64,000 bases of DNA from a virus. Positions 1 to 64,000 of this stretch are shown here, piece by piece (positions within the stretch are counted from its first letter, which is position 1; every line of letters starts with the position of its first letter). Position numbers and translations under genes: made by a program. The stretch is from IMG/VR virus record IMGVR_UViG_3300050821_003995, positions 31,022 through 95,021 of that record; one strand, written 5' to 3'. The notes beneath the pieces are model-generated. The model was not told where the DNA came from, made no database searches, and saw only the letters and a program-made list of their open reading frames with translations.

Positions 1-211
1 ATTTGGTGTTGTCCCACGTGTATGGGCCTTTGTCTTCGTGACGTGCCATCACATATTGATCGCGACAACACCCACGTTTATTCATCCAGTCATCGCCAAG
101 ATGGTGCTTCCACCAAACAACCCATTCATCGTAGGTGAAATCAAATTTAATGCCACGCCGTAGCGCCGTGCTCTTCTGCTGTCTGAACGCGGTACGAAGC
201 TTGGAACGCAT
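1..211 (-). CDS. HNH-like homing endonuclease, partial at left edge
   Basis: Reading leftward from an ATG at 209-211, the frame is open to the window edge and gives about 70 residues. It opens with a basic helix, then FDFTYDEWVVWW, then YVMARHEDKGPY. This order (DEWxxWW, then YxMARxxDxGPY, then N) is the same as in the genes at 5015-5494 and 7569-7994, so the three are paralogues. The GPYxxxN segment resembles the C-terminal part of the catalytic region of phage HNH/AP2-type endonucleases, but the usual paired histidines are not visible, so activity is uncertain. The C-terminal helix-turn-helix expected from the paralogues lies outside the window. Confidence 0.75.
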   Translation of the reverse strand, partial: MRSKLRTAFRQQKSTALRRGIKFDFTYDEWVVWWKHHLGDDWMNKRGCCRDQYVMARHEDKGPYTWDNTK

Positions 212-967
212 CTAGAACCCCTACACTACATTAGGCTCATCCTCTACACCTCTAGACACCAACTGTCTAGGTTACCCTACGAGCGCAGCAATTACCCTCG
301 CATTTAATCATGGTTTATTCGCTCAGCCTGTGGCATGGTGGTTTTGTTGTTAGCGGCACCTTGCCCCTGAAACCTGACACCCTACCTAGCAGGTGCTTCA
401 GGCTCACAGGTACCGGCCACAACACCGCCCCGGCTCAGGTTTGTTGCGTGCCGGGGCGGTTACTACCCAAAGGTTTTGACCTGCCCCCGCAAGGCGCTAA
501 TGCGGCCGGGTGGTGACCGCCCTAGCAAAGGCTTTGCCTGGGATACGCCACCAAGCTCCCCGGCCTAGCCTAAAGGTGGTGACGCGGTTTGCCCCGTTAA
601 GTACCCGCCCTAGTACCCCACAGGCAAATGTGGAGCAGGAAGACCGGTACTAGGTTAGGCGGGGGCCGATCAAAGCCTTATGGTGTGTATTATGGAACGG
701 TAACGTACTGCTGACCGAAGCCAATGACCCTGCCAACCTGTTGAATTGGGGAAGCGGGAAGTACAGGCAAGAATACCCGTTCTTCTGGATTGAGAGGAGC
801 TCACCTGCGTCGCATTCGCTTGCGGCGACGAGCGCCTTACGCAGGCGTACCAACAAAATCGTCCAGAGTCAAGTCGGAGTCCAGAAGATTTAATAGCTGA
901 AGATCACCCACAGAAGCAGGAACAGGACGATCAGCAATGTTAGCATTACACGGCTAGTCGAGTTCAT
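212..967. ncRNA. Hairpin-rich non-coding region, candidate structured RNA
   Basis: No convincing gene in about 750 bases. Several strong inverted repeats sit between 366 and 845. There is a two-part stem at 366-402 (CCTGAA-ACCTG with CAGGT-gc-TTCAGG). An 11 bp perfect stem at 424-434/450-460 (ACCGCCCCGGC) has a 15-base loop. A 14 bp stem at 604-617/646-663 with a 4-base bulge encloses a smaller CCACA/TGTGG hairpin. A 7 bp stem lies at 804-810/839-845. None is followed by a T-run. Density and nesting suggest a folded RNA rather than terminators. Strand and ends cannot be decided and no clear promoter was seen. Confidence 0.4.
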
Positions 968-1201
968 CTATGTTATTACTCTTGTCACACGTCTTAGATC
1001 ACTGCCAATGCTAAGAACCTCAATGTGCTGCGCTCTGGACGCATTTATAAATAGGTTCGTCCACTCACGCTGGCATACCGGGCAATACGCTTTCCCATTC
1101 AGGATCGGTGCTCTGCTCCTAGGAGCCCAAACAAAGCCATCCGCATGCCACCGCCTAATCAACATTGTTTGACTATGTATATTGCAAAACCAGCTTCTCA
1201 T
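968..1201 (-). CDS. Small protein with a YCPVC zinc-knuckle-like motif, unknown function
   Basis: Last gene of the leftward operon, 77 residues. An AGG-containing site precedes the ATG by a few bases. The middle of the protein reads NGKAYCPVCQREW, which could hold half of a zinc site, but no second CxxC pair follows, so a complete zinc ribbon is not present. The NGKAY stretch loosely resembles the end of the LPEFIE-type motif in the neighbours, which I do not consider proof of relationship. Function unknown. Confidence 0.5.
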   Translation of the reverse strand: MRSWFCNIHSQTMLIRRWHADGFVWAPRSRAPILNGKAYCPVCQREWTNLFINASRAQHIEVLSIGSDLRRVTRVIT

Positions 1202-1210
1202 CCTGTATTC

Positions 1211-1477
1211 CTAAGATCGCCGAATACCTAGAATACTCTTTTTCAACTGTTGAAAGATTGACGCTTTAGGCTTGTCTATATCAAAAGGTGCCTGCTTTGG
1301 CTTCTCATACCCCACAAACTGATCGTGCCTGATAAATACCTTCCCGTCACGCATCTTCATAATACCCCGTGCCTTGCCTTCTATCACCTGAAACAGTGTG
1401 AATTGGGCGTCCGTTCTGTACCAGTACCCATCGTCATCCTGCCAACCTTTCAGTTCAGTTTTTGTGTCCTCACTCAC
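1211..1477 (-). CDS. LPEFIE-motif family protein, unknown function
   Basis: 88 residues; the start overlaps the end of the upstream gene by four bases (ATGA), as in a translationally coupled operon. Around residues 30-45 it carries a divergent copy of the family motif (FQVIEGKARGIMKMRDGKV), followed by a basic tail. The family members in this operon share the pattern of a hydrophobic residue, then IE, a basic/Ala-Arg-Gly step, M/I-K and a downstream NG or DG. No known domain recognised. Confidence 0.7.
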   Translation of the reverse strand: MSEDTKTELKGWQDDDGYWYRTDAQFTLFQVIEGKARGIMKMRDGKVFIRHDQFVGYEKPKQAPFDIDKPKASIFQQLKKSILGIRRS

Positions 1478-1749
1478 GGTATTTCATCCCTCCAAAGCAT
1501 CCACGCCTGCCAGCCCACCAGTACTTGGATCGTTACGCCCATTGCTTCCAGCTTCTTGAGTGTCAACTTCTCATTATTGATTGCTCTTTCAGCTTCATCT
1601 ACCCAGCTTGGTGTGTAATGATCTTTATCCAGCCTTTGAGTGATCCTGTCTAATGCGCCCGGCATGAATACGTGTTGGGCTTCCAGTTGCCTGAGCGTGG
1701 TTGCAATGATGTCCCTGGTTGAGATCATCTGGGTGTGCTCCGTGCCCAT
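1474..1749 (-). CDS. Unknown operon protein without the family motif
   Basis: 91 residues, overlapping both neighbours. It reads as a helical protein rich in charged residues with a Trp-rich end (VGWQAWMLWRDE). It lacks the LPEFIE motif found on either side. Overlap-coupled translation and normal codon use support a real gene. Function unknown. Confidence 0.6.
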   Translation of the reverse strand: MGTEHTQMISTRDIIATTLRQLEAQHVFMPGALDRITQRLDKDHYTPSWVDEAERAINNEKLTLKKLEAMGVTIQVLVGWQAWMLWRDEIP

Positions 1750-1934
1750 TCATCCTGTGAATCCTTGATCTTAACATAAATTTCCCCATTGACCCGCTTC
1801 ATCGTACCCTTGGCATTCCCCTCAATCCATTGTGGCACCGTGACACCTGCCGGGTGTACCCTGATCCACCTGATCCAGTTGCCCTTGCCATCATCCTCCA
1901 GCATGGTGCCGTTGTAAAATTCCCTGACGGTCAT
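1725..1934 (-). CDS. LPEFIE-motif family protein, unknown function
   Basis: 69 residues. The motif (VPQWIEGNAKGTMKRVNGEIY) takes up the middle third of the protein. It is preceded by a Trp-rich stretch (NWIRWIR), also seen in form if not sequence in other members. Start overlaps the stop of the gene upstream by four bases; its end overlaps the start of the next. Function unknown. Confidence 0.7.
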   Translation of the reverse strand: MTVREFYNGTMLEDDGKGNWIRWIRVHPAGVTVPQWIEGNAKGTMKRVNGEIYVKIKDSQDEWARSTPR

Positions 1935-2194
1935 CTTGTTGATGTCCTTGGTGCGCCCATGACCAAATAGCTTGGCAGCGAGAAAATTGTCTGATTGCTC
2001 TTGATAATCTCAATAGGTGCCAGCAGGAACACCCTGTTGCAATCACACGTCCTGAAATGAATCTTTTCATGCACAAGTTTAACATCATAGCCAAGCTCCA
2101 TGGTTCCCCTGGCCCTGCCTTCAATCCACCTAGGAATACTGATCTTGTCCCTGTTGATTACAAACCACCAAAACTGCGGTAGAATATTAGTCAT
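1931..2194 (-). CDS. LPEFIE-motif family protein, unknown function
   Basis: 87 residues. The N-terminus is Trp/Phe-rich (QFWWFV) and is followed by the motif (IPRWIEGRARGTMELGYD) at about residues 20-37. Behind it comes a segment with two Cys close together (RTCDC) and a hydrophobic stretch. Coupled by four-base overlaps to both neighbours. Function unknown. Confidence 0.7.
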   Translation of the reverse strand: MTNILPQFWWFVINRDKISIPRWIEGRARGTMELGYDVKLVHEKIHFRTCDCNRVFLLAPIEIIKSNQTIFSLPSYLVMGAPRTSTR

Positions 2195-2385
2195 GATCGT
2201 GGGATTGTCCTCAGGATGTATAGGGCGCCGTACATTTTCTTGATCGTCCCCCTTGCGGTTCTCTCAATATACTCGGGAAGAGTCAGGCTTTTGAGTTCTA
2301 CCGGTTCCCAATAACTTTGGGTGTTGTCTTCGTTCATCGGTTCCCACACCCTGGTGGGCTTGGTCCAGTGCGGTGGCCAGTTCAT
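2191..2385 (-). CDS. LPEFIE-motif family protein, unknown function
   Basis: 64 residues, the shortest full copy. A Trp-rich N-terminus (MNWPPHW) leads into the motif (LPEYIERTARGTIKKMYGALY) at about residues 36-56, after which the protein ends almost at once. The motif therefore appears to be the functional core of the family. Coupled by overlap to the gene downstream. Confidence 0.7.
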   Translation of the reverse strand: MNWPPHWTKPTRVWEPMNEDNTQSYWEPVELKSLTLPEYIERTARGTIKKMYGALYILRTIPRS

Positions 2386-2682
2386 CTAGTCGTTCTCGTA
2401 CAAGTAGTTGCCCCTTCTCACGGCTAGCGTTTTGCCCTCATGTTCGTATGAGGCTTCTTCAAACGCATGGCCGGTTGACATCCCTGCTAGGGTTTCGGTT
2501 TGCAGCGAGCCATCATCCAGCAGTTGCAGGCATTCGTATTCCCATACCTTGCTGCCGTCAGCGTCATCCGCACCCGCATCGTGCACCGGGCAACCTGCGC
2601 TGCCGCCCGCATTACACGTACAGGTCTTCCAGCCTAAGCCTAGGTGCTTGACCACCCATTTTTCGTCGGCGGTTTGTGACAT
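2386..2682 (-). CDS. Unknown small protein with Cys cluster
   Basis: About 98 residues from the ATG at 2680-2682. That start is preferred because an AAAGGAGG site lies about seven bases upstream, while the ATG at 2688 sits almost on top of it. It has TCTCNAGG...CPVH, three Cys and a His within about 20 residues, a possible metal site, and an acidic middle. Not recognised. Lies between two motif-family genes in the leftward operon. Confidence 0.6.
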   Translation of the reverse strand: MSQTADEKWVVKHLGLGWKTCTCNAGGSAGCPVHDAGADDADGSKVWEYECLQLLDDGSLQTETLAGMSTGHAFEEASYEHEGKTLAVRRGNYLYEND

Positions 2683-2684
2683 CT

Positions 2685-3062
2685 TCATCCTCCTTTCTTT
2701 TTGTTGCTCAGCCACACCCAAAATTCCCGCGTCAGGTGTTGCTGGTAGTTTTGCCAATAGGAATGCTTTTGCCGTGCCCGCAGCAAATCTTTGGTGATGG
2801 GGAATTTCATCACATTGGCAAACCTGTACTGATTGCTGTCGGAATCAGGTGAGGCTGCCTGGGCAATGTGCCAAGCCCATGCGGCCGCCCGTTGCTGCGG
2901 CGTGCGTCGGTCAACAGCGCAAGCCTCAACCATTTTACGGCCGCCCATGCCGCTTGCCTTGCGGGCTTGCGCTGCCGCTGCCGTGGGGTTGGCCGCGTAG
3001 GCAAAATGCCATTCATGCCATGCCCCGTTTGTGAGATTCACCTTGTACCATTCTTTGGCCAT
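2685..3062 (-). CDS. Unknown protein, Ala/Trp-rich
   Basis: 125 residues. The N-terminal half begins MAKEWYKVNLTNGAWHEW and continues with an Ala-rich helix of repeated small residues; the C-terminal half is basic and aromatic. Its end touches the start region of the next gene downstream. No domain recognised. About 100 bases of non-coding DNA separate it from the gene upstream. Confidence 0.55.
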   Translation of the reverse strand: MAKEWYKVNLTNGAWHEWHFAYAANPTAAAAQARKASGMGGRKMVEACAVDRRTPQQRAAAWAWHIAQAASPDSDSNQYRFANVMKFPITKDLLRARQKHSYWQNYQQHLTREFWVWLSNKKKGG

Positions 3063-3168
3063 GATGCTTCACCTTGGTTTGGGTTTAACAGCGCAGCATA
3101 GCAAACCTGGGGCGAAGTTTCACCTGGGATTATGGAGATCTTGCGACTGAGCGTTTCACCGGCACGTT

Positions 3169-3447
3169 TCACGTTCCATGTTTGTCTCCATACAGCATCT
3201 TGATCAGGTCCTGATCCATTTGATCATACATCCCGTCCAGTGCTGCCTTGCGTTCTTCCTCAACCTGAGCGTTGTATTCGTCCCACGTCATCGGTATGAG
3301 TTCCCGAATGACGCCGTTTTCACGCTTCATCGTGCCGCGTGCGCGCTTCTCAATGAACTCTGGAAGTGGGACACGGCGGGTGACAGTCTTCCAGAATGCC
3401 GCCAGGGCATTCGGCTTGAGGGTGTCGCTCTCAAACTCTGGTTCCAT
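3169..3447 (-). CDS. LPEFIE-motif family protein, unknown function
   Basis: 92 residues with one of the best motif copies (LPEFIEKRARGTMKRENG) in the middle, preceded by TRRVP. The C-terminal third is an acidic, Met-rich helix (YDQMDQDLIKML). Start overlaps the end of the gene at 3431-4063. Function unknown. Confidence 0.75.
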   Translation of the reverse strand: MEPEFESDTLKPNALAAFWKTVTRRVPLPEFIEKRARGTMKRENGVIRELIPMTWDEYNAQVEEERKAALDGMYDQMDQDLIKMLYGDKHGT

Positions 3448-4063
3448 GCTTCATCTCATTGCGCTTGCGGTCCAGCAGTTTCTTGATCTCATCTTTGGGC
3501 ATGGTGCCAAGCTTTGCCAACAGTTCGCGCACCTTGGGATCACGTGGCCGTGACCGTTCGGGTATCTTGCGACCAAGCATGGCGCAGCTATTGGCACGCT
3601 TGCGCTTGTGATCCTTGCCCGTCCACGTGATATAACCCAATAGTATTCCCAACGCGGCGGCACGTCCATATTCGTGGCTTGAGTAGGTAATGTGTTCTTC
3701 CCATGTTTGACCCTCGTGCTGCCTCATGGTGCCCTTGGCGCGTCCTTCAATAAACTCAGGCAGCGGGGTCGTCCCTTTGGGCAAGATCAGCCATTCACGA
3801 TGCTTGTGCTGCATGATCTTGAACGGCATGTTGGCCATCGCATCGCGCCACTTCTCAAACCAATAGCCTTTGTCGCGCGTGTCCCATTCGTGCTTGAGGG
3901 GAACCGCTTTGATCGCGGTGGCATTCTTTTGGTAACGGGTAAATGTTTCCAGAGCATCATCATCAGACGATGCTGGTGTCTTACACCAATCCTTATAGGG
4001 CTCTTGCTCATAGCCCAGGTTATCCAATGGCTGGTATTGCCAGTACCTTACGTCATACCACAT
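3431..4063 (-). CDS. LPEFIE-motif family protein, longest member
   Basis: 210 residues, first gene of the leftward operon. The N-terminal half is Trp/Tyr-rich and charged. The motif (LPEFIEGRAKGTMRQHEG) lies at about residues 100-117. Beyond it are a short hydrophobic stretch (AALGILLGYITW) and a basic C-terminal half that looks helical. It is the only family member with sizeable extra sequence on both sides, suggesting the short ones are a minimal version. Function unknown. Confidence 0.7.
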   Translation of the reverse strand: MWYDVRYWQYQPLDNLGYEQEPYKDWCKTPASSDDDALETFTRYQKNATAIKAVPLKHEWDTRDKGYWFEKWRDAMANMPFKIMQHKHREWLILPKGTTPLPEFIEGRAKGTMRQHEGQTWEEHITYSSHEYGRAAALGILLGYITWTGKDHKRKRANSCAMLGRKIPERSRPRDPKVRELLAKLGTMPKDEIKKLLDRKRNEMKHGTRV

Positions 4064-4098
4064 ACCAGCACCCTAGCATATTGATAACGAGTTTGCAG

Positions 4099-4140
4099 CG
4101 AAAATTAAAGAGCCAGCGCCTTTCTATCGGCCGCTGGCTC
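4099..4140 (-). terminator. Likely intrinsic terminator for leftward transcription
   Basis: A 9 bp perfect stem (GAGCCAGCG at 4110-4118 with CGCTGGCTC at 4132-4140) has a 13-base loop. On the minus strand it is followed directly by a T-rich run (TTTAATTTT). It would stop leftward transcripts from the 5015-5494 gene before the operon that starts at 4063, which implies the operon has its own promoter in about 45 bases. Confidence 0.6.
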
Positions 4141-5014
4141 CAGTTCCAAAAAGGTCCAATTTGGGGGGGTTACTTCATGCTCATCCTCCTAAGTCATTGC
4201 TGGTGCCACCCCACAATCACTTTGGCGTGCCCACACAGTAATTCACCTAACCGGCGAACTTGCAACAGAATTTTTGGACCGCATCGCATCAACTCGTAAT
4301 TAGGCGTAGTTTATTCGTTTGAAATTTGCTGTAGTGGTTAAGTGTGCCCTGTAGTCGTCACCTTGGCGGCTTTGACCGGGCACGTTTTGATAGGGGCACC
4401 TAACCCCTAGCTGCGCTGCCCCAGTGTACCGGGCAGCCTATGATAACAACGGGCAAACCTCAACCGTTGCCAAGCAAGCCGGTCAAACCGGCACGCTGCA
4501 CTTGATGGGATAAACTGATAATGCGTATGCCCCAATACGGTCAAAGCAAAAAGCGCCTTGTGGCGCCAATGCTGCCGCGCGAAAATGCGCTGCTTGGCCG
4601 TGTTCACTATCATGCAAAGCGTGACCGTAAAAAGTCACGCAACGATCACCGGGTGTACCATTGGGATATTGGCTTCAATAAAGTCGATAACGGCCCAAGG
4701 TTTTGAACGTCACTAAGCGGCAGGCAATTGGAAGGCAGCAGGGCAATTGATCCCGTAGGGTGGCCGTATCAGCCGTCCTATCCCGTCCCCCGGTTGCGTG
4801 GCACTTGATTGGGCCACGTCGGGCGTCAGCGGCGAAGCTATGCCCACAAGCCACTTGCAGATAATTGGCAAAAGGGCTGATCCACGTCAGCATCGTTCAT
4901 TTCAAATTAGATGACCCACCAAGTAAAATTCCAAGGTGAAAACCCTTGGCCGGGCGCTCCCCGCGCGAACATGGGCATTTGGTTTGAAGACCTGAGTGAT
5001 GTTGCCCCTGTCAG
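4141..5014. other. Largely non-coding region with a cluster of stem-loops
   Basis: About 870 bases with at most one small gene (4521-4706). Between 4392 and 4492 four stem-loops follow each other: AGGGG/CCCCT at 4392-4409, GCTGCCC/GGGCAGC at 4415-4437, CAACGG/CCGTTG at 4447-4469, and GCCGGT-caa-ACCGGC at 4478-4492. This resembles the other hairpin-rich regions at 240-850 and 16337-16734. Beyond 4710 I see no supported feature. Confidence 0.4.
4521..4706 (+). CDS. Possible small basic protein
   Basis: 61 residues, very basic (RDRKKSRNDH) with HYHAKR. It starts directly after the stem-loop cluster at 4392-4492. The upstream site is weak (GATGGGA). It could be a real DNA- or RNA-binding peptide or a chance frame in non-coding DNA. 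Confidence 0.3.
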   Translation: MRMPQYGQSKKRLVAPMLPRENALLGRVHYHAKRDRKKSRNDHRVYHWDIGFNKVDNGPRF

Positions 5015-5494
5015 CTAACCTTTGATGCCAATAGAAGCGCGTGTTTTTCTTGAGGGTAAGTTCTGTGTTACGTGTTTCCAATACTTGCCCCGGCATATGT
5101 CCTGAACATAACCACGGTTTAGGCCATATTGCCGGGCAAGCTTCTTGTACCCCAATGGTGATGTGTAAAGAGCAATGACTTGTTCTTTAGTCAATTTAGC
5201 ATTGTGGTGGTTCTCACCACATCTTGCTAGATGATTGCAATTATACTTACCAGCCGCAGTGTTCTCAGTTGCTAAAATGCACTGAACATTGTTTGGATGA
5301 TAAGGGCCAACATCATTGTTCCGTGCCATTACATATTGACCATGATGCAACCCCCGCTTCTCAAACCAGCGGTAACCTAGGTGGTCTTCCCACCACTCAA
5401 CCCATTCATCGAATGTAAATTGAAACTTGATGCCCCGGTTCCTGGCGGCAGAACGCTGCCAACTAAAAGCATCACGTATTCTATCTTTTGACAT
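5015..5494 (-). CDS. HNH-like homing endonuclease with C-terminal HTH
   Basis: 159 residues from the ATG at 5492-5494; the frame is open further upstream, but residues before MSKDRIRDAF are not shared with paralogues. Order: basic N-terminal helix, FDEWVEWWEDHLG, YVMARNNDVGPY with following N-V, then KLTKEQVIALY and a helix-turn-helix (YKKLARQYGLNRGYVQDI) ending in KYWKHV. The C-terminal HTH plus WKH ending is shared with 7569-7994 and, in part, with 42480-43052. Stands alone on the minus strand in front of the rightward operon. Such genes are commonly mobile, intron-free homing elements; cleavage is inferred only. Confidence 0.75.
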   Translation of the reverse strand: MSKDRIRDAFSWQRSAARNRGIKFQFTFDEWVEWWEDHLGYRWFEKRGLHHGQYVMARNNDVGPYHPNNVQCILATENTAAGKYNCNHLARCGENHHNAKLTKEQVIALYTSPLGYKKLARQYGLNRGYVQDICRGKYWKHVTQNLPSRKTRASIGIKG

Positions 5495-5566
5495 AAGTGC
5501 CCCTTGATTGAATTGTATATAACAACACATAACCCGACCCCACAACCTCAAACTAAGGAGACTGCA

Positions 5567-5734
5567 ATGAAATACAATGTGATCTTTAGCCGCGAAGTGT
5601 TTTACTCAGTTCAAGTGGATGCTGCCAATGCTGAAGATGCTCAGCACATGGCAGAAGAAATCTTGGACCCGCCAAGCCACTACTTCGCTGAGAGCAAAAT
5701 TGAGTTCTCAAGCGTCGAACCGGATGGAAACTAG
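5567..5734 (+). CDS. Small conserved-looking phage protein
   Basis: 55 residues; ATG at 5567 follows a TAAGGAG site at 5554-5560. Short beta-alpha-beta-like sequence (YNVIFSREVFYSVQVDA, then NAEDAQHMAEEIL). First gene of the long rightward series. Function unknown. Confidence 0.65.
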   Translation: MKYNVIFSREVFYSVQVDAANAEDAQHMAEEILDPPSHYFAESKIEFSSVEPDGN

Positions 5735-5736
5735 CC

Positions 5737-5955
5737 ATGACGCAGAACCCGAACTGTGACGGCGACAAGTGCCAGTACGGCACAGGTGAAGTCCGCGTCT
5801 ACCCGTTGGGTGGCGGCGGCAATCTCATCTTGTGCCGTGCGTGCTGGATACACGAAAACAATTACCGCCATTCCCGTGGCGTTGAAACGGGAGCACCTGA
5901 GAATTGGCCCCAGGTCATGTGGGCCTCATCCAAAGTCTACAACACAGGAGCTTAG
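5737..5955 (+). CDS. Small Cys-containing phage protein, possible zinc binder
   Basis: 72 residues. Contains CDGDKC near the N-terminus and LCRACW in the middle, a four-Cys arrangement fitting a zinc knuckle, around a Gly-rich turn (PLGGGGN). From memory, similar short proteins with this pattern occur in many phages as unknowns. Two bases separate it from the gene before and three from the one after. Confidence 0.65.
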   Translation: MTQNPNCDGDKCQYGTGEVRVYPLGGGGNLILCRACWIHENNYRHSRGVETGAPENWPQVMWASSKVYNTGA

Positions 5956-5958
5956 ATC

Positions 5959-6495
5959 ATGTCGACACGTGCCTTATACTCGTTCATCGGTGACGATGGT
6001 AGCTACAACATCTACAAACACCACGATGGATATCCAAGTGGGGCTGCAAAAGCAATAAAATGCACCATCGACTGGTTTGCGTGGCAATTACCACGCTACG
6101 AAAGCGATGAATTTGCAGCGGCGTTCTGTGCTGCCGGGAAAACTCATAGCTTTGAGAACGTTGACGAACTTGTTCTTTATGCCACAAACTATGGCCCGAA
6201 GGGTCAGTACCACACTTCCAAAGGTGGTGGCGTGCGTCTCATGCCACAAGGCAACCCCGGTGAGGTGGCTTGCAAGAATTGCAGCGACATTGCGTACCGC
6301 TATGAGATCAAAATGGGCACGCCACTTCCCGAATATATTGAAAAACGCGCCCGTAAGATTGCACAAACCCCAACCCTTCTTGTCAAAGCATTTGAAGGCA
6401 ATTGGTAGGATGGCGTGGCAAAAGAAACTGAAATCTTCAGCGGCACCTTTGACAAGTTCTATACCTGGGTCATGAAGAAGGAAAAAGCTGCCTAA
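5959..6495 (+). pseudogene. Conserved phage protein interrupted by an in-frame amber codon
   Basis: Starts MSTRALYSFIGDDG and has YNIYKHHDGYPSGAA, GGGVRLMPQGN and YRYEI, a set I recall from a widespread phage/bacterial protein of unknown function. The frame stops at TAG 6406-6408 after FEGNW. In the same frame 28 codons follow (DGVAKETEIFSGTFDKFYTW and so on) to TAA 6493-6495; that tail matches how such proteins usually end. A terminator-like stem-loop follows at 6506-6529. Just before the break the protein carries LPEYIEKRAR, the motif of the leftward operon family, apparently inserted. Could be a nonsense mutation or a readthrough site. Confidence 0.65.
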
Positions 6496-6505
6496 GTGTT
6501 ACTAG

Positions 6506-6529
6506 AGCCCACTGCTAAGCCGGTGGGCT
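6506..6529 (+). terminator. Stem-loop, terminator-like
   Basis: AGCCCACTG pairs with CGGTGGGCT (9 bp, one G-T) around a 6-base loop. It starts 11 bases after the TAA that would end the readthrough form of the preceding gene. No T-run follows, so termination is uncertain. Confidence 0.4.
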
Positions 6530-6557
6530 TCAGGGAACCCTTGCAGAGGAGTGGATT

Positions 6558-6752
6558 ATGAAAGTTGTTGTGGGATGTAATGCCAGAGACTACTGGCTTA
6601 CTGAATATACTGCATGGCATGAAGAACACAAAGTGCCATTCGTTGACATAGCCGATGAGGACTGGCGTGATTACTGTCAGCATCTTAACGAATGCCAAGA
6701 GTGGACCGACTTCATCGTCGGGCTGGAAGCCGAGCAGAAAGCCAAATCATGA
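6558..6752 (+). CDS. Small acidic protein, unknown
   Basis: 64 residues, preceded by a good GAGGAG site. Acidic and Trp/Tyr-rich (DEDWRDYCQHL, EWTDFIVGLEAE). Its stop overlaps the next start (ATGA). Function unknown. Confidence 0.65.
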   Translation: MKVVVGCNARDYWLTEYTAWHEEHKVPFVDIADEDWRDYCQHLNECQEWTDFIVGLEAEQKAKS

Positions 6753-7222
6753 AGAACAAAGAACCCACGATGGCCAAATATCTGGACCGGCTAACGCACC
6801 GGGAACAGCAGATCATCTGCCATCAAGTGAGAACCCACAACAGCGAGCAAAGGTATGCTCATCTGCATCCTTGGCTGTTGCCGTTCATCCCACTTCATCT
6901 AGTTCTGTTTTGTCTGGGCAATAGCAAAACAGTTCGCCCAATAGCCGTTATCATAGCCAAGCTCCCTGGGGCCGAATACTGGGACCTGCCTGATAAGATT
7001 GTTCTGCGGGACAAGAAGGTTCACAGAATGTTTGGCCCACACCCTGAAAAGGGAAAAGCCATCACATGGCTTCCCAAACGAACAGCAGGCAGGACGGTGG
7101 TCAGCCCCATTGTGACACTGGTCCGTAAGCATCGCGGCACCGGCTACGGTTCATGGGAAGTTGGCGTAGCCCCAGAGTACAAGATGGCCGTGCTGAATTG
7201 GCTTAGCGACACCTGCGGCTGA
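6749..7222 (+). CDS. Unknown protein with one hydrophobic segment
   Basis: 157 residues from the ATG overlapping the previous stop; an ATG at 6770 is an alternative. The region around residues 35-52 is strongly hydrophobic and could be a membrane segment (WLLPFIPLHLVLF). The rest is basic with several Pro-Gly turns. No domain recognised. Confidence 0.55.
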   Translation: MKNKEPTMAKYLDRLTHREQQIICHQVRTHNSEQRYAHLHPWLLPFIPLHLVLFCLGNSKTVRPIAVIIAKLPGAEYWDLPDKIVLRDKKVHRMFGPHPEKGKAITWLPKRTAGRTVVSPIVTLVRKHRGTGYGSWEVGVAPEYKMAVLNWLSDTCG

Positions 7223-7251
7223 GCAAGCCCCTAGGCGTGCCATTACCGGCC

Positions 7252-7269
7252 GCGCTATACCCCTAGCGC
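7252..7269 (+). other. Stem-loop in intergenic gap
   Basis: GCGCTA/TAGCGC with a 6-base loop, followed by a weaker GCCG/CGGC hairpin near 7293-7307. Lies in the 100-base gap between genes. Role unknown; no T-run. Confidence 0.35.
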
Positions 7270-7322
7270 CTTACCTTAAACCCCTATTCAGCGCCGCTTA
7301 AAACGGCAGCAAAGGCCACCCT

Positions 7323-7568
7323 ATGAACCGTCAACCGCGTGCCACGTTGATTGAGCAAGAACCAAGTACCGCCTACATGGTCAAAACCGGCAAGCGTGAG
7401 CATGAGAAGGTCTTGCTCACCGCCGATGGGGTTTCGTGCATGGTCAATGAGGACGGGTCCATTCGCATTGAACTATATACCGATGACAAGCGCATTGGTA
7501 TTCACCTATCACCTGACGACGCCAAGAGTCAGGTGCATGTATTCCGTAGGTGGCAAGAGTTTCGATGA
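7323..7568 (+). CDS. Unknown small protein
   Basis: 81 residues, predicted mostly beta by eye (AYMVKTG, VLLTADGVSCMVNEDG, IRIELYTDDKRIGIHL). Ends one base before the oppositely oriented endonuclease gene's stop, so the two are convergent and abut. Confidence 0.6.
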   Translation: MNRQPRATLIEQEPSTAYMVKTGKREHEKVLLTADGVSCMVNEDGSIRIELYTDDKRIGIHLSPDDAKSQVHVFRRWQEFR

Positions 7569-7994
7569 TTAGATGTGTTTCCAAGTTTTTCTAGCTCTAA
7601 TCAACCAAATGTTATTATGGACTACCTTGTATCTTTTAGCTAATAGGGAGAGTGGCTCTTTTGATGCCCTGATTTCCAAAACTTGTTTTTCAGTCAACTT
7701 AGAACACGCACATGCAGACCCAATAGCTTCTTCACGCTCAGCCGTATTGGTTCGATTGGTTATACATTTTATGTTTCCCCTTTCGTAAGGCCCCTTATCG
7801 CCTTTGCGGGCCATGCAGTATTTGCCCGCACCACGTCCACGCAATTCAAACCAATTTGAGCCTAGTTGCTCGACCCACCACACAATCCAGTCTTGCACTG
7901 TAAACTTAAACCCAATGCGCCGGCAACGAGCCATGCGACGTTGGTTCCAATAGGCTGTTCGATGAGCATAAGGGATAGGACTACGGTGTGACAC
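7569..7994 (-). CDS. HNH-like homing endonuclease with C-terminal HTH
   Basis: 141 residues. Same plan as 5015-5494: basic N-terminus, VQDWIVWWVEQLG, YCMARKGDKGPYERGN, KLTEKQVLEI, then a helix-turn-helix and a final TWKHI. Sits antisense between two rightward genes, as expected for an inserted mobile endonuclease gene. Its base composition is more AT-rich than the flanking genes. Catalytic activity is inferred, since the usual HNH histidines are not clear. Confidence 0.75.
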   Translation of the reverse strand: MSHRSPIPYAHRTAYWNQRRMARCRRIGFKFTVQDWIVWWVEQLGSNWFELRGRGAGKYCMARKGDKGPYERGNIKCITNRTNTAEREEAIGSACACSKLTEKQVLEIRASKEPLSLLAKRYKVVHNNIWLIRARKTWKHI

Positions 7995-8082
7995 TGAAAG
8001 CTCCTAAAATGTACTAGTAATTTATACATACATCAGTCTAAACTACCACTCAACCACAATCCACGATGAAGGAGTCCTAACT

Positions 8083-8952
8083 ATGAAACTACAAGAGCGT
8101 GCACTTCTAACTTCCTTACATCTTGGTTCCTGGGGCGGTCAAGCAGTTGATCGCCAAGTAACTGAAGAAGTGGGCGAGTCCCACGGCGCTGATCCAAAAG
8201 ATTCAGGGAAGTATAATAAACAGCTAATCTCACGCAAAGCTTTGCGTGAAGTTCTTGGCAAAGTGAATGTGTGCCGCCAAACCCACAAAATACTCTCATT
8301 GCCTTGGGATGACAGTGCGCGTATTCTCAGCGCCCAAGGGTACAATCACTACACGCAACAGATGCGACTTCATCGGTTGGCGGTTGAGGCGGCAGCCAAG
8401 AAGCTAAGTGAAACGTTCCCTGAGCATGTCAAGGAAGCCAAAGTGCGTCTTGGAACCATGTTTAATAGCGGTGACTACCCGGACGCGGCTGAGATGATCA
8501 AGCGTTACTACGTTGACGTTGAGATCAAACCAATCCCCGAAGCAGCCGATTTCAGAACGAAGTTGGCTGATGGCACAATCAAAGCCCTTGCGAAAGACAT
8601 TGAGCGGCGCACCAACGACCGTATCAAGGCCGCTGTGGAAGACGTATTCAAACGTGTGGCCGACGTGACCGGCAAGATGGCCGAGCGGCTGAGCAACTAC
8701 GAGCCCAAGGGTGAGGAAGGGGCCAGCAATACGTTCCGTGACTCGCTAGTCTATAATTGTGTGGAGCTTGCTGACCTACTTCCTAGCCTCAACATTACCG
8801 ATGACCCACGTTTGGCCGATCTTGCCAAGCGTCTGAAGACCGACCTTGGGGCACACAGCCCTGAAGTGTTGCGCACCGACGCCAAGCTGCGCAAGACTAC
8901 AGCCCTGGCCGCTGAAAAACTCGCAAAAAGGGTTGGCCAGTACCTCGCCTGA
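8083..8952 (+). CDS. Conserved unknown protein, MoxR-VWA cassette (DUF3150-like?)
   Basis: 289 residues, with a GAAGGAG site upstream. The N-terminal part (RALLTSLHLGSWGG) and the long charged helices that follow resemble proteins next to MoxR/VWA pairs in other phages, some annotated DUF3150; this assignment is from memory and tentative. The C-terminal half is helical (ADVTGKMAERLSNY). First member of a five- or six-gene set reaching 12122 that includes the MoxR-type ATPase and the DUF2201/VWA protein, so it may be a partner of that machine. Confidence 0.6.
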   Translation: MKLQERALLTSLHLGSWGGQAVDRQVTEEVGESHGADPKDSGKYNKQLISRKALREVLGKVNVCRQTHKILSLPWDDSARILSAQGYNHYTQQMRLHRLAVEAAAKKLSETFPEHVKEAKVRLGTMFNSGDYPDAAEMIKRYYVDVEIKPIPEAADFRTKLADGTIKALAKDIERRTNDRIKAAVEDVFKRVADVTGKMAERLSNYEPKGEEGASNTFRDSLVYNCVELADLLPSLNITDDPRLADLAKRLKTDLGAHSPEVLRTDAKLRKTTALAAEKLAKRVGQYLA

Positions 8953-8985
8953 AATGCTAGACTACTCAAACCAAAGGAGAGACCC

Positions 8986-9303
8986 GTGAAAGTCAAATGG
9001 AAAAAGCTGTGGATCAAGGCGCTGCTCAGTGGCAAATACAAGCAGACACATCAAAACTTGCATGACACCGATGGTTACTGCTGCCTTGGTGTGCTGTGTC
9101 GTGTTGTCAGCCCTAACACCAAATGGGAAGATGATATCCAAAACGACGGAAATTACACCTTCAAAGGTGAAGGCTTGATGCCCCCACGTGACCTGTTGAA
9201 GGACATAGGATTGTCCTACCAATCGGCCAAGGCACTAGCGCGCATGAACGACAACGGCAAGTCGTTTGAGCAGATTGCCAAGCGCATCAAAGCCAAATAC
9301 TGA
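8986..9303 (+). CDS. Conserved phage protein of unknown function
   Basis: 105 residues from a GTG start with AAAGGAGAG upstream. Has the pattern WIKALLSGKYKQ, CCLGVLC, LMPP and ARMNDNGKSFEQIA, which I recall from a common phage family of unknown function. The double Cys followed by LGVLC is its most constant part. Confidence 0.7.
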   Translation: MKVKWKKLWIKALLSGKYKQTHQNLHDTDGYCCLGVLCRVVSPNTKWEDDIQNDGNYTFKGEGLMPPRDLLKDIGLSYQSAKALARMNDNGKSFEQIAKRIKAKY

Positions 9304-9331
9304 AACCCCACACACTAAGGAGTGAGCCATC

Positions 9332-10351
9332 ATGGCTAAGGACCTAGCTGACAACAGTGAAAGCATTCGTGGGGCAAAAGAACTTGCTCTGTACTACCGC
9401 AGCAAGAACATACCGGCCTACTTCCATGGTGGGCCGGGCTTGGGTAAGTCAGCCGTCGCCAAGCAAATGGCCAAGGAGCTGAAAATCGGCTTCAAGGACA
9501 TCCGCCTGGGCAGCAAAATTCCGGAAGACCTCAGCGGTATCCCGGTGCCTGATCTTGAGAAGCGCATGGCGGTGTGGCTGAAGGCCGAGTTCTGGCCCAA
9601 CAAAGAGCGTGACGGCGACAAGGGCATCATCATCTTTGACGAACTGAGTGACGCCCCAAAATCGTTGCAGTCATGCGCCTATCAGGTGATCCTTGATCGC
9701 AAGATCAATGATTTTGAATTGGGTGCGGGCTGGTGGCCGATGGCTGCCGGGAACCGGCGTGAGGATCGCGCCGCTGCCGGTACGTTGTCCACCGCGTTGG
9801 CAAACAGGTTTGCCCACATTCACATTCACGCCGACCCCGAAGCCTTCATTGAGTGGGCCAACAACAACGACATTGACCCGCTGGTGCCGGGCTTCATCCG
9901 CTTCAGGCCCAACCTGCTGTACAGCATGGAGGGCGCGGATCTGCTCAGCTTCCCCACGCCGCGTGCATGGGAGCAGGTGGCCAAGTGCGTGGATGCGGAC
10001 CCCAGCATCCGCTTCCGCTTGGTGCGCGGGCTGGTGGGTGATGGCGCGGCCGGTGAGTTCGAGGTCTACATGAAGGGCCTCAACCTGCCGACCATTGAGG
10101 AGATCGTTGCCAACCCCAAGAAGTGCCCCATACCACGCGAACCTTCAAGCAAGTATGCGTTGAGCAGCATGCTGGCTCGCTATGCCAAGCGTGACAACTT
10201 CGCCGCCATTGTGGCCTACGTCCAGCGCAGTGAGTTCGGCCGTGACTTTGAAACCGTCACCGCACTGGATGCCACCAAGCGTGACTCGTCACTGTGCGAC
10301 ACCAAGGCTTGGATCGAGTGGGCCAACAAGAACTCCGACATTCACCTGTGA
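9332..10351 (+). CDS. MoxR-type AAA+ ATPase
   Basis: 339 residues. Walker A is GGPGLGKS at about residues 33-40 and Walker B IIIFDEL near 95; a sensor-like AAGNRRED stretch and the arginine-containing TALANRFAHI follow. MoxR-family ATPases act as chaperone-like remodelling motors, typically with a VWA-domain partner that binds metal through a MIDAS site. Here that partner is at 10872-12122. In phages the pair has no agreed job; remodelling of host or virion complexes is an inference. SD AAGGAG upstream of ATG 9332. Confidence 0.85.
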   Translation: MAKDLADNSESIRGAKELALYYRSKNIPAYFHGGPGLGKSAVAKQMAKELKIGFKDIRLGSKIPEDLSGIPVPDLEKRMAVWLKAEFWPNKERDGDKGIIIFDELSDAPKSLQSCAYQVILDRKINDFELGAGWWPMAAGNRREDRAAAGTLSTALANRFAHIHIHADPEAFIEWANNNDIDPLVPGFIRFRPNLLYSMEGADLLSFPTPRAWEQVAKCVDADPSIRFRLVRGLVGDGAAGEFEVYMKGLNLPTIEEIVANPKKCPIPREPSSKYALSSMLARYAKRDNFAAIVAYVQRSEFGRDFETVTALDATKRDSSLCDTKAWIEWANKNSDIHL

Positions 10352-10358
10352 GGGCAAG

Positions 10359-10517
10359 ATGCTGAAACTCACCAAAGAGGAATGGATTGTATTGCAAAAC
10401 GTGCTGCTCGATCCAACATTCCAAGCACTCATAGGCGCTGAGGAATGGGCATTGACTGAAGATGCCGAAGAAACCTTATGGGGTATCATCCACAAAGCTG
10501 AAAAGGCACAATTATGA
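10359..10517 (+). CDS. Small helical protein in MoxR-VWA cassette
   Basis: 52 residues, acidic, entirely helical by eye (LTKEEWIVLQNVLL, TEDAEETLWGIIHKAE). Stop overlaps the next start by four bases. Unknown function. Confidence 0.6.
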   Translation: MLKLTKEEWIVLQNVLLDPTFQALIGAEEWALTEDAEETLWGIIHKAEKAQL

Positions 10518-10858
10518 AAACGATCACCAAAACCGATCTTGAAGACCTTGCCCTCATCCTGGAGGACATGGTCAAGCGCCTTCCCGACATGAAGCGCGAG
10601 GAACGGATTGACGTGTGTGCACGCATCCGTGCCGTGATCAAACAGGCCACGCTGATTGAGACCACAGTCAAGGAGGAGATCAAGGCCAGCCGCAAGGGCA
10701 AGGAAGGCTATGTCAATGGTGAGACATGGCGGGCCAAGCTCTCACTGGTGCCCACCGTGCGCCTGGATCAAAAGGCGCTGAAGGAGGGCAACCCCAAGGT
10801 TTACGATCAGTACACCAAGGACGGTGAGGATCAGAGAATAACATTCGAACCGCGTTAG
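10514..10858 (+). CDS. Unknown helical protein in MoxR-VWA cassette
   Basis: 114 residues. The first two thirds are a charged helical hairpin (DLEDLALILEDMVKRL, DVCARIRAVIKQATLIE). The end reads KLSLVPTVRLDQKALKEGNPKVYDQY, which resembles the end of phage siphovirus Gp157-like or recombination accessory proteins only loosely. Coupled to the gene before by overlap. Function unknown. Confidence 0.6.
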   Translation: MKTITKTDLEDLALILEDMVKRLPDMKREERIDVCARIRAVIKQATLIETTVKEEIKASRKGKEGYVNGETWRAKLSLVPTVRLDQKALKEGNPKVYDQYTKDGEDQRITFEPR

Positions 10859-10871
10859 AAGGATAGTTACA

Positions 10872-12122
10872 ATGCCCGACAAGAAAGCACGCGACAGTAT
10901 AATAAGAGCGAGAACGCAACTTATCGTGCGTGAACCTTTTTTCGGCACTCTATGCCTGCAACTCAACTTAGTTGAGAGCCCAGTGGGCACCATGGCCGTG
11001 GACGGGATCAACCTTTACTACGACCCCAAATTTGTTCACGAATGCAATGAGGAGGAGTTGGTTGGTGTTATTGCTCATGAAACCTTGCATTGCTGCTACA
11101 GTCACTTTTCGCGTAGGGGCCATCGTGACCCTACCAAATTCAATATAGCCGGAGATTTTAGGATCAACGATGACCTAAAACACGTACCATTCACACTCCC
11201 CTACAAACCGGCCACGTTGAAAGAGTTAATGTCCATGCCGCCTGGGCAGCACTTTCATCTGTACGACCCGCAGTTTGCCAGCATGAATACCGAGGAGATC
11301 TATGAAAAGATACCCGATCCGCCCAAGCAGCCGAGTGGTGGCGGGGGTGCCGGGAAGGTCATTGACGTGGGCGGGTGCGGTGCCGTGCTGGATGCGGGCA
11401 GCGGCCCCGGTGACCCTGACGGTGACCCGCAGGGCAATGGCGGGCAGGGCAAGCTTAGCCCCGCTCAGGTGGCGCATGAGTGGCAAGCCAATGTACGCAT
11501 GGCGGTAAGCGTTGCACGTGCCAACAATGCCGGGCAAACCCCCGGCTACCTGTCGCGCCTTGAAGTGCAACTGAAGAAGCCCAAGGTGTCATGGCGTGAT
11601 CTAACCGCCCAATTCATAGATCAATCCATGACGGTGGATTACAGCTACCGGCGCCCGAACCGCCGCTATGCGGGGTTGGGGATGATCATGCCGGGGGTGA
11701 TCCCCGACGCCCTGCACAAGCTGGTGGCGTTTGTGGACGATTCAGGCAGCATTAGTCATGAGATGATGAACGCCTTCCTCAGTGAAGTTGCGGGGGCGCT
11801 GGATCAAGGTACCTGTGACAACCTGATTGTGGCCTACGCGGACACCCAGGTGCATCACGTGGATGAGTACGTGCAAGGCGACGTGATCAAGTGCAATGCA
11901 CGCGATGGGGGTGTCACCGACTTTGATAACAGCTTCGAATGGCTGGCCAAAGAGCACCCCGACGCCGCCTGTGTGGTTTATCTAACCGACATGTGTACCA
12001 ACAGCTTTGGCAAGGACCCCGGTTGTCCAGTTCTTTGGGGTGCCTTCACAACGGAGGATATGCTGCGTCAGTATGTTCCGTCGTTTGGTCAAGTACTGCA
12101 CATTGAAAGCCCACACTACTAA
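10872..12122 (+). CDS. DUF2201-type metallopeptidase-like plus VWA domain protein
   Basis: 416 residues in two parts. The N-terminal part has VGVIAHETLHCCYSH, an HExxH-like helix (HETLH) followed by DFRINDDL, typical of DUF2201 putative metallopeptidases. A Gly/Pro-rich linker follows at about residues 155-190. The C-terminal part has LVAFVDDSGSIS, a MIDAS motif (DxSxS) of VWA-like domains, and later VVYLTDM. This architecture is the usual partner of MoxR ATPases, one of which is at 9332-10351. Whether peptidase activity exists is unknown. Confidence 0.85.
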   Translation: MPDKKARDSIIRARTQLIVREPFFGTLCLQLNLVESPVGTMAVDGINLYYDPKFVHECNEEELVGVIAHETLHCCYSHFSRRGHRDPTKFNIAGDFRINDDLKHVPFTLPYKPATLKELMSMPPGQHFHLYDPQFASMNTEEIYEKIPDPPKQPSGGGGAGKVIDVGGCGAVLDAGSGPGDPDGDPQGNGGQGKLSPAQVAHEWQANVRMAVSVARANNAGQTPGYLSRLEVQLKKPKVSWRDLTAQFIDQSMTVDYSYRRPNRRYAGLGMIMPGVIPDALHKLVAFVDDSGSISHEMMNAFLSEVAGALDQGTCDNLIVAYADTQVHHVDEYVQGDVIKCNARDGGVTDFDNSFEWLAKEHPDAACVVYLTDMCTNSFGKDPGCPVLWGAFTTEDMLRQYVPSFGQVLHIESPHY

Positions 12123-12133
12123 GGAGAAAGATT

Positions 12134-12517
12134 ATGGCTACCGTGTATCTTGTTACCCTGCACGTCAACGACAAAGACTTGCCGGTTGTACTTGGTGCAA
12201 TATCTGGAAGTGCCAAGCTGGTGAGTGTCACACCCACCGAAGAAGCCAAGGCTGAGAAGCCAAGGAACCAGCACTACGTAGATAACAGGCGTAACAAGGG
12301 CATCAGAGGTGAAGACCTCATCCTAAATACCTTGCAAAAGGAAGCACGGGCTTTTACCGTCAAAGAAATTGAAAGCCGGTTTGTTGAGAACCGATTCTCA
12401 GTCAACAGCGTATCTCCAGCTCTCAACCGGCTGGTTACTGCCGACAAGATCAGGAAGGTGGGCACCGGGTCCTACTGCCTGAAGGGCACTGTTCTGAAGT
12501 TTGGTGCCGGCTCCTAA
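12134..12517 (+). CDS. Small winged-helix-like DNA-binding protein
   Basis: 127 residues. The N-terminal 40 residues look like a beta-alpha unit. The C-terminal 80 residues read EDLILNTLQKEARAFTVKEI, then SVNSVSPALNRLVTADKIRK and GSYCLKG, a plausible winged helix. GGAGAAAG lies upstream. Followed by a strong promoter at 12536-12564, so it probably ends a transcription unit. Target unknown. Confidence 0.6.
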   Translation: MATVYLVTLHVNDKDLPVVLGAISGSAKLVSVTPTEEAKAEKPRNQHYVDNRRNKGIRGEDLILNTLQKEARAFTVKEIESRFVENRFSVNSVSPALNRLVTADKIRKVGTGSYCLKGTVLKFGAGS

Positions 12518-12535
12518 ACTGTAGAAAATACCTCC

Positions 12536-12564
12536 TTGACAGCCCTTTCCACTCCACTTATATC
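12536..12564 (+). promoter_or_regulatory. Sigma-70-type promoter
   Basis: TTGACA at 12536-12541, 17-base spacer, TATATC at 12559-12564. The -35 is perfect and spacing ideal. It would start transcription near 12571, about 37 bases before the H1-like gene at 12608. Confidence 0.65.
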
Positions 12565-12607
12565 AAAACGAGTGGTGCTGATAGGGGCCAACCCCAGGTG
12601 ATGTTCC

Positions 12608-13201
12608 ATGATGCACCCCAGTGACGACCTGCCGCTTGACCCATCCCCGGATGAAGGGATACCTGATTTCTTGCGGCGTAAAGAGGAAGTGAAACCAGAA
12701 GTACCTGTAACCCCTAGCAAGAAAGTTGAGGTAACCCCCATGCGTACCGATGATGAAGCGGCCGACGCCACTGAAACTGAGGCCCCGGCCAAGCCCGCAA
12801 AGGCCCCCAAGGCCAGCAAGCCCCGCAAACCGGCTGCAAAGGCTGCTGGTAAGGGCAACGGCAAAGCCCCGGTGAAGGCCAAGGGTAAGGCCCTGGCCAA
12901 GGCAGCGGCCCCTGCAAAGCCCGCAAAGGCCAAGGCCAAAACCGCCAAGGCTGAGCGGGTACGTGACCCGGCTAAGCTGGACGCCTTTGGCTTCCGCAAG
13001 GAAAGCATCAAGTCCAAGGCTGCGGCCATGTACGCCAAGGGCAAAGGTGCGACGCTGGCTGAGGTCAAGGAGGAACTGGGCTCCGTCCAGTTCAACCTGC
13101 TCACGGAGCTTCAGGGCAAAGGCCACAAGGTGGACAAGTCCGAAGTCAAGTCCGCCAGCGGCCGGATGATCACCCGCTACAAGCTCCACGGCAAGGACTA
13201 A
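12608..13201 (+). CDS. Histone-H1-like basic protein with C-terminal winged helix
   Basis: 197 residues. An acidic start (residues 1-55) is followed by about 65 residues of Lys/Ala/Pro repeats of the PAKAPKASKPRKPA type, like the tail of histone H1 or bacterial Hc1-type proteins. The last 75 residues form a compact domain (MYAKGKGATLAEVKEELG, KGHKVDKSEV, RYKLHGK) that aligns with the end of the acidic protein at 28251-28994. Probably a DNA-binding, possibly DNA-condensing protein. Has its own promoter at 12536 and terminator at 13228. Confidence 0.7.
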   Translation: MMHPSDDLPLDPSPDEGIPDFLRRKEEVKPEVPVTPSKKVEVTPMRTDDEAADATETEAPAKPAKAPKASKPRKPAAKAAGKGNGKAPVKAKGKALAKAAAPAKPAKAKAKTAKAERVRDPAKLDAFGFRKESIKSKAAAMYAKGKGATLAEVKEELGSVQFNLLTELQGKGHKVDKSEVKSASGRMITRYKLHGKD

Positions 13202-13227
13202 GCTTTGTGGCGTTGCGTTGCGTAATG

Positions 13228-13258
13228 GGGGTCGGGGCCTAGCTCCCCGGCCCCTTTT
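13228..13258 (+). terminator. Intrinsic terminator after the H1-like gene
   Basis: GGGGTCGGGG pairs with CCCCGGCCCC (10 bp, one G-T) around a 7-base loop and is followed by TTTT. Together with the promoter at 12536 it makes the H1-like gene a single-gene unit. Confidence 0.75.
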
Positions 13259-13279
13259 CATATCTCAATGGAGGACTGC

Positions 13280-13918
13280 ATGTTACGAAACCGTGGCAAC
13301 GAACTGCACAAAGTCAATCTGGAGCGTGGTGACCACAACAAAAACCCTTACCCCAAGGGGTTTGAGAAGGTCACCGTGCCGGCCGGCAAGAGTGGTGAGT
13401 GGGAAGTTACGAAACTTGACTTGACCGACAAAGACCTTGGGCTATTCAATCTGCGTCTCATCCGTGACGGCTTTTGGCACCGTGTTGTCCCGCCCGGCTC
13501 CTACACCCGATTAACCTGTGGGCACACCGTGGTCATGACCGACACACCGGCTGAGGCTCACGAACACAGGAGGCTGATTGACATGGCTGAGGGTAGGGTC
13601 CTACTGAATGGCCTGGGCCTGGGCTTCGCGCTGCACAACATCCTGCGCAAGAAGGAAGTCGAACACGTCACGGTGATTGAGAAATCACCCGATGTCCTCA
13701 AGCTAGTTGCTCGTTACTTTCGAGGGCCACGTGTTGAGATCATTCATGCCGATGCCCTTGAGTGGCGGCCAAAGAAAGGCCAAGGCTTCAACGTCGTTTG
13801 GCATGATATTTGGAACGACATCAGTGAAGACAACAAGGAGCAGATGACCAAGCTGAAGCGTGCCTATGCCCGTCGTTGCGGCTGGCAAGCCTGCTGGTCG
13901 GCTGAGTACATGCCATGA
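13280..13918 (+). CDS. SAM-dependent methyltransferase-like, spermidine-synthase type fold
   Basis: 212 residues. The ATG at 13280 is chosen because GGAGGA lies five bases upstream; an ATG at 13268 is in the same frame. The core reads VLLNGLGLGFALHNIL (glycine-rich motif I), VTVIEKSPDVLKLV (acidic end of strand 2) and VEIIHADALEW, the order of Rossmann-type methyltransferases and closest in feel to spermidine synthases. FNVVWHDIWND would be the motif IV region. Substrate unknown. Overlaps the next gene by four bases. Confidence 0.65.
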   Translation: MLRNRGNELHKVNLERGDHNKNPYPKGFEKVTVPAGKSGEWEVTKLDLTDKDLGLFNLRLIRDGFWHRVVPPGSYTRLTCGHTVVMTDTPAEAHEHRRLIDMAEGRVLLNGLGLGFALHNILRKKEVEHVTVIEKSPDVLKLVARYFRGPRVEIIHADALEWRPKKGQGFNVVWHDIWNDISEDNKEQMTKLKRAYARRCGWQACWSAEYMP

Positions 13919-14157
13919 CCGAACGCCCACTCAACTTCGCCACCGCCCAAGAACGGCAAGACTGGATCATCCAAAACGCCGATCATTTCGTCACCTGCCG
14001 ACGAATAGGCGGTCATCTACTCAGGCAGGAACACAAAACTCTGGAGCTAGCCCGTGACTTCGCCAAGGGGCTGCTCATCCAAAACGCCAGCAAACCCGTC
14101 CTCATCTACGCGGTGAAGGATACTTCCGACACCTACGTTGAAATGGTGAAGCCATGA
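13915..14157 (+). CDS. Unknown small protein
   Basis: 80 residues, starting inside the stop of the methyltransferase-like gene and overlapping the next start. Contains a helical ATAQERQDWIIQNADHF and a strand-like VLIYAVKDTSDTYVEM. Not recognised. Confidence 0.55.
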   Translation: MTERPLNFATAQERQDWIIQNADHFVTCRRIGGHLLRQEHKTLELARDFAKGLLIQNASKPVLIYAVKDTSDTYVEMVKP

Positions 14158-14426
14158 AGAAAATTCTGATAATTAGCTTAGTGCTGGTGACTGGCTTGGA
14201 CCTGTTCCTAGTCACCCAAGTTCGGATAGCACACACGGCGGTTGCCAGTGCCCTGGTGACAATTAAACGTCAGAATGAGGCGCTAGCCAACTCAAACGCT
14301 GCAATGAAAGATCTAATGGAGGCGGATGACAAACTCAAGCACGCTGACCAAGAGCTACAAACAGCCTGCAAAAATACCCTAAGCCTGTTGAACACGTGTG
14401 TATCTTCACGCACGAAGAAACAGTAA
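14154..14426 (+). CDS. Single-pass membrane protein with coiled coil
   Basis: 90 residues. Residues 3-24 form an N-terminal membrane anchor or uncleaved signal (ILIISLVLVTGLDLFLV), followed by a long polar helix (NEALANSNAAMKDLMEADDK) and two Cys. The build resembles an inner-membrane spanin, but it is far from the lysis genes at 50-55 kb, so another role is as likely. Confidence 0.5.
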   Translation: MKKILIISLVLVTGLDLFLVTQVRIAHTAVASALVTIKRQNEALANSNAAMKDLMEADDKLKHADQELQTACKNTLSLLNTCVSSRTKKQ

Positions 14427-14435
14427 GGAGCGACC

Positions 14436-14654
14436 ATGAAAGCCGACGACAAAGTAATCACGAAACTGCAACTGCAAAGCCGCAAGCATGAGGGTGAGCC
14501 GTGGGGCACCCTCAACACGGTTCTCATCCAGCACATGCCCGGCGACACTGAAGCCAGGGCCATGAAGAAGGCTCATGCGGAAGTTGACAGCATGCGAAGC
14601 CGGTGGATCGAAAACTACGACCGCACGCTTCAGTTCCGCGTGGTTGAGTTGTAA
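14436..14654 (+). CDS. Unknown small protein
   Basis: 72 residues with GGAG upstream. Basic N-terminus, then a charged helix (DTEARAMKKAHAEVDSM) and a strand-like end (LQFRVVEL). Function unknown. Confidence 0.55.
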   Translation: MKADDKVITKLQLQSRKHEGEPWGTLNTVLIQHMPGDTEARAMKKAHAEVDSMRSRWIENYDRTLQFRVVEL

Positions 14655-14885
14655 ATTCCTGTAGCCTCATCTGCCAACCTGTATTATGTTGCCGGGTTGA
14701 AGGAGGGTACACTCCTGCCCCAGCCGCAGAGACAACGGGGGAGCGTGCGCAACCAGAGCTACTTGGCCCTTTTGATCGCTTTCCGGCCACCATGATCGCT
14801 CTGGCCAATAGCAAGCCGCGACAAGGCGCTGTTCTGGTCCTCCTTCAATTAGTAGTGCATTGCCAGTGAAGCGGCGCAAGTCTCA

Positions 14886-14916
14886 GCCCGGTGGGGGCCT
14901 TAAACCCTCACCGGGC
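14886..14916 (+). other. Strong stem-loop upstream of DUF4262-like gene
   Basis: GCCCGGTGGGGG pairs with CCCTCACCGGGC (12 bp, one G-T) around a 7-base loop. It lies in a 282-base gap (14655-14936) that otherwise shows only a small AGGAG/CTCCT hairpin at 14701-14716. No T-run follows; could be a terminator, an RNA processing site or a leader structure. Confidence 0.45.
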
Positions 14917-14936
14917 ACCAACATAAAGGAAAGCTG

Positions 14937-15431
14937 ATGGTCAAACATACCGATCCTTTCTATATTGCAATTGCCCGCACCATTGAAAGGTACGACCGGC
15001 AGGTGCTTGCCATTGCACCTGAGAAAAAAGCTTTGGGCTTCTACTATACCATTGGCAACTCGCTGAAAGACTTGCCTGAATTACTCTTGATCGGCAACTT
15101 TGAGCCAAAAGCCGCCACATCGGTTCTCAACAAACTGTCCGACAAAATGGTGGAAGCCGGCAGGCGCTTCCTCAACGGTGAACGGGTGCCCATGGGTGGT
15201 GAGTATGATCCTCAAGTGTGGGATACCACCGCCATTGCCCAAACCATGTTCACCTTGCAGGTAACTGAGTTCTTTCAGTCAAAAGAATACACGGTGCAGC
15301 AGGTGGTGTTGCCTGACCCAAAGGGCCGGTACCCCACTGACAAGCGCTGCCACAAGCGCTACCGGGTGCCGGTGCTGCGCCCCACCGTTGACCTGATGGC
15401 TGAGGCCATGCAATCAACACAGGTTCACTAG
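14937..15431 (+). CDS. DUF4262-like protein
   Basis: 164 residues. GFYYTIGNSLKDLPELLLIG, the glycine and GERVPMG stretch, the long middle helix and QQVVLPDPKGRYP match the build of DUF4262 proteins as I remember them. Function of that family is not known. A GGCCCC/GGGGCC hairpin begins at the stop codon. Confidence 0.6.
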   Translation: MVKHTDPFYIAIARTIERYDRQVLAIAPEKKALGFYYTIGNSLKDLPELLLIGNFEPKAATSVLNKLSDKMVEAGRRFLNGERVPMGGEYDPQVWDTTAIAQTMFTLQVTEFFQSKEYTVQQVVLPDPKGRYPTDKRCHKRYRVPVLRPTVDLMAEAMQSTQVH

Positions 15432-15447
15432 GCCCCCGCGTGGGGCC
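15431..15447 (+). terminator. GC-rich stem-loop at end of DUF4262-like gene
   Basis: GGCCCC at 15431-15436 pairs with GGGGCC at 15442-15447 around a 5-base loop, starting within the stop codon. No T-run, so only a possible terminator. Confidence 0.4.
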
Positions 15448-15533
15448 AAGCCGCAAGGCCAAACCCCCTGAGCGCAACCCCTTCCCCCCGCTCTCAGGCG
15501 ACTTCTTGTGGCTTATTTTCTTTCAGGTGCAAC

Positions 15534-15881
15534 ATGCGACGCAAGTACGCCCTTGACCAGTTGCGCTCCATGCTGGTGGGGAAACGCTGGTGTGATTTCA
15601 AAAAGCCGAAGGCTTACAAATCACATCGGTTCCTTTCGGTGAAAAATGTCTATTTCACCCTGGTGCTAACCAAATTTATGCTGCGCCCCGCGCTGAGGAT
15701 TAAGGCTGATGGGCAATTTGTGGTGCTTCAATTTATACCCAAATCTTTGCTTGAAGAATACAAAACTGATTTTAACCTTACGGAAAGATGGAATATGTAC
15801 ACCGGATATGTGTTAACTGATGACACTTGGAACAAGATGGAAGCCAATGAGCCAGTGGAAGCAGCACAAAACGTCGCTTGA
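15534..15881 (+). CDS. LRxMLxGxxW family protein, array member 1
   Basis: 115 residues. LDQLRSMLVGKRWCDF at the N-terminus, then VYFTLVLTKF and FVVLQFIPK. It is the first of five adjacent paralogues sharing the order L-[RK]-x-[ML]-L-x-G-x-x-W-x-x-F, G/N-x-x-F-x-x-R/L-x-G-x-F and a final RFIP-like strand. Family unknown to me. Overlaps the next gene by 35 bases. Confidence 0.65.
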   Translation: MRRKYALDQLRSMLVGKRWCDFKKPKAYKSHRFLSVKNVYFTLVLTKFMLRPALRIKADGQFVVLQFIPKSLLEEYKTDFNLTERWNMYTGYVLTDDTWNKMEANEPVEAAQNVA

Positions 15882-16305
15882 GGAATACCAAGCGCGGCAG
15901 CTTGACCGGTGGATCAACAAGGTCAGCCCCAGGAACTACCCACCCACCTTTGAGGAGCTACGTGATATGCTCAAAGGCTTGCGATGGAACTTTTTCAACA
16001 ATAACCAGACCGTCAGCATAGGGCGCTTCAAGTTCCGTGGTGGTATTGGTATTCACCTGGGTAGGGCAACAGCAGCGGTTGCTTCTCATGCACGTTTTCT
16101 GGCCCTCAAGCCGGTGCCCCCCCCCGGTGTTGTGCAACAAATAGACGCAGCGAAGGCAGGCGGCTTGGCTATGCTAATTGTTGGTATCTATGGTAATATA
16201 AGGATATTAACCCCCACCAACGTCCACAAAAGTGGGATTGCCCTAACAGCCCTGCGCGGCAGTGAAATGTGGAACGAACTGATCATACCAGATAGCGGTA
16301 TTTGA
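15847..16305 (+). CDS. LRxMLxGxxW family protein, array member 2
   Basis: 152 residues from ATG 15847. FEELRDMLKGLRWNFF and FKFRGGIGIHLG identify it as a paralogue. It diverges after LALKPVPPP, with a poly-C run in the DNA (9 C at about 16116-16124), where a slip could easily have changed the frame. The C-terminal part differs from the other members. Followed directly by a promoter at 16302. Confidence 0.6.
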   Translation: MSQWKQHKTSLEEYQARQLDRWINKVSPRNYPPTFEELRDMLKGLRWNFFNNNQTVSIGRFKFRGGIGIHLGRATAAVASHARFLALKPVPPPGVVQQIDAAKAGGLAMLIVGIYGNIRILTPTNVHKSGIALTALRGSEMWNELIIPDSGI

Positions 16306-16331
16306 CAGGCCCCAAACCACAGGCTTATAAA
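16302..16331 (+). promoter_or_regulatory. Sigma-70-type promoter for the structured region
   Basis: TTGACA at 16302-16307, 18-base spacer, TATAAA at 16326-16331. Predicted start near 16338, which is the first base pair of the stem-loop series that follows. The nearest gene starts about 560 bases downstream. Confidence 0.7.
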
Positions 16332-16336
16332 AAGGT

Positions 16337-16734
16337 GCCCCGGTCTGGTGCGACCCAGCCGGGGCTGATCCTGATGGTGATCCTTGGCGGGAAATCAGGA
16401 CCGGTAGCAGTGAGACGCCCTATATAGGCAAAACTCACCCTGCCGTCAATAGTTCCGCCAGCCCGGCTTTTAGCCGACTGAGCCGATCACCCACCCCCAA
16501 GATCGCGTGTAAGGATGCGCCGGGCATTCCCTAATAACCCGGAACCAAAGCGGGCTACCGTGACCCATAGGACCCGCGACCATACGGTGCCGGGCAATAC
16601 CCGGAACGGCCGGGGGCCGTGTTCTTGCGTCAATCAAGGTGGCACCTTGACCCGCAAGCGCGGTGAGAGCGCCGAAAAAAGCTCTCAGGTAACAGCGTGA
16701 GGACAACACGCTGTGCCGGGGTTCTTACCCTGGC
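16337..16734 (+). ncRNA. Candidate structured non-coding RNA
   Basis: No gene fits 16306-16897. Seven stem-loops follow one another: 16337-16365 (11 bp with one bulge), 16369-16400 (7 bp), ACGGCC/GGCCGT near 16607, a nested 16625-16657 (TTGCG...CGCAA around an 8+8 palindrome at 16634-16650), 16664-16687 (TGAGAGC/GCTCTCA), 16693-16713 (CAGCGTG/CACGCTG), and 16715-16734 (GCCGGGGT/ACCCTGGC). A near-consensus promoter at 16302-16331 would start the transcript at the first stem. No rRNA or tRNA is recognisable. From 16735 to 16897 I see nothing else. Confidence 0.5.
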
Positions 16735-16897
16735 AAAGGGAACCTAGTATTCGGACCTGGAATTGGTATGTTCTAGGTCTCTGTCTAGCCAACAGCTCCA
16801 GTAAGGGCAAGCCAAACGGGCGCGGCCCATACCGGAGGGAGAAAGGGTAGAACTTTGCCTGTATGCCTGGATTAGACCCTAGAACTGGACCTAGATC

Positions 16898-17374
16898 ATG
16901 GATCAAGAACCAGATCAAGAAATTTCCAAGGACAATTCTAGTGCGCGAACTGCCTCAAAAGCCAAGTCAAGATCAATTGAGGCACTTCGTGCCCTGCTTC
17001 GTGGTGTCCATTGGGGTCAGTTCGTCAGCAAGGATCAATCTACCCGCAAGCGGGTTCGCCGTGGTGGGGTTTTGTTCAGCGCACGCTACGGCTATTTCAT
17101 GAAGATGACCGGCGTTGGGGTGATGGCAGATGACATAATGATCCGCTTCATCCCCTGCTACTGTCCGATGCGCGGGTTGGATGATCCAACGGACAATAAA
17201 GTGCTCCTGTCAGGTGGTGGTTATTACTTGGTGAAAGCCGATATGACTTTTGTGTCCAAGAAGGGCCGGCGCCGTGATCGGCAGTTCTACCGCTGCATGA
17301 TATGCTTGTCCAAGGACACGGTTGGGGAACCGGCGCTGTATGCCGAGCGCAACGTGATGGGGCCAATAGCATGA
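16898..17374 (+). CDS. LRxMLxGxxW family protein, array member 3
   Basis: 158 residues. A polar N-terminal extension precedes IEALRALLRGVHWGQF, then GVLFSARYGYFMKMTG and IRFIPCYCPMR. The last two blocks are nearly the same as in member 4 (ARYGIF, RFIPCWCPVR), so these two are the closest pair. The ribosome site is weak and the start could be later. Overlaps member 4 by four bases. Confidence 0.65.
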   Translation: MDQEPDQEISKDNSSARTASKAKSRSIEALRALLRGVHWGQFVSKDQSTRKRVRRGGVLFSARYGYFMKMTGVGVMADDIMIRFIPCYCPMRGLDDPTDNKVLLSGGGYYLVKADMTFVSKKGRRRDRQFYRCMICLSKDTVGEPALYAERNVMGPIA

Positions 17375-17793
17375 AACTTCGCAGCAAGAAGCATACAGTT
17401 GAGGAATTAAAGCAAATGCTTGTTGGGATTACTTGGCAGCAATTTCTCACCGTTTACAACCCCAGAGTACGTCAACGCCCCACTATCACCCTTGATGGCG
17501 TCACATTTGCAGCTCGCTACGGCATTTTCCTTAACATCACTGGGGTGGGTATCGTAGCAAATGGGGATCTCCTCAGATTTATTCCATGTTGGTGCCCGGT
17601 ACGAGATAGTTTGAAGAATGCAATTATCATGGGTGATTATAACCCTGAATGGAATTCATTTCACAGGCTTGACCTTGTTTGGTCTGCTAGCCAAAACCAA
17701 GATCAAAGGCTGGCCCTTCAATCGTTCAAAAATAGTGGGGTTTACCCGCTTAGAGCAGATGACCCAGTTCTAGGATGGCAAGATGCAAGCTGA
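17371..17793 (+). CDS. LRxMLxGxxW family protein, array member 4
   Basis: 140 residues from ATG 17371. VEELKQMLVGITWQQF, GVTFAARYGIFLNITG and LLRFIPCWCPVR. The C-terminal half is unlike the other members. Coupled to members 3 and 5 by overlaps. Function unknown; the CWCPV element could bind metal. Confidence 0.7.
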   Translation: MKLRSKKHTVEELKQMLVGITWQQFLTVYNPRVRQRPTITLDGVTFAARYGIFLNITGVGIVANGDLLRFIPCWCPVRDSLKNAIIMGDYNPEWNSFHRLDLVWSASQNQDQRLALQSFKNSGVYPLRADDPVLGWQDAS

Positions 17794-18187
17794 CATCTAC
17801 CGCTACAAGCACAAATTCTACGATCAGGAACGGCTTGATGCCATCCAGCAGAACTACACGCTGGATGATCTCAGGCTGATGCTGAAAGGCAAAACCTGGG
17901 AAGACGTAGTGAAAATGTCTATCGCTACCTTCGGTGTTGACGGCGTGCATTTCACCGCCCGAATGGGTTGCTTCCTTGCACGCCCCGCCATAGCTGTGTG
18001 CGCGCTGAACAAGCTGGTGGTGCTGCGCTATATCACGCCTGGGAATACGGTCAGGCCAAACTGGACTTTTGATTCGGTGCTGGACGGCACCACCCACTGT
18101 GGCTTCGTAATTTTGGAGGGTGATTTCACCAATGGCCGCATTGGTGATATAAAGATCACCGATCTGGTAATAGGAGAAGATCAATGA
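17783..18187 (+). CDS. LRxMLxGxxW family protein, array member 5
   Basis: 134 residues. LDDLRLMLKGKTWEDV, GVHFTARMGCFLARP and VVLRYITPG. Begins inside the end of member 4 and overlaps the next gene by four bases. The middle of the protein is shared with the family, the ends are not. Confidence 0.7.
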   Translation: MQADIYRYKHKFYDQERLDAIQQNYTLDDLRLMLKGKTWEDVVKMSIATFGVDGVHFTARMGCFLARPAIAVCALNKLVVLRYITPGNTVRPNWTFDSVLDGTTHCGFVILEGDFTNGRIGDIKITDLVIGEDQ

Positions 18188-18381
18188 GCAAGAAAAAGCT
18201 CCCAAGAGCACGAAAAGGTGACCTACCACTAATGCCCGGCGACCCAACACGAGATCCTTACGCTGAAGGGGCCGATGCAGCACTTGCTGGTGCCAGTGAC
18301 ACAACAAATCCATATCCAATAGCTAGTGATGAAGAAGCTAGCTGGAATGATGGCTACCTTTCAATCGCTGATTATGACTAA
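18184..18381 (+). CDS. RMF/CrpP-like small protein
   Basis: 65 residues. The C-terminal half (EGADAALAGASDTTNPYP, then EEASWNDGY) has the spacing of ribosome modulation factor and CrpP-type proteins: a small helix with A-x2-G, N/C-P-Y, then W-x2-G. RMF inactivates ribosomes by dimerising them; CrpP-like phage and plasmid copies have less certain roles. The N-terminus is basic. Assignment is from motif spacing only. Confidence 0.45.
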   Translation: MSKKKLPRARKGDLPLMPGDPTRDPYAEGADAALAGASDTTNPYPIASDEEASWNDGYLSIADYD

Positions 18382-18847
18382 CACCAGCAAAATACTGGCC
18401 TGCCTGCCAACCCTGAGCAAGCCTGACCTTGCCCAAATCAGGGCCGCCGCTGACAGCCTGCTAGGGCCTGGGGCTGCGCCAAATGATAGCCCCGCTACCC
18501 CCCTATTTGACGCCATAACGCGCGCCCTGGGCTTGCGCCTGGGCTGGGCTGAGTTTCAGGCCGGCACGACGTATAAACCCTATAAGCGCGGTGAGCGGGC
18601 TATTGCTGAATTTTTGGGGTCAACCTTCCCCAGCGCAGCAGACCGCGTGCAGTTCAACGCCATGCTGACTTTCATGATCGAATGTCTAGTAGACGATTTG
18701 AAAGAACGAAAGGTGCCGTTGTCCCTGGGCGCGCTGTGTGTAAATCTGGAGCGCTGCCCTGAGGTCTTCAAGGCAGCCTTCCCCGGCTACATTGAGGGAG
18801 GGGCTGCTCATCTAATCCTGCAACGCATGAAAAGAGGGAAAACATGA
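18374..18847 (+). CDS. Unknown protein
   Basis: 157 residues from ATG 18374, overlapping the previous gene. Begins TNTSKILACLPTLSKPDLAQ, a helix pattern seen in several phage small proteins, then a globular helical part (GWAEFQAGTTYKPY, AIAEFLGSTFPSA, LSLGALCVNLERCPEVF). No family recognised. Confidence 0.55.
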   Translation: MTNTSKILACLPTLSKPDLAQIRAAADSLLGPGAAPNDSPATPLFDAITRALGLRLGWAEFQAGTTYKPYKRGERAIAEFLGSTFPSAADRVQFNAMLTFMIECLVDDLKERKVPLSLGALCVNLERCPEVFKAAFPGYIEGGAAHLILQRMKRGKT

Positions 18848-19032
18848 TAAAGCTTCTGAGCCGGTGGCCACTCATGCTGAAAAGCACGCACGAAGCAACG
18901 CGTCGTGAAAATTGGGAACTGCGTGGGGCTTTGACGGCGGCAAACGCCGAACTGCGGAAGCACCGGCTATTGATTGGTGGGCTGCGTAGCGGCGCCATCG
19001 ACCTTACCGATAAAATTAAACAAAAGGTGTGA
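18844..19032 (+). CDS. Unknown small protein
   Basis: 62 residues, helical and basic (TRRENWELRGALTAANAELR), a probable coiled coil. Overlaps the previous stop. Two bases lie between its end and the next start. Confidence 0.5.
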   Translation: MIKLLSRWPLMLKSTHEATRRENWELRGALTAANAELRKHRLLIGGLRSGAIDLTDKIKQKV

Positions 19033-19034
19033 CG

Positions 19035-19484
19035 ATGACCGACCAACCTGCCATAGACCCAACCAGAGCATTTCGTGACTACGCCACGCGCATCTCATTC
19101 AACATGAGTCTCAGCCGCAATCAGGTAGGCCATCTTGCCGGCGTGGTTATGGAGATTGAGAATGAAGAACTGCTCAATCAGCTTGATTTTGACACGCGGG
19201 TTAAGAGGAAAGATCAAGAGGTTGATAACAATGGTGGGCGTTCCAATTTGTTTGTGACCGGCCGCAGGTCACTTCTCAACATGGGCCTTGTAGTGCACGA
19301 CCCACGCTGGTTGGCTGCTTCTAAGGCTTGTGAATTGGACAAACGCCTCTTTTGGAAATACACCGGCCCCTCCTACCAACTCACACCAGCGGGGCAGCAC
19401 GTCGTTGAACTGTTGCGTATTGCCGGGCTGATCCCCAAAGCCGCTGCCAACAGCAATAAGAAGCACAAGCGCAAGGCAGCATAA
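19035..19484 (+). CDS. Winged-helix-like protein, unknown
   Basis: 149 residues from ATG 19035 (a GTG at 19029 is in frame). The centre and end (NLFVTGRRSLLNMGLVV, LTPAGQHVVELLRIAGLI) look like a winged-helix fold with a basic tail KKHKRKAA. Directly upstream of and overlapping the helicase gene by one base, so possibly a helicase loader or replication regulator; that is inference from position. Confidence 0.5.
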   Translation: MTDQPAIDPTRAFRDYATRISFNMSLSRNQVGHLAGVVMEIENEELLNQLDFDTRVKRKDQEVDNNGGRSNLFVTGRRSLLNMGLVVHDPRWLAASKACELDKRLFWKYTGPSYQLTPAGQHVVELLRIAGLIPKAAANSNKKHKRKAA

Positions 19485-20890
19485 TGCTCCTTGGTGCTTT
19501 ACAAGAGAATCTCATAACTCTTTTGAGTTGGGACGATAAGCGCGCACCCATAATCCGTGGGGTGGTGGCGCCTGAGCTATTCGGTGGTCATTACCGCACC
19601 ATTGTCGCCCGTGTGTACGACTACATCGATAAATACAAGAAAGCCCCCAAAGACCACCTGCCCGACTTGCTCATGGACAAGCTTGAGGCACCGGGGCGTG
19701 AGGCAGACCTGTACATTGAAACCGTTGACTCCATCTCATCTGCCCGTGACGGCATTAACGCCACCTACGTCATGTCGCAGTTGGAGCTTTTTGTAAAGCG
19801 GCAATCATTCAGATCATTGGGCATTGAGTTTGTCAACGCCATCAAGAAGGACACTGAGGAATCACTAGCCGAAGCCGAAGCCATCATGGCCAAGGCTAAC
19901 ACCCAAGCCCTGAGCGTGTTTGACCCAGGGATCAGGCTCAGCGACAAGCGCGCCATGAGCTTCCTTGATATTCAGGAGCACAGCTTCCCCACTGGCATAC
20001 CTGAATTGGATAAACGCAGCTTTGGCCCTACCCGCAAGGAGCTTTGGCTGTTTATTGGCAACACCAAGGCCGGCAAGTCATGGGCGCTCATCCAATTGGC
20101 CAAGATGGCGGCGCTGCACCGTTTCAAGGTGTGTCACATATCATTGGAAATGTCGCGCGAACGCTGTGCGCAGCGCTACTACCAAAGCCTGTTTGCTATC
20201 TCAAAACGCAAAGAGACATTCAGGAACACCAAGTTTCAGAAGGACAAGCTTAACCGTATCACCGGCTATGACGATGTGAGGGTGCAGCCATCATTGACCT
20301 ATGATGACCCCGACATCCGCAGGAAGCTGGGTCGGCGTATTGACCGCTATGCTGACCGGCTGCTTGACAATATCGTTATCCGTGACTTCCCCATGGGCAC
20401 GATGACCATTCAGCACATGAAGGCATATTTGGATAACCTTGAGCAAACCCAGAACTTCGTACCCGATCTGCTGATCATAGATTATCCCGATTTAATGCGG
20501 TTGGACAAGGACAACTACCGGCTCAGCATTGATGAAGCCTATAAGGATATCCGTGGCATAGCGGGCACCCGTAACATAGCCTGCGCGGTGGTGAGCCAAT
20601 CACACCGGGCCGGTGCCAAGGCCAAGCAGGTTGGGGCTGAAAACGTGGCTGAAGCCTACTCAAAAATTGCCCACGCCGACACCATTGTGACCTATAGCCA
20701 AACCCCCCAAGAGCGTAAGCTGGGCCTAGCACGGCTGTTCGTAGCCGGTGGCCGCAATGACGAGGACAAGATGACTGTGGTAATCAGCCAACAATATGGC
20801 ATGGGGTCTTTCGTTGTGGATAGTACCCTGATGCTTGGTCAGTATTTTGAATCTATTCCTCAAGACGGGCGTGAAGATGACGATGCGTAA
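19484..20890 (+). CDS. DnaB-like replicative helicase
   Basis: 468 residues. The N-terminal 130 residues are helical, as in DnaB. Then come FPTGIPELDK, Walker A GNTKAGKSW near residue 200, LEMSRERCAQR (DnaB motif H1a-type) and LLIIDYPDL (Walker B) near 330, followed by ACAVVSQSHR (sensor-like). Members of this RecA-fold family form hexamers that unwind DNA at the fork. The usual LSQLNR is replaced by VSQSHR. It precedes two other replication units in one operon. A primase without a helicase domain lies at 26690. Confidence 0.85.
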   Translation: MLLGALQENLITLLSWDDKRAPIIRGVVAPELFGGHYRTIVARVYDYIDKYKKAPKDHLPDLLMDKLEAPGREADLYIETVDSISSARDGINATYVMSQLELFVKRQSFRSLGIEFVNAIKKDTEESLAEAEAIMAKANTQALSVFDPGIRLSDKRAMSFLDIQEHSFPTGIPELDKRSFGPTRKELWLFIGNTKAGKSWALIQLAKMAALHRFKVCHISLEMSRERCAQRYYQSLFAISKRKETFRNTKFQKDKLNRITGYDDVRVQPSLTYDDPDIRRKLGRRIDRYADRLLDNIVIRDFPMGTMTIQHMKAYLDNLEQTQNFVPDLLIIDYPDLMRLDKDNYRLSIDEAYKDIRGIAGTRNIACAVVSQSHRAGAKAKQVGAENVAEAYSKIAHADTIVTYSQTPQERKLGLARLFVAGGRNDEDKMTVVISQQYGMGSFVVDSTLMLGQYFESIPQDGREDDDA

Positions 20891-21152
20891 GTCTACAATG
20901 ATGACGAAGGAGACGAAGCCTGAGGGTGCCCTCTCAATAGAGGAAGCACACAAAGCTCGGTACACTGTTTATAGCGCAATATACAAGCATAGGGAAATAA
21001 CTAAACGCAATGTCGCGCCGGGGGCCTTTTGGTTCCATTCGAAACCTGGGGACTTTGTCCAAATTGGTTGGGCGTTTGAAAACTACTTCCACGCCTACGC
21101 CTACAGCCTCAAATGCAAAGAGCAAGCCCGTGAGCAACCTATGGACCCCTGA
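20877..21152 (+). CDS. NYFHAYAYSLK family protein 1
   Basis: About 91 residues. Starts inside the helicase stop; ATGs at 20898 and 20901 are alternatives. The end reads FENYFHAYAYSLKCK. This ending recurs in the next two genes, so the three form a tandem family. Front part (EGALSIEEAHKARY) also resembles the start of member 3 (EGALNQIEAIAIAK). Function unknown. Confidence 0.6.
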   Translation: MTMRKSTMMTKETKPEGALSIEEAHKARYTVYSAIYKHREITKRNVAPGAFWFHSKPGDFVQIGWAFENYFHAYAYSLKCKEQAREQPMDP

Positions 21153-21504
21153 AGACACTCAAGGCACCATTACGCAGGTCATCAAAGAGTTGCCTATGGG
21201 TGCCGTGCAAACCTGGGAAGGCGTTGCGCTGCTGGTGAGCGGGTCACAAAAGCCAATCTACCTGTTTGTGATTGAGAACCAGGGCAAGAACCCACTTTTG
21301 CAATTTGCCAATCCCAAAGACAGCTTGACCTTGCGGGGTGACGTAATCCAATACACCACAGGTGAAACCGTGTGTCACAAGAAGTTCTTCAACCGCAACT
21401 TCGTGCCAACCTTCTTCATCTTTGACAACTACCTGCACGCCTATGCGTTTCAGCGGAAGCTGGCTGCGGTTGGGCATGTGGTTAGAGTGGAGAAGTACAA
21501 ATGA
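21130..21504 (+). CDS. NYFHAYAYSLK family protein 2
   Basis: 124 residues from a GTG overlapping the previous gene. Mostly beta by eye (IYLFVIENQGKNPLLQF, LRGDVIQYTTGETV). Ends with FIFDNYLHAYAFQRKL, the family signature. Function unknown. Confidence 0.55.
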   Translation: MSNLWTPEDTQGTITQVIKELPMGAVQTWEGVALLVSGSQKPIYLFVIENQGKNPLLQFANPKDSLTLRGDVIQYTTGETVCHKKFFNRNFVPTFFIFDNYLHAYAFQRKLAAVGHVVRVEKYK

Positions 21505-21809
21505 GGACCAGCACACCAGAAGGTGCACTCAATCAAATTGAAGCTATTGCAATCGCAAAACAAAAAGGAATTATCTACAAGGTGTACTCAAACGGCTTTA
21601 GCACAATTAAAAACGATAGAGGAAAGCTGATTGCAGCCCGTACCACCAAATACAATATGAGTATAAACAAAATTGATACAGTAGGGCATAAGTCAGATAT
21701 TGTGTTGGGGGCTTGGTTCAGAAGTGAAGTCCAGTTGGGCTATCTATTTGATAATTATTTCCATGCTTATGCCTATAGCCTGAAGCGAAAGGGCGTCACT
21801 TGTGATTAA
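21501..21809 (+). CDS. NYFHAYAYSLK family protein 3
   Basis: 102 residues, coupled by a four-base overlap. N-terminus EGALNQIEAIAIAKQKG as in member 1, C-terminus LFDNYFHAYAYSLKRK. It is more AT-rich than its neighbours. Overlaps the helicase gene that follows by eight bases. Confidence 0.6.
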   Translation: MRTSTPEGALNQIEAIAIAKQKGIIYKVYSNGFSTIKNDRGKLIAARTTKYNMSINKIDTVGHKSDIVLGAWFRSEVQLGYLFDNYFHAYAYSLKRKGVTCD

Positions 21810-23361
21810 CAAGCGTGCCATCCGCAAGTTTCTTGAGCGCAAGCTTACCAATTTTGATTGGATAAAGAAGTACAAGAAATTGGAACTGCTCAATGAATTG
21901 TCCTACCTGAAACCTGCCCCGCAGTTTGGCAAGATCAAGCCATGGCTGCACCAAATGGCATGCTTTCTCATCTGCTTGGAACTAAAGCGCTTCATGTTTA
22001 ACATTGACATGGGTGGGGGCAAATCGCTGCTGACCATCATGCTGTTGATGTACCGCAAACAGCGCGGTGAAAAGCCCAGGACCATTGTGTTTGTGCCTTA
22101 TATCACCAGTGTGCTGACGTGGATAGAACAAGTTGAGGAGCACCACACCGGCCTTCACATCGTGCCCCTATTGGGTACGGGTGAGGAAAACCTAGCGGCG
22201 CTGCAAGGCCCCGGTGACCTGTTCGTGATCTGCTACCAAAGCGCAGTAGCCATGGTCACTGAAACGGTCTTCAACAAAAAGAAACAAAAGAACCAGTGGC
22301 AATTGACCGCCGCGCAGGTGCGCAAGTATTTCGCCGGTTTTGATATGATTGTATGTGACGAAATACACAAGTGTTCGTTACCTAGCAGCCTCACCTACCG
22401 CATGTGCCGGGCTATATCAGGTCAGTGTGAATGGGCTTTTGGCCTTACCGGTACCCCCTTTGGCAAAGATCCCATTGGCTTGCAGCCGCAGTTCTATCTG
22501 ATTGATTTTGGTGAAACGCTAGGCACCACGGTTGAGTTCTTCAGGGCAGTCTTTTACACGGAGGGCAAGAACTATTGGGGTGGCTACGAATTCACCTTCA
22601 AGAAAAAGCTGGAACCTGACCTTCATAGGATGGTCAAAAATTGCTCTATTTATTATGGCATTGATGATCTGCACGACATGCCCCCCAAGGTTTATATCTC
22701 AAAAAGCCTGCCACCACCGCCCGACTCGGAGGGCTATTGCAAAGCAGCTCTCAAGCAGATCAACGACGCGGTCAAAGGCAAGGAAAAAGGTGCCTACCGG
22801 GTTGTTGAAAGCAATTACCTGAAGCTGCGACAATTGTCATCCGGCTTCATGACCCTGCGGGGTGAGGACAACGACAAGATACAGATTAAGTTTGAGGACA
22901 ACCCCAAGCTTGAAGCTTTGGTGGATTTGGTCGAAAGTATGCCCTCCACTTCTAAAATGGTTGTATTCCATCATTTTGTGTACACCAACCAGCTTATCAG
23001 TGACCGGCTCAAGGAACTGAAGATCAAGCATGCCCGCGTATGGGGTAAAGCGCGTGATCCCATAGGGCAGTTGCAGAAGTTCAAATCAGACCCTAACGTG
23101 CGCGTGCTGGTCATCAATGTGCGATCTGGCTCAAGTTCTCTCAACTTACAGTTCGCCAACTATTTGGTGTTTTTTGAGCAACCCGACAACCCCATCGACC
23201 GTCAGCAAGCAGAGCGCCGGTTATGGCGCCCCGGTCAGGCCAAGCGCGTCCTCATCTACGACCTGCTCACTCGAGCGACAAAAGACCATGCCCTTCACGC
23301 TAGCAACAAAGCTGGTGAAGATCTCATGCAATCAATTATCGCTGGGCGTACCAAACTCTAA
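21802..23361 (+). CDS. SNF2-type DNA helicase/translocase
   Basis: 519 residues from GTG 21802. Motif I DMGGGKSLL, Ia TIVFVPYITSVLTW, motif II CDEIHKC (DEIH), motif III FGLTGTPFG, then in the second lobe ALVDLVESM, LVINVRSGSSSLNLQFA and motif VI RQQAERRLWRPGQAKRV. The last is typical of SNF2 proteins. Phage members are thought to act in replication fork remodelling or recombination. Translocation on duplex DNA is the expected activity. Confidence 0.85.
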   Translation: MINKRAIRKFLERKLTNFDWIKKYKKLELLNELSYLKPAPQFGKIKPWLHQMACFLICLELKRFMFNIDMGGGKSLLTIMLLMYRKQRGEKPRTIVFVPYITSVLTWIEQVEEHHTGLHIVPLLGTGEENLAALQGPGDLFVICYQSAVAMVTETVFNKKKQKNQWQLTAAQVRKYFAGFDMIVCDEIHKCSLPSSLTYRMCRAISGQCEWAFGLTGTPFGKDPIGLQPQFYLIDFGETLGTTVEFFRAVFYTEGKNYWGGYEFTFKKKLEPDLHRMVKNCSIYYGIDDLHDMPPKVYISKSLPPPPDSEGYCKAALKQINDAVKGKEKGAYRVVESNYLKLRQLSSGFMTLRGEDNDKIQIKFEDNPKLEALVDLVESMPSTSKMVVFHHFVYTNQLISDRLKELKIKHARVWGKARDPIGQLQKFKSDPNVRVLVINVRSGSSSLNLQFANYLVFFEQPDNPIDRQQAERRLWRPGQAKRVLIYDLLTRATKDHALHASNKAGEDLMQSIIAGRTKL

Positions 23362-23372
23362 GGAGAAGCCCC

Positions 23373-23915
23373 ATGACGTTGCTAGGAGCAGACGTGTCAC
23401 ATCGCAATCAACACAACACCGCATGGACATTCGACAAGAAAGAGAAATTAAAGGAGCTGTTCTTAGCCGGCCTTTCAGGGGGTGCCATAGGTCATGCACT
23501 GGGGGTAACCCGCAATTCAGTCATAGGTACCATACATCGCATGGGCCTAAAGCGCAGCAAGTGTGACAGCAGCAGCCCCACCACTGCCCACAACACCAAA
23601 GCTTTCAAGCCCCGCAGGGCACGCCTACAAGCAAACAGCGGCCCCCTCACCCATTTCACCCAACGCAAGCGACTCAGGGTAGCCTTGGTGGAAGCACCCG
23701 ACACGTCCCCAGCCGAACTCACTTTCATTAAAATGTCGGCTTTTGATGCAGCTATACCAATAAAACAACGCCTTACTCTTTTTCAACTAAACGGTCACAC
23801 ATGCAAGTGGTCTATAGGGAACCCAGGAGAACCAGATTTTTTCTTTTGTGGCGGTGCCCCGGTAAGCGGCTTCCCATATTGTCCGCAGCATGCGATACGG
23901 GCGTACCGCGCATGA
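23373..23915 (+). CDS. gcrA: GcrA-type cell-cycle regulator
   Basis: 180 residues with TAAGGAG upstream. N-terminus WTFDKKEKLKELFLAGLSGG, then a helix-turn-helix GVTRNSVIGTIHRMGL, a basic linker, and the C-terminal block HTCKWSIGNPGEPDFFFCGG with YCPQH. All three are diagnostic of GcrA. GcrA binds sigma-70 and activates promoters with GANTC sites methylated by CcrM in alphaproteobacteria. A phage copy could redirect host transcription to a cell-cycle state that suits replication. A DNA methyltransferase at 29258 is a possible partner, but its site is unknown. Confidence 0.9.
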   Translation: MTLLGADVSHRNQHNTAWTFDKKEKLKELFLAGLSGGAIGHALGVTRNSVIGTIHRMGLKRSKCDSSSPTTAHNTKAFKPRRARLQANSGPLTHFTQRKRLRVALVEAPDTSPAELTFIKMSAFDAAIPIKQRLTLFQLNGHTCKWSIGNPGEPDFFFCGGAPVSGFPYCPQHAIRAYRA

Positions 23916-24082
23916 CCGGGAAACGCCATGGTCACACCAAAGGCAGCCGCAAGCCCAACGGCAAATGGAAAGTGGTCAAATCACTGACCTATTGCTCTTG
24001 GGAGTCAATGAACAGCCGCTGCTACCAAACATCCCATAAATGGTACCATTTATATGGTGGCCGTGGTCATGAACCTCGCTGA
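23912..24082 (+). pseudogene. Truncated HNH/AP2-type homing endonuclease
   Basis: 56 residues, coupled to gcrA by ATGA. TKGSRKPNGKWKVV, then TYCSWESMNSRCY and YHLYGGRG, matching the first half of HNH/AP2 endonucleases such as that at 31576 (RCHNENVPCFERYGGRG). After YGGRG the frame runs into an unrelated HEPR and stops. The catalytic second half (W...F..DMG...RIDNDGPY) is missing. The break coincides with the start of the foreign-looking block at 24069. Remnant, not functional as an endonuclease. Confidence 0.8.
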
Positions 24083-24293
24083 AATCAAAACCGCCCGCTC
24101 TGGCTTCCTAGCCAAAGCCAAGGCAACCGATGATCCCGGCGAGAAGCATTGGTGCAAGGTCTTTATCGCCAATCTCGACTTGATGGCATCGGACGACGAG
24201 GAAGAACGCGAGCGCGGCAAGCGGACGTTTGAACAGAACGTCGATTGGTACACGCGGCTGTTTCTGCCGACGCGGCAGAAAGCGGCCGATTAG
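24069..24293 (+). CDS. Unknown small protein in foreign block
   Basis: 74 residues from ATG 24069, the point where the HNH gene is cut. Helical and charged (AEIKTARSGFLAKAKA, SDDEEERERGKRTFEQ). A GTG/ATG frame opens slightly earlier, at 24054, but that part belongs to the HNH remnant's DNA. Function unknown. Confidence 0.55.
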   Translation: MNLAEIKTARSGFLAKAKATDDPGEKHWCKVFIANLDLMASDDEEERERGKRTFEQNVDWYTRLFLPTRQKAAD

Positions 24294-24326
24294 TGCGTCG
24301 TTACTCGACAACTTCATTGGGATAAA

Positions 24327-24773
24327 ATGGGCTGCGATATTCACCTAGTTCTGGAACAACGCGATGGCGACAAGTGGGTTGGCGTCGATACCTTCGTCTC
24401 GCACAATCGGGCCTATGCGAAAGACGAAATGGATGCCTACTCGTCCCCGATAGCTCGCCAGCGCAATTACAATCGCTTTGCTGCCCTTGCGGGCGTTAGG
24501 GGGAAGGGGCCGGCGGCACGCGGTATCCCCGACAATGCTTCCGACACTGCGCGCTTCCTGGTCAAGAGCTGGGCCAGCGACGGACATTCTCACTCGTGGC
24601 TACCGATGAAGGAGGCAGCACAAATCTGGCTCAACACCGGATACCACGATCTGAAAGACGCGGCAGACTTCATCAAAAAATATCCAGAGTGCCACTACTT
24701 CAATGTCGATTGCTCGGAAGGCTCCGGGAAAAGTGCAGACGACTTTCGCGTCGTCTTTTGGTTCGACAACTAA
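24327..24773 (+). CDS. Conserved protein of the MGCDIHLVLE type
   Basis: 148 residues. Begins MGCDIHLVLEQRDGDKWV and contains RNYNRFAALAGVRGKGP, RGIPDNASD and ASDGHSHSWLP. These blocks recur in a phage/bacterial family of unknown function that I recall well. Cys-Asp-His at the N-terminus and the GHSHSW stretch could form a metal or catalytic site; that is speculation. Confidence 0.7.
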   Translation: MGCDIHLVLEQRDGDKWVGVDTFVSHNRAYAKDEMDAYSSPIARQRNYNRFAALAGVRGKGPAARGIPDNASDTARFLVKSWASDGHSHSWLPMKEAAQIWLNTGYHDLKDAADFIKKYPECHYFNVDCSEGSGKSADDFRVVFWFDN

Positions 24774-24807
24774 CGACATACAGGACGTTAACAGGGAGAG
24801 AACAACG

Positions 24808-25032
24808 ATGGCTTACGGGGACCGGATCAACGCGATTAAGCAAGACTGGATCGATGACATTTTGGAGATTTTGCAGCGCTGGGACGGCCATGGAAAGTTG
24901 GAGTTAAAATCTCTCAGCCAAATGTCGTCCGCCGACTTGAGCCGGCTACAGACGATCCTCGATTCAAAGGACCGCCATATGCAGACGCAAGCGGTCATAC
25001 CGAGCATTGCTCTACCCGACAACGGGCACTAA
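24808..25032 (+). CDS. Unknown small protein in foreign block
   Basis: 74 residues; ATG 24808 follows ACAGGACGTTAACAGGGAGAG, a leader partly repeated at 46151. A Trp-containing helix (DWIDDILEILQRWDGHGK) then a short polar end. Not recognised. Confidence 0.55.
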   Translation: MAYGDRINAIKQDWIDDILEILQRWDGHGKLELKSLSQMSSADLSRLQTILDSKDRHMQTQAVIPSIALPDNGH

Positions 25033-25056
25033 CCGCCGACAAGCATGGAGATTGAA

Positions 25057-25272
25057 ATGCCGAAGAAAGACCCGACGCCGCTTCAAATCACCATGCAAGA
25101 GCTTGGTGAAAAGCTGGCTTCAATGAAGGTGGCTTGCGGCCACGTCGGCGCTCCCTGCGTTGAAATCCCGATGGACGAGATCAGCGTGTTCACGGATAAG
25201 GAAGGCGTGATGCACGCGATCATGACCATGCAAAATCTGATCTACATGGTTGACCGCGTTCTGAGACAGTAG
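25057..25272 (+). CDS. Unknown small protein in foreign block
   Basis: 71 residues. ATG 25057 is preferred over 25045 because GGAG at 25047-25050 lies six bases upstream, and the same GGAGATTGAAA leader precedes the next gene. Contains two Cys (ACGHVGAPC) and a hydrophobic helix (IMTMQNLIYMVDRVL). Function unknown. Confidence 0.55.
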   Translation: MPKKDPTPLQITMQELGEKLASMKVACGHVGAPCVEIPMDEISVFTDKEGVMHAIMTMQNLIYMVDRVLRQ

Positions 25273-25306
25273 CCGACATACCCGTCCAATGCAGGGAGAT
25301 TGAAAC

Positions 25307-25570
25307 GTGGCACCATTGAAAGAAAAATATCTCCGAGATCGGTTGCTGCGCATCGTGCTTGATTCACTCTCGATGAAAGAGGTAACGCGCGAGGAAGCTC
25401 TAGCCGCGTGCATGGGCGCCGCTGCCACCGTTCTCGGCACTTACTCCGCACACGATCGGGAAGCGGTCGCCGCGGCCTTGGATGGTGTCCTGCTCAAACA
25501 TGCCAATGCGCGTGCCCGAGAGCTTCGCTCTGGCGATGTCGATGCCGACATGGCCCGCAGTAATCAGTAG
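25307..25570 (+). CDS. Unknown helical protein in foreign block
   Basis: 87 residues from GTG 25307, leader GGGAGATTGAAAC. Helical throughout (REEALAACMGAAATVLG, REAVAAALDGVLLKHANARA). Not recognised. Confidence 0.55.
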   Translation: MAPLKEKYLRDRLLRIVLDSLSMKEVTREEALAACMGAAATVLGTYSAHDREAVAAALDGVLLKHANARARELRSGDVDADMARSNQ

Positions 25571-25587
25571 AATGTAGGAGGATGACG

Positions 25588-25839
25588 ATGCGCTGCTGCA
25601 AGATCAAATGCGACAAGCCGGCCGAATATGAAATCTGGCATGGGCCACATCACGATGACTATACACATTCTTGTTTGGCTCACATCCCAGACCTGATGAC
25701 TGATGCGAAAGAGCATCGGATCGTAACGCTACAGCAGATCATCCCGAGTGTTGGCTGTGTTTTTTGCGATCTTAATCTTATTCCTAGCGATGGTACACAT
25801 TCGTTGCCGGGTGGGCGTCAGGCGCTATGCTCGCGCTAA
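25588..25839 (+). CDS. Cys/His-rich small protein in foreign block
   Basis: 83 residues. ATG 25588 is preferred because AGGAGG at 25576-25581 is six bases upstream; the ATG at 25582 is too close. Cys at CCKIKCDKPA, SCLAH and CVFCD suggest one or two zinc sites, with a first half like a small zinc-binding fold (AEYEIWHGPH). Confidence 0.55.
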   Translation: MRCCKIKCDKPAEYEIWHGPHHDDYTHSCLAHIPDLMTDAKEHRIVTLQQIIPSVGCVFCDLNLIPSDGTHSLPGGRQALCSR

Positions 25840-25900
25840 CATCACAACAACCGGGACCGCGACGAACGAAACGACTGATCCCTGAACAGCAGGCAGAATC

Positions 25901-26317
25901 ATGAGCATTGAAAGCCTCCGCGCCATTGCCACCGATCCCGACGTAATCGATCGCGACTATGCACCGGAAATTGAGGCAGCGATTACCAAGATCGAAACCG
26001 ACGTGAAGGTAATCGCGGAGAAGGACGCCGAGATCGCGCACCTCAACAGCGCCTTCGACGATTGTGTCGAGAACGCCAACTCATCCCAAGCCGAAGTCGA
26101 ACGCCAAGCGAAGGTGATCGTGGCGTTAAGGGAAGCGCTTAAGCCGTTCGCCAAACTCGCAAAGGACGACGACTTGAAGGGCATGCCACCGAGCACAAAA
26201 TATCTATCGTGGGCCGAGCTAACGATTGCGGATGTACAGCGCGCCGGCCGGGTTTATGAGCAGTCAACACCACTGAGCAAAGCCGACCGCGACGCCGAAA
26301 TTGCCGACAGGCTATAG
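25901..26317 (+). CDS. Coiled-coil protein in foreign block
   Basis: 138 residues. Residues 25-80 form a long charged coiled coil (EIEAAITKIETDVKVIAEKD, AEVERQAKVIVALREAL). The remainder, with KPFAKLAKDDDLKG and WAELTIADVQRA, resembles the small proteins of many phages that carry a coiled coil and an ADVQRA-like end. Function unknown. Confidence 0.55.
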   Translation: MSIESLRAIATDPDVIDRDYAPEIEAAITKIETDVKVIAEKDAEIAHLNSAFDDCVENANSSQAEVERQAKVIVALREALKPFAKLAKDDDLKGMPPSTKYLSWAELTIADVQRAGRVYEQSTPLSKADRDAEIADRL

Positions 26318-26326
26318 TTAAGCGAT

Positions 26327-26533
26327 ATGTCGGGAAACTCAATGTGGGCTGTTTGGGTTGAAGGCGAGAATACCGAACTTGACCGCGTTGTTAAACGGCG
26401 TGGCGGTCCTGGCTTCGATTACCCTTGCGCCAGTAAAACGATGGTCCAATGCGCGCTGTGGGAGTGTCAAAGCCAAGGGCGCTGCCGCTTAGGCGGCATC
26501 CTTGATCTACCGGAGCGCCGCAATGGCCATTGA
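26327..26533 (+). CDS. Unknown small protein in foreign block
   Basis: 68 residues. Mostly strand-like (SMWAVWVEGENTELDRV), with three Cys. Overlaps the next gene by 11 bases. Function unknown. Confidence 0.45.
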   Translation: MSGNSMWAVWVEGENTELDRVVKRRGGPGFDYPCASKTMVQCALWECQSQGRCRLGGILDLPERRNGH

Positions 26534-26702
26534 TCGAAACAAGCCGCCGAAGAATCGCCCCGGCTTTCGTTGGGAATGGCGAGACGGATGCGACTGCGAG
26601 AACTGTCCGTGGCGCGGAAGCTGTAGAGGCCAGACATGGCCTCACTGGATCGAAGTGCCGACATATGGCCAATTAACAGGTAATTATAAATGGACTGGAT
26701 AA
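26523..26702 (+). CDS. Small Cys-rich protein at right edge of foreign block
   Basis: 59 residues. WRDGCDCENCPWRGSC holds four Cys within 15 residues, a likely metal site. Its last four codons overlap the primase start, so the block boundary may lie inside this gene. Function unknown. Confidence 0.5.
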   Translation: MAIDRNKPPKNRPGFRWEWRDGCDCENCPWRGSCRGQTWPHWIEVPTYGQLTGNYKWTG

Positions 26703-27649
26703 CATTCTTGGACAATAGTCATATAGATTATGTGACAAGTGGCCCCAACGTACGTCGGGGGCAAATTGCCCTAAAGTGCCCCTGGTGCGGGGATGATGAT
26801 CCCTCTGAACACCTCTCCATTTCACTGACCAAGGACGCTTTTGGGTGCTGGCGCAATGCCAAACACGCCGGGCGCAAGCCTTATAGTTTGGTGGCTGCGC
26901 TGTTGGGCTGCTCATATAGCCAAGCGCGAGTCATTGTGGGGCAGCACAGTGCCCCGGACCCCTCAAACCTTGATGAAGCCCTGACGGCCCTGGGGGCCAC
27001 ACACGCGCCCGTACAGGGTGCCAAAGCACCCCCTGAGGGGCTACCCCCTGATTTCAAGCCAATCAAGCCCACGGGCCTCACAGGCCGTTTTTGGCGGTAC
27101 CTTAAGAACCGGGGTTTTGATGATGTTGGGGCACTGATCAAAGAATATGGTTTACTCTGTTGTCAGCATGGACGATGGAAGGATCGAGTAGTGCTTCCAC
27201 TTTACCACAAAAAGCAATTGGTGGGCTGGACCGCCCGTGCCATTCAGCCCACCGTCAGTGCACCACGCTATCTAAGCTCTTCAGCCGCGATCAAGACCAT
27301 TGTGTTTAATGAGGATACCTTGATGAAAGGTGGCAAGCTGTTGTACATAACCGAGGGGCCATTTGATGCTATCAAAATGGATTTCTATGGTGAGCCTCAC
27401 GGACTACGGGCAACGTGCCTCTTTGGTGTCAACCCTACACCATCGCAGATAGCAGCACTACAAACTCTAACCCACAAATTTGATCGGGTTAGAATATTAT
27501 TTGACGAAGGGGCTTTTGATGCTGCCCTACAACTTCGTGATTGGCTACCGGGCCGCAACGTGCGAATTGAAACCCTACCGGTAGGGGTTAGTGATCCTGG
27601 GTCACTCAACCGCAAGCAAATCAAAAAGCTTATTCCCATTGTATCCTGA
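26690..27649 (+). CDS. DNA primase, CHC2 zinc finger plus Toprim
   Basis: 319 residues. N-terminal CPWCGDDDPSEHLSIS with GCWRNAKHAG is a zinc-binding domain with Cys pairs as in phage primases. The C-terminal half has ITEGPFDAIK and ILFDEGAFDAA, the two acidic Toprim motifs. No helicase domain follows, unlike T7 gp4, fitting the separate DnaB-like helicase at 19484. It makes RNA primers at the fork. It lies just after the foreign block. Confidence 0.85.
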   Translation: MDWITFLDNSHIDYVTSGPNVRRGQIALKCPWCGDDDPSEHLSISLTKDAFGCWRNAKHAGRKPYSLVAALLGCSYSQARVIVGQHSAPDPSNLDEALTALGATHAPVQGAKAPPEGLPPDFKPIKPTGLTGRFWRYLKNRGFDDVGALIKEYGLLCCQHGRWKDRVVLPLYHKKQLVGWTARAIQPTVSAPRYLSSSAAIKTIVFNEDTLMKGGKLLYITEGPFDAIKMDFYGEPHGLRATCLFGVNPTPSQIAALQTLTHKFDRVRILFDEGAFDAALQLRDWLPGRNVRIETLPVGVSDPGSLNRKQIKKLIPIVS

Positions 27650-27708
27650 TTTTGACCCGTAGTAGGCTTGAGCCTCAACGGGGATCTTCAACATTTTGAG
27701 GGCAGGCC

Positions 27709-28239
27709 ATGGCACGCAAACAAATGCGCGTTCAAACGGCGTGGGAACCTACCTGGGATGGGCCGATCAAAGAATGGACATTAAAATTCATATGGAACCA
27801 AAAGTGGCGCTGCGATCAAGCCACCAACGAAGTAGATGATTTGCTCCAAGACGGTCATATTGTTTTTATGAGAATATCCACCCGGTACCCACGAGTCATG
27901 CAGCCAAACCAGTTTATGGCTTTGTACAAAACCGCCTACGCGAACCTCATCCACGACAAGTCATGCCACAAGCGTCGCAGGCACCATAAGCGCGTGACCA
28001 AAGACATATCAGAATTGCATGGCCTTGTGGGTGAAACAACGAATACGGGGTATATCAAAGCCCTGCTCGAGGAAGCCCCCGACGAACTAAAACTGGCCAT
28101 GGCGCTGGTAACCAGCGGCACCGTGGCTTTGAGGGGTGACGAACCATTGAAAACATTGAACGCCAAGCTTAGACGTATTCTAGGGCTTGAGAGCACTTTT
28201 GACCTGAAACAGGCCATTCACGAACTGCTGTTCAACTAA
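27709..28239 (+). CDS. Sigma-factor-like transcription protein
   Basis: 176 residues. EVDDLLQDGHIVFMRISTRY with FMALYKTAYANLIHDKS reads like sigma-70 region 2 (the DLxQDxF type helix and the -10 contacting helix). Next is a basic stretch (HKRRRHHKR); the C-terminal half has DELKLAMALV and LRRILGLES. A clear region 4 helix-turn-helix is not obvious. Similar sigma-like proteins occur in some podoviruses. It could direct host polymerase to late promoters; inferred. Confidence 0.5.
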   Translation: MARKQMRVQTAWEPTWDGPIKEWTLKFIWNQKWRCDQATNEVDDLLQDGHIVFMRISTRYPRVMQPNQFMALYKTAYANLIHDKSCHKRRRHHKRVTKDISELHGLVGETTNTGYIKALLEEAPDELKLAMALVTSGTVALRGDEPLKTLNAKLRRILGLESTFDLKQAIHELLFN

Positions 28240-28250
28240 AGGAGCACCCT

Positions 28251-28994
28251 GTGACCAGCAAGCTTGAAAATGAACTGATCAAGAAGACCAAATTTGAAGC
28301 CCCAAAGGGGGGCTATGATGATCGGCAAGATCATCTTGCGGCTTTGGCCCGCACCGGCAACAAGCTGACCGACGCGCAGTTCGACAAACTTACCGATGAT
28401 GCCGCGAACTGGGTCACCGACGCGATCAAGGCCCTCAACGGCAAACGTGAAATTGAGGAGTTCAGTGACTATAAGGATGACGAAGCAGGTGAAAGCGCTG
28501 ACGAAGCTGGCGATGACGAAGCTTCTGCAAGTGGCGACGATGAAGCCACCGAGGCCGATGACAGTGACGGCGCTGAAGCTGATAGTGGGGATGATGCGGA
28601 CGCCGAGAGTGAAAACGAAGCGGCGGAAGCAGCGGCGGATGCCAAGTCCGCTAAGCGCAAGACAGCTAAAAAGGCTGGGGCTACCGATAAAAAACCCGAA
28701 AAGCCGTTACGGGAAAACTCGCCGAACAAAAGGCCAAAGCTGAGGGACTACAGCGGCGTTGACGCTGCCAAGAAGGACCGCTTTGGGGTGGTGATTGGCA
28801 CCAAGACCCATGATGCCATCAAGATGTACGAAGTCGGTTGTACCTCCACTGAAATCAAGAAGGAGCTAGATGGGCGGTTTTACAACATCCTCAAAGTCAT
28901 GGAGGACAAGGGCCACCGGGTGGAGCGGTTCCCTGGCGGCAAATTCAAGCTAACGCATCGTGAAGATTTGCCCAAAGCCAAAGGCAAGAAGTAA
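28251..28994 (+). CDS. Acidic protein with C-terminal winged-helix domain, H1-like paralogue
   Basis: 247 residues. N-terminal 75 residues are helical. Residues about 76-125 are almost all Asp, Glu, Ala, Ser (DDEAGESADEAGDDE), followed by a basic patch (AKRKTAKKAG). The last 80 residues (KTHDAIKMYEVGCTSTEIKK, KVMEDKGHRVERFPGG) align with the end of the H1-like protein at 12608-13201. The two paralogues therefore carry oppositely charged tails on the same small domain. DNA binding by the C-terminal domain is likely; role unknown. Confidence 0.65.
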   Translation: MTSKLENELIKKTKFEAPKGGYDDRQDHLAALARTGNKLTDAQFDKLTDDAANWVTDAIKALNGKREIEEFSDYKDDEAGESADEAGDDEASASGDDEATEADDSDGAEADSGDDADAESENEAAEAAADAKSAKRKTAKKAGATDKKPEKPLRENSPNKRPKLRDYSGVDAAKKDRFGVVIGTKTHDAIKMYEVGCTSTEIKKELDGRFYNILKVMEDKGHRVERFPGGKFKLTHREDLPKAKGKK

Positions 28995-28995
28995 C

Positions 28996-29274
28996 ATGGG
29001 CAAAGCCGACGAAATGGTGGCACGCAAGCGCCACAACAAAGCCGTCATGGACCTGCCGGCCACGTTCTGCAATACGGTAGAGTTCAACTTAAGCGAATTG
29101 GGGCTACGCTTCACCTTTGGGGAGCTGCCACTAATTGACGGTGAGGAAGCAACCTATCGAGTTGCTATATTCATACCTGCTTCAATGGTAGCCGGCATGA
29201 GCCAAACCCTGGTCAAAATTCAACAGGATCAAGCAGCCAAGCAGCAAAAGGCCAAAGATGCTCTACAAAACTAA
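28996..29274 (+). CDS. Small protein, DUF3467-like by feel
   Basis: 92 residues from ATG 28996, one base after the previous stop. TFCNTVEFNLSELGLRFTFG, then YRVAIFIPASMVAGMSQTLV is the pattern of the DUF3467 family (a strand pair, then R-V-x-I/P and a helix). Ends in a charged helix. Overlaps the methyltransferase frame by 17 bases. Function unknown. Confidence 0.5.
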   Translation: MGKADEMVARKRHNKAVMDLPATFCNTVEFNLSELGLRFTFGELPLIDGEEATYRVAIFIPASMVAGMSQTLVKIQQDQAAKQQKAKDALQN

Positions 29275-31297
29275 AGCGGGCGGCAGGACCCTATATAAAA
29301 GCCGCCCGCTGCTGCTCAGCCCCCAGCAAGCCTATACGCGCCCCAGCCCCGGCAAAGCGTGGTTCATGACCACAACTAGCGTCTGGCGCGTGGACGAAAT
29401 TATCAAGCGCAGAGTACGTGATTGGCGACGCCTGACTGGTGAAACAGGGCATGACGGCGAACGATCAGAAACCATGAGGGCAGATCATGACTCGGTTTAC
29501 ACCGGAACGCATAGCGTATTCCCGGCACCTTTGGTGGAGTGGATTCTTCTGCGGTATGGCGGCGCTTCTGGTGGCCGAATTCTTGATGCTTTTGCTGGTG
29601 GTCCTCCGCGTGGTCTAGTAGCCACAATCATGGGATATTCCTATGTAGGTTTTGAAATTCGACAGGAGCAGATCGATGAGAATTGTAAGACCCTCAAAGA
29701 GCTTCAACTCGAAGGCGCACGGTATATCTGTGGCGATGGGCGCTATTTACAGCCGCAGGAAGACCTTGGTACCTTTGATGCGGCTATCACGTGTCACCCG
29801 GCAGACACAAAAATTACGACCGCATCAGGCATCAAACCAATTGATGCTGTCACTACCGACGACTGGGTCTTCACTCACACAGGAAGCTTCAAACCAGTCA
29901 CCGAAAAACTGATTAGGCACTATGACGGTAAGCTTTACTCATTCTATCGTGACTACAAAGATTTACCTTTACGTGCCACAGCAGAACATCCCCTTTTGAT
30001 AAGCAGACGTGGTTTTGTCAGTTGGACACGTGCCGATGAAGTACAGGTAGGGGATTGTCTCCTGGAACCAGTCAAACACGAGCCTAGAATAAAAATTGAC
30101 GGTGGCCTTATATGGAAACATACCTACCCAGTCGGACGCAGCGGCCGGAAATTACGTGGGCGTGACAAAGTCTACGCAACCAAAGATGTGCTTCGTCTAA
30201 TAGGTTACTTCCTTGCCGAAGGAAACACAAACAATAGAACAGTGCATTTTGCATTTAATGCAATAGAAAATAAATATAAAGCAGAAGTTGTGCGTTCATT
30301 TCGACGGACATTTTTTAGCAACACCTCTCTAAAAATTGCACGTAAGACCACTCACAGTATAGAAGGTCATAGTTCGGCAGCAGCACAATTCTTTGACGCC
30401 AATTGTGGGCGCGGGGCATCTAACAAGCACTTTCCTGGGTGGGTATGGGGCTGCTCTGATAAGTACCTTACAGAACTGCTTAAAGCTCTTTGGAATGGTG
30501 ATGGATGGATGGAACGAAATAGCCCATCACAATTGGGGCACACGCGGTTCGGTTATGCCACCGTATCAGAACAATTGGCAGAGGATATTCGTCATCTGTT
30601 AATACGGTTAGGTGTAGTCCCCTCAGTAAGGGTCAGACCGCCACGGGCCAAAGGTCTTTTCACAGATGGAAAATATCACGTTTTCAAATCAGTACTTCCC
30701 CAATACAATCTAACAGTGAGGGGAATATATGCAGATAAACTTGCTCAGATATTGGGGGTTAGAATACAAAAATCAAAAACGAAACGAAGGCCATCCCGTA
30801 GCCCACAACTCACAAAAGATTATGTGCTATACCCAATTCGTTTAATAACCAAACGAAGGGTTAGTAATCTCCAAGTGTTTAACTTAGAGGTTGCCCACCA
30901 CCATTCCTACGTTGCTGATGGGGTATGTTCTCATAATTGCCCGCCATATTTCGATCTCGAAAAGTACAGTGACCGGGCCGACGACCTCAGCAACCTCGCC
31001 ACCTACGAACAATTCAACTACGGAATGTTTGCTACCGCTTTGGCCCACAAAGCCCTGATGAAGCCCGGTGCCTTTGTGTGCATTGTGGTGGGTAATTTCA
31101 GGGACAAAGAAGGCGAACTCATAGATTTTAGGGCACATACGGTTGAGAACTTCCGAGAGGTTGGTTTTGTGTTTTGGCAGGACATCATTCTGAGCAAGAA
31201 CTTCGGCAGCGCTGCGCAACGCAGCACCAACTCCTGGAAAGGGCACAAGCTCGTGCCCATTCACGAACACCTACTCATTTTTCGTCAACCGGAGTAG
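29258..31297 (+). CDS. DNA methyltransferase interrupted by an intein
   Basis: 679 residues before splicing, about 297 after. Motif I is ILDAFAGGPPRG with VGFEIRQEQ; motif IV is CPPYF, split by the intein exactly before its Cys. After it come AFVCIVVGNFRD and a short C-terminal part. Motif I before motif IV and a CPPY (not DPPY) core are found in phage amino-methyltransferases. N6-adenine or N4-cytosine methylation of phage or host DNA is expected; recognition site unknown. The ATG at 29368 (MTTTSVWRVDE) is an alternative start that avoids the overlap with the upstream gene. Confidence 0.85.
   Translation: MLYKTKAGGRTLYKSRPLLLSPQQAYTRPSPGKAWFMTTTSVWRVDEIIKRRVRDWRRLTGETGHDGERSETMRADHDSVYTGTHSVFPAPLVEWILLRYGGASGGRILDAFAGGPPRGLVATIMGYSYVGFEIRQEQIDENCKTLKELQLEGARYICGDGRYLQPQEDLGTFDAAITCHPADTKITTASGIKPIDAVTTDDWVFTHTGSFKPVTEKLIRHYDGKLYSFYRDYKDLPLRATAEHPLLISRRGFVSWTRADEVQVGDCLLEPVKHEPRIKIDGGLIWKHTYPVGRSGRKLRGRDKVYATKDVLRLIGYFLAEGNTNNRTVHFAFNAIENKYKAEVVRSFRRTFFSNTSLKIARKTTHSIEGHSSAAAQFFDANCGRGASNKHFPGWVWGCSDKYLTELLKALWNGDGWMERNSPSQLGHTRFGYATVSEQLAEDIRHLLIRLGVVPSVRVRPPRAKGLFTDGKYHVFKSVLPQYNLTVRGIYADKLAQILGVRIQKSKTKRRPSRSPQLTKDYVLYPIRLITKRRVSNLQVFNLEVAHHHSYVADGVCSHNCPPYFDLEKYSDRADDLSNLATYEQFNYGMFATALAHKALMKPGAFVCIVVGNFRDKEGELIDFRAHTVENFREVGFVFWQDIILSKNFGSAAQRSTNSWKGHKLVPIHEHLLIFRQPE
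29792..30937 (+). mobile_element. Intein with LAGLIDADG endonuclease in the methyltransferase
   Basis: 382 residues from Cys1 (CHPADTKI, block A) to His-Asn (YVADGVCSHN, blocks F/G), followed by extein Cys. Block B is LRATAEHPLL. Endonuclease motifs are LIGYFLAEG at about intein residue 140 and LLKALWNGDGW about 90 further on, the paired LAGLIDADG helices. The DNA is clearly more AT-rich than the exteins. Insertion is in the catalytic motif IV, so splicing is needed for an active enzyme. Confidence 0.9.
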
Positions 31298-31300
31298 CCT

Positions 31301-31579
31301 ATGTCTGACACCTTCAAATGTCCCGCATGCGGCTTTGGCAGCATGATGGTAATGGACAGCCGGCCCTCCAAAGTTGGTGAGGAACCGGCCGTGCGCAGGC
31401 GGCGCAAGTGCAAGAACTGCGATACCCGAATAACCACCTATGAAATTGCCGGTGCACAGGATATTGAAGACCTGAGATTTTCATTGGGACGTATCATAGG
31501 GTTGGCCCGCAATGCCCAAAGTGCTTTGACCATTCTGCTGGATCAATATGAACCCCTGAGAGCAAGGCTTGACCGATGA
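31301..31579 (+). CDS. NrdR-like zinc-ribbon protein without ATP-cone
   Basis: 92 residues. CPACGFG, VMDSRPSKVGEE, VRRRRKCKNCDTRITTYE match the N-terminal zinc ribbon of NrdR (CPxC, DSR, RRRxC, CxxRFTTYE), the repressor of ribonucleotide reductase genes. The ATP-cone that follows in NrdR is replaced by about 40 residues of helix. It could bind NrdR boxes without nucleotide control, or another site; inferred. Overlaps the HNH gene by four bases. Confidence 0.65.
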   Translation: MSDTFKCPACGFGSMMVMDSRPSKVGEEPAVRRRRKCKNCDTRITTYEIAGAQDIEDLRFSLGRIIGLARNAQSALTILLDQYEPLRARLDR

Positions 31580-32061
31580 GATTAATTGACCTAACCGGGC
31601 AAAAATTTGGTTTGTTAACTGTCCTCAAGCGTGGGCCAAATGCTACCGGTCACCATACTAGATGGTGGTGTCGTTGTGAATGTGGAAGTAAAAGCCTGAT
31701 ACAGGCTGTTTCACTACGAAGCGGTGATTCTACTGCTTGTGATGCCAACATACATCGGAAAGGGAATAATAAAACCCATGGGTACAGTAAGACAAAAACC
31801 TATTATGTCTGGTGGTTTATGATCCAACGTTGTCACAATGAGAATGTGCCATGTTTTGAGCGCTATGGTGGACGAGGAATTTACGTTAGCCAAAGATGGA
31901 TTAAATTTGAGAATTTCCTTGCTGATATGGGACCAAAGCCGGAAGGCTTAACATTGGAACGGATTGACAACGACGGCCCTTACAGTCGTAAAAATTGCAA
32001 ATGGGCCACCAATGCAGAACAACAACTAAATAAACGTCCTAAAAGAAAGAAAATAACATGA
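31576..32061 (+). CDS. HNH/AP2-type homing endonuclease
   Basis: 161 residues. N-terminal DLTGQKFGLLTVLKRG and CRCECGS with CDANIH form the zinc-ribbon-like front part. The core is YYVWWFMIQRCHN, ERYGGRGIYVSQRW, FLADMGPKPEGLTL, RIDNDGPYSRKNCKWAT, the classical phage HNH order. It is intact, unlike the remnant at 23912. AT-rich compared with both neighbours and coupled by overlaps to both, typical of a free-standing homing gene between essential genes. Confidence 0.85.
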   Translation: MRLIDLTGQKFGLLTVLKRGPNATGHHTRWWCRCECGSKSLIQAVSLRSGDSTACDANIHRKGNNKTHGYSKTKTYYVWWFMIQRCHNENVPCFERYGGRGIYVSQRWIKFENFLADMGPKPEGLTLERIDNDGPYSRKNCKWATNAEQQLNKRPKRKKIT

Positions 32062-33092
32062 ATAGAACTGAGTTGGTGGCAAAATTAGAACTTGTGAGCT
32101 ACGCCCTTGCACAAAATAATCTTGTCCCGGTATTTGAATGTTTCTGTTTCAACACAAAGACAGTAAGTTGTTATAACGATGCACTTGCCATTATTGCGCC
32201 GTGCAAAACCAAGGATGCCTTTGCGGTCAATGGCAGCACGCTGTTGGGGCTGCTGAAAAACAGTCATGCGGACGAAGTTGAATTCTCAATTGAGAACAAA
32301 GAGGACGTCAGCATCAAAACCGGTAAGAGCCGCTTCAAGCTGCCCTATTTCACCAAGAATGAGTTCTTGTTTGAACCGGTAGATGATACTTGGGACAACA
32401 GCCTGCCAATTGACGAAGCTTTTCTGAAAGGGCTTGAAGCGTGCCTGTTGACCTCCTCACGTGACTTGGCCCAACCCGCATGGCTAGGCGTGAGCCTTCA
32501 GCCCAAGGGCAAGCGCATGGCACTGTATTCCTGTGACGGTGATGGTGTCACCCGGCACGTAACCGGCACCAAGGCCACGGACGTGACCGCCATGCTGCCA
32601 AACGCCTTTTGTGAGGCTGTGCTCCGTACCTGCAAAGAGACCGACTGCAAAACCGGCACCTTGAGTATCAACGCTGATTGGGCCAAGGCTGACCTGGGGG
32701 CCTATATCATCCTGGGGCGCTTGATTGAAATATCTACCCCAGTTGATTTTGAACATGAGATTGAGAACACCTTGAAGGGTGAGCCTGCGTTCATACCGCT
32801 GCCCAAGGGGCTGGATCACGCGCTATCACGTGCGCGGGTCATTGCCGATCCTGAAAGTGCCAAAACGTCGCTAGAAGTAGGTGAGGGTAAGCTTTACCTT
32901 TATACAGAAACACAAATGGGTTTGGTCAAGGACGTATTGCCGTGCCCCAAACACGCAGAGGTGACTGCCGACGTATTTGCCGCCATGGTGCAACGCGCCA
33001 TTGGCTTGTGTGACGAAATTGCAATCCTGGACGGCTGCACCGTATATAGGCAAGGTGAAACGCTGTTTATGGTTGTGAGCAACATGGGGTAA
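32058..33092 (+). CDS. DNA polymerase sliding clamp (beta-clamp-like)
   Basis: 344 residues. Three similar sections by eye: an N-terminal MNRTELVAKLELVSYALAQN with VNGSTLLGLLKN, a middle LEACLLTSSRD with LYSCDGDGVTRH, and an end KLYLYTETQMGLVKDVL with AILDGCTVYRQ. The middle DGDGVTR compares with the ATDGHRL type loop of DnaN. It is placed just upstream of the polymerase and clamp loader. It would encircle DNA and give processivity. Sequence is divergent but context is strong. Confidence 0.7.
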   Translation: MNRTELVAKLELVSYALAQNNLVPVFECFCFNTKTVSCYNDALAIIAPCKTKDAFAVNGSTLLGLLKNSHADEVEFSIENKEDVSIKTGKSRFKLPYFTKNEFLFEPVDDTWDNSLPIDEAFLKGLEACLLTSSRDLAQPAWLGVSLQPKGKRMALYSCDGDGVTRHVTGTKATDVTAMLPNAFCEAVLRTCKETDCKTGTLSINADWAKADLGAYIILGRLIEISTPVDFEHEIENTLKGEPAFIPLPKGLDHALSRARVIADPESAKTSLEVGEGKLYLYTETQMGLVKDVLPCPKHAEVTADVFAAMVQRAIGLCDEIAILDGCTVYRQGETLFMVVSNMG

Positions 33093-33096
33093 AGCC

Positions 33097-33372
33097 GTGG
33101 TCGAAGAACCAGCAGAGACCATTGAACGACTCAAAGTACAAGTAGCCAAGTTGACGGCGCGCGTAGCCGAACTTGAGTTTTACCAAGACGAACTTAGGCG
33201 TGAATTGGAAGTTGGAGTGCAAAAGCTTCCTTTCCATCTTACCCCCATGCACGGGCTTATTGCTGCTTTGTTTCTTAAACATCGAAATACTGTTCTAAGC
33301 AAAGAGGCCATTTGGCTGCATCTGTACGGGGCACCACCCCCGAACAAGCCAAAGCCGCTGCTGACGCGCTAG
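33097..33372 (+). CDS. Coiled-coil/winged-helix small protein, unknown
   Basis: 91 residues from a GTG start. The N-terminal half is a coiled coil (TIERLKVQVAKLTARVAELE). The C-terminal half (LTPMHGLIAALFLKH, VLSKEAIWLHLYG) resembles the winged helix of response-regulator type DNA-binding domains. It lies between clamp and polymerase genes, so a replication or regulatory role is possible. Confidence 0.55.
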   Translation: MVEEPAETIERLKVQVAKLTARVAELEFYQDELRRELEVGVQKLPFHLTPMHGLIAALFLKHRNTVLSKEAIWLHLYGAPPPNKPKPLLTR

Positions 33373-33381
33373 CGGCTTAAT

Positions 33382-36300
33382 ATGGGATTCTTTTTTACCA
33401 AGTCACGCCCCGGTAAACGTACTGGCGCGGGTGCTGGTAGGGCCGTTTCAGCCGGTATGCCCCCTAGCCGGGCCAAGCAAACGGCCACCACGCTAGCGCG
33501 CCTGGGCTGTTCTGGTTGCCCACTCAATAACGCCCCCGTAATCACCCCAAAAATGACCCCAACTCTGGTAAAAGGTGGCCAAATCTACTTTCTCGCTGAA
33601 GCACCTGGAAGAGACGAGGATGAGCGCACCGGCAAACCACTGACCGGCCCGTCGGGTCAATTGCTGCGTGAGTGCATACCTGATGATTGGGAAGGTGAGT
33701 GTTCGTTCGATAACGTCATAAATTGCCGGCCACCCAAAAACCGCGACCCTGCATGGCAAGAAATTGAGTGCTGCCGACCACGCCGAGTCAAGTATATTGA
33801 ACAGGCCAAACCACGGCTTATTATTGGGCTTGGGGCAGTTCCTCTCCAAGCTGTCCTAGGTTCTCAAGACCTGAAGGGGATGCGAGGGCGGATTTTTGCC
33901 GTCAAGTTTGGTTCCCATTCATGTTGGTTCCTCCCCACCTATCATCCGTCGTTTATCCTGCGTGTGGCCAAAAACAAGGCAAAGCCTCTCAATAGCCTGA
34001 TGGGACATTGCTTCAGGATGGACATACGCAAGGCGTTTGAATTGGTTGAAGGGCTTGAACCGCCCCATATTGACGATGAAAAGGAAATACGTTCAAACAT
34101 ACAGTGTTTTGATGGCTCCAAATCAAGCCACATCCAATCAGTCATTGACTTGCTCTACGAAGCCCGCAAAGCCCCAATCAAAGCCGTAGATATTGAGACC
34201 AAGGGTTTACGGCCCTACAAGGCCAGTGCAGCCATCATGACGGCTGCTATAAGCTTCAAAAATACGAATTTTTCCTTCGCGTTGGATCACCCGAAAGCTG
34301 TGTGGCCTGACCATGTGAAACCAAAACTCCGCGTCCTCCTCAAAAGCCTGCTCAAAGATGACACTATTAAAGTAGCGCATAACGCACCGTTTGAGATTGA
34401 ATGGTTCATCTGGTATTTGGGCCGAGACATAATCAACCATGGGGCTTGGCACTGCACGCAGATGCAGGCTCACTTCCTGGATGAACGCCGGGGCAAATCC
34501 CGCAGCAATGAGGAGAGCGACCGACGCGCCGCCTATCAGGCGTTGGATTTTCTGTGCAAGCAGCATTTTGGCTTCACCTACAAATCGCTGTTCAAGCTCG
34601 ACAAGAAGGATATGTCTAAATCACCCTTGGGTGAGACCCTACTTTACAATGGGGTGGACACCAAGATTACGCTGCGGCTGCATCACCGGCAAGTGAAGCT
34701 TCTCAAACAGTTTGGATTGTACGACGCGTACATTGAAGCGCTGCCACGGCAGTCCAGCGTAGCCATGATGCAGTTCTTAGGCGTGCCGGTAGATCAGGCA
34801 GAGGTCAAAAAAGCACAGAAGAAGCTTGGCCCTGAGATCAAACAAATTGAGGCTGACATTGCCGGGCTGAAAGTGGTCAAAGCCTATGAGCGCGATCACG
34901 GCAAGTTTGAGCCATCCAAAAACGAACAGATTATCACTGTTTACAAGGATTACCTTAAGCGGACTGAGATTGAGGTTCAGCCTGAGCGCTATGAGGCCCA
35001 TGATTTCAACAAATCATCTGAGAGCAAACGCCGCTTTGATGACAAAGGTGGCACCAAGTATTCGGTGGACAAAAATGTACTTGAGCAAATTGACCATCCA
35101 TTGTCCCAATTGGTGATTGACTTCCGCAACCGCAGCAAATTGTTATCCACTTACGTTGATGAACTGGAACTGGGCAAAGGTTCATTAATTTACCCAGACG
35201 GATTGCTTCATCCAAATTTTAATACCACTTTCACAGAGACAGGGCGAACATGCGTCGCTGGCAATACTATTTTGGATACAACAAAGGGCAGTTTTGAAAT
35301 TAAGAATTTGGACTTGACAACAAAGCACAAAAATGCCCACATTAAAACCCATGCGGGAAAAACGTGTAGAATTGAAAAATTATGGTACAAAGGCAAAGAG
35401 CCAATGTATCAGTTACAATTCGCTAACGGGAGCCACATTACTTGCACTGCAAGGCACCGGCTTCTCACGCCAACTGGTTGGTTGTTTGCAAACGACATCA
35501 GGGTTGGCCAGAAAGTATCAACTTCAAACAGTTTCAAGAATGGACATTTCCAACCAAGAGCAATTAAAAGCATTTGGAGAGCGCCGCCAAAATATAAGAA
35601 TTCTCTCCGAGAGAGACTTTGTGTGGGTGATGCTGTTGCATTGCTACCCCTTGGTATCATTAGAAAAACATACAGGGATAACATTCAAGATCCTGAATTA
35701 TTCCCGTTATTGGCATCGTCACAAATATCAAGCAGCGCTCAAGTTTGTCATCAGCAGAAATTACGCTGCAACCGTATTTGGGAATACACGCGGAGCCAGA
35801 AAACCCAGAGAAAAATTGAATGCAGTTTTGCTTCAGAATCTTTTAATGAAAGGGATGGCGTACGAAGCAATTGCAGCCGAAATGAATACTTCTGTCTTTA
35901 TGATAAAACGAAATATAGTGTACTACGGTCTCAATGGCGGTTCTCCGTTACCTCACCGGTTTGGCCAAATGGCAGAACTGGAATTATCAATCATGGAAGA
36001 ACTAGCACCGGGGCTTCGAGAAGTTATAAGTCCACAACACTATTACAAAGACACAGTGCAAGCTTCATTTATGCTCTACAAAGCCTTTCTAAGTGGAGTT
36101 CTTTTGATAGAAAAAATCAGGCGCCTGGGGCACAGTATTGCATGGCAACAAAATGTACGAGCACCGGAGGTTTGTTGGTCCAAGAACTTAGGCGAAGCGA
36201 GAATAGCCAAATTTCTGTTGGACGAAAATATAAAACACCATCGTCAGTGGCCATTCATAACAGCAGATGGCCCACGTCAGGCAGATTTCTATCTGCTAAA

Positions 36301-37398
36301 ATTAGGAGCAGTTGTCGAAATAGATGGACAGCAACATGCTTGGCAATCAAACAGACAAAAGGACAAGGTACGTCAGCAAACCTTGGCCTCTATGAAGATA
36401 CCTATTTTCAAGATGTCCGATTTGCAAGCCTTACACAACTCGAAAGCAGCAATGGAAACAATTTTGGAACAACTGCCCTTACGTCCATCAAATATGTGGG
36501 TGTGCAAGATGTATGGGACATCACGGTCGAAAGAGATCACAGTTACGTGGCTCAAGGCTTGATCCACCACAACAGTTCGGATGATCCAAACGCCCAGAAT
36601 TGGCCCCAAAGGAATGATGCTTGGGTGCGCAATCAAATAGCTGCGCCTGATGGCTACACACTAGTAGCCTTTGACTACGGGCAATTGGAAGCTTGCACGG
36701 TTGCCATGTGCTCCAAAGACAAGGTATTGGTCAAGGCATTGTGGGAAGATTACGATATTCACTACGAATGGGCTGAACGAACCGCTTACGAATACCCACC
36801 CATCATAGGGGGCACCAAATTCATAAAAGACAAGGACGTGATGAAAAAGTTTAGATCGAGAATTAAGAACAAATTAGTGTTCCCCGCAATATTTGGTGCA
36901 CAGAACTCATCTATTGCAGCTTACCTTGATATCCCCGAGGAACACGTTGATGTTCTAATGCGTGAATTTTGGAAAACCTTCCACGGCCTTTATGAGTGGC
37001 AAGAACGCTTGATGAAACAATACTGGGAAGTGGGCTGGGTTGAGACATTGAATGGCAGGCGCCGTCACTACCCCATGACCCGCAATCAAGCGATAAACGA
37101 TCCCGTGCAGGGCACCGCTTGCGAAATTGTATGTGATAGCATGAATGTATTATCCGAAACTGCCGCAAGAACCAGCCAATGGCATCTACACCCAATTCTT
37201 AACATTCATGATGATCTGACAATGTGTATCCCCGATGATGACAAGATCTTAGAAAAAGCAATCAAGGACGTATATACGGTTATGCTCAGCCCACCTTACA
37301 ACTTTATCAATGTACCTTTATCGGTTACCTGCTCTGTAGGCAAACATTGGTACAAAATGACCGAAATAGATAAATACTGGTCACACCGAGATGTCTAG
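33382..37398 (+). CDS. UDG-exonuclease-DNA polymerase A fusion, intein-containing
   Basis: 1338 residues before splicing, 897 after. Residues about 35-215 are a family-4-type uracil-DNA glycosylase: CSGC, AEAPGRDEDERTGKPLTG, VINCRPPKNRDP with a later CC (iron-sulfur ligands likely) and TYHPSF. Then a 3'-5' exonuclease: VDIETKG, VAHNAPFEIEW, YNGVDTK. Then polymerase A: TETGRT joined after splicing to SSDDPNAQNWPQR, motif A FDYGQLEA, motif B KLVFPAIFGA, motif C NIHDDLT (HDD instead of HDE). UDG-PolA fusions are known in SPO1-like phages. The glycosylase suggests uracil surveillance at the fork. Confidence 0.9.
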   Translation: MGFFFTKSRPGKRTGAGAGRAVSAGMPPSRAKQTATTLARLGCSGCPLNNAPVITPKMTPTLVKGGQIYFLAEAPGRDEDERTGKPLTGPSGQLLRECIPDDWEGECSFDNVINCRPPKNRDPAWQEIECCRPRRVKYIEQAKPRLIIGLGAVPLQAVLGSQDLKGMRGRIFAVKFGSHSCWFLPTYHPSFILRVAKNKAKPLNSLMGHCFRMDIRKAFELVEGLEPPHIDDEKEIRSNIQCFDGSKSSHIQSVIDLLYEARKAPIKAVDIETKGLRPYKASAAIMTAAISFKNTNFSFALDHPKAVWPDHVKPKLRVLLKSLLKDDTIKVAHNAPFEIEWFIWYLGRDIINHGAWHCTQMQAHFLDERRGKSRSNEESDRRAAYQALDFLCKQHFGFTYKSLFKLDKKDMSKSPLGETLLYNGVDTKITLRLHHRQVKLLKQFGLYDAYIEALPRQSSVAMMQFLGVPVDQAEVKKAQKKLGPEIKQIEADIAGLKVVKAYERDHGKFEPSKNEQIITVYKDYLKRTEIEVQPERYEAHDFNKSSESKRRFDDKGGTKYSVDKNVLEQIDHPLSQLVIDFRNRSKLLSTYVDELELGKGSLIYPDGLLHPNFNTTFTETGRTCVAGNTILDTTKGSFEIKNLDLTTKHKNAHIKTHAGKTCRIEKLWYKGKEPMYQLQFANGSHITCTARHRLLTPTGWLFANDIRVGQKVSTSNSFKNGHFQPRAIKSIWRAPPKYKNSLRERLCVGDAVALLPLGIIRKTYRDNIQDPELFPLLASSQISSSAQVCHQQKLRCNRIWEYTRSQKTQRKIECSFASESFNERDGVRSNCSRNEYFCLYDKTKYSVLRSQWRFSVTSPVWPNGRTGIINHGRTSTGASRSYKSTTLLQRHSASFIYALQSLSKWSSFDRKNQAPGAQYCMATKCTSTGGLLVQELRRSENSQISVGRKYKTPSSVAIHNSRWPTSGRFLSAKIRSSCRNRWTATCLAIKQTKGQGTSANLGLYEDTYFQDVRFASLTQLESSNGNNFGTTALTSIKYVGVQDVWDITVERDHSYVAQGLIHHNSSDDPNAQNWPQRNDAWVRNQIAAPDGYTLVAFDYGQLEACTVAMCSKDKVLVKALWEDYDIHYEWAERTAYEYPPIIGGTKFIKDKDVMKKFRSRIKNKLVFPAIFGAQNSSIAAYLDIPEEHVDVLMREFWKTFHGLYEWQERLMKQYWEVGWVETLNGRRRHYPMTRNQAINDPVQGTACEIVCDSMNVLSETAARTSQWHLHPILNIHDDLTMCIPDDDKILEKAIKDVYTVMLSPPYNFINVPLSVTCSVGKHWYKMTEIDKYWSHRDV
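35251..36573 (+). mobile_element. Polymerase intein with open, low-similarity linker
   Basis: 441 residues in the polymerase frame, inserted at TGRT/SSD just before motif A. Block A is CVAGNTILDTTKG, block B is ITCTARHRLLTPTGWLFAND, blocks F/G are VGVQDVWDITVERDHSYVAQ and LIHHN, followed by Ser. Between 35523 and about 36480 the frame is open for about 320 codons, but its translation is Ser/Arg-rich and shows no endonuclease motif. The endonuclease is in the other frame (35540-36562). AT-rich compared with the exteins. Confidence 0.9.
35540..36562 (+). CDS. Nested EDxHD/Vsr-like homing endonuclease in +1 frame of the intein
   Basis: 340 residues from ATG 35540, starting just after intein block B and ending with TGA inside block G. 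The N-terminal part is LKAFGERRQNIRILSERDFV; a helix-turn-helix is visible (GMAYEAIAAEMNTSVFMIKR). The C-terminal catalytic part has LGEARIAKFLLDENI, HHRQWPF, RQADFYLLKLGAVVEIDGQQH and QKDKVRQQTLASMKIPIF. That is the order of Vsr/DUF559/EDxHD (I-Bth0305I-type) nucleases: E, D, then DxxxH and D. Ribosome site before 35540 is weak; the frame is open back to 35333. Confidence 0.85.
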   Translation: MDISNQEQLKAFGERRQNIRILSERDFVWVMLLHCYPLVSLEKHTGITFKILNYSRYWHRHKYQAALKFVISRNYAATVFGNTRGARKPREKLNAVLLQNLLMKGMAYEAIAAEMNTSVFMIKRNIVYYGLNGGSPLPHRFGQMAELELSIMEELAPGLREVISPQHYYKDTVQASFMLYKAFLSGVLLIEKIRRLGHSIAWQQNVRAPEVCWSKNLGEARIAKFLLDENIKHHRQWPFITADGPRQADFYLLKLGAVVEIDGQQHAWQSNRQKDKVRQQTLASMKIPIFKMSDLQALHNSKAAMETILEQLPLRPSNMWVCKMYGTSRSKEITVTWLKA

Positions 37399-38338
37399 TC
37401 TCCATGTAAAATACCGTCCAACCACCTTCGACGAAGTGGTGGGGCAGGACGCGGTGGTCAAAAGCCTCAAGCGCGTGATCAAGGACAAACGCGCCCAGGT
37501 ATTCCTCTTCACAGGGCCAGCCGGTACGGGTAAAACCACTCTGGCTCGTATTCTTGGCAATACATTCGCAGGGGGTAAAGCCACCAATGCCAATATTCAG
37601 GAAATACGTGCGGCTGAGAACACTGGTGTTGACGACATGCGTACTGTTATTCAGCATAGCACTTATAGAGCTATTGGTGCTTCGTCGGTCAAATCAATTA
37701 TCGTTGATGAATCTCACCGTTTGTCAGGCAATGCCTGGGATGCACTGCTCAAGGCAGTTGAGGAACCACCCCCACACCTCTATTGGATGTTCTGCTCAAC
37801 CAATCCCGCCAAAATCCCCAAAACAATTATCACCCGTTGCCTGCGCTACGAACTAAAACCCGTCAGTGAAGACGACCTGATGGAACTGATCCTCAGGGTG
37901 GTGGATGCTGAGAAGCTGGACATTGCCGACGAAGTCATTGAGGCCGTGGTTGAAGAAGCCGGTGGGTCACCACGTCAAGCCTTGGTGTTCCTTGAGGCAT
38001 GCTCCTATGCTGAAACGGCCGCTGAGGCACGCGCAGCCATGCGCAGCGCGGCCCAATCCAAAGAAGCCGCTGATTTATGCCGATTTTTGCTGGGACAGCG
38101 TGGGCGCACCTGGGCTGAGGCCATGCGGCTGGTCAAGGCCATGGGTGACGTTGATGCTGAGAGCATCCGCATTGTGGTCATAAATTATCTAAGTGTCGTG
38201 GCCATGGGCACCAAAGGTGACGACAAGGCCCGCGCCGCGCTGAGCATGATCCAAGCGTTTTCACAGACGTATAATTCTAGCGACAAGATGGGGCCACTAT
38301 TGCTGTCAATAGGAATGGCGCTCAACTTGGACAGATGA
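37391..38338 (+). CDS. Clamp-loader ATPase (DnaX-like)
   Basis: 315 residues, start overlapping the polymerase stop by eight bases. YRPTTFDEVVGQD, Walker A GPAGTGKTT, IIVDESHRLS (Walker B/DESH), LLKAVEEPPPH and FCSTNPAKIPKTIITRC with the SRC-like ITRC Arg finger. Domain order is that of RFC/DnaX ATPases, with a short C-terminal helical domain. It loads the clamp from 32058. There is no second subunit in sight, so it may form a homomer. Confidence 0.85.
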   Translation: MSSLHVKYRPTTFDEVVGQDAVVKSLKRVIKDKRAQVFLFTGPAGTGKTTLARILGNTFAGGKATNANIQEIRAAENTGVDDMRTVIQHSTYRAIGASSVKSIIVDESHRLSGNAWDALLKAVEEPPPHLYWMFCSTNPAKIPKTIITRCLRYELKPVSEDDLMELILRVVDAEKLDIADEVIEAVVEEAGGSPRQALVFLEACSYAETAAEARAAMRSAAQSKEAADLCRFLLGQRGRTWAEAMRLVKAMGDVDAESIRIVVINYLSVVAMGTKGDDKARAALSMIQAFSQTYNSSDKMGPLLLSIGMALNLDR

Positions 38339-38349
38339 GGAGAATTGGA

Positions 38350-38673
38350 ATGAGTGAACAACTTTACGGGGCGGGGCAAACTGCGAAGCAAGCCAACACG
38401 GCAATAAACCAAAACACAATCGGTTCACATCTTACTGATTTGGATGTTCACAACAAGCGGCTCTACGAACTGATGCAACAATTGATCAGTATCGGCGACC
38501 GGCTACTTGGCGTTCGTCCTGAACCGGTGAAAAAAGCGGGCAACCCGGAACCGCCCTCAGGCAGCCTAACCCTTAGCCTGCAACGCAAAGCACGCGAACA
38601 GTCAATGCTAATTGGGGCTTGTGGTGAATTAGCCACCCGCATTGAAAGTGCGCTCGGCGATAACCGTGGCTGA
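38350..38673 (+). CDS. Unknown replication-module protein
   Basis: 107 residues from ATG 38350 (GAGGAG eight bases upstream; ATG 38335 is in frame). Helical, polar; HNKRLYELMQQLISIGDRLL and LSLQRKAREQSMLI. Overlaps the next gene by eight bases. Not recognised. Confidence 0.55.
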   Translation: MSEQLYGAGQTAKQANTAINQNTIGSHLTDLDVHNKRLYELMQQLISIGDRLLGVRPEPVKKAGNPEPPSGSLTLSLQRKAREQSMLIGACGELATRIESALGDNRG

Positions 38674-39163
38674 TACAGACGAATTCCGGGCGTATTTGGC
38701 TATTGACAAGCACGCGCTGGATCAAGAGCTGCAAGAACAGCCCATGCTGTTCTTCAAAATTAGCGAAGCCTTTGTGCAAGCTGCCGCTGAGCGCGACATG
38801 CTCAAGGAGCAATTGGCCACGGTTGACGCTAGGCTTGACGGTGAGGCACGGCGTATTCTTGACAAGTCAGGTGACAAATACACCGAAGCCATGGTCAAAA
38901 ACGCGGTACAAACCGACAAGAAGCATGAAGCCGGCATGAAGAACTACCTTGCTGCCAAGGAGCAGGCCGACGTACTGGCTGCTCTCAAGGAAGCCTTTCA
39001 CTCTCGCGGGTACATGCTGAAAGATCTTTGCAATCTCTATGTCTCAAATTATTATGATGAAGAATCATTCAAAGATACCAGAACAACAGACTTTGAATAC
39101 AGGAAAAACCGTGACCACATATCGAGAGCGCGTGAAGCGAAGAAGCCCACTGACCGCACTTAA
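38666..39163 (+). CDS. Coiled-coil protein invaded by a homing endonuclease gene
   Basis: 165 residues from GTG 38666. Long helices (QAAAERDMLKEQLATVDARL, EAGMKNYLAAKEQADVLAAL), then KDLCNLYVSNYYDEESF. The AT-rich last 140 bases (39020-39163) correspond to a second, GC-rich version of the same ending at 39570-39704, now fused to the endonuclease. By position near SSB and UvsX it could be a recombination mediator, but there is no sequence support for that. Confidence 0.65.
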   Translation: MADTDEFRAYLAIDKHALDQELQEQPMLFFKISEAFVQAAAERDMLKEQLATVDARLDGEARRILDKSGDKYTEAMVKNAVQTDKKHEAGMKNYLAAKEQADVLAALKEAFHSRGYMLKDLCNLYVSNYYDEESFKDTRTTDFEYRKNRDHISRAREAKKPTDRT

Positions 39164-39707
39164 AGCAGCGTTTAGGGCACAACGCAACTCAGCAATTAGG
39201 GAAAGAGGAATTGCATGGGAAATGACATTTGAGGAATGGCTTGATGTTTGGACAAAGTCGGGCAAGCTAGCCCTACGTGGCAAAGGGCGCGGGAAGTATG
39301 TTATGTCACGCCCCAACGATGTGGGTCCTTACAAAGTTGGAAATGTTCGCATAATCCTTGGGACACGAAATGTTCGTGAGGCCCAGTTGGGTAAACCTGA
39401 AAGCCCGGAAGCAATTGAGAAAAATCGTAGAGCCCAAACTGGGAGAAAGCACAGTGCCCGTACTAGAATGCAAATGAGTCGAGCCCAAAAAGGCAAAGTA
39501 TTCTCAGATTTACATAGAGCGCGCATGTGTGATGCTCAACGCAAGCGATTTGCACGTGAGCGTCAAGAGCGAGATTTGTGTTCTCTTTATACCGCAAACT
39601 ACTATGAGGAAGGATCCGTCAAGGCCACCCCTGGGACGGACCGGGCGACGTATAATAAGGGTAGGCAACGCATTGCTGAAGCTAGGGGGCGCCGTGACGA
39701 CGATTGA
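39111..39707 (+). CDS. HNH-like/NUMOD3 endonuclease fused to a copied host C-terminus
   Basis: 198 residues from GTG 39111; ATG 39039 is an alternative inside the host gene. Order: basic start, MTFEEWLDVW, YVMSRPNDVGPYKVGNV (as in 1-211, 5015 and 7569), then GRKHSARTRMQMSRAQKGK, a NUMOD3-type DNA-binding repeat. The last 45 residues (RDLCSLYTANYYEEGSVKAT, then RIAEARGRR) are unrelated to endonucleases. They match the C-terminus of the preceding gene over about 42 positions with about half identical. The tail's DNA is GC-rich like the phage. Confidence 0.75.
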   Translation: MTTYRERVKRRSPLTALKAAFRAQRNSAIRERGIAWEMTFEEWLDVWTKSGKLALRGKGRGKYVMSRPNDVGPYKVGNVRIILGTRNVREAQLGKPESPEAIEKNRRAQTGRKHSARTRMQMSRAQKGKVFSDLHRARMCDAQRKRFARERQERDLCSLYTANYYEEGSVKATPGTDRATYNKGRQRIAEARGRRDDD

Positions 39708-39858
39708 CCCATGGACGTTACTGGCTTCAGTGCTGATAGGGGCGCTGATCCTTTACGTGGTATGCAAAGCCATCATTGGTACCTATTTCAAGGCCAAAGA
39801 AAGCTTTGTGGATAAAATGGTGAACAAGCTGAAAGGAGCCAGTAATGGCAAAGGGTAG
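39694..39858 (+). CDS. Small single-pass membrane protein
   Basis: 54 residues from GTG 39694, with AGGGGG five bases upstream inside the end of the endonuclease tail. One membrane segment (LLASVLIGALILYVV) and a basic C-terminus (KMVNKLKGASNGKG). Overlaps the SSB start. Function unknown. Confidence 0.55.
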   Translation: MTTIDPWTLLASVLIGALILYVVCKAIIGTYFKAKESFVDKMVNKLKGASNGKG

Positions 39859-41032
39859 AGAGCGTGACCGTGACGATGACGACGACCGCAGTGAAAAGCG
39901 GGGTTTCAGGTATGAGAGGCGTTCCCGTGAGGATGTGAAGGCCCGCGCCAACATGCGCGGTGGTGGCTTCGACAGCTTCATCAAACAGGAATTCAAGCGC
40001 TACAAGGTGCGTGACGGCAAGAACCTGGTCCGCATCCTGCCAGCCACTTGGGAAAAAGCCAAGCACTACGGCTACGATATTTGGATCAACTATGGCATCG
40101 GCGCCGACAACCAATCCTACCTGTCACTCAGCAAGATGGACCATGAGGACGCCGACCGCGACCCGCTGGTTGAGGCCCGCCGTGAGGCCCAGCGTGAGGG
40201 TGATGAAAAGGTGGCCAAGGCCCTTGCACCGCGCCAGCGCGTGCTGGTGTGGGTCATAGACCGCAATGAGGAGGACGAAGGCCCGCAGCTTTGGGACATC
40301 CCCTTCAGCGTGGACAAGGACTTCGTCAACCTCTGCCTGGATGAGGACACCAAGGGGGTTAGCTACCCGGACGATCCCAAGAAGGGACATGATATTCGCT
40401 TCTATAAGGAGGGGTCAGGGGTTGGCACCAAGTACCCGGCAGCGCGCATGAAGATCTTGGACGAATCCCCGCTGCATGAAGACCGGGACATTTACGACGA
40501 GTGGATGGGCTACGTCGAGGAAAACCCGGTGCCCGAGTGCCTTCAGTTCTACAGCGCCGATGAAATCCAGGCAGCCTTTGACGGCCACGTGGCCACCCGT
40601 GACGATGACGATGAGGACAAGCCCAAAAAGCGGTCACGGGATGACGATGACGATGATCGCCCCGCCAAGCGCCGGGCACGCGATGATGACGAGGATGAAA
40701 AGCCCCGTCGCAGCCGCAGCCGTGACGATGACGATGACGACAAACCCAAGCGGCGTGAACGGGTCCGTGAAGACGCGGATGATGACGATGACAAACCGCG
40801 CAGCAGCCGCAAGCGTCCGGCTGACGATGACGATGAGCCGGAGGAAAAACCCAAGCGCCGTGAGCGGGTGCGTGAAGATGACGATGACGCGGATGAAAAG
40901 CCGCGCACCAAACGCGCCCGTGAGGATGATGCTGAGAACGATGATGACGCCGAGGAAAAGCCCCGGCAAAGCATCAGGGAGCGCCTTGCGGCACGCAAGA
41001 AAAGCGCCAAACCGGCTGACGACGACGATTGA
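39845..41032 (+). CDS. Phage single-stranded DNA-binding protein with long charged repeat tail
   Basis: 395 residues. Residues about 25-250 hold the core: GGGFDSFIKQEFKRYKVRDG, LVRILPATWEKAKHYGYDIW and later LWDIPFSVDKDFVNL, similar in plan to phage gp32-like proteins. Residues 252-395 are eight repeats of R-D/E-D4-6-x-KP-[KR]-R-x-R. T4-type SSBs have a short acidic tail that recruits partners; here acidic and basic blocks alternate over 140 residues. The very end is acidic (PADDDD). Confidence 0.75.
   Translation: MAKGRERDRDDDDDRSEKRGFRYERRSREDVKARANMRGGGFDSFIKQEFKRYKVRDGKNLVRILPATWEKAKHYGYDIWINYGIGADNQSYLSLSKMDHEDADRDPLVEARREAQREGDEKVAKALAPRQRVLVWVIDRNEEDEGPQLWDIPFSVDKDFVNLCLDEDTKGVSYPDDPKKGHDIRFYKEGSGVGTKYPAARMKILDESPLHEDRDIYDEWMGYVEENPVPECLQFYSADEIQAAFDGHVATRDDDDEDKPKKRSRDDDDDDRPAKRRARDDDEDEKPRRSRSRDDDDDDKPKRRERVREDADDDDDKPRSSRKRPADDDDEPEEKPKRRERVREDDDDADEKPRTKRAREDDAENDDDAEEKPRQSIRERLAARKKSAKPADDDD
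40598..41029 (+). repeat. Charged tandem repeats in the SSB tail
   Basis: About eight degenerate units of 40-60 bases, built from GATGACGATGACGA-like blocks (poly-Asp) and CCCAAGCGGCG-like blocks (KPKRR). They also create long spurious frames on both strands. Length variation between relatives is to be expected. Confidence 0.8.
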
Positions 41033-41045
41033 CCGTCAGGCTGAA

Positions 41046-41219
41046 ATGCTCAAACGCGGCGGTATTGATCCAATCCGGATTGACCGTCGCGCTTTGAGTG
41101 AAATACTCAACGACGAAATACCCTACGCACGTTGGGCCAAGGAACAATCACGTCTTGAAAGGGCTGGCTATGCCGGATGGCGAGACTTCCTCAACAAACG
41201 CAAACCCCCCTGGGATTGA
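41046..41219 (+). CDS. Small basic protein, unknown
   Basis: 57 residues. MLKRGGIDPIRIDRRALSEI then YARWAKEQSRLERAGY. Starts 13 bases after the SSB stop. Overlaps the next gene by 50 bases. Function unknown. Confidence 0.5.
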   Translation: MLKRGGIDPIRIDRRALSEILNDEIPYARWAKEQSRLERAGYAGWRDFLNKRKPPWD

Positions 41220-41466
41220 CGCTGACCTGTATGATACCCACAAGGAGCTGCTTGCCGATTTGTGGAATCTTTGGGGCTTGCACCGCCGCCTGAACGCTGA
41301 CCTTAGAAAAATGGATCAGGAACGCTTCTCACGTATTTCAATAGTCTCATGTACTCACCTTGCTGCTGTGACCGCCGTGGACGTGAGCATGAGTGAGGAA
41401 CAGTTCCTGAATACCTGCAAAGCCAATTACCGGGCAGCGGTACAGCACGCACCGCGATGGGGATGA
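41170..41466 (+). CDS. Small unknown protein upstream of uvsX
   Basis: 98 residues from ATG 41170, whose first 16 codons overlap the previous gene. Helical middle (DTHKELLADLWNLWGLHRRL) and a His-rich end. One base before the uvsX-like start. Unknown. Confidence 0.5.
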   Translation: MPDGETSSTNANPPGIDADLYDTHKELLADLWNLWGLHRRLNADLRKMDQERFSRISIVSCTHLAAVTAVDVSMSEEQFLNTCKANYRAAVQHAPRWG

Positions 41467-41467
41467 A

Positions 41468-42487
41468 ATGTCAAAACGTGAGCGGGTCACCGAAGCCAAA
41501 TCCTCATACTTCGCGGAGGATAAAGCCAACTACAGCTTCGTCTCGTCGGGGTGCACTTTACTGGATTGTGCCCTCGGTGGCGGCTATCCACTGGGGCGCA
41601 TCGTCAACATTGTGGGTGACAAAAGCACAGCTAAGACGGCTTTGGCCACGGAAGCCCTCATAAACTTTATCAGCCGGTACCCTGACGGCGTGCCCGCCTA
41701 CCGTGACACTGAGTCGGCCTTTGACCAAGCCTACGCTGAAGCCATGGGGCTGAAGCTGGACAAGGTTGATTTTGGCTCAGATGATCCACTGGTGACGGTT
41801 GAAGCCTTCACCCGTGATTTTGACAAATTTCTTGACACACGAATTGACACCGAAACACCCGGCGTTTACGTGGTGGACAGCCTTGACGCCCTTTCAGACG
41901 AAGGTGAAATGGAACAGGATATTGGCAAAGGCACCTATGGCACCGCCAAGGCCAAGCTCCTGAGCATATTCTTCAGAACCACCGCGCACCGTATTCAGGA
42001 GAGCCGGGTATTGCTGTTGGTGATCTCACAGGTGCGCGACAACATTGGGGCCATGTTTGGTGAGAAGCACAAACGGTCGGGTGGCCGGGCGCTGGACTTC
42101 TATGCCTCACAGGCGCTGTGGCTGGCCCATATGGGTGAACTAAAGCGCGAAGTCAGCAAAGTGAAGCGTGCCTATGGGGTTGAGATCAAGGCCAAGGTAC
42201 GCAAGAATAAAATAAGCCTCCCCCTAAGAGAAGCCCGGTTTAATTTCGTATTTGGATATGGAGTTGAAGATTTAGGGGCTAGCATTGATTGGCTTAAAGA
42301 ACTTGGGCGTCTAAAAGACGCCGATATATCACCTACTCAATTAAAAGATTATATTAAGGAAATAGACACATTGACTGATAAAGAGTATAGTGCCGAAAAT
42401 AACAGGATAGCAAAGGTGGTACGCCAAATATGGCGCGAAGTTGAGATTTCTTTTTTACCGAAACGACAGAAATACCCCAATGATTAA
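41468..42487 (+). CDS. RecA/UvsX-like recombinase
   Basis: 339 residues. SSGCTLLDCALGGGYPLGRI, Walker A VGDKSTAKTAL (Ala in place of the usual Gly before Lys), AYRDTESAFD, VYVVDSLDALSDEGEM (Walker B), VLLLVISQVRDNIG (sensor) and the C-terminal ARFNFVFGYGVEDLG, all in RecA order. It would pair strands and support recombination-dependent replication with the nearby SSB and SbcCD. From about 42195 the DNA becomes AT-rich up to and through the HNH gene that overlaps its end, suggesting the 3' end was co-converted. Confidence 0.85.
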   Translation: MSKRERVTEAKSSYFAEDKANYSFVSSGCTLLDCALGGGYPLGRIVNIVGDKSTAKTALATEALINFISRYPDGVPAYRDTESAFDQAYAEAMGLKLDKVDFGSDDPLVTVEAFTRDFDKFLDTRIDTETPGVYVVDSLDALSDEGEMEQDIGKGTYGTAKAKLLSIFFRTTAHRIQESRVLLLVISQVRDNIGAMFGEKHKRSGGRALDFYASQALWLAHMGELKREVSKVKRAYGVEIKAKVRKNKISLPLREARFNFVFGYGVEDLGASIDWLKELGRLKDADISPTQLKDYIKEIDTLTDKEYSAENNRIAKVVRQIWREVEISFLPKRQKYPND

Positions 42488-43052
42488 AAAGCCAACAACA
42501 TTAAGGTGCCCCACTTGTAATTGTTTAAGAAAAGTGCCTGACTATTGGGGAAGAACCGCAGATAAGATGCGCCTTAAAATTATGAACAGGCAGTGTAAAA
42601 AGTGTGGCACTGGTAGGAAAAAGTCACATGGGCTAGGGCAGCATCCAATTTATATGGTTTGGTATAACATGATGGTCAGATGTGGGCATAAGGATGCCTA
42701 TGTTCGAGAAACTGTCATCAAAAATTACAGGGATAAAGGGATAATTGTTTGTAAACAATGGAGACGATTAGAAACATTCTCTCAATGGGCATTTGAAAAT
42801 GGTTATAGGGAAGGCTTATATTTAGACAGAAAAAGTAACAGCAAAAATTACTGCCCAAACAATTGCAGATGGGTAACATCAACCATATCAGGCCAACACA
42901 GAGCCAAGGTCAAACTAAGCCTATCAAAGGCCAGAAAGATACGAACCTTACATAATAAGGGCATCGGCTTTGGTGAATTAGCAAAACAGTTTATGGTACA
43001 TCAAACCACAATTAAGCGAATATGCCAAAATGAAACATGGAAAAACTGCTAG
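42480..43052 (+). CDS. HNH/AP2-type homing endonuclease with C-terminal HTH
   Basis: 190 residues, overlapping the recombinase stop. CPTCNCLRKVP with CKKCGTG (zinc ribbon), HPIYMVWYNMMVRCGHKD, FSQWAFENGYREGLYLDRKS, NYCPNNCRWVT. Then a helix-turn-helix (LHNKGIGFGELAKQFMVHQT) ending in ETWKNC, like the endings of 5015 and 7569. The D-R-K-S and NNCRW parts are HNH-like, but His is missing from some usual positions. Clearly AT-rich. Confidence 0.8.
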   Translation: MIKKPTTLRCPTCNCLRKVPDYWGRTADKMRLKIMNRQCKKCGTGRKKSHGLGQHPIYMVWYNMMVRCGHKDAYVRETVIKNYRDKGIIVCKQWRRLETFSQWAFENGYREGLYLDRKSNSKNYCPNNCRWVTSTISGQHRAKVKLSLSKARKIRTLHNKGIGFGELAKQFMVHQTTIKRICQNETWKNC

Positions 43053-43063
43053 TGGAGCCAAAT

Positions 43064-43225
43064 ATGCCCAAAGATGAAGCCAAGCACGCCTATGAGATCA
43101 CGACGGCAATCGTCAACTACATCAACATCAACAATGATGTTTTTCGCACTGACCGGGTGACGGCGCTTGCGGAAGCCAAAGCCACCCTGACTGAAAAGCT
43201 GGAAGCAGCGCTGAAGCGTCCATGA
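43064..43225 (+). CDS. Small unknown protein
   Basis: 53 residues from ATG 43064 (GTGGAG upstream; an ATG at 43037 lies inside the HNH gene). Helical (AYEITTAIVNYININNDVF). Overlaps the nuclease start by four bases. Unknown. Confidence 0.5.
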   Translation: MPKDEAKHAYEITTAIVNYININNDVFRTDRVTALAEAKATLTEKLEAALKRP

Positions 43226-43725
43226 GGGCTGGCGGGGGCAAGAGCAAGGGAGCGAGTTTTGAGAGGCACGTTTGTGTGCAGCTCTCATTGTGGATGAGCA
43301 AAGGTGCAGCCGAAGATCTATACTGGCGTTCGAGTATGAGTGGAGGGAGATCAACCGTAGCGGCACGCAAAGGCAAACGGCTGGCAGCACAAGCCGGTGA
43401 CATTTCCTGCATCCACCCCACCGGGGCACCCCTCACCAAACACTACTATATCGAATGCAAGTCATATCGTGACTTAAACTTCGTGGGCTTGCTAACTGGC
43501 AAAGGCAAGCTGATTGAGTTTTGGAATGAGACACGGTCACAGGCCAAGCATTATGACAAACGCCCGTTACTCATTGCCAAACAAAACCAGCAGCCCATCA
43601 TTGTGTGTCTGGACCGTGACGGCTTGGCCGATCTGTGCTTACATGCACACCTGAGCGCCCCTAGCTGGCAACTTCGCGTGGTGCTCTTTGATACCTTTGT
43701 GACAAATGCCGTGAGGCCGGTATGA
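43222..43725 (+). CDS. PD-(D/E)XK nuclease, Holliday-junction-resolvase-like
   Basis: 167 residues. GKSKGASFERHVCVQLSLW (conserved Glu helix), AGDISCIHP and YYIECKSYRD give E...D...ExK, the catalytic core of this superfamily. Size and layout fit phage resolvase- or VRR-NUC-like proteins. A role in resolving recombination or replication branches agrees with its place between UvsX and SbcCD. Overlaps both neighbours by four bases. Confidence 0.75.
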   Translation: MRAGGGKSKGASFERHVCVQLSLWMSKGAAEDLYWRSSMSGGRSTVAARKGKRLAAQAGDISCIHPTGAPLTKHYYIECKSYRDLNFVGLLTGKGKLIEFWNETRSQAKHYDKRPLLIAKQNQQPIIVCLDRDGLADLCLHAHLSAPSWQLRVVLFDTFVTNAVRPV

Positions 43726-44108
43726 CGTGGAATTTGGGTGATTACACCTGGACTAATTTTGAGAAGACCAAAAACGGCCGATTGAGCATCGGCGGTACCC
43801 AGTTTTATATGCGTGTGGGGCTGTTCATGGGGCGCCCAACTCAAGTGATCCAAACGCATGGTGAGTTCGTCAAGATGCGTTTAGTCAAGGGCTACCCTAA
43901 GGGAAATCTTCAGGTTTTAGACCCGACCAATAACAAAGCTTGTCTTTATCATGCCGAAGGATGGGGCACCTTTCAATGGAAACCCCCGACTGGATTTGTG
44001 AACTTAAATGAACTCGTCAAGACCACCCTGCGCAACTGCACGGGTGAGTTGGCAAAGAATATTCAACGTAATAATGCCCTGCTGAAGAAGCTGAGTGCAC
44101 GTCCATGA
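43722..44108 (+). CDS. LRxMLxGxxW family protein, outlying copy 1
   Basis: 128 residues. LGDYTWTNFEKTKNGRLSIG, GTQFYMRVGLFMGRP and EFVKMRLVKGYPKG, then LQVLDP. The G-x-x-F-x-x-R-x-G-x-F block ties it to the array at 15534-18187, and the rest ties it closely to the next gene. Unknown function, coupled by overlap to a nuclease gene. Confidence 0.6.
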   Translation: MTWNLGDYTWTNFEKTKNGRLSIGGTQFYMRVGLFMGRPTQVIQTHGEFVKMRLVKGYPKGNLQVLDPTNNKACLYHAEGWGTFQWKPPTGFVNLNELVKTTLRNCTGELAKNIQRNNALLKKLSARP

Positions 44109-44746
44109 CCGTGATCGTAGCCCCCACTGAACCACTGACAATGCACACGTCAGATGACGTGATTAGTGCCTATCTCAGTGACTTGTTGGGCACACTGTCC
44201 TTTGAGTCGTTTGAAGCGGCTGAAAACGCCACCATCACATTGATGAAAACCAAGTTCTACTTGCGCATCGGTGTATTCCTTGGTGTACCTTCAAAAGCTA
44301 TCATCGCCGAACAGCAGTTCGTGAAGATGCAGCACTGTGATGGCTACGACAAAGCCGATTTGAAAGTGCTTGACCCCAAAGACCCCAATACATGCCTTTA
44401 TGGGGATGGTACCGATTGGGGGCACTGGCGGCCGCCGTACAGGGCACCGGCTGGCTATGCAGGGCTACAACAATTTGGATCAACTTACGCACAAAACTCA
44501 CTGATGGCACAACAAGGGATCTCTGGTTTGCAACAGCTTCAAGGGCAGTCATTTGGTGGGCCAAATCCAGCTTGGCCCGCACATAAAGCATGGTACCAAA
44601 ATCAGGCAAAGCTTCTTAAGGCCCAGGCTCAAGCCCAGATGTATTCTGCTCAACCAAGCAAACTTGGTGTTGGGGTTCCTCAGCAATCACCCCCAATCCA
44701 AAAGCCAAGTGCTTGGCAGACCTTATTTGGAAAATCGGCCATATGA
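44105..44746 (+). CDS. LRxMLxGxxW family protein, outlying copy 2 with Gln/Ala-rich tail
   Basis: 213 residues. LSDLLGTLSFESF, KTKFYLRIGVFLGVP, EQQFVKMQHCDGY and LKVLDPKDP match copy 1. The C-terminal 90 residues are an extra low-complexity part rich in Gln, Ala, Pro and Tyr. Overlaps the SbcD start by four bases. Confidence 0.6.
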   Translation: MTVIVAPTEPLTMHTSDDVISAYLSDLLGTLSFESFEAAENATITLMKTKFYLRIGVFLGVPSKAIIAEQQFVKMQHCDGYDKADLKVLDPKDPNTCLYGDGTDWGHWRPPYRAPAGYAGLQQFGSTYAQNSLMAQQGISGLQQLQGQSFGGPNPAWPAHKAWYQNQAKLLKAQAQAQMYSAQPSKLGVGVPQQSPPIQKPSAWQTLFGKSAI

Positions 44747-45738
44747 ACTCGTTGATAACTACTGACCTTCACCTTTCTGACCGTGCGCGTGACAAGCACC
44801 GTTTTGGGCTATTCAGGTGGCTTGCACGTCAACAGGAAAAATATGACGTTGAGGCCACCTACATTTTAGGTGATTTAACGGAGAACAAGGATCGGCACTC
44901 CTCATTGTTGGTCAACCGGATTGTTGAGGAGCTTTTCAAGCTGAAACCCCCTGTTTTCGTTCTAAGGGGCAATCACGATGGGCTTGACCCCAACAGCCCG
45001 TATTTCAAGTTCCTGAACTGTATCGAAGGGCTTCAGTTTGTGGTGGACCCATGCTTCAACAAGGCCCTGAGTGTGGCTTTTGTGCCACACTGCGCAGATC
45101 AGGTGACTTTCAACCGGGCTTGCAAGCAAATGCCCCCCAAACCGGCCCTGTTCCTGACCCACGCCACATTTACCGGCGCCAAGGCTGAAACCGGTACCGC
45201 TTTGTCGGGCCTCAGCGCGTCACCCATTGAGTTGTTGCAGCCCGGTAGGGTGTACAGCGGTGACGTGCATGTGCCGCAGCGGTGTGGCCCTGTGACCTAC
45301 GTGGGGGCACCCTTTCATGTGAAGTTTGGTGACCGCTTCACCCCCAGGGTGCTATTGCTCAAGGGTGACCGGGAAACTGACCTGCATTTTGACTGTCCCC
45401 GCAAGCTGACACTGACAGTACGCGACGTGGATGATATCCTCAACAACAAAGAATTGAAGGTTGGGGATCAGGTCAAATTGGTGATTGAAATGGCGCGTGA
45501 GGAAGCCGTTGAATGGCAAGCCACCAAACAACGTATTCTTGCCGCTTGTCGTGAGGGTGGTTTGGAAGTATTTGGAGCCGAACTCAAAATCAACACCACC
45601 GCACGACGTGAGCGCGTCAAACTGAATGAGGGCTCCGTGAAATCACCGCTCGAAGTAATGACTGCCTTCTGCAAAGCTGAAGGTATAGCGTCTGTTATCA
45701 AAGCAGCAGGCTTGGAACTGTTGACAGTTGGGAAGTAA
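44743..45738 (+). CDS. sbcD: SbcD/Mre11-like nuclease
   Basis: 331 residues from ATG 44743. TTDLHLSD, YILGDLTENKDRH, LRGNHDGLDP, FLTHATFTG and YSGDVHVPQRCG are the five phosphoesterase motifs (DxH, GDxx, GNHD, H, GxxH-like). With SbcC at 47968 it forms the Mn-dependent complex that opens hairpins and trims DNA ends. The usual neighbour relation with sbcC is interrupted by four genes here. Confidence 0.85.
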   Translation: MNSLITTDLHLSDRARDKHRFGLFRWLARQQEKYDVEATYILGDLTENKDRHSSLLVNRIVEELFKLKPPVFVLRGNHDGLDPNSPYFKFLNCIEGLQFVVDPCFNKALSVAFVPHCADQVTFNRACKQMPPKPALFLTHATFTGAKAETGTALSGLSASPIELLQPGRVYSGDVHVPQRCGPVTYVGAPFHVKFGDRFTPRVLLLKGDRETDLHFDCPRKLTLTVRDVDDILNNKELKVGDQVKLVIEMAREEAVEWQATKQRILAACREGGLEVFGAELKINTTARRERVKLNEGSVKSPLEVMTAFCKAEGIASVIKAAGLELLTVGK

Positions 45739-45752
45739 CACGGGGTTAGTGG

Positions 45753-46151
45753 ATGACTAGTAAGGCGACCAAGTGGAACCGAAAGAAGTTGGCGGCCTAT
45801 GATGTGCGCCACCATGTGCCGCCGCATGTCATAGAGATTATCAACACTCCGCATGACCACGAGGGCGACAAGAATGAGCCAATCTGGATCATCTGGAAGC
45901 ATCAAGTCGGCTTCCCTCCCGTCATCGACACTCTGTGTGATACAGCCGACAGCGCCGTGTATCACTATGGGATGCTCGCCGGGGAAATCGCGCAAACTAG
46001 GCGAATGAATTTGAGCGCACACGTCGAGCGAGTGCCTGCAAACCATCGCTTTGCGTCAAGCCTAAATGACGTGTTCGCCGATAAGACTTTCACAACGATG
46101 AAACAGAAAACGGCCAGAAATGCTTTCCGCTATGCGCGCGAAGGCGATTAA
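45753..46151 (+). CDS. Unknown protein in second foreign-looking block
   Basis: 132 residues. MTSKATKWNRKKLAAYDVRH, HEGDKNEPIWIIWKH, FADKTFTTMKQ. Followed by TTAACAGGACGTTAATTGGGA, which shares ACAGGACGTTAA with the leader at 24779. Codon style resembles 24069-26689 rather than the phage core. Unknown function. Confidence 0.5.
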   Translation: MTSKATKWNRKKLAAYDVRHHVPPHVIEIINTPHDHEGDKNEPIWIIWKHQVGFPPVIDTLCDTADSAVYHYGMLAGEIAQTRRMNLSAHVERVPANHRFASSLNDVFADKTFTTMKQKTARNAFRYAREGD

Positions 46152-46174
46152 CAGGACGTTAATTGGGAACTCAA

Positions 46175-46372
46175 ATGTCGGCGCAGATAGTTCCATTTCC
46201 GCAGCAACCGAAAGAGCCGGACGTCAAAACGATTCACGCTTGCTTCGAACGACTGGCAAACGGCTGGCCGTGCCCGATGCCTGCCACGAAGAAAATAAAA
46301 CTGATTGATGTAGATAGTGGGATGCCGGCCGGATCGAAGTGGTACTGTCACAAGCATTTTTTCCAAAGTTAA
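46175..46372 (+). CDS. Small unknown protein in second foreign-looking block
   Basis: 65 residues from ATG 46175. QIVPFPQQPKEP, then ACFERLANGWPCPMPATKK and SKWYCHKHFF; a possible Cys/His metal site. Followed by TTAACCGCCGATTAACCGGG, recalling the sequence after the gene ending at 25032. Confidence 0.5.
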   Translation: MSAQIVPFPQQPKEPDVKTIHACFERLANGWPCPMPATKKIKLIDVDSGMPAGSKWYCHKHFFQS

Positions 46373-46396
46373 CCGCCGATTAACCGGGCACTGTAA

Positions 46397-47443
46397 ATGC
46401 TGAACCTGCCATTGCTTGAAGAACTTAAAGCCCTAAAGAAAGACATTGATGGCCCCTATGCCGTCACGAGAAAAGACAAATTAGCCTATTCGGCAGTGCT
46501 GGCACGGGTTATCCAAAACCTAAGCAATGCCCCACCCTTGCGTTTTGTGGTATCTATCCCCTATTGGGGGCCTTGGCATTCTCACACTTGCCGAAACGTC
46601 ACCATCCCGTCAGTGTTGGCCGCGATCAATTATGCTCACGCCGAAGACAGGGTTCGGTTTGTCATTCACACCATCAGCCCCGATGCCACGAAAGGTTTGC
46701 TGAAAGGCTTCGAAGCAGAATACCTGCCGTTGCCGCCGCATGCCAATCAATGGGTACAATTCTCCATGGGGCACAAAGACACCTTGGCACGGGCCAAGGC
46801 CGGTGAATGCCCCTGCCTCTTGTGTGCTGATAATTTGGTCTCACGTGAGTTCTTCACATTCACCGAGTGGGCCGTCGCTACCGGCTACAAAACCATTGCG
46901 GCACTTGGCCCCCGCGTCACGGCCGATCCAACAAAAGTGCCTATAGGTTCTGAGGCAAGCCAACTGGCAAGCTGGGCCACGGAACACCCGCATCCGTGGA
47001 CCAAAAGCCTTTTCTACAACACAGGTAATTCCAATTGTCCTTCTGTGGTGTACTTCCAGGGCACCCAAGGCATAAGTGCCCATGCGTTTCACCTGCACCC
47101 GGTTATGATGCTTAAAGATAGAAATCTCACATTTGAAGGTGATGCCATCGACTACGACCTGCTCAATTCGTTCAAATCAGATGAAATCTATGTGGTGGCC
47201 AACAATGAAATTTTCCTATGTGACGTAACCCAACCGGATCGGGTACACGGCACCGCCAGCCCACTTAATGATACTGAGATCATCCAATGGGCCAAAAACC
47301 CACACAGTGTAACACCCTTGCACCGCTGGAATTTCAAGCACAGAATCACCCTCACAGGTCAGGGTGCCAACAGCCAACTGATAGCAAATCATATTCTTAA
47401 AAACTTGGAGGAGAACGATGGGACTAGGCCCGGCAGCACGTGA
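46397..47443 (+). CDS. Glycosyltransferase-like protein (tentative)
   Basis: 348 residues. LRFVVSIPYWGPWHSHTC at the front, a middle PCLLCADNLVSREFFTFTEW and later HLHPVMMLKDRNLTFEGDAI. The layout (strand, DxN after a hydrophobic strand, later E-G-D) recalls GT-A type glycosyltransferases, but no motif is decisive. With the methyltransferase it lies between sbcD and sbcC, where DNA- or sugar-modifying genes may have been inserted. Confidence 0.4.
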   Translation: MLNLPLLEELKALKKDIDGPYAVTRKDKLAYSAVLARVIQNLSNAPPLRFVVSIPYWGPWHSHTCRNVTIPSVLAAINYAHAEDRVRFVIHTISPDATKGLLKGFEAEYLPLPPHANQWVQFSMGHKDTLARAKAGECPCLLCADNLVSREFFTFTEWAVATGYKTIAALGPRVTADPTKVPIGSEASQLASWATEHPHPWTKSLFYNTGNSNCPSVVYFQGTQGISAHAFHLHPVMMLKDRNLTFEGDAIDYDLLNSFKSDEIYVVANNEIFLCDVTQPDRVHGTASPLNDTEIIQWAKNPHSVTPLHRWNFKHRITLTGQGANSQLIANHILKNLEENDGTRPGST

Positions 47444-47975
47444 GTTGTACCAAAAGCTAAACCTGAAGCCCCCGGCACGGGTTTGTGATCTTGGCTCTCA
47501 GGAAATGAGCCAAGGTGTCAGTGGGAGTGCCAAAGACTGGATGGAAGAACAGGGCTTCGATTACACCTGCATTGACTTTGACGGAAAATTCGGTGCGCTC
47601 AAGCTGGATTTGAATGTGGCCACTATCCACGATATTTATCAAGCATACACTGAAACTTCGTTTGACATTGTGACCAATCACGGCACCACAGAACACATCT
47701 TCAATCAGGCAAACGTGTTCAAGCTGATGCACGATTTGACTGTACTGGGGGGCTTGATGATCCATGCCGTCCCCACGCCCAAATTTGGCCCTTCACATGG
47801 CTTCTATTATTATGACGAAAGTATTTTCGATGATCTGGCCCACGCCAACGATTATGAAATCCTGCAAAAGTACCGGCAGGATGATCCCTACGAGATTATC
47901 CTAGTAGCTTTTAGAAAACAGTACACCAATTCGTTCAGGGTGCCAATTCAGGGGATGTACCGGGACCGTGTTTGA
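47418..47975 (+). CDS. SAM-dependent methyltransferase-like protein
   Basis: 185 residues, GGAGGAG upstream, overlapping the previous gene by 26 bases. ARVCDLGSQEMSQG (motif I), YTCIDFDGKFGALKLDLN (acidic strand 2 and D), FDIVTNHGTTEHIFNQ (motif IV), LTVLGGLMIHAVPTP (motif V). Class I methyltransferase of the glycan/lipid type by appearance. Next to a possible glycosyltransferase. Confidence 0.6.
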   Translation: MGLGPAARELYQKLNLKPPARVCDLGSQEMSQGVSGSAKDWMEEQGFDYTCIDFDGKFGALKLDLNVATIHDIYQAYTETSFDIVTNHGTTEHIFNQANVFKLMHDLTVLGGLMIHAVPTPKFGPSHGFYYYDESIFDDLAHANDYEILQKYRQDDPYEIILVAFRKQYTNSFRVPIQGMYRDRV

Positions 47976-49527
47976 CATTGTAAGCGTTGAACTGGAGGAT
48001 TTCAGGTCCTTCCGTGGTGAACACAGTTTTAAGTTCCCCACTGAGCCGGGGCTCTATGCCATCACCGGCAAGAACCTTGAGAACTCACGTGTGGGGAGCA
48101 ACGGCGCGGGCAAGACCACCCTGCTTGAGTCGGTATATTGGTGCCTATACGGTCACACCACACGCGGCCTGAAGGCCGGGGACGTGGTTAGCTGGGGTGC
48201 TAAGCGCTGTGCCGTCACCTGCCACCTGACCGTAGCCAGTGACCACCTGACGGTTACCCGCACCCAAAGCCCCAACAGCCTCACGCTGAATGACCGCCCG
48301 GTTGATCAGGACAACCTGCAAAAGGCCCTGCGCATTGGCCCTGAGGCTTTTACCTACGCGGTCATGATCCCGCAATTTGGTGACGCCTTCTTTGACCTGT
48401 CACCCAGCGACAAGCTGACGCTGTTCTCCCAGATCATGGAACTGGATTACTGGCTGAACAAAAGCAAAGAAGCCGATGATTTGGCTAAAGACATACTGAG
48501 TGCCAAGGAAGCGCTTGAGCGTGATGCAGCCAAATGCCGGGGGCAGCTTGAGATCATTGACGAGGACATTGCCAATCTGCGTGGCAAGAACAAAACCTTT
48601 GCAGAAGCTGAGGCTGAGCGCATTAAACGATTAAAACAGGACTTGCAAGAAGCAGGCGTTAAGGCAATTGATGCCGGTGAGGCCATAGAGTTTACACAAA
48701 AGGCCCTCAAGAACTTGACTATCAAGCTTGAGACAGTGGGGCGTGGTGCCAAGAAGTGCCCCACCTGCGGGCAACCTATAGCCAACAAAGAACTAAATGC
48801 ACTGCTTACCAATCAGACAGACTTTGAACGTCAGCTTCGCAAGCTAGAGCGTGACAAGGAAACCGCTCAAGGTGAGATACGTGTAACCAAATCCGCGATG
48901 GCACCACGTGAGAACCCCTATGCCGACGAAGTTGCCAGTAAGCTGATTGCCAAGGAAAAGGCCAAGGGCAAAATTGCCTCCCTAAAAGACGAAATAGACA
49001 CCCTCAATGAAGATCACGCCGCGATCAGCTTTTGGGTTATGGGCTTCAAACGGGTACGGCTATTCATTGTGGAAGAAACCCTGCGCCAACTGGAACTTGA
49101 GATCAACAACAGCCTGACCAGCCTGGGGCTGCTTGATTGGCACATTACCCTGGACGTTGAGCGTGAGAACAAGTCCGGGGGCATCACCAAAGGCTTTGTG
49201 GTGCTAGTGCACGCGCCTGGGGCGCCTGGGCCAGTACGCTTCGAAGCCTGGAGCGGAGGAGAAACTCAACGTCTGAGGCTTGCCGGTGACCTGGGCTTGG
49301 CCAACCTGATTATGGAACGCGCTGGGCTGACCAGCACCGTTGAGTTCTTTGACGAACCTTCACGCCACCTAAGCCAAGAGGGTATGCTTGATCTGGCTGA
49401 TACGCTTGCGCAGCGCGCAGCCTCACAAAACAAAAGGATAATCGTTATTGAACACAATCTACTGGACTACCCCTATGATGGGGTAGTCACCATTGTGAAG
49501 GACACCGACGGCTCACGTATTGACTAA
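47968..49527 (+). CDS. sbcC: SbcC/Rad50-like ATPase
   Basis: 519 residues from GTG 47968. FRSFRGEHSF, Walker A GSNGAGKTTLLES, Q-loop FAYAV-like (TYAVMIPQFG), two coiled coils around a zinc hook CPTCGQP near residue 265, ABC signature WSGGETQRLRLA, Walker B VEFFDEPSRHL (Ser-rich instead of the usual FLDEPT), and H-loop VIEHN. The coiled coils are much shorter than in cellular SbcC, as in T4 gp46. Partner of the SbcD at 44743. Last gene of the rightward series. Confidence 0.85.
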   Translation: MFDIVSVELEDFRSFRGEHSFKFPTEPGLYAITGKNLENSRVGSNGAGKTTLLESVYWCLYGHTTRGLKAGDVVSWGAKRCAVTCHLTVASDHLTVTRTQSPNSLTLNDRPVDQDNLQKALRIGPEAFTYAVMIPQFGDAFFDLSPSDKLTLFSQIMELDYWLNKSKEADDLAKDILSAKEALERDAAKCRGQLEIIDEDIANLRGKNKTFAEAEAERIKRLKQDLQEAGVKAIDAGEAIEFTQKALKNLTIKLETVGRGAKKCPTCGQPIANKELNALLTNQTDFERQLRKLERDKETAQGEIRVTKSAMAPRENPYADEVASKLIAKEKAKGKIASLKDEIDTLNEDHAAISFWVMGFKRVRLFIVEETLRQLELEINNSLTSLGLLDWHITLDVERENKSGGITKGFVVLVHAPGAPGPVRFEAWSGGETQRLRLAGDLGLANLIMERAGLTSTVEFFDEPSRHLSQEGMLDLADTLAQRAASQNKRIIVIEHNLLDYPYDGVVTIVKDTDGSRID

Positions 49528-49702
49528 TGGACCAAGGCATTCCAAGGGGCGCCGAAAGCATGCCATCCGAGAATTGCAACAAGTACCCATAACCAGAACC
49601 AGCCTCCAATGATCCACCAGCCGGGGCGGCATCCCACCACGGCCGGGCGGTGAAAATAATACACAACACGAAGATCAGCCAAAACCAAAAGCCAAGAGGC
49701 AT
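49487..49702 (-). CDS. Small membrane protein, last gene of leftward series
   Basis: 71 residues, GAGGAGA upstream. MPLGFWFWLIFVLCIIF is one membrane segment followed by Gly/Ser-rich sequence. It resembles a small inner-membrane peptide common in phages and proteobacteria. Its last 41 bases overlap the 3' end of sbcC on the other strand, so the two transcription units converge here. Confidence 0.6.
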   Translation of the reverse strand: MPLGFWFWLIFVLCIIFTARPWWDAAPAGGSLEAGSGYGYLLQFSDGMLSAPLGMPWSISQYVSRRCPSQW

Positions 49703-49716
49703 GGGGGTCTCCTCTG

Positions 49717-49962
49717 TCAGCGCCGCTCAGGCGCAATGATGTTTGGTGGTGTAGGGGAACTAAGTGACAGGCGCGGTGGTGTGCCACCACCATAGGCAAG
49801 AATGTCTTTCAACGAATAGGCAATTGCCAGCATGATGATGATCCCCTTGAAGATCAAACGGATACCATCCGGCATCATCGTCAAAAGATCAACAACATAA
49901 TACCAAAACAGCGCCCACAGGATAAGTTCGCAAAGTACGATGAAAAGTGAGATCGCGTCCAT
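49717..49962 (-). CDS. Membrane protein, unknown
   Basis: 81 residues with two to three hydrophobic segments (SLFIVLCELILWALFWYYVV, GIIIMLAIAYSL) and a Pro/Arg tail. Start overlaps the stop of the DUF3309-like gene. Could be a lysis or membrane-modifying protein; unproven. Confidence 0.6.
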   Translation of the reverse strand: MDAISLFIVLCELILWALFWYYVVDLLTMMPDGIRLIFKGIIIMLAIAYSLKDILAYGGGTPPRLSLSSPTPPNIIAPERR

Positions 49963-50126
49963 TAGATGTGCCCAAGTAGAACAAGGATCAGCACAATCAC
50001 CAAAACGAGCCCAAGGCCCCCACCCAAGTAGGGGCCACCCCCGTAAAACGGGCCACCGCCAATCCCGCTGAACCCCCCAAGCAGCACAATGATCAAAATG
50101 ATGACGAGCAGGGTTCCAAGACTCAT
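49962..50126 (-). CDS. DUF3309-like small membrane protein
   Basis: 54 residues from ATG 50124-50126. MSLGTLLVIILIIVLLGG, a Gly/Tyr-rich centre (GGGPFYGGGPYLGGG), and LVLVIVLILVLLGHI: two short membrane segments around a Gly-rich turn, the DUF3309 pattern common in alpha- and betaproteobacteria. Function unknown. Has a promoter at 50152-50180. Confidence 0.65.
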   Translation of the reverse strand: MSLGTLLVIILIIVLLGGFSGIGGGPFYGGGPYLGGGLGLVLVIVLILVLLGHI

Positions 50127-50151
50127 GGCCGTCTCCTCGCTATTTGATCTC

Positions 50152-50180
50152 ACCATAGCTGAAAGCTGCACACATTTCAA
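50152..50180 (-). promoter_or_regulatory. Probable sigma-70-type promoter, leftward
   Basis: On the minus strand TTGAAA (50180-50175), 17-base spacer, TATGGT (50157-50152). Would start transcription near 50145, about 20 bases before the DUF3309-like gene. Confidence 0.5.
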
Positions 50181-50268
50181 TCTGAGCAATTTTGAACAGT
50201 CAGCCGTGCACAGTGCCTGTAAATAAGGTATCATCCCCCGCCTACATTCAAATGAAAGGGATACCTCC

Positions 50269-50874
50269 ATGCTTACCGTAAGATCAAACCGGCCAGAAAC
50301 CAAAGCCTACGACGGTTTGTTTGTCATGCCACGCACTGACTACTGCGTGGTTGAGTCCGAAGACGGGAAGTTGCTTATTGTGACACCGGGCGAACTTTAT
50401 GATGGCCCCATAGAACGACTGAGGGTCAAATCAACTCGTCCCCATATAAAAGTGCACAATGGACAGGAAGTTCGGGTTGTCAGGGCCATCAAATCCGGAG
50501 ACTCGGGCTATAGCGAGGACGTTGGTCAGGTGGTTGTGCAGCCAAAGGACGGTGCACAATTCACCGTGCAAAATGATGAATTGGTCAGTGACTTCGAAGA
50601 ATGTGACGGGGTGATCCACAGCAACCGCCCAGAACTGAAAGACCACAAGGGTGAAAGCGTTAGGGTACTGCGCAGCGTGCGCCCCGGCGATGACAACTAC
50701 AACATCGGTGGCCCACACCAATACTGGGTGGTTGGAAAGGACAAGAAAGAGTTTGCGGTTGAGGCCGGAGAACTGAAGATGTCAAAGGCCCCACCCAAGC
50801 CTGCCCCCGCAAAACCCGAACCTGCAAAGCCGGCTTCCACTGGGTTTTTTGGCTTTGGTAAGAAAAAGTCTTGA
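50269..50874 (+). CDS. Three-repeat protein of unknown function, isolated on + strand
   Basis: 201 residues. Three repeats of about 50 residues: SNRPETKAYDGLFVM, STRPHIKVHNGQEVRVVRAI, SNRPELKDHKGESVRVLRSV, each ending in an E-L-like strand (GELYDG, DELVSD, GELKMS). A Pro/Ala/Lys tail with PAKPEPAKPA follows. Only rightward gene between 49.5 kb and the right end with firm support. Small beta barrels are likely. Function unknown. Confidence 0.7.
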   Translation: MLTVRSNRPETKAYDGLFVMPRTDYCVVESEDGKLLIVTPGELYDGPIERLRVKSTRPHIKVHNGQEVRVVRAIKSGDSGYSEDVGQVVVQPKDGAQFTVQNDELVSDFEECDGVIHSNRPELKDHKGESVRVLRSVRPGDDNYNIGGPHQYWVVGKDKKEFAVEAGELKMSKAPPKPAPAKPEPAKPASTGFFGFGKKKS

Positions 50875-50878
50875 AGCC

Positions 50879-51145
50879 CTACCCTGTTGACTTGATAACG
50901 CGATGGGTGGACGCGGGACGAACTTCCACCCAGTATTCGTCCCCTTCGTTTAAATGCTCGTCAAGCCCCAAGGTCAAATTGAACAGCGCGTGCTGTTCAT
51001 GTGACCATTCGTCGCCATATTGAGCGCGCCGCGTCAGTAGTATTTCTGTGATGCCGTTGTTCTTGCGTATCCGCTCACAACGGCCACGGAATCTGACGAG
51101 CACGTTAGTGCCCCCGCATCGCCATAACAACTGCAATACCGGCAA
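50879..51145 (-). CDS. Unknown small protein
   Basis: Up to 88 residues; a GTG at 51103, just after the stop of the upstream gene, would give 74 (VLVRFRGRCERIRKNNG). Beta-rich (ITEILLTRRAQYG, DEYWVEVRP). Unknown. Confidence 0.5.
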   Translation of the reverse strand: MPVLQLLWRCGGTNVLVRFRGRCERIRKNNGITEILLTRRAQYGDEWSHEQHALFNLTLGLDEHLNEGDEYWVEVRPASTHRVIKSTG

Positions 51146-51833
51146 TGAATACGGAGGCTACGGTGGCCACCGCCATTATGATAGCGAGCAGCCGCGCATT
51201 CGTATCCACCATGCCTTTGCGTTGACCACCAACGCCACTTTCCACTGATTGCATTTTTGCAAGGGTCATGGTCAGTTCGGCAATAGCCCCCGATGTTGCG
51301 GTTGCGGTCTTGTTCATGGCGTCAGTGGTTGTGGTGGAAAGTGATGCAATACCAGCCGCCATGCGCGTGAGCGCGTCGGCGGTTTGAGGGTCTTGCACGC
51401 TGCTACGACCAGCCGCCGTGAAGGCCCCGGCTTCCAGCTTGCTGACCCGTGTATCGAACGTCGCCTGAATTTGCACAAGCTGTGTGGACACCAACGTTGA
51501 CGTGGTACGCACCGATTCAGCCAACATGTCGCGGATTGTGTTCTGAAATTCCTGCCGTGTTTCGGCAAGTTCGTCGATGCGCCGGGTTTCAGCGTCGCGC
51601 TGTGCATTCTGATACATGACCATGCTATCAGAAACGATTTTCACCATTTCACGGGTGCTGCTAACTTTTTCGTTCACCAACTTTTCTTGAGCATCCCGCA
51701 TAGCGTCCTGATACTTGCTTTCGGCTTGTACCAGATCAAGGACGTTCTTCGTTGGGTCAATAGTTGCCTGCCCCCGGTAATCCACCGGGATTCCTGGCTG
51801 ACCTTCATTATTTCGTCTTAGTTGACGTACCAT
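51105..51833 (-). CDS. Coiled-coil protein with C-terminal membrane anchor
   Basis: 242 residues. Residues 40-200 are a long helix/coiled coil (KYQDAMRDAQEKLVNEKVSS, ETRQEFQNTIRDMLAESV, then Thr/Ala-rich). The end is one membrane segment (LLAIIMAVATVASVFIAGIA). It resembles the stalk of a chemoreceptor without the sensor, a tail-anchored build. In the lysis region; role unknown. Confidence 0.6.
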   Translation of the reverse strand: MVRQLRRNNEGQPGIPVDYRGQATIDPTKNVLDLVQAESKYQDAMRDAQEKLVNEKVSSTREMVKIVSDSMVMYQNAQRDAETRRIDELAETRQEFQNTIRDMLAESVRTTSTLVSTQLVQIQATFDTRVSKLEAGAFTAAGRSSVQDPQTADALTRMAAGIASLSTTTTDAMNKTATATSGAIAELTMTLAKMQSVESGVGGQRKGMVDTNARLLAIIMAVATVASVFIAGIAVVMAMRGH

Positions 51834-51850
51834 TGCTGCCTAGCCGAAGA

Positions 51851-52150
51851 TTACGGGGCCGGGTCTGCGGCATCAGCCGCATCGGCCTTGGCAGCAGCGG
51901 CGGCAAAATCAGCGTCATACTTCGCGGCAAGATCCTGCAACTGCTTGATCTGGTCGGGAGTAGCCACACCGCTGCCCTGCACGTCGGCGATCAGTTTTTG
52001 GATCATTGGCAGAAGATCCTCGGCCTCCTTGACCACCACCGGGATGGCCTGCACCAGCAGCCCAATGATGTTGGTAACCGTGGATGACAGGGAAAGCGAC
52101 GGAAGCAGGTCCTGAATGATTGTCAGGATCAATGGGATAATTGCAGCCAT
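51851..52150 (-). CDS. Small amphipathic membrane-associated protein, possible holin-like
   Basis: 99 residues. MAAIIPLILTIIQDLLPSLS and IIGLLVQAIPVVVKEAEDLL are hydrophobic helices; the end is Ala/Asp-rich. Located among the lysis genes. Either a holin/antiholin or a small virion protein. Confidence 0.55.
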   Translation of the reverse strand: MAAIIPLILTIIQDLLPSLSLSSTVTNIIGLLVQAIPVVVKEAEDLLPMIQKLIADVQGSGVATPDQIKQLQDLAAKYDADFAAAAAKADAADAADPAP

Positions 52151-52164
52151 TGGTGTGGTTCCTC

Positions 52165-52572
52165 TCAGACAGCCGGCAAGATAGCTTGAAGCGTTTTGGT
52201 GGCGACAGTAATGGCATCAACCAACCCCTGCACGCCCAATGGGCCTGGGTGCCCTTGCGCAAAGGCTATGAGGCCGTCCCTGGCAACCTGACCGTCATGG
52301 ACCGCTTTTTCAACTGCCTTGCGCACTGCCTGATTGCGGCACAGCGGGCCGTTGGCCCCCGTGCACTTGGGCCATGACGCATAGGCAATCAGGTAATTGC
52401 CCGCACTCACCTCCACGATGTGAAAGCTGTCGACCGCTACCGTCACCGTTTGTGGTGAAAGCGTTGCGTTGGTGACCAGCCCAACAGAGTGAAAGAAGTT
52501 CTGCAAGCTTGCACAACCACCGAGAGCTAGCGCCAAGGTGATTGTGATGGCAAGTGATTTTACACGCATCAT
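52165..52572 (-). CDS. Lipoprotein
   Basis: 135 residues. Signal ITITLALALGGC with a lipobox (LGGC, Cys about residue 19), then a mixed polar protein with two further Cys (KCTGANGPLCRN). GAGGAG precedes the ATG. Could be an outer-membrane spanin (Rz1-like), but it is longer than usual and lacks high Pro content. Confidence 0.65.
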   Translation of the reverse strand: MMRVKSLAITITLALALGGCASLQNFFHSVGLVTNATLSPQTVTVAVDSFHIVEVSAGNYLIAYASWPKCTGANGPLCRNQAVRKAVEKAVHDGQVARDGLIAFAQGHPGPLGVQGLVDAITVATKTLQAILPAV

Positions 52573-52586
52573 GTAATACTCCTCAG

Positions 52587-52928
52587 TTATGTGATCTTGT
52601 CGCCTGGGATGGTAGCAGCAAGAGCCGCCGTGGGTGTCCCCGGCACGGCTTTCACTTTCTCAATTTCTGGATTGTTTCGCATCCCAATAAGTTTAGAGAA
52701 TGGGCTGGCCGACCACGCAGCAAAGAAGCCAGCAAGGATTGGGATTAGGGCGCCCACACCAGCAATGATTGAGGCCACACCATCACCAATTTGGTGAATA
52801 GCATTGCCTAAGGCCGTGGCATCACCTTGCTTCAACCCCACCATGACCAAAACCGCCGTGGCGGTACCGGCAGCGGTGTAAACATGCCGAAGAGCAGAAT
52901 TGACTTGATCGGACGTTGGCAATTGCAT
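52587..52928 (-). CDS. Holin (Pam3-gp28-like)
   Basis: 113 residues from the ATG at 52926-52928 (CAGGAG upstream). DQVNSALRHVYTAAGTATAV then IHQIGDGVASIIAGVGALIP and WSASPFSKL: two membrane helices as in the putative phage holin family I recall as Pam3-gp28. Would form lesions letting the endolysins at 52976-54183 through. Confidence 0.7.
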   Translation of the reverse strand: MQLPTSDQVNSALRHVYTAAGTATAVLVMVGLKQGDATALGNAIHQIGDGVASIIAGVGALIPILAGFFAAWSASPFSKLIGMRNNPEIEKVKAVPGTPTAALAATIPGDKIT

Positions 52929-52975
52929 CGTGTGCTCCTGTCCCCTATTTTCATCTAATAACATGCAACAACAAG

Positions 52976-53626
52976 CTATGCAACAACCGCCGCAGCCTTC
53001 CCCTCACCACCACTGATAGCTTTGTCCCTGTCTGGTGGGTGGCCTTGGCCCGACACGGCTTGCATCGCCGTCATCACAGCTTCTACAAAATCAGCCTTGA
53101 TAACGTTCTTTCCTGGGCAGTCACGATGAGTAGTTGCAGGATCCTCTTTATGGAAGTGCAGCCCACGCCGCCCAAGCTGAAAAGGCAACGGTGAGAGGTG
53201 CGCGGCTGCATGAAGGATGGCCGACGCAATCACCGCATTGTCACCAATATCAGTCTTAAATGGTTCGGTGTCGTAATCACCCACCATTTCAATACCCCAC
53301 GAACACCAATTCCATGAAGGGGTATGAGTGCCCCTGTGCGTGAGCGGGGTAAATACACAAATGCCTGACGGCACGATAAACAGATGTGGGCCAGCCTGCC
53401 AGCCCAAGCCCTGATAGTACCCGGCAAGGTTCTGCAACCACTGTTCGTCGGTGATTGGAGGTGAACGGTGCGCGTAAGCATCATACTGTGCCCGGCTGGG
53501 TGAACTCGTATTATGATGGACAACGAATAAGGGCTTGAACGGTGCGTGAACCAGATCAAGGCTACTCACGTACTGCCTGAACTCTTCAACGGTGAACTTC
53601 TTGCCAACAATTGGTGTCCACGTCAT
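52976..53626 (-). CDS. N-acetylmuramoyl-L-alanine amidase (Amidase_2 type)
   Basis: 216 residues. FVVHHNTSSP (first zinc His), GPHLFIVPSGICVFTPLTHRGTHTPS, SWGIEMVGDY and the second zinc region FHKEDPATTHRDCPGKN (His...Cys) mark a T7-lysozyme-like amidase. Cleaves the bond between muramic acid and the peptide stem. No signal peptide, so it depends on the holin. Its start overlaps the lysozyme stop by four bases. Confidence 0.85.
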   Translation of the reverse strand: MTWTPIVGKKFTVEEFRQYVSSLDLVHAPFKPLFVVHHNTSSPSRAQYDAYAHRSPPITDEQWLQNLAGYYQGLGWQAGPHLFIVPSGICVFTPLTHRGTHTPSWNWCSWGIEMVGDYDTEPFKTDIGDNAVIASAILHAAAHLSPLPFQLGRRGLHFHKEDPATTHRDCPGKNVIKADFVEAVMTAMQAVSGQGHPPDRDKAISGGEGKAAAVVA

Positions 53627-54183
53627 GATCCCGCCTCTACCATGCTGAGTGCTTGAGCATCCACCCGTGTGCGCCGGTTACTCCATCCATGCCCTGATTT
53701 GATCCAGCCCGGCTGAGTTCGCTTCTTGGTGATCCACTGCGCCCCGATCATCAGCACCATAGCACGCGGGTCAATTGCCTTGACGGCCGCTAGAAGATGA
53801 TCATCAAATTTGCCAAGAGGCGGAAAGCGTCCAACCGCCAGCTCCAGGAGATCAATACCCCCGCTGGTGCCCAGGTTCGTGAACACGTCAAATGCGCGGT
53901 AATCCACCCCTGAAGGCAGTTCGTCGAATCGCAGCTTCGGCATAACCCATTCAGTGTAGAACGTGATGGCACCGGCCTCAGTAAGCGCCGCCACGTCAGC
54001 TACAGTGGCCGCAGGCTTGCCCAAGGCCCGGTGGTAGTCGGTCAAAGCATCAACAGACACCCCATATTTGGACGCACCCCCAGGCTCACCTTGGCCCGGT
54101 GGGGTACCGGGCGGGTTGACGTTGAGTTCGGGGCCTTCACTCAGTACCACCCCGGCAACAGCTTGCGCTTCGTTGGCTTTCAT
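53623..54183 (-). CDS. GH108-type lysozyme
   Basis: 186 residues. VVLSEGPELNVNPPG then GGASKYGVSVDALTDYHRAL, ITFYTEWVMPKLRFDELPSG and AFDVFTNLGTSGGIDLLELA follow the GH108 (N-acetylmuramidase) order, with catalytic Glu in SEGPE. The usual EGGY motif is EGPEL here and the loop is longer. Ends GWSNRR-type (HGWSNRRTRV). Second endolysin directly coupled to the amidase. Confidence 0.8.
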   Translation of the reverse strand: MKANEAQAVAGVVLSEGPELNVNPPGTPPGQGEPGGASKYGVSVDALTDYHRALGKPAATVADVAALTEAGAITFYTEWVMPKLRFDELPSGVDYRAFDVFTNLGTSGGIDLLELAVGRFPPLGKFDDHLLAAVKAIDPRAMVLMIGAQWITKKRTQPGWIKSGHGWSNRRTRVDAQALSMVEAGS

Positions 54184-54575
54184 TCCATTTCCTTTTTGAC
54201 GTCGGCTGTTAATATGCCTTCAGACGCAGGATGCACGCCATCACGCCCGGCTACAAATGAAACCATTGGGTCATGATAGGTGACTGCAACTGCCATGACC
54301 ACAGGACCTGCTCCGTTCGCAGGCAGTACCCAAATGATCTTTTTGGCCCCTTTAGCCACGGCGATCTTGCGGATCAATTCGCAGTTGCCCCGAAGGTGTT
54401 TGTTATATGGGTCATTGCTGCCGGCCGACACAATCACCGTATCTGCGGATTGCACACGCATGATTATGGCAGAGGATGAAATACCTATTTTGGCATCCAC
54501 CACACACCCGCTGATATGGGCAGCAAGAGCCAATGCAATGCTGTCACCAATAATTGCACACGCAACCACAGCCAC
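54180..54575 (-). CDS. Minimal SGNH-hydrolase-like protein
   Basis: 131 residues from GTG 54573-54575 with AGGAGG upstream. IIGDSIALAL (block I, Ser), VIVSAGSNDP (block III, Asn) and GRDGVHPASEG (block V, Asp-x-x-His) keep all catalytic residues in about 130 residues, shorter than usual. Likely an esterase; deacetylation of peptidoglycan or surface polysaccharide would suit its place beside two lysins. Inferred. Confidence 0.65.
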   Translation of the reverse strand: MAVVACAIIGDSIALALAAHISGCVVDAKIGISSSAIIMRVQSADTVIVSAGSNDPYNKHLRGNCELIRKIAVAKGAKKIIWVLPANGAGPVVMAVAVTYHDPMVSFVAGRDGVHPASEGILTADVKKEME

Positions 54576-54578
54576 CTC

Positions 54579-54707
54579 CTATAACAACGCCAACCCGACG
54601 AAGCATATCACGGCCAGCACTATGACAAATACACAAATAATGGTGAGGGAAACTCTGCCAAAAGACCTCGATTGGGACCGGGACCTCTGTTGGGTTTCCC
54701 TCACCAT
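54579..54707 (-). CDS. Small basic single-pass membrane peptide
   Basis: 42 residues; ATG 54705-54707 to TAG 54579-54581. N-terminus rich in Arg, Ser, Gln (RSRSQSRSFGR), then one membrane segment (IICVFVIVLAVICFVGLALL). Its stop overlaps the ribosome site of the SGNH gene. Size and place fit a small holin- or spanin-like peptide. Missed by length-filtered gene calling. Confidence 0.5.
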   Translation of the reverse strand: MVRETQQRSRSQSRSFGRVSLTIICVFVIVLAVICFVGLALL

Positions 54708-54712
54708 GCCGA

Positions 54713-55312
54713 TCAGTTTGAAGCGTAACGGCCCCCACCGGGCCACCTGAAGGCTATAGCGCCCGCTAGTGAGCGTTCACGCTCACGTACCGCATGGCCG
54801 TCATTGCCTGATTTGACCAACCAGCGGCCACCGCTGCCCTGCGCAACTATGATCCCCACATGATGCCGCCAAACCACAATAGCTCCGGCACGGGGGCCAC
54901 CGGCATTGCTGCCGTAATGTGCCCATTCGCGGGCTAGATTGAATGACCGGTCAGCCACCCCCAGCAGGTGGCGCATCCACCAGCCGCACCAAGCGCGCGG
55001 ACGCGGATCGTGGCCGTTGTAGTCGATGTGCCTGTATGTGAAAGACCTGTGTGCCCGCTTGGGGCGGGGCTGAGGGGCAACTTCGGACGTTTTGTATTCG
55101 TCGTTGTAGCCGTAGGTTGGCATTTCCCCAGGGCCAACTTGATTGGATTTTTCATCCAAAAATTTTAGCATTTGGGCTAGACCAGCCCCAAGACCCTGCA
55201 CTACAGGATGAAGATGTTTCTGTTGATGATGATGGTGCCGATACGGATGGGCATTCGCAGTAGTGGCAGTAAAGACAAGGCAAAGCGCTGCGCAGATTGC
55301 TGCGATTCTCAT
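54713..55312 (-). CDS. Secreted CHAP/TIGR02594-like peptidoglycan enzyme
   Basis: 199 residues from the ATG at 55310-55312, giving a clear signal peptide (RIAAICAALCLVFTATTANA). A His-rich linker is followed by a catalytic domain: PRAWCGWWMRHLLGV (Cys), NLAREWAHYGSNAGGPRAG and VVWRHHVGIIVAQG (His), then SGNDG. This resembles proteins of Rhizobiales that I remember with the NLAR-WAH-G signature. An exported cell-wall amidase/endopeptidase, perhaps acting from the periplasm. Confidence 0.65.
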   Translation of the reverse strand: MRIAAICAALCLVFTATTANAHPYRHHHHQQKHLHPVVQGLGAGLAQMLKFLDEKSNQVGPGEMPTYGYNDEYKTSEVAPQPRPKRAHRSFTYRHIDYNGHDPRPRAWCGWWMRHLLGVADRSFNLAREWAHYGSNAGGPRAGAIVVWRHHVGIIVAQGSGGRWLVKSGNDGHAVRERERSLAGAIAFRWPGGGRYASN

Positions 55313-55408
55313 CTTAGTATTCCCCGTGCTGTTTACAACGGCGCGGAACCTAGCAAGTGCAAGGGGAAGGCTCAACCCCCTAATTGGGGCTTCTTTTGGT
55401 CAGTGCCT

Positions 55409-55744
55409 TTACTTCCCAACCAACGTCCAGTGGGTGTTATTATACCAAATTAAGAGATTAAGAGCACCACCACCACCCGTCACATTTGTCCCCCAAGTGG
55501 TGCAAGTGCCGTCAGCGCAATTGGCTGCTTTCCCATCGGTTATGCAAGCAAACATCCCCACCGCTGGTGTGGGAAGATTGGCAAAAGTGGTCTTGATGAT
55601 TGGCCCAGCACCACCTTGGCTCAATGCGGCGGCAATATCTGTTAAAAGTGCCGTGAGAGTATTGGTAGAAACCTGCTGCCCAGGGAAGGGCGGGTTTGCT
55701 CCGCTAGGAAGAACATAAACTCCTGTTGTTGGGTTGAAAGGCAT
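55409..55744 (-). CDS. Short tail-fibre-type protein
   Basis: 111 residues. MPFNPTTGVYVLPSGANPPF followed by PGQQVSTNTLTALLTDIAAA is the same N-terminal cap as in the next two genes. The rest (NLPTPAVGMFACITDG, LLIWYNNTHWTLVGK) is a compact beta domain. Probably a minor fibre or fibre adaptor. Confidence 0.65.
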   Translation of the reverse strand: MPFNPTTGVYVLPSGANPPFPGQQVSTNTLTALLTDIAAALSQGGAGPIIKTTFANLPTPAVGMFACITDGKAANCADGTCTTWGTNVTGGGGALNLLIWYNNTHWTLVGK

Positions 55745-55784
55745 TAACTAATCTTGAGCATGCGGATACCAGACATGACAAATA

Positions 55785-57200
55785 TCAAGTCACTGTAAAT
55801 GTTTTGGTTGTGCCACTTATCCTTATTTTTAGATTGCTGCCGTCAAACCACATATCCCCATCGTTGGGGCTTGTCGGCGCGGTACTCGCACCAAAATTTA
55901 TTTGAGCGATTGTAGTCGTGCCTGCTGCGAGCCTCAAAAACATCGTTGCTGCCGGATTGACACCAACACCAAGTAGAGCAAATGACGTGCTATTGGCGTC
56001 CGCAATTCCTCCATTTGTTGACGTTCCCGCAGTAAATCCCACAGGCCACGTTGGCCCAATGTCCCCTATAATTATTCCTCCGTTGTGTGCTGTAAACTTT
56101 TGACCGGAAATCGTGCCTGCCCCTGTGAAAGCAAGTCCCGCGAGATTGATCGTGCCACCTCTCAACGCGTCGGCAAATACGCCCACATTTGGGGTGCCGA
56201 CAACTGCAAAACTGGCGCCAAGCGTAACAGAGGCATTCTCTACAGACTGCACGAAACCGGCGCAACTACCACTAATAGTGTTTCCAGTTAAAAAGTTCGA
56301 ACGAGAATTCTGTGCAAATTGAAAATTTATTCCGCCTGGATTCGCTCCGAAATCACAGTTTTCAAAGTCCGCAAGACCAAATTGTGTAACGGTTACGAAT
56401 GCTTGCCCGGAAGATGCACTAAAACCTACACCGTCAAACGTCACCGACTGATAGTCGTCAACGCTGATCCCGGCAGTGGGTTGCCATTTACAATTTGTCG
56501 GCGTTGTTGGGTTACCAATAATGGTGGTGGTTGGAATACCAGATGGCATAGCCCCAGCTATAGCAAGATTTTCCACAATTGGTGTTGATGTAGTTGGTGG
56601 CAACTGAATGCTTATGCCAGCCCCTGTTTGTAAAAGCTGCTTTTGGATTACACTGTAGGCGTGCTGAACGGTCAAAAATGCACCGCTCGTCCCCTGTGCT
56701 CCAAGGCCATCGTTCGTCGCGGCGTCGCTGCCGTTGACATTGTCAACATTAAACACCGTCCCAGCCGGAACTGGCCAACGCGCCGCCAAGGGAGCGGTTG
56801 CCCACGCATTGGCAACATTATAAAGTACAACAAATTGCAATGGCCAAAGAACGAAAGACGTAAGACCGTTGATGGCAAGTGCTTTGCCGCGTCCAGTATC
56901 GGCATTAAAGATTACACACGAAAAGTTGGGACTGAAGCCACTCGCAGCCCCTACCGTAAATGTAAACAATGTGCCGCCGCTGAGGGCCACCAAGGCACCG
57001 GACGCGGTGGTGGCAAGCGACGCGGCACCAGTAACCGATACCGGCCGTGGGATGACCTGCTGTTGCCCTAATTGAGTAAGGGCAGCCGAAATATCAGTAT
57101 GAATGGCGTTCCACGTGGCCGACGCAATAATTTGACCAGGGAAAGCGTTCGTGGCCCCGTTAGGAGGTGTATAAACGCCTGTCGTAAGATTGAAACCCAT
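55785..57200 (-). CDS. Tail spike/fibre, beta-helix type
   Basis: 471 residues. N-terminal cap GFNLTTGVYTPPNGATNAFP with ATWNAIHTDISAAL, then VFNVDNVNGSDAAT followed by repeated short strands typical of right-handed beta-helix (VTFDGVGFSASSG, FENCDFGANPGG, INLAGLAFTGAG). Ends with NFGASTAPTSPNDGDMWFDG, common in phage fibres. Likely receptor binding, possibly polysaccharide degrading. Confidence 0.75.
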   Translation of the reverse strand: MGFNLTTGVYTPPNGATNAFPGQIIASATWNAIHTDISAALTQLGQQQVIPRPVSVTGAASLATTASGALVALSGGTLFTFTVGAASGFSPNFSCVIFNADTGRGKALAINGLTSFVLWPLQFVVLYNVANAWATAPLAARWPVPAGTVFNVDNVNGSDAATNDGLGAQGTSGAFLTVQHAYSVIQKQLLQTGAGISIQLPPTTSTPIVENLAIAGAMPSGIPTTTIIGNPTTPTNCKWQPTAGISVDDYQSVTFDGVGFSASSGQAFVTVTQFGLADFENCDFGANPGGINFQFAQNSRSNFLTGNTISGSCAGFVQSVENASVTLGASFAVVGTPNVGVFADALRGGTINLAGLAFTGAGTISGQKFTAHNGGIIIGDIGPTWPVGFTAGTSTNGGIADANSTSFALLGVGVNPAATMFLRLAAGTTTIAQINFGASTAPTSPNDGDMWFDGSNLKIRISGTTKTFTVT

Positions 57201-57211
57201 CTATGCCTTCC

Positions 57212-58669
57212 TCAGCCCATTATTTCTTGCAGAGTCATCAGGGCACTATCAAGCGTAACGGAATTGGCACCGTTGCTGCTGTTATATTTCAGCGCATAGG
57301 TGACTGACGAATTTGAGCCGGGTGCATCCAAAATCGGGAAGGCGGCACCACCCTCACTTCCAATTGCACCACCACTCCTATTACCTGCATTTTGGGCCAC
57401 GCCAATGGCAGTGGCCCCTCTGAACATCTGCATTGAGCAAAGCAGCCCGCTTGTGGCACCATTGAAGCCGCAAGCCCCCGCGTTCACAAAAATCAGATTG
57501 GCTTTGCTCGACGGTGTGATTGCCTGAGAAAGAAACGTCTGCGGCGTACCGCTGCTTGTGCTGGCCGGCGTTGCATTGCTTGCATAAATTGCCTGTATCA
57601 CGTCACCGGGCTTTTTTGCACCCGCATTGAACACAGTCATGGTATTTGGGGTACTCGTATAATTTCCGGCAGTAGCCAAACCATTTGAGTATTCTAAAAA
57701 GCCAAGGATCTTAAAAGGCTGCCCCGTAACCGTTATCCCATTTGGGCAATAGAAAACACCTGCTGACGTAGCAGCATTAGACATGGCTACGGCACTGTAA
57801 CCAAGGGACTCCAACAGTTGGAATATTGAGGCAGAGGTGGCAGTAGCCACACTGCAATTTATCAGCCCAAGAACCGGGTTGCCAGAACTGGAACTTGAAA
57901 AAAGCACTATCCAAAAACGGAAAGGAACGTTATTTGACGACCCCAGCGTTGCCCCAATACCGTTTGTGTTGATGCTGAGTGTGGCGCTGATCTTGGCGGT
58001 ATTAAGTCCCCCTTGACCATTTTGATAACTAAAACTCACCGGATCGGCTGCGGTAGGCGCCGCACCCGTTAGAGCATTTAGAAAATTAACGGTAAGAATA
58101 CCGGCGTTGACCGACGAGCTTAGCGAATATAACTGATTAACCTGGGACATCGGGTCCCATTCGGTTCCGTCATAGCCTTCAAAATTCCCCAGTGACGAAT
58201 TGTAACGAATTTGCCCCGTAACAGGCGATGGACGTTGGCCAGTAGTGCCAGCAGGGATTTGAACAGCCGCCGTACCCGTAAAGGCAATTGATCCAGCACT
58301 GACTGCGCCAGTGACAGTGAGGTTCCCACCAATTGTCTGGTTGCCGCTGACGGACGCATTGCCAGTGATGGCAACGCCTGTTGCCGTAACGACAACAATC
58401 TTCGTACCACTTGAATAGATATCGGCTTCGCCAACAGCCCCAATGCCGAAGCCCGTTGTGTTGTCGCTGGCCGCACTATATATAGGCCCCGTAGTGATGG
58501 TGCCCTTTAGAATACCGGTGATTTGAGCAGAACCGTCACAAGCAACGGAACCGGTCAGCGCAGTGGCAATGTCTGAGAAATCACTATTGACCGCCGAGGA
58601 TGAAATGACAGTCCCAGGCGTAAAGGGCGCCTGTGGTAAAGAATACACTCCTGAGGAGTTACGTGGCAT
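57212..58669 (-). CDS. Tail fibre protein
   Basis: 485 residues. Cap PRNSSGVYSLPQAPFTPG with AVNSDFSDIATALT; a repeat-like section (VAITGNASVSGNQTIGGNLT) typical of phage fibre shafts; RPSPVTGQIRYNSSLGNFEG; then a globular C-terminal part of about 250 residues. The largest of three capped fibre genes. The minus start at 58669 has AGGA upstream. Confidence 0.75.
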   Translation of the reverse strand: MPRNSSGVYSLPQAPFTPGTVISSSAVNSDFSDIATALTGSVACDGSAQITGILKGTITTGPIYSAASDNTTGFGIGAVGEADIYSSGTKIVVVTATGVAITGNASVSGNQTIGGNLTVTGAVSAGSIAFTGTAAVQIPAGTTGQRPSPVTGQIRYNSSLGNFEGYDGTEWDPMSQVNQLYSLSSSVNAGILTVNFLNALTGAAPTAADPVSFSYQNGQGGLNTAKISATLSINTNGIGATLGSSNNVPFRFWIVLFSSSSSGNPVLGLINCSVATATSASIFQLLESLGYSAVAMSNAATSAGVFYCPNGITVTGQPFKILGFLEYSNGLATAGNYTSTPNTMTVFNAGAKKPGDVIQAIYASNATPASTSSGTPQTFLSQAITPSSKANLIFVNAGACGFNGATSGLLCSMQMFRGATAIGVAQNAGNRSGGAIGSEGGAAFPILDAPGSNSSVTYALKYNSSNGANSVTLDSALMTLQEIMG

Positions 58670-58980
58670 CGTGGAGTCCTAACGTGTTCTGGTACGCCCT
58701 CCAAATAACAATTATTTACTGGGTGGTCAGTTATTGCATCTCCTTACACACACAAGCATCAATGTTTGCCATTTATCTTGTGTCACTCTTTGTGGCCTAC
58801 ATAATAACCGTAGCCCTCTCATTTGTCTTTGACTTATTGTGTCGTACCCCCAGAGGGGGCAATCTTAGGGGTGATCCCTTGCTGAGCCAACAAACCCGCG
58901 ACAACCTTAGGATCGAGGTTGCGAAGAAAGCGTTGCCCGCCAGGGCTGCTAAAAACTGGCGCCGCCGCCCCTTTTGCTAG
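58663..58980 (+). CDS. Possible antisense membrane protein
   Basis: 105 residues from GTG 58663 with GAGGAG six bases upstream. WYALQITIIYWVVSYCISL and IYLVSLFVAYIITVALSFVF are two hydrophobic segments, encoded mainly in the 164-base gap between two leftward genes. The last 45 residues are antisense to the next virion gene and look arbitrary. The gap's AT-rich sequence may also explain the hydrophobic frame by chance. Confidence 0.25.
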   Translation: MASWSPNVFWYALQITIIYWVVSYCISLHTQASMFAIYLVSLFVAYIITVALSFVFDLLCRTPRGGNLRGDPLLSQQTRDNLRIEVAKKALPARAAKNWRRRPFC

Positions 58981-60438
58981 CGCAGCAACAGTGGGGGCGA
59001 TAAGGGTCCCATATATTCCTAAATCGGAAGCACCCACCAGACCACCATGATAAGCAGCCCCGGCCCCCAAACCACCGGCTGCTCCAAGAGCGGTCAGCGC
59101 TTGTGTAAAATCATAGGGCTTCGGCTGGGCAGCGTGCACAGTTTGAAGGTTCTCAGCCGTATCACGCATAGGGGTTCGTCGGTACATTGCATCAACAATT
59201 TTATCTGGGTTAAGGGGGCTAACCGTAGCCGCGCCACCCATAGGATCGGCAGAAGCCCTAGCCCCAACAAGATTAGCATGGTTGGTTCGCCAATCATCCC
59301 ATGCCCCAGGGTGTGCCCTGTCCATAGCAGCATCTAAATGCTGCGCCATGGGGCGTGTGTCCGGGTCAGCGCCCCACGTCCGATGATAGCGCTCATATTG
59401 TTGACCACTAAGTGGCTGCCCGCCCATTGTGGCTTGGTCGAAATCAGCTAAGGCCCGTGCAACAGCAGGGTTCTCAATACTCTGCCCACCAAATTGCCCG
59501 ATATGTTGAGCAGCTACATTAGCAAGCTGCGCACGCAGTGGGGGTACCGCAGGTGCTGGGATAGAAGTTTGCACACCAAGCTGATTGGCTTGATTGCCAA
59601 CATCACGTGCACGTTGCTCCTGTAACCGGCTGAATTGATCTGTGTTTCCTGGGGGTCTAACAATTCCACTCTGACGTAGCAAAGTAGGCCCACCTGCCGC
59701 TTTAATATCTGTAGGGCCGCCTTCCAAAGTAGATTGCAGCCTGCTCCCTGAAATAGCAGACGCAGGCACCCGAACCCCCTCATTCTCGAGTGCTCGTGCC
59801 GCTGCACGTACCGGCGTATTGGCAATAATCCTAGTAGTAGGTGGGGTAGCCGCACCAGCCCCGTAAGCCGCCATCCCAGCAACTATGCGTGCCGGTGTCT
59901 CATACGGTGTCCCTTCCGTTGCTTGCCCTGCGGCCTCAGATGCACCGCCTGATAATGCAGCACGCCCCATATTGGGAAGCATTTTAGAAAGCACCGGCCC
60001 ACCACCAAGCATCCCAAATGGTACAGCTTCCCCACCTGCCTGCATTACTTTTTCAGCGCCGGTTTGTGGCTCGTAAAGCGGCCCGGTTACTTTCTCAACT
60101 CCTGTTTGAACGTCTTGAGTGTTAGGCAGCCCTATGCCAAGAGCACCAGACTTCTTCAAAGTATTTATGACACTCTCAACATTTGAGCCTTCCGGCAACC
60201 ATTTATTTAGAGCCGCAGTACCCAAGTTTTGAATATCGCCCGGTAGCCCGACAATGGAAGCTGCCCCTTTAATAAGACCTGTGCCGCCTGCTTTGGTCAG
60301 CCCTTTCATTTCTGCAAGAGTGCCCTTCTCGGGCACAATAGGATCTACCGGCGCGGCACCGCCTGGAGTAGCCGCCTGCTTCTGCGCAATCAACGCATCA
60401 AGCTGTTCGTCGGTGAGATCAACAAGAGGATTGGCCAT
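58834..60438 (-). CDS. Large internal virion-type protein
   Basis: 534 residues, Ala/Gly/Pro-rich. DLTDEQLDALIAQKQAAT near the front is a short element common in phage internal proteins; AASIVGLPGDIQNLG and several Ala/Gly helices follow, with hydrophobic stretches near the end (GAAGGLGAGAAYHGGLVGAS). Layout and place next to a transglycosylase virion protein suggest an ejected internal protein. Two bases separate it from the next gene. Confidence 0.6.
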   Translation of the reverse strand: MANPLVDLTDEQLDALIAQKQAATPGGAAPVDPIVPEKGTLAEMKGLTKAGGTGLIKGAASIVGLPGDIQNLGTAALNKWLPEGSNVESVINTLKKSGALGIGLPNTQDVQTGVEKVTGPLYEPQTGAEKVMQAGGEAVPFGMLGGGPVLSKMLPNMGRAALSGGASEAAGQATEGTPYETPARIVAGMAAYGAGAATPPTTRIIANTPVRAAARALENEGVRVPASAISGSRLQSTLEGGPTDIKAAGGPTLLRQSGIVRPPGNTDQFSRLQEQRARDVGNQANQLGVQTSIPAPAVPPLRAQLANVAAQHIGQFGGQSIENPAVARALADFDQATMGGQPLSGQQYERYHRTWGADPDTRPMAQHLDAAMDRAHPGAWDDWRTNHANLVGARASADPMGGAATVSPLNPDKIVDAMYRRTPMRDTAENLQTVHAAQPKPYDFTQALTALGAAGGLGAGAAYHGGLVGASDLGIYGTLIAPTVAALAKGAAAPVFSSPGGQRFLRNLDPKVVAGLLAQQGITPKIAPSGGTTQ

Positions 60439-60440
60439 TG

Positions 60441-62771
60441 TTACAACGGTAGCTCCTCACCCGGTGGCTTCTTCTGCTGCCTGCGGGCTTTTTCCTGTTG
60501 CAGTTCTTCCAGTGACTGCCCAGCACCGGCCGGGGCTGCCTCACTCGGTGGCTTCCTGGAGAGCGGGCCTTGCGCTATGCCACCACCACCCTTTTCAGCG
60601 GCGTCGAGTAGATCATTATAATTCTTTATTTGGTCCTCACTCAGCAACGGGTTTTTTGTCAGATAAGTTTTGATAACGGCGTTCTGACCAGCGCTGGTTG
60701 GACGATCATTGCCTATGATTGGTTTGCCGCTTTGATCCGTCATAAGCTTGCCGTTATCATCCCAACGGTAGCCTTGACGATACCAATTCGTTATCTTGCC
60801 AATCTCCATCAATTGCTTCTGCGACTGCGCCGCAATGTCAAGAATAGCTTGATTGGCACCAATGGTATTAGGCTGTGCAGCGGAAGCACGGTTGAGCAAA
60901 TTGATCTCAGCCACGCGAACTTGACCCAAACCCTTAAGGGCACTTCGCATACTACCAAGGATGTTGCTCGCAATCACCTTGTCAAATGCCTGATTGTAAG
61001 CGAGGTTGGTCTGTGCGGTCTGATCGCCCAAAAATGCCTTGGCCTGCTCCCACGCCAGTTTGATTGGGGTACCTGGGCCTTGGGTAAAGTGCGGATCATG
61101 GATGATCTTTTGTGCTAACGCAATTTGTGGCGCGGCATTGATAGCGCTATTACCATATGTTTGATTTTCGGCATAATCTTTGTTGTACTGCTCAATATCC
61201 TGTTTATTGAATTCCTTGACAGCGGTAGTTTGAATGTCACGGTTCTGTGACCAATTGGCCAATTCACCCGGCGTCATGCTGTACAAATCAGGCGAACCCT
61301 GTGCCACCTGTTGTCCAGGCTGACCGGCCGGGGCTTGGGTGTTCTCAGACGCAAAGGCCGGGGGCTTGACGGCCAAAGGGCCACCACCGGCCTGCACAGC
61401 CTCAGGCCCCTTGGTAATAATATCTGGCAACTCACCTTGTGGGGCATTTCCTTCCGCCGCAAACGGTGTGGCCTTCGGCGGTGGCATCAAATCATGCGGA
61501 ATTTCTGCCGGTGCTCCGCTTTGAGGGGCAGCCGGGGCCGGGGCTGCACCACGCCCAGATTGCGGGGGGATGACACGAATATCAGGTGGACCAACCGACG
61601 AGCCTGGGGGCATTGTGACAATTGGAGCGGGGGTTTCAACATCGCCCGCCTTAAGATGATCCATGTGCACAGGACCGGGCAAGACCCAGCGGCTATTTGG
61701 ATTACGCGGGTCGATGACAACCGTGCTGCCATACGGCCCCTGCGTTTGCAGCGGCTGGTTCTGGCTATAGTAGAAATCACTTATGTCCTTTTTCTGTTCA
61801 GGCGACGCCAGCGGATTGGACATGACCGCTTCAAACTGCTGACGAGTCACCCTTGGCCGTACCGGCAACGTACCGGCAGGTTGATCCATTGTGCTGCCCC
61901 CACGTGCGGCCGGGGCCATTGAGGGGGTGGGCAAGCCCCCCGTTTGGGGGGCCGGGCGCTGCAAGGCCAGCGCTTGGCCATCAGGGCCACCTGGGGGCCG
62001 TGTGGCAAGCGGGCCGCTACCCCCCTGCGGGGCGTTTGAAGGCTCACCGTTGAAGGCGAGTGCCTTGCTGAAGTCACCCCCATAACGGGCAACTGTCATG
62101 CCGTTTGCATCCTTGGCATTTGGGTTGCTCATACCCCTTTCACCGGCGAACCAAGCCTTAGCCGCACCCTCAGGCCCGTACTTCTGCACAAGCTGACTGA
62201 ATTTGGTTCGATATACCGCTTCCTGAGCCTGCGGGTTTTGCAAGAACTGCTGTGGTGTCATGGATGTGCCAAGCACTTCCTTGGTCCATTGAGGGATATT
62301 TTCCCCCATGACTTGGTATTTGCCATAGGCACGATCAGGCTGCCCGGTTTGAGGGCTTTTGATCACCCGGCCAAGCGCGTCATAACTTCCACCAGTCCCT
62401 TCGACAGTCGACGTGGCGGAAGAATATTTGCTGATAGGATCCGCATAACCCAAAGCTGCCGGTGGGGCTGCACTTAGAGGGCCACCACCGGATTGGGGTG
62501 GTTGATCCTCACCGCCTGCGGTAGCTGCACCCCGTGCCGCCGCCCGGTTGGTGCCCTGTTCCTGTGCGGTTGACCTCTCAAGAAGTTGACGGCCAGCCAA
62601 TGACTGAAGAATACCGCCAATACCCTGCAATCCACTGATAGCACCGCCGCTGCTTGGCGTGATTGGGCCGAATCCTTGCTCAAGTAGTCCCTTCGCAAGG
62701 GCGCGCTGGGCAGCAAGCTGGTTTGGGGTCGCGTACTGCGACGGATCGGGAAGTGTGTCGTCGGGCGGCAT
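60441..62771 (-). CDS. Internal virion protein with lytic transglycosylase domain
   Basis: 776 residues. At about residues 105-230: ISKYSSATSTVEGTGGSYDA (catalytic Glu), AYGKYQVMGENIPQW, TPQQFLQNPQAQEAVYRTKF and YGPEGAAKAWFAGERGM, the SLT-like muramidase pattern of phage virions. Long Pro/Gly/Gln-rich linkers follow; the last 250 residues are helical (QIALAQKIIHDPHFTQ, RVAEINLLNRASAAQPN). It probably drills the wall during DNA entry, like T7 gp16. Confidence 0.75.
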   Translation of the reverse strand: MPPDDTLPDPSQYATPNQLAAQRALAKGLLEQGFGPITPSSGGAISGLQGIGGILQSLAGRQLLERSTAQEQGTNRAAARGAATAGGEDQPPQSGGGPLSAAPPAALGYADPISKYSSATSTVEGTGGSYDALGRVIKSPQTGQPDRAYGKYQVMGENIPQWTKEVLGTSMTPQQFLQNPQAQEAVYRTKFSQLVQKYGPEGAAKAWFAGERGMSNPNAKDANGMTVARYGGDFSKALAFNGEPSNAPQGGSGPLATRPPGGPDGQALALQRPAPQTGGLPTPSMAPAARGGSTMDQPAGTLPVRPRVTRQQFEAVMSNPLASPEQKKDISDFYYSQNQPLQTQGPYGSTVVIDPRNPNSRWVLPGPVHMDHLKAGDVETPAPIVTMPPGSSVGPPDIRVIPPQSGRGAAPAPAAPQSGAPAEIPHDLMPPPKATPFAAEGNAPQGELPDIITKGPEAVQAGGGPLAVKPPAFASENTQAPAGQPGQQVAQGSPDLYSMTPGELANWSQNRDIQTTAVKEFNKQDIEQYNKDYAENQTYGNSAINAAPQIALAQKIIHDPHFTQGPGTPIKLAWEQAKAFLGDQTAQTNLAYNQAFDKVIASNILGSMRSALKGLGQVRVAEINLLNRASAAQPNTIGANQAILDIAAQSQKQLMEIGKITNWYRQGYRWDDNGKLMTDQSGKPIIGNDRPTSAGQNAVIKTYLTKNPLLSEDQIKNYNDLLDAAEKGGGGIAQGPLSRKPPSEAAPAGAGQSLEELQQEKARRQQKKPPGEELPL

Positions 62772-62780
62772 AGTGTGTTC

Positions 62781-63737
62781 CTAAGCCAAAGCCAACATCG
62801 GTAAGTAATCCATAATACCTGCCGCGCCAGCCCCAGCACCATAATCGGCAGCCGACAGCCCAGCAGCCGGGGCACCAGCGCTTCCGGCCCCCGTAAGGCT
62901 ACCCAAGAACCCAGCCCCGCCACCCCCGCCTGAGAACATATTCATGGCACCGTTGCCAATCCCCATCAAGCCTGAGATCATGGCATTGTACTGGTTCTGT
63001 TTATCCTGATATGAATTCTGATAAGCACTAGATAGGGCGCTAAGATTACCCGACGCATTTGGCGGTTGGATTTGGAGTGCCGCACCGCTGCGCAGTTCTG
63101 CTGTTGGGTCCACCGGGGCGCCAAAGCTGGCAAGTTTTGTTGCCATATCTGCCGGCAAGCCATATAGTTGAGTGGCTTGATTGAAAGCCTGCGGCTGGAA
63201 GTTCGCAGCCGCACCCTCAACCGCGTAACCCTGATTGGTAGTGTTGGAACGCATCGCATTATCGTAAGCTGGCGAACCCGGCGCCAACCCTTGATTTCGA
63301 AGCTGGGTATCAAGCTGCTCGGTTTGTGTCTTGAAAAACGGATCGGACGCCGACAAATAGGAGGCCATTCTTTGTCCAGTTATCCCGGACGTCATATTGC
63401 CAATCACATCCGACGGCTGTGCAGCACCATAGTTGGCACCGGAAAGGAGATTACTAGCTGAACCACCCGCAGTGGTCTTCGTGCCCTGGAGCAAATTCAA
63501 AAGGTTCTGCTGGGTAGGGCTAAGGTTGGTGCTCGACGAATAGATGGGCGTGCCGCCCGGCCCGGTGCCGGTTTGCTGATAGGTCAGCGAACCATAGGGA
63601 TCATACTGATTGTAGTTCGACCCCGCTTGGCTTTCCTGCCCAAGTCCAGTGTTTATCCCCGCTTGCTGCTGGGTAACACCAATGGATGCATTGGCAATAT
63701 CAGTGGGGTTTGGCGGTTTGGGTTGGCCCAGGCTCAT
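62781..63737 (-). CDS. Virion protein, Gln/Asn/Gly-rich
   Basis: 318 residues. PPNPTDIANASIGVTQQQAG, YNQYDPYGSLTYQQTG, LNLLQGTKTTAGG, RSNTTNQGYAVEGAAANFQP, then a Gly-rich end. This pattern recurs in podovirus-type phages next to internal virion proteins. Overlaps the next gene by four bases. Specific role unknown. Confidence 0.6.
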   Translation of the reverse strand: MSLGQPKPPNPTDIANASIGVTQQQAGINTGLGQESQAGSNYNQYDPYGSLTYQQTGTGPGGTPIYSSSTNLSPTQQNLLNLLQGTKTTAGGSASNLLSGANYGAAQPSDVIGNMTSGITGQRMASYLSASDPFFKTQTEQLDTQLRNQGLAPGSPAYDNAMRSNTTNQGYAVEGAAANFQPQAFNQATQLYGLPADMATKLASFGAPVDPTAELRSGAALQIQPPNASGNLSALSSAYQNSYQDKQNQYNAMISGLMGIGNGAMNMFSGGGGGAGFLGSLTGAGSAGAPAAGLSAADYGAGAGAAGIMDYLPMLALA

Positions 63738-64000
63738 GCTGAGCCTCCTTGGCTCAAAAGCGAAAGTAAATTGTTCTGTGGTGCCGGCGCTGTGCTGGCC
63801 CCGGTGTAAAGCGGTACGCCATTCGGTCCGTTGCCCCCAAACATTGCAGGATCAAACGTGGCTGCCGGATTTGCCGGTTGGCTTTGCGGCGGCGTAGGCA
63901 TTTGTGGTGCGGCCGTTGCAAACGGCGATGGCTGAGGAGATGCCATCACAGGGATGGGGGGTGTCACCGGCCCCGGATCAAACATTATTGGCGGGGTGGG
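63734..64000 (-). CDS. Pro-rich virion protein, partial at right edge
   Basis: At least 83 residues from ATG 63983-63985, but the frame stays open to the edge (PTPPIMFDPGPV), so the start may lie outside. Pro/Ala-rich (MASPQPSPFATAAPQMPTPP), then NGVPLYTGASTAPAPQNNLL. Probably a structural linker; not identifiable. Confidence 0.5.
   Translation of the reverse strand, partial: PTPPIMFDPGPVTPPIPVMASPQPSPFATAAPQMPTPPQSQPANPAATFDPAMFGGNGPNGVPLYTGASTAPAPQNNLLSLLSQGGSA

Follow-up and report, generated by a model that had tools for sequence, protein, structure and literature searches.

The polA gene of an uncultivated virus very probably carries what we call an overprinted intein, that is, a contiguous intein that looks competent for splicing and whose loop DNA appears, from its sequence, to serve also, when read in the +1 frame, as a distinct gene for a homing endonuclease. 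The gene lies in the 64,000-nucleotide stretch of DNA analyzed here (the window), part of a 95,021-base record in IMG/VR. The architecture recurs in two genes, where three intein sites host three kinds of nuclease between them, and selection keeps the linker frame stop-free through the use of C, A or G instead of T at nuclease third positions. Under the mechanism we propose, translation of the polymerase frame would give a precursor in which the N- and C-terminal splicing halves are joined by a linker of ~310 residues of arbitrary sequence, and excision of the intein would then leave an intact polymerase. Ribosomes starting inside the intein would make free nuclease, with internal initiation as the most likely route, and this nuclease would cut intein-less polA alleles, into which repair would copy the intein. 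The homing nuclease thus probably spreads the intein, and selection on the host keeps the linker frame free of stops.

The polA intein of the window and the nuclease in its +1 frame

The features of the locus are collected in Table 1. The polA open reading frame (ORF) has 1338 codons, is predicted to yield 897 residues after splicing, and contains no stop codon in the polymerase frame from 33382 to 37395, intein included. The Pfam family Intein_splicing (PF14890) matched this frame over residues 649-1064 (4e-11; 43.4 bits vs a cutoff of 35.8). The residues expected of an intein are present, with C at 35251, TCTARH fitting the T-x-x-H pattern of block B, and HHN followed by S at 36573/36574. 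Moreover, a profile built from the inteins of the window and of a second contig, L070, matched the Ssp DnaB intein (1mi8) at 1.4e-9. Relatives with 74% identical C-exteins read AETGRT/SSDDPN with nothing between, and the insertion is absent (zero gap) in most of ~80 related polymerases. Because the polymerases of these relatives run straight through the site, the intein ends are fixed exactly at 35251 and 36573.

Table 1. Features of the polA locus, in window coordinates
Feature	Position	Strand	Basis
polA host gene: UDG, 3'-5' exonuclease and family A DNA polymerase, with contiguous intein	33382..37398	+	ORF; Pfam UDG, DNA_pol_A_exo1, DNA_pol_A, Intein_splicing; phrog_17
Intein, 441 codons, Cys1 ... 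His-His-Asn, +1 extein Ser	35251..36573	+	PF14890 match; empty site in relatives
Intein N-terminal splicing half, polymerase frame: block A CVAGNTIL, block B ITCTARHRLLTPTGW	35251..35523	+	L070 46% identical over first 108 residues
Linker, polymerase frame: open, no recognisable domain, sequence unconstrained except for absence of stops	35524..36479	+	Stop counts; L070 comparison
Intein C-terminal splicing half, polymerase frame: block F VGVQDVWDITVERDHSYVA, block G GLIHHN	36480..36573	+	60% identical to L070; resembles C-terminal halves of solved inteins
Overprinted nuclease, +1 frame, 340 aa from presumed start ATG 35540, HTH region then DUF559 domain	35540..36562	+	Pfam; L070 homologue
Presumed active-site residues E219, D249, E260/D262, H266, K274-D275	36194..36364	+	All identical in L070 alignment

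The original prediction, made from the letters alone, had placed intein blocks A/B up to about 35523 and F/G from about 36480, and the splicing halves of Table 1 have these limits. It had also held that the intein is not split, as the stop-free host frame confirms. The linker, described there as about 320 open, random-looking codons, is indeed open but measures ~313 codons. Its Ser/Arg-rich, 'random' look arises because an unconstrained frame opposite the nuclease gives such a composition. Known inteins match only the ends of this intein, and the middle of the polymerase frame matches nothing; for the polymerase-frame stretch 35965-36478, no relative with E below 3 was found among 50,697 phage records. 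Likewise, no in-frame endonuclease was found between blocks B and F, the host-frame linker having no domain match.

The +1 frame is open over 409 codons, from about 35318-35333, within the intein N half, to 36562, and the last 27 (C-terminal) codons of the nuclease overlap intein block F. The third reading frame has 26 stops over the nuclease. The predicted presence of an endonuclease in the +1 frame was borne out by a match to DUF559 (PF04480) at 1.6e-6, with 28.4 bits vs a curated cutoff of 20.6, and the L070 nuclease scored 26.4 bits; the two nucleases are 36% identical over 335 residues (E 5e-59). The HTH region weakly matched phrog_3855, and the nuclease matched the endonuclease-like PDB entry 3hrl at 2e-4. 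The DUF559 pattern suggests catalytic roles for the residues in the last row of Table 1. In a comparison with the EDxHD family, the E/D/E-x-D...H...KD residues are kept in L070 and a phage 'VSR homing endonuclease' is weakly similar (E 0.03); no PDB match named I-Bth0305I was obtained for the window nuclease, which matched only DUF559/PD-(D/E)XK-like entries. Scans with the nuclease alone returned no close relatives in the viral contigs, phages or GTDB genomes covered, and its relatives were reached through the polymerase profile instead. Single-sequence AlphaFold models of both frames had a pLDDT of 31-32, too low to be informative.

The same phage carries a second intein in a DNA methylase ORF (29258-31297), whose LAGLIDADG-like endonuclease (LIGYFLAEG ... 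LLKALWNGDGW) is read in frame. Free-standing HNH/AP2-type endonucleases of phages are also suggested by several small ORFs (5015-5551 and 7569-7994 on the minus strand; 31576-32061, 39039-39707 and 42441-43052 on the plus strand), and one of these ORFs sits just upstream of the clamp and polA genes.

Overprinted inteins at other polA and terminase loci

A profile of the C-extein led to 80 polA loci, most with an empty site. Beyond the window, seven overprinted inteins were found in polA and terminase genes, all in the +1 phase (L070, L023, L026, S-EIV1, Clown, L118 and L119). L070, a 90.6 kb contig, has a homologous polA intein of 1314 bases with a homologous nuclease in +1 and a fully open polymerase frame. 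L023 and L026/L027 carry a different polA intein one codon downstream (GRTS/C...HN/S), whose nuclease, an HNH_3 protein unrelated to that of the window, is again in the +1 phase of an open host frame.

The nearest relatives of the L026/L023 HNH include some annotated in polA introns close to the intein site, which raises the possibility that the polA insertion is a group I intron, removed as RNA and carrying a nuclease ORF, and that its resemblance to inteins is incidental. We regard this as highly improbable, as blocks A, B, F and G are present in the host frame with Pfam support, the host ORF is open throughout, and in a terminase pair described below the splicing blocks are under purifying selection in the host frame. 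Rfam gave no match, a weak negative since the annotated introns L094-L096 are also unmatched by Rfam. The polA introns of PhAPEC7, Pf-WMP3 and PS3 do resemble the overprinted inteins in carrying an HNH related to that of L026/L023; unlike them, however, they are removed at the RNA level, with a joined CDS annotation and the HNH ORF inside the intron. In PhAPEC7 and PS3 (L094, ~3365-3395; L096, ~3240-3270), the exon break follows the intein site by no more than about seven codons. Therefore, the nucleases of introns and inteins have almost the same polA sequence as their target.

The terminase loci came from a survey of intein loci in phage records, which found Clown; its HNH, used as a query, led to S-EIV1 and then to L118 and L119/L120. 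Gordonia phage Clown, an isolate, has a zinc-finger HNH in the +1 frame of its terminase intein. The isolate Synechococcus phage S-EIV1 has a contiguous terminase ORF with an intein (PF14890, 1.4e-11) that likewise holds a zinc-finger HNH in +1, and the S-EIV1-like L118 and the pair L119/L120 also have terminase inteins with a zinc-finger HNH in +1. The nuclease at the terminase intein is unannotated in both isolate records.

Two other arrangements were noted among these records. In Lactobacillus phage CL2 (L114, 506-2590), the terminase ORF ends in an intein-like N half that is followed by a free HNH. In the methylase gene of EBPR siphovirus 2 (L100, 4477-5736), a +1 frame of 419 codons lies open mostly downstream of the intein; it may be a further out-of-frame element or, the gene being GC-rich, open by chance.

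Stop avoidance and selection in the two frames

In a recoding test, the nuclease protein was held fixed, its synonymous codons were redrawn and stops in the polymerase frame were counted. Depending on codon model and stretch, recoding predicted on average 14.4-16.8 stops in the polymerase frame, whereas the observed number is 0, and all of the 200,000 recoded sequences contained at least one stop. The longest wrong-frame open run in 17 other genes of the phage is 128 codons. Each polymerase codon consists of the third base of one nuclease codon and the first two bases of the next, and a stop requires a T-ending codon before AA, AG or GA. At such stop-risk junctions, the window nuclease uses T at 0 of 56 positions vs 69 of 178 elsewhere in the gene (Fisher P=1.4e-10). 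This avoidance is uniform over the four quarters of the nuclease; in the 17 other genes, T is used at 34% of junctions of the same kind.

When the eight overprinted inteins were pooled, a small sample that is not independent as it comprises three nuclease families at three sites, T was found at 0 of 341 stop-risk junctions vs 398 of 1133 positions elsewhere (P=5.7e-55). In free-standing relatives of the terminase HNH, T stands at 123 of 247 such junctions and the same phase holds 16-45 stops, and T use differs between overprinted and free-standing genes at P=3e-57; the within-gene comparison serves as the main test, given the higher AT content of three among the four free-standing relatives. 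For Clown only 2.7-3.4 stops are expected (P=0.02-0.04), and in the junction comparison this locus is not significant on its own (P=0.08) because it is GC-rich.

These results bear on two other explanations. The polymerase frame could be open by chance, which is plausible in GC-rich genomes such as that of Clown. For the window, however, the counts of 0/56 and 0/200,000 exclude a chance opening, and together with the pooled result (P=6e-55) they refute it for all loci with GC near 50% or lower, so that its overall probability is practically negligible. The reasoning that an open chance frame of this length is very unlikely, and that selection acts to hold the linker frame open, was thus upheld by the recoding and junction tests. 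Alternatively, sequencing or assembly frameshifts near 35520 and 36480 could hide an ordinary intein with an in-frame nuclease; the window belongs to an uncultivated IMG/VR contig, and two compensating indels would give the same picture. Yet the linker frame would then be unselected and hold ~15 stops, where it has 0, which excludes such a double error for the window. The same layout also recurs in independent assemblies (L026/L027 and L119/L120), in L070 and in two isolate genomes, making this explanation exceedingly improbable. The original prediction had named such an error, or linker stops in relatives, as grounds for abandoning it. No such error was found, nor would one explain the stop-free host frame, and the linkers of L070, L023, L026, S-EIV1, L118, L119 and Clown contain no stops.

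Between S-EIV1 and L118, the closest pair, the nuclease frame has a dN/dS (Nei-Gojobori) of 0.09 and the linker frame one of 1.95, vs host-frame values of 0.36 for the intein N block and 0.05 for the C block; absolute values are biased in overlapping frames, and the contrast between regions is the informative part. Between L026 and L023, the HNH is 70% identical and the linker 34% identical, with differences at nuclease codon positions 1/2/3 numbering 55/35/91. Constraint on the nuclease is therefore seen in two pairs of relatives. The linker behaves differently: its identity between the window and L070 is 0.172 vs 0.176 under a stop-free recoding null, and between L026 and L023 it is 0.333 vs 0.285 +/- 0.028 (p=0.06). 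Linker identity close to the recoding null indicates that the linker must stay open while its sequence is nearly free. Hence, the proposal that both frames are under selection stands for the nuclease sequence, but for the linker it applies only to the absence of stops. A second, selected functional domain encoded by the linker frame might account for the slightly raised L026/L023 identity, but we find this very unlikely, given the window/L070 identity equal to the null, a linker dN/dS of ~2 in two pairs and the lack of a domain match.

Reading phase, translation and known systems

All eight overprinted inteins are in the +1 phase. An enumeration of amino-acid pairs found none that forces a host stop in this phase: since every NNT codon has NNC as a synonym, a stop-free host frame can always be reached. 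In the +2 phase, a host stop is unavoidable wherever Met precedes Lys, Asn, Thr, Ile or Met, and the window nuclease placed in that phase would have 4 forced host stops. We lean toward the interpretation that overprinted inteins are a stable third architecture beside inteins with in-frame endonucleases and split inteins, established more than once with unrelated nucleases, and restricted to +1 since it is the sole phase that lets any nuclease avoid forced host stops.

It had been suggested that this arrangement could lie on the way from contiguous to split inteins. Some credit for that idea comes from fractured helicase genes in Pectobacterium and Escherichia phages, where the two intein halves have kept a common frame and an out-of-frame nuclease ORF extends into both. 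However, the nucleases of the two fractured loci L005 and L006 are in the +2 phase (LAGLIDADG_2 in L005), with 13 and 10 host stops, respectively, whereas the overprinted terminase and polA inteins share their layout at 36-44% nuclease identity. A layout common to homologues this divergent is therefore maintained and looks long-lived, so the suggestion lacks support and a transient step seems unlikely. At the fractured loci themselves (L005, 4001-4973; L006, 4001-4982), only stops separate the intein halves, and the +2 nuclease overlaps both. The idea that the +2 phase forces genes to fracture found no support, since the nucleases of Amona and AN_ECEAS would bring 0 forced stops. As for how overprinting began, our guess is an origin in GC-rich phages, whose alternative frames easily stay open, followed by spread through homing; starting the arrangement in an AT-rich setting would require ~15 stops to be removed at once, while Clown expects only 2.7.

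No Shine-Dalgarno sequence was found at the nuclease ATG 35540 of the window (-0.3 kcal), and the polymerase's own start is also weak (-1.7). At GTG 3782 of S-EIV1, codons of the intein AGDL turn form AGGAG (-11.4 kcal); ATG 3411 of L026 is preceded by GGTGA (-7.4 kcal), and GTG 2631 of Clown scores -6.0. The codons of G-D/G-E turns (GGA GAT, GGG GAC, GGT GAA) form Shine-Dalgarno-like sequences before a possible nuclease start in S-EIV1 (L116, 3760-3800), Clown (L112, 2605-2635) and L026 (3395-3413). A universal Shine-Dalgarno sequence derived from this turn was nonetheless rejected, being good in S-EIV1 and L026, fair in Clown and absent in the window. Instead of internal initiation, programmed +1 frameshifting from the polymerase frame might produce a fusion of the N-terminal intein half with the nuclease. 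The missing Shine-Dalgarno sequence at ATG 35540 and a +1 frame open back to 35318, inside the intein N half, speak for this route, but similarity to the L070 nuclease starts at about residue 2, and the S-EIV1 and L026 starts have good Shine-Dalgarno sequences. We consider frameshifting doubtful, though conceivable, and internal initiation the more plausible source of free nuclease.

Full-length inteins have been described with an in-frame endonuclease or with the endonuclease lost, and split inteins form a separate class. Like ordinary full-length inteins, such as that of the methylase, the window intein has the same splicing blocks with a nuclease between blocks B and F, but its nuclease lies outside the intein polypeptide and its middle is a non-conserved linker. 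Fractured genes, reportedly described by Dassa et al. in 2009, are said to combine split inteins and a free-standing homing endonuclease in a broken host ORF, with splicing in trans. They share with the window a nuclease gene that lies out of frame between intein halves in phage replication genes; in contrast to the loci we examined, with their 10 and 13 host-frame stops, the window host gene is one open frame.

MIJ3 has a split PolB intein with an HNH (PMC6892783), and thus also an intein with a nuclease in a phage DNA polymerase gene; however, that gene is split and both the polymerase family and the nuclease are different (PMC6892783). The closest parallel comes from a phage methylase with the ShiLan domain, where an HNH lies out of frame, no intein or intron splicing was found and the insertion was inferred to stay in the protein (Arsenault, Gosselin and Gogarten 2025, PMC11855218). 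As in the ShiLan domain and the Pacc40 insertion, an out-of-frame homing-type endonuclease lies inside an insertion that leaves a phage host gene open (PMC11855218). Unlike ShiLan, the window has the full intein blocks and a PF14890 match, a +1 nuclease and codon-level stop avoidance. Mantra, of the ShiLan type, carries its HNH in the +2 phase of a GC-rich methylase gene in a non-intein insertion, and is among the relatives of the Clown HNH. A literature search of openly available papers found no earlier description of a contiguous, splicing intein whose endonuclease lies out of frame, the nearest being the ShiLan paper and an announcement of the same kind.

The overprinted intein is a new, recurrent intein variant, in which one stretch of DNA encodes two proteins, with the splicing blocks constrained in one frame and the nuclease in another, and the overlap preserves, codon by codon, how stops have been avoided. 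Intein endonucleases of this class escape searches made in the host frame, as the unannotated S-EIV1 and Clown nucleases illustrate, and the genetic-code argument yields a checkable prediction about phase. The terminase genes of S-EIV1 and Clown are natural cultured test systems for overprinting, for internal translation starts and for the tolerance of inteins to very long unstructured loops.
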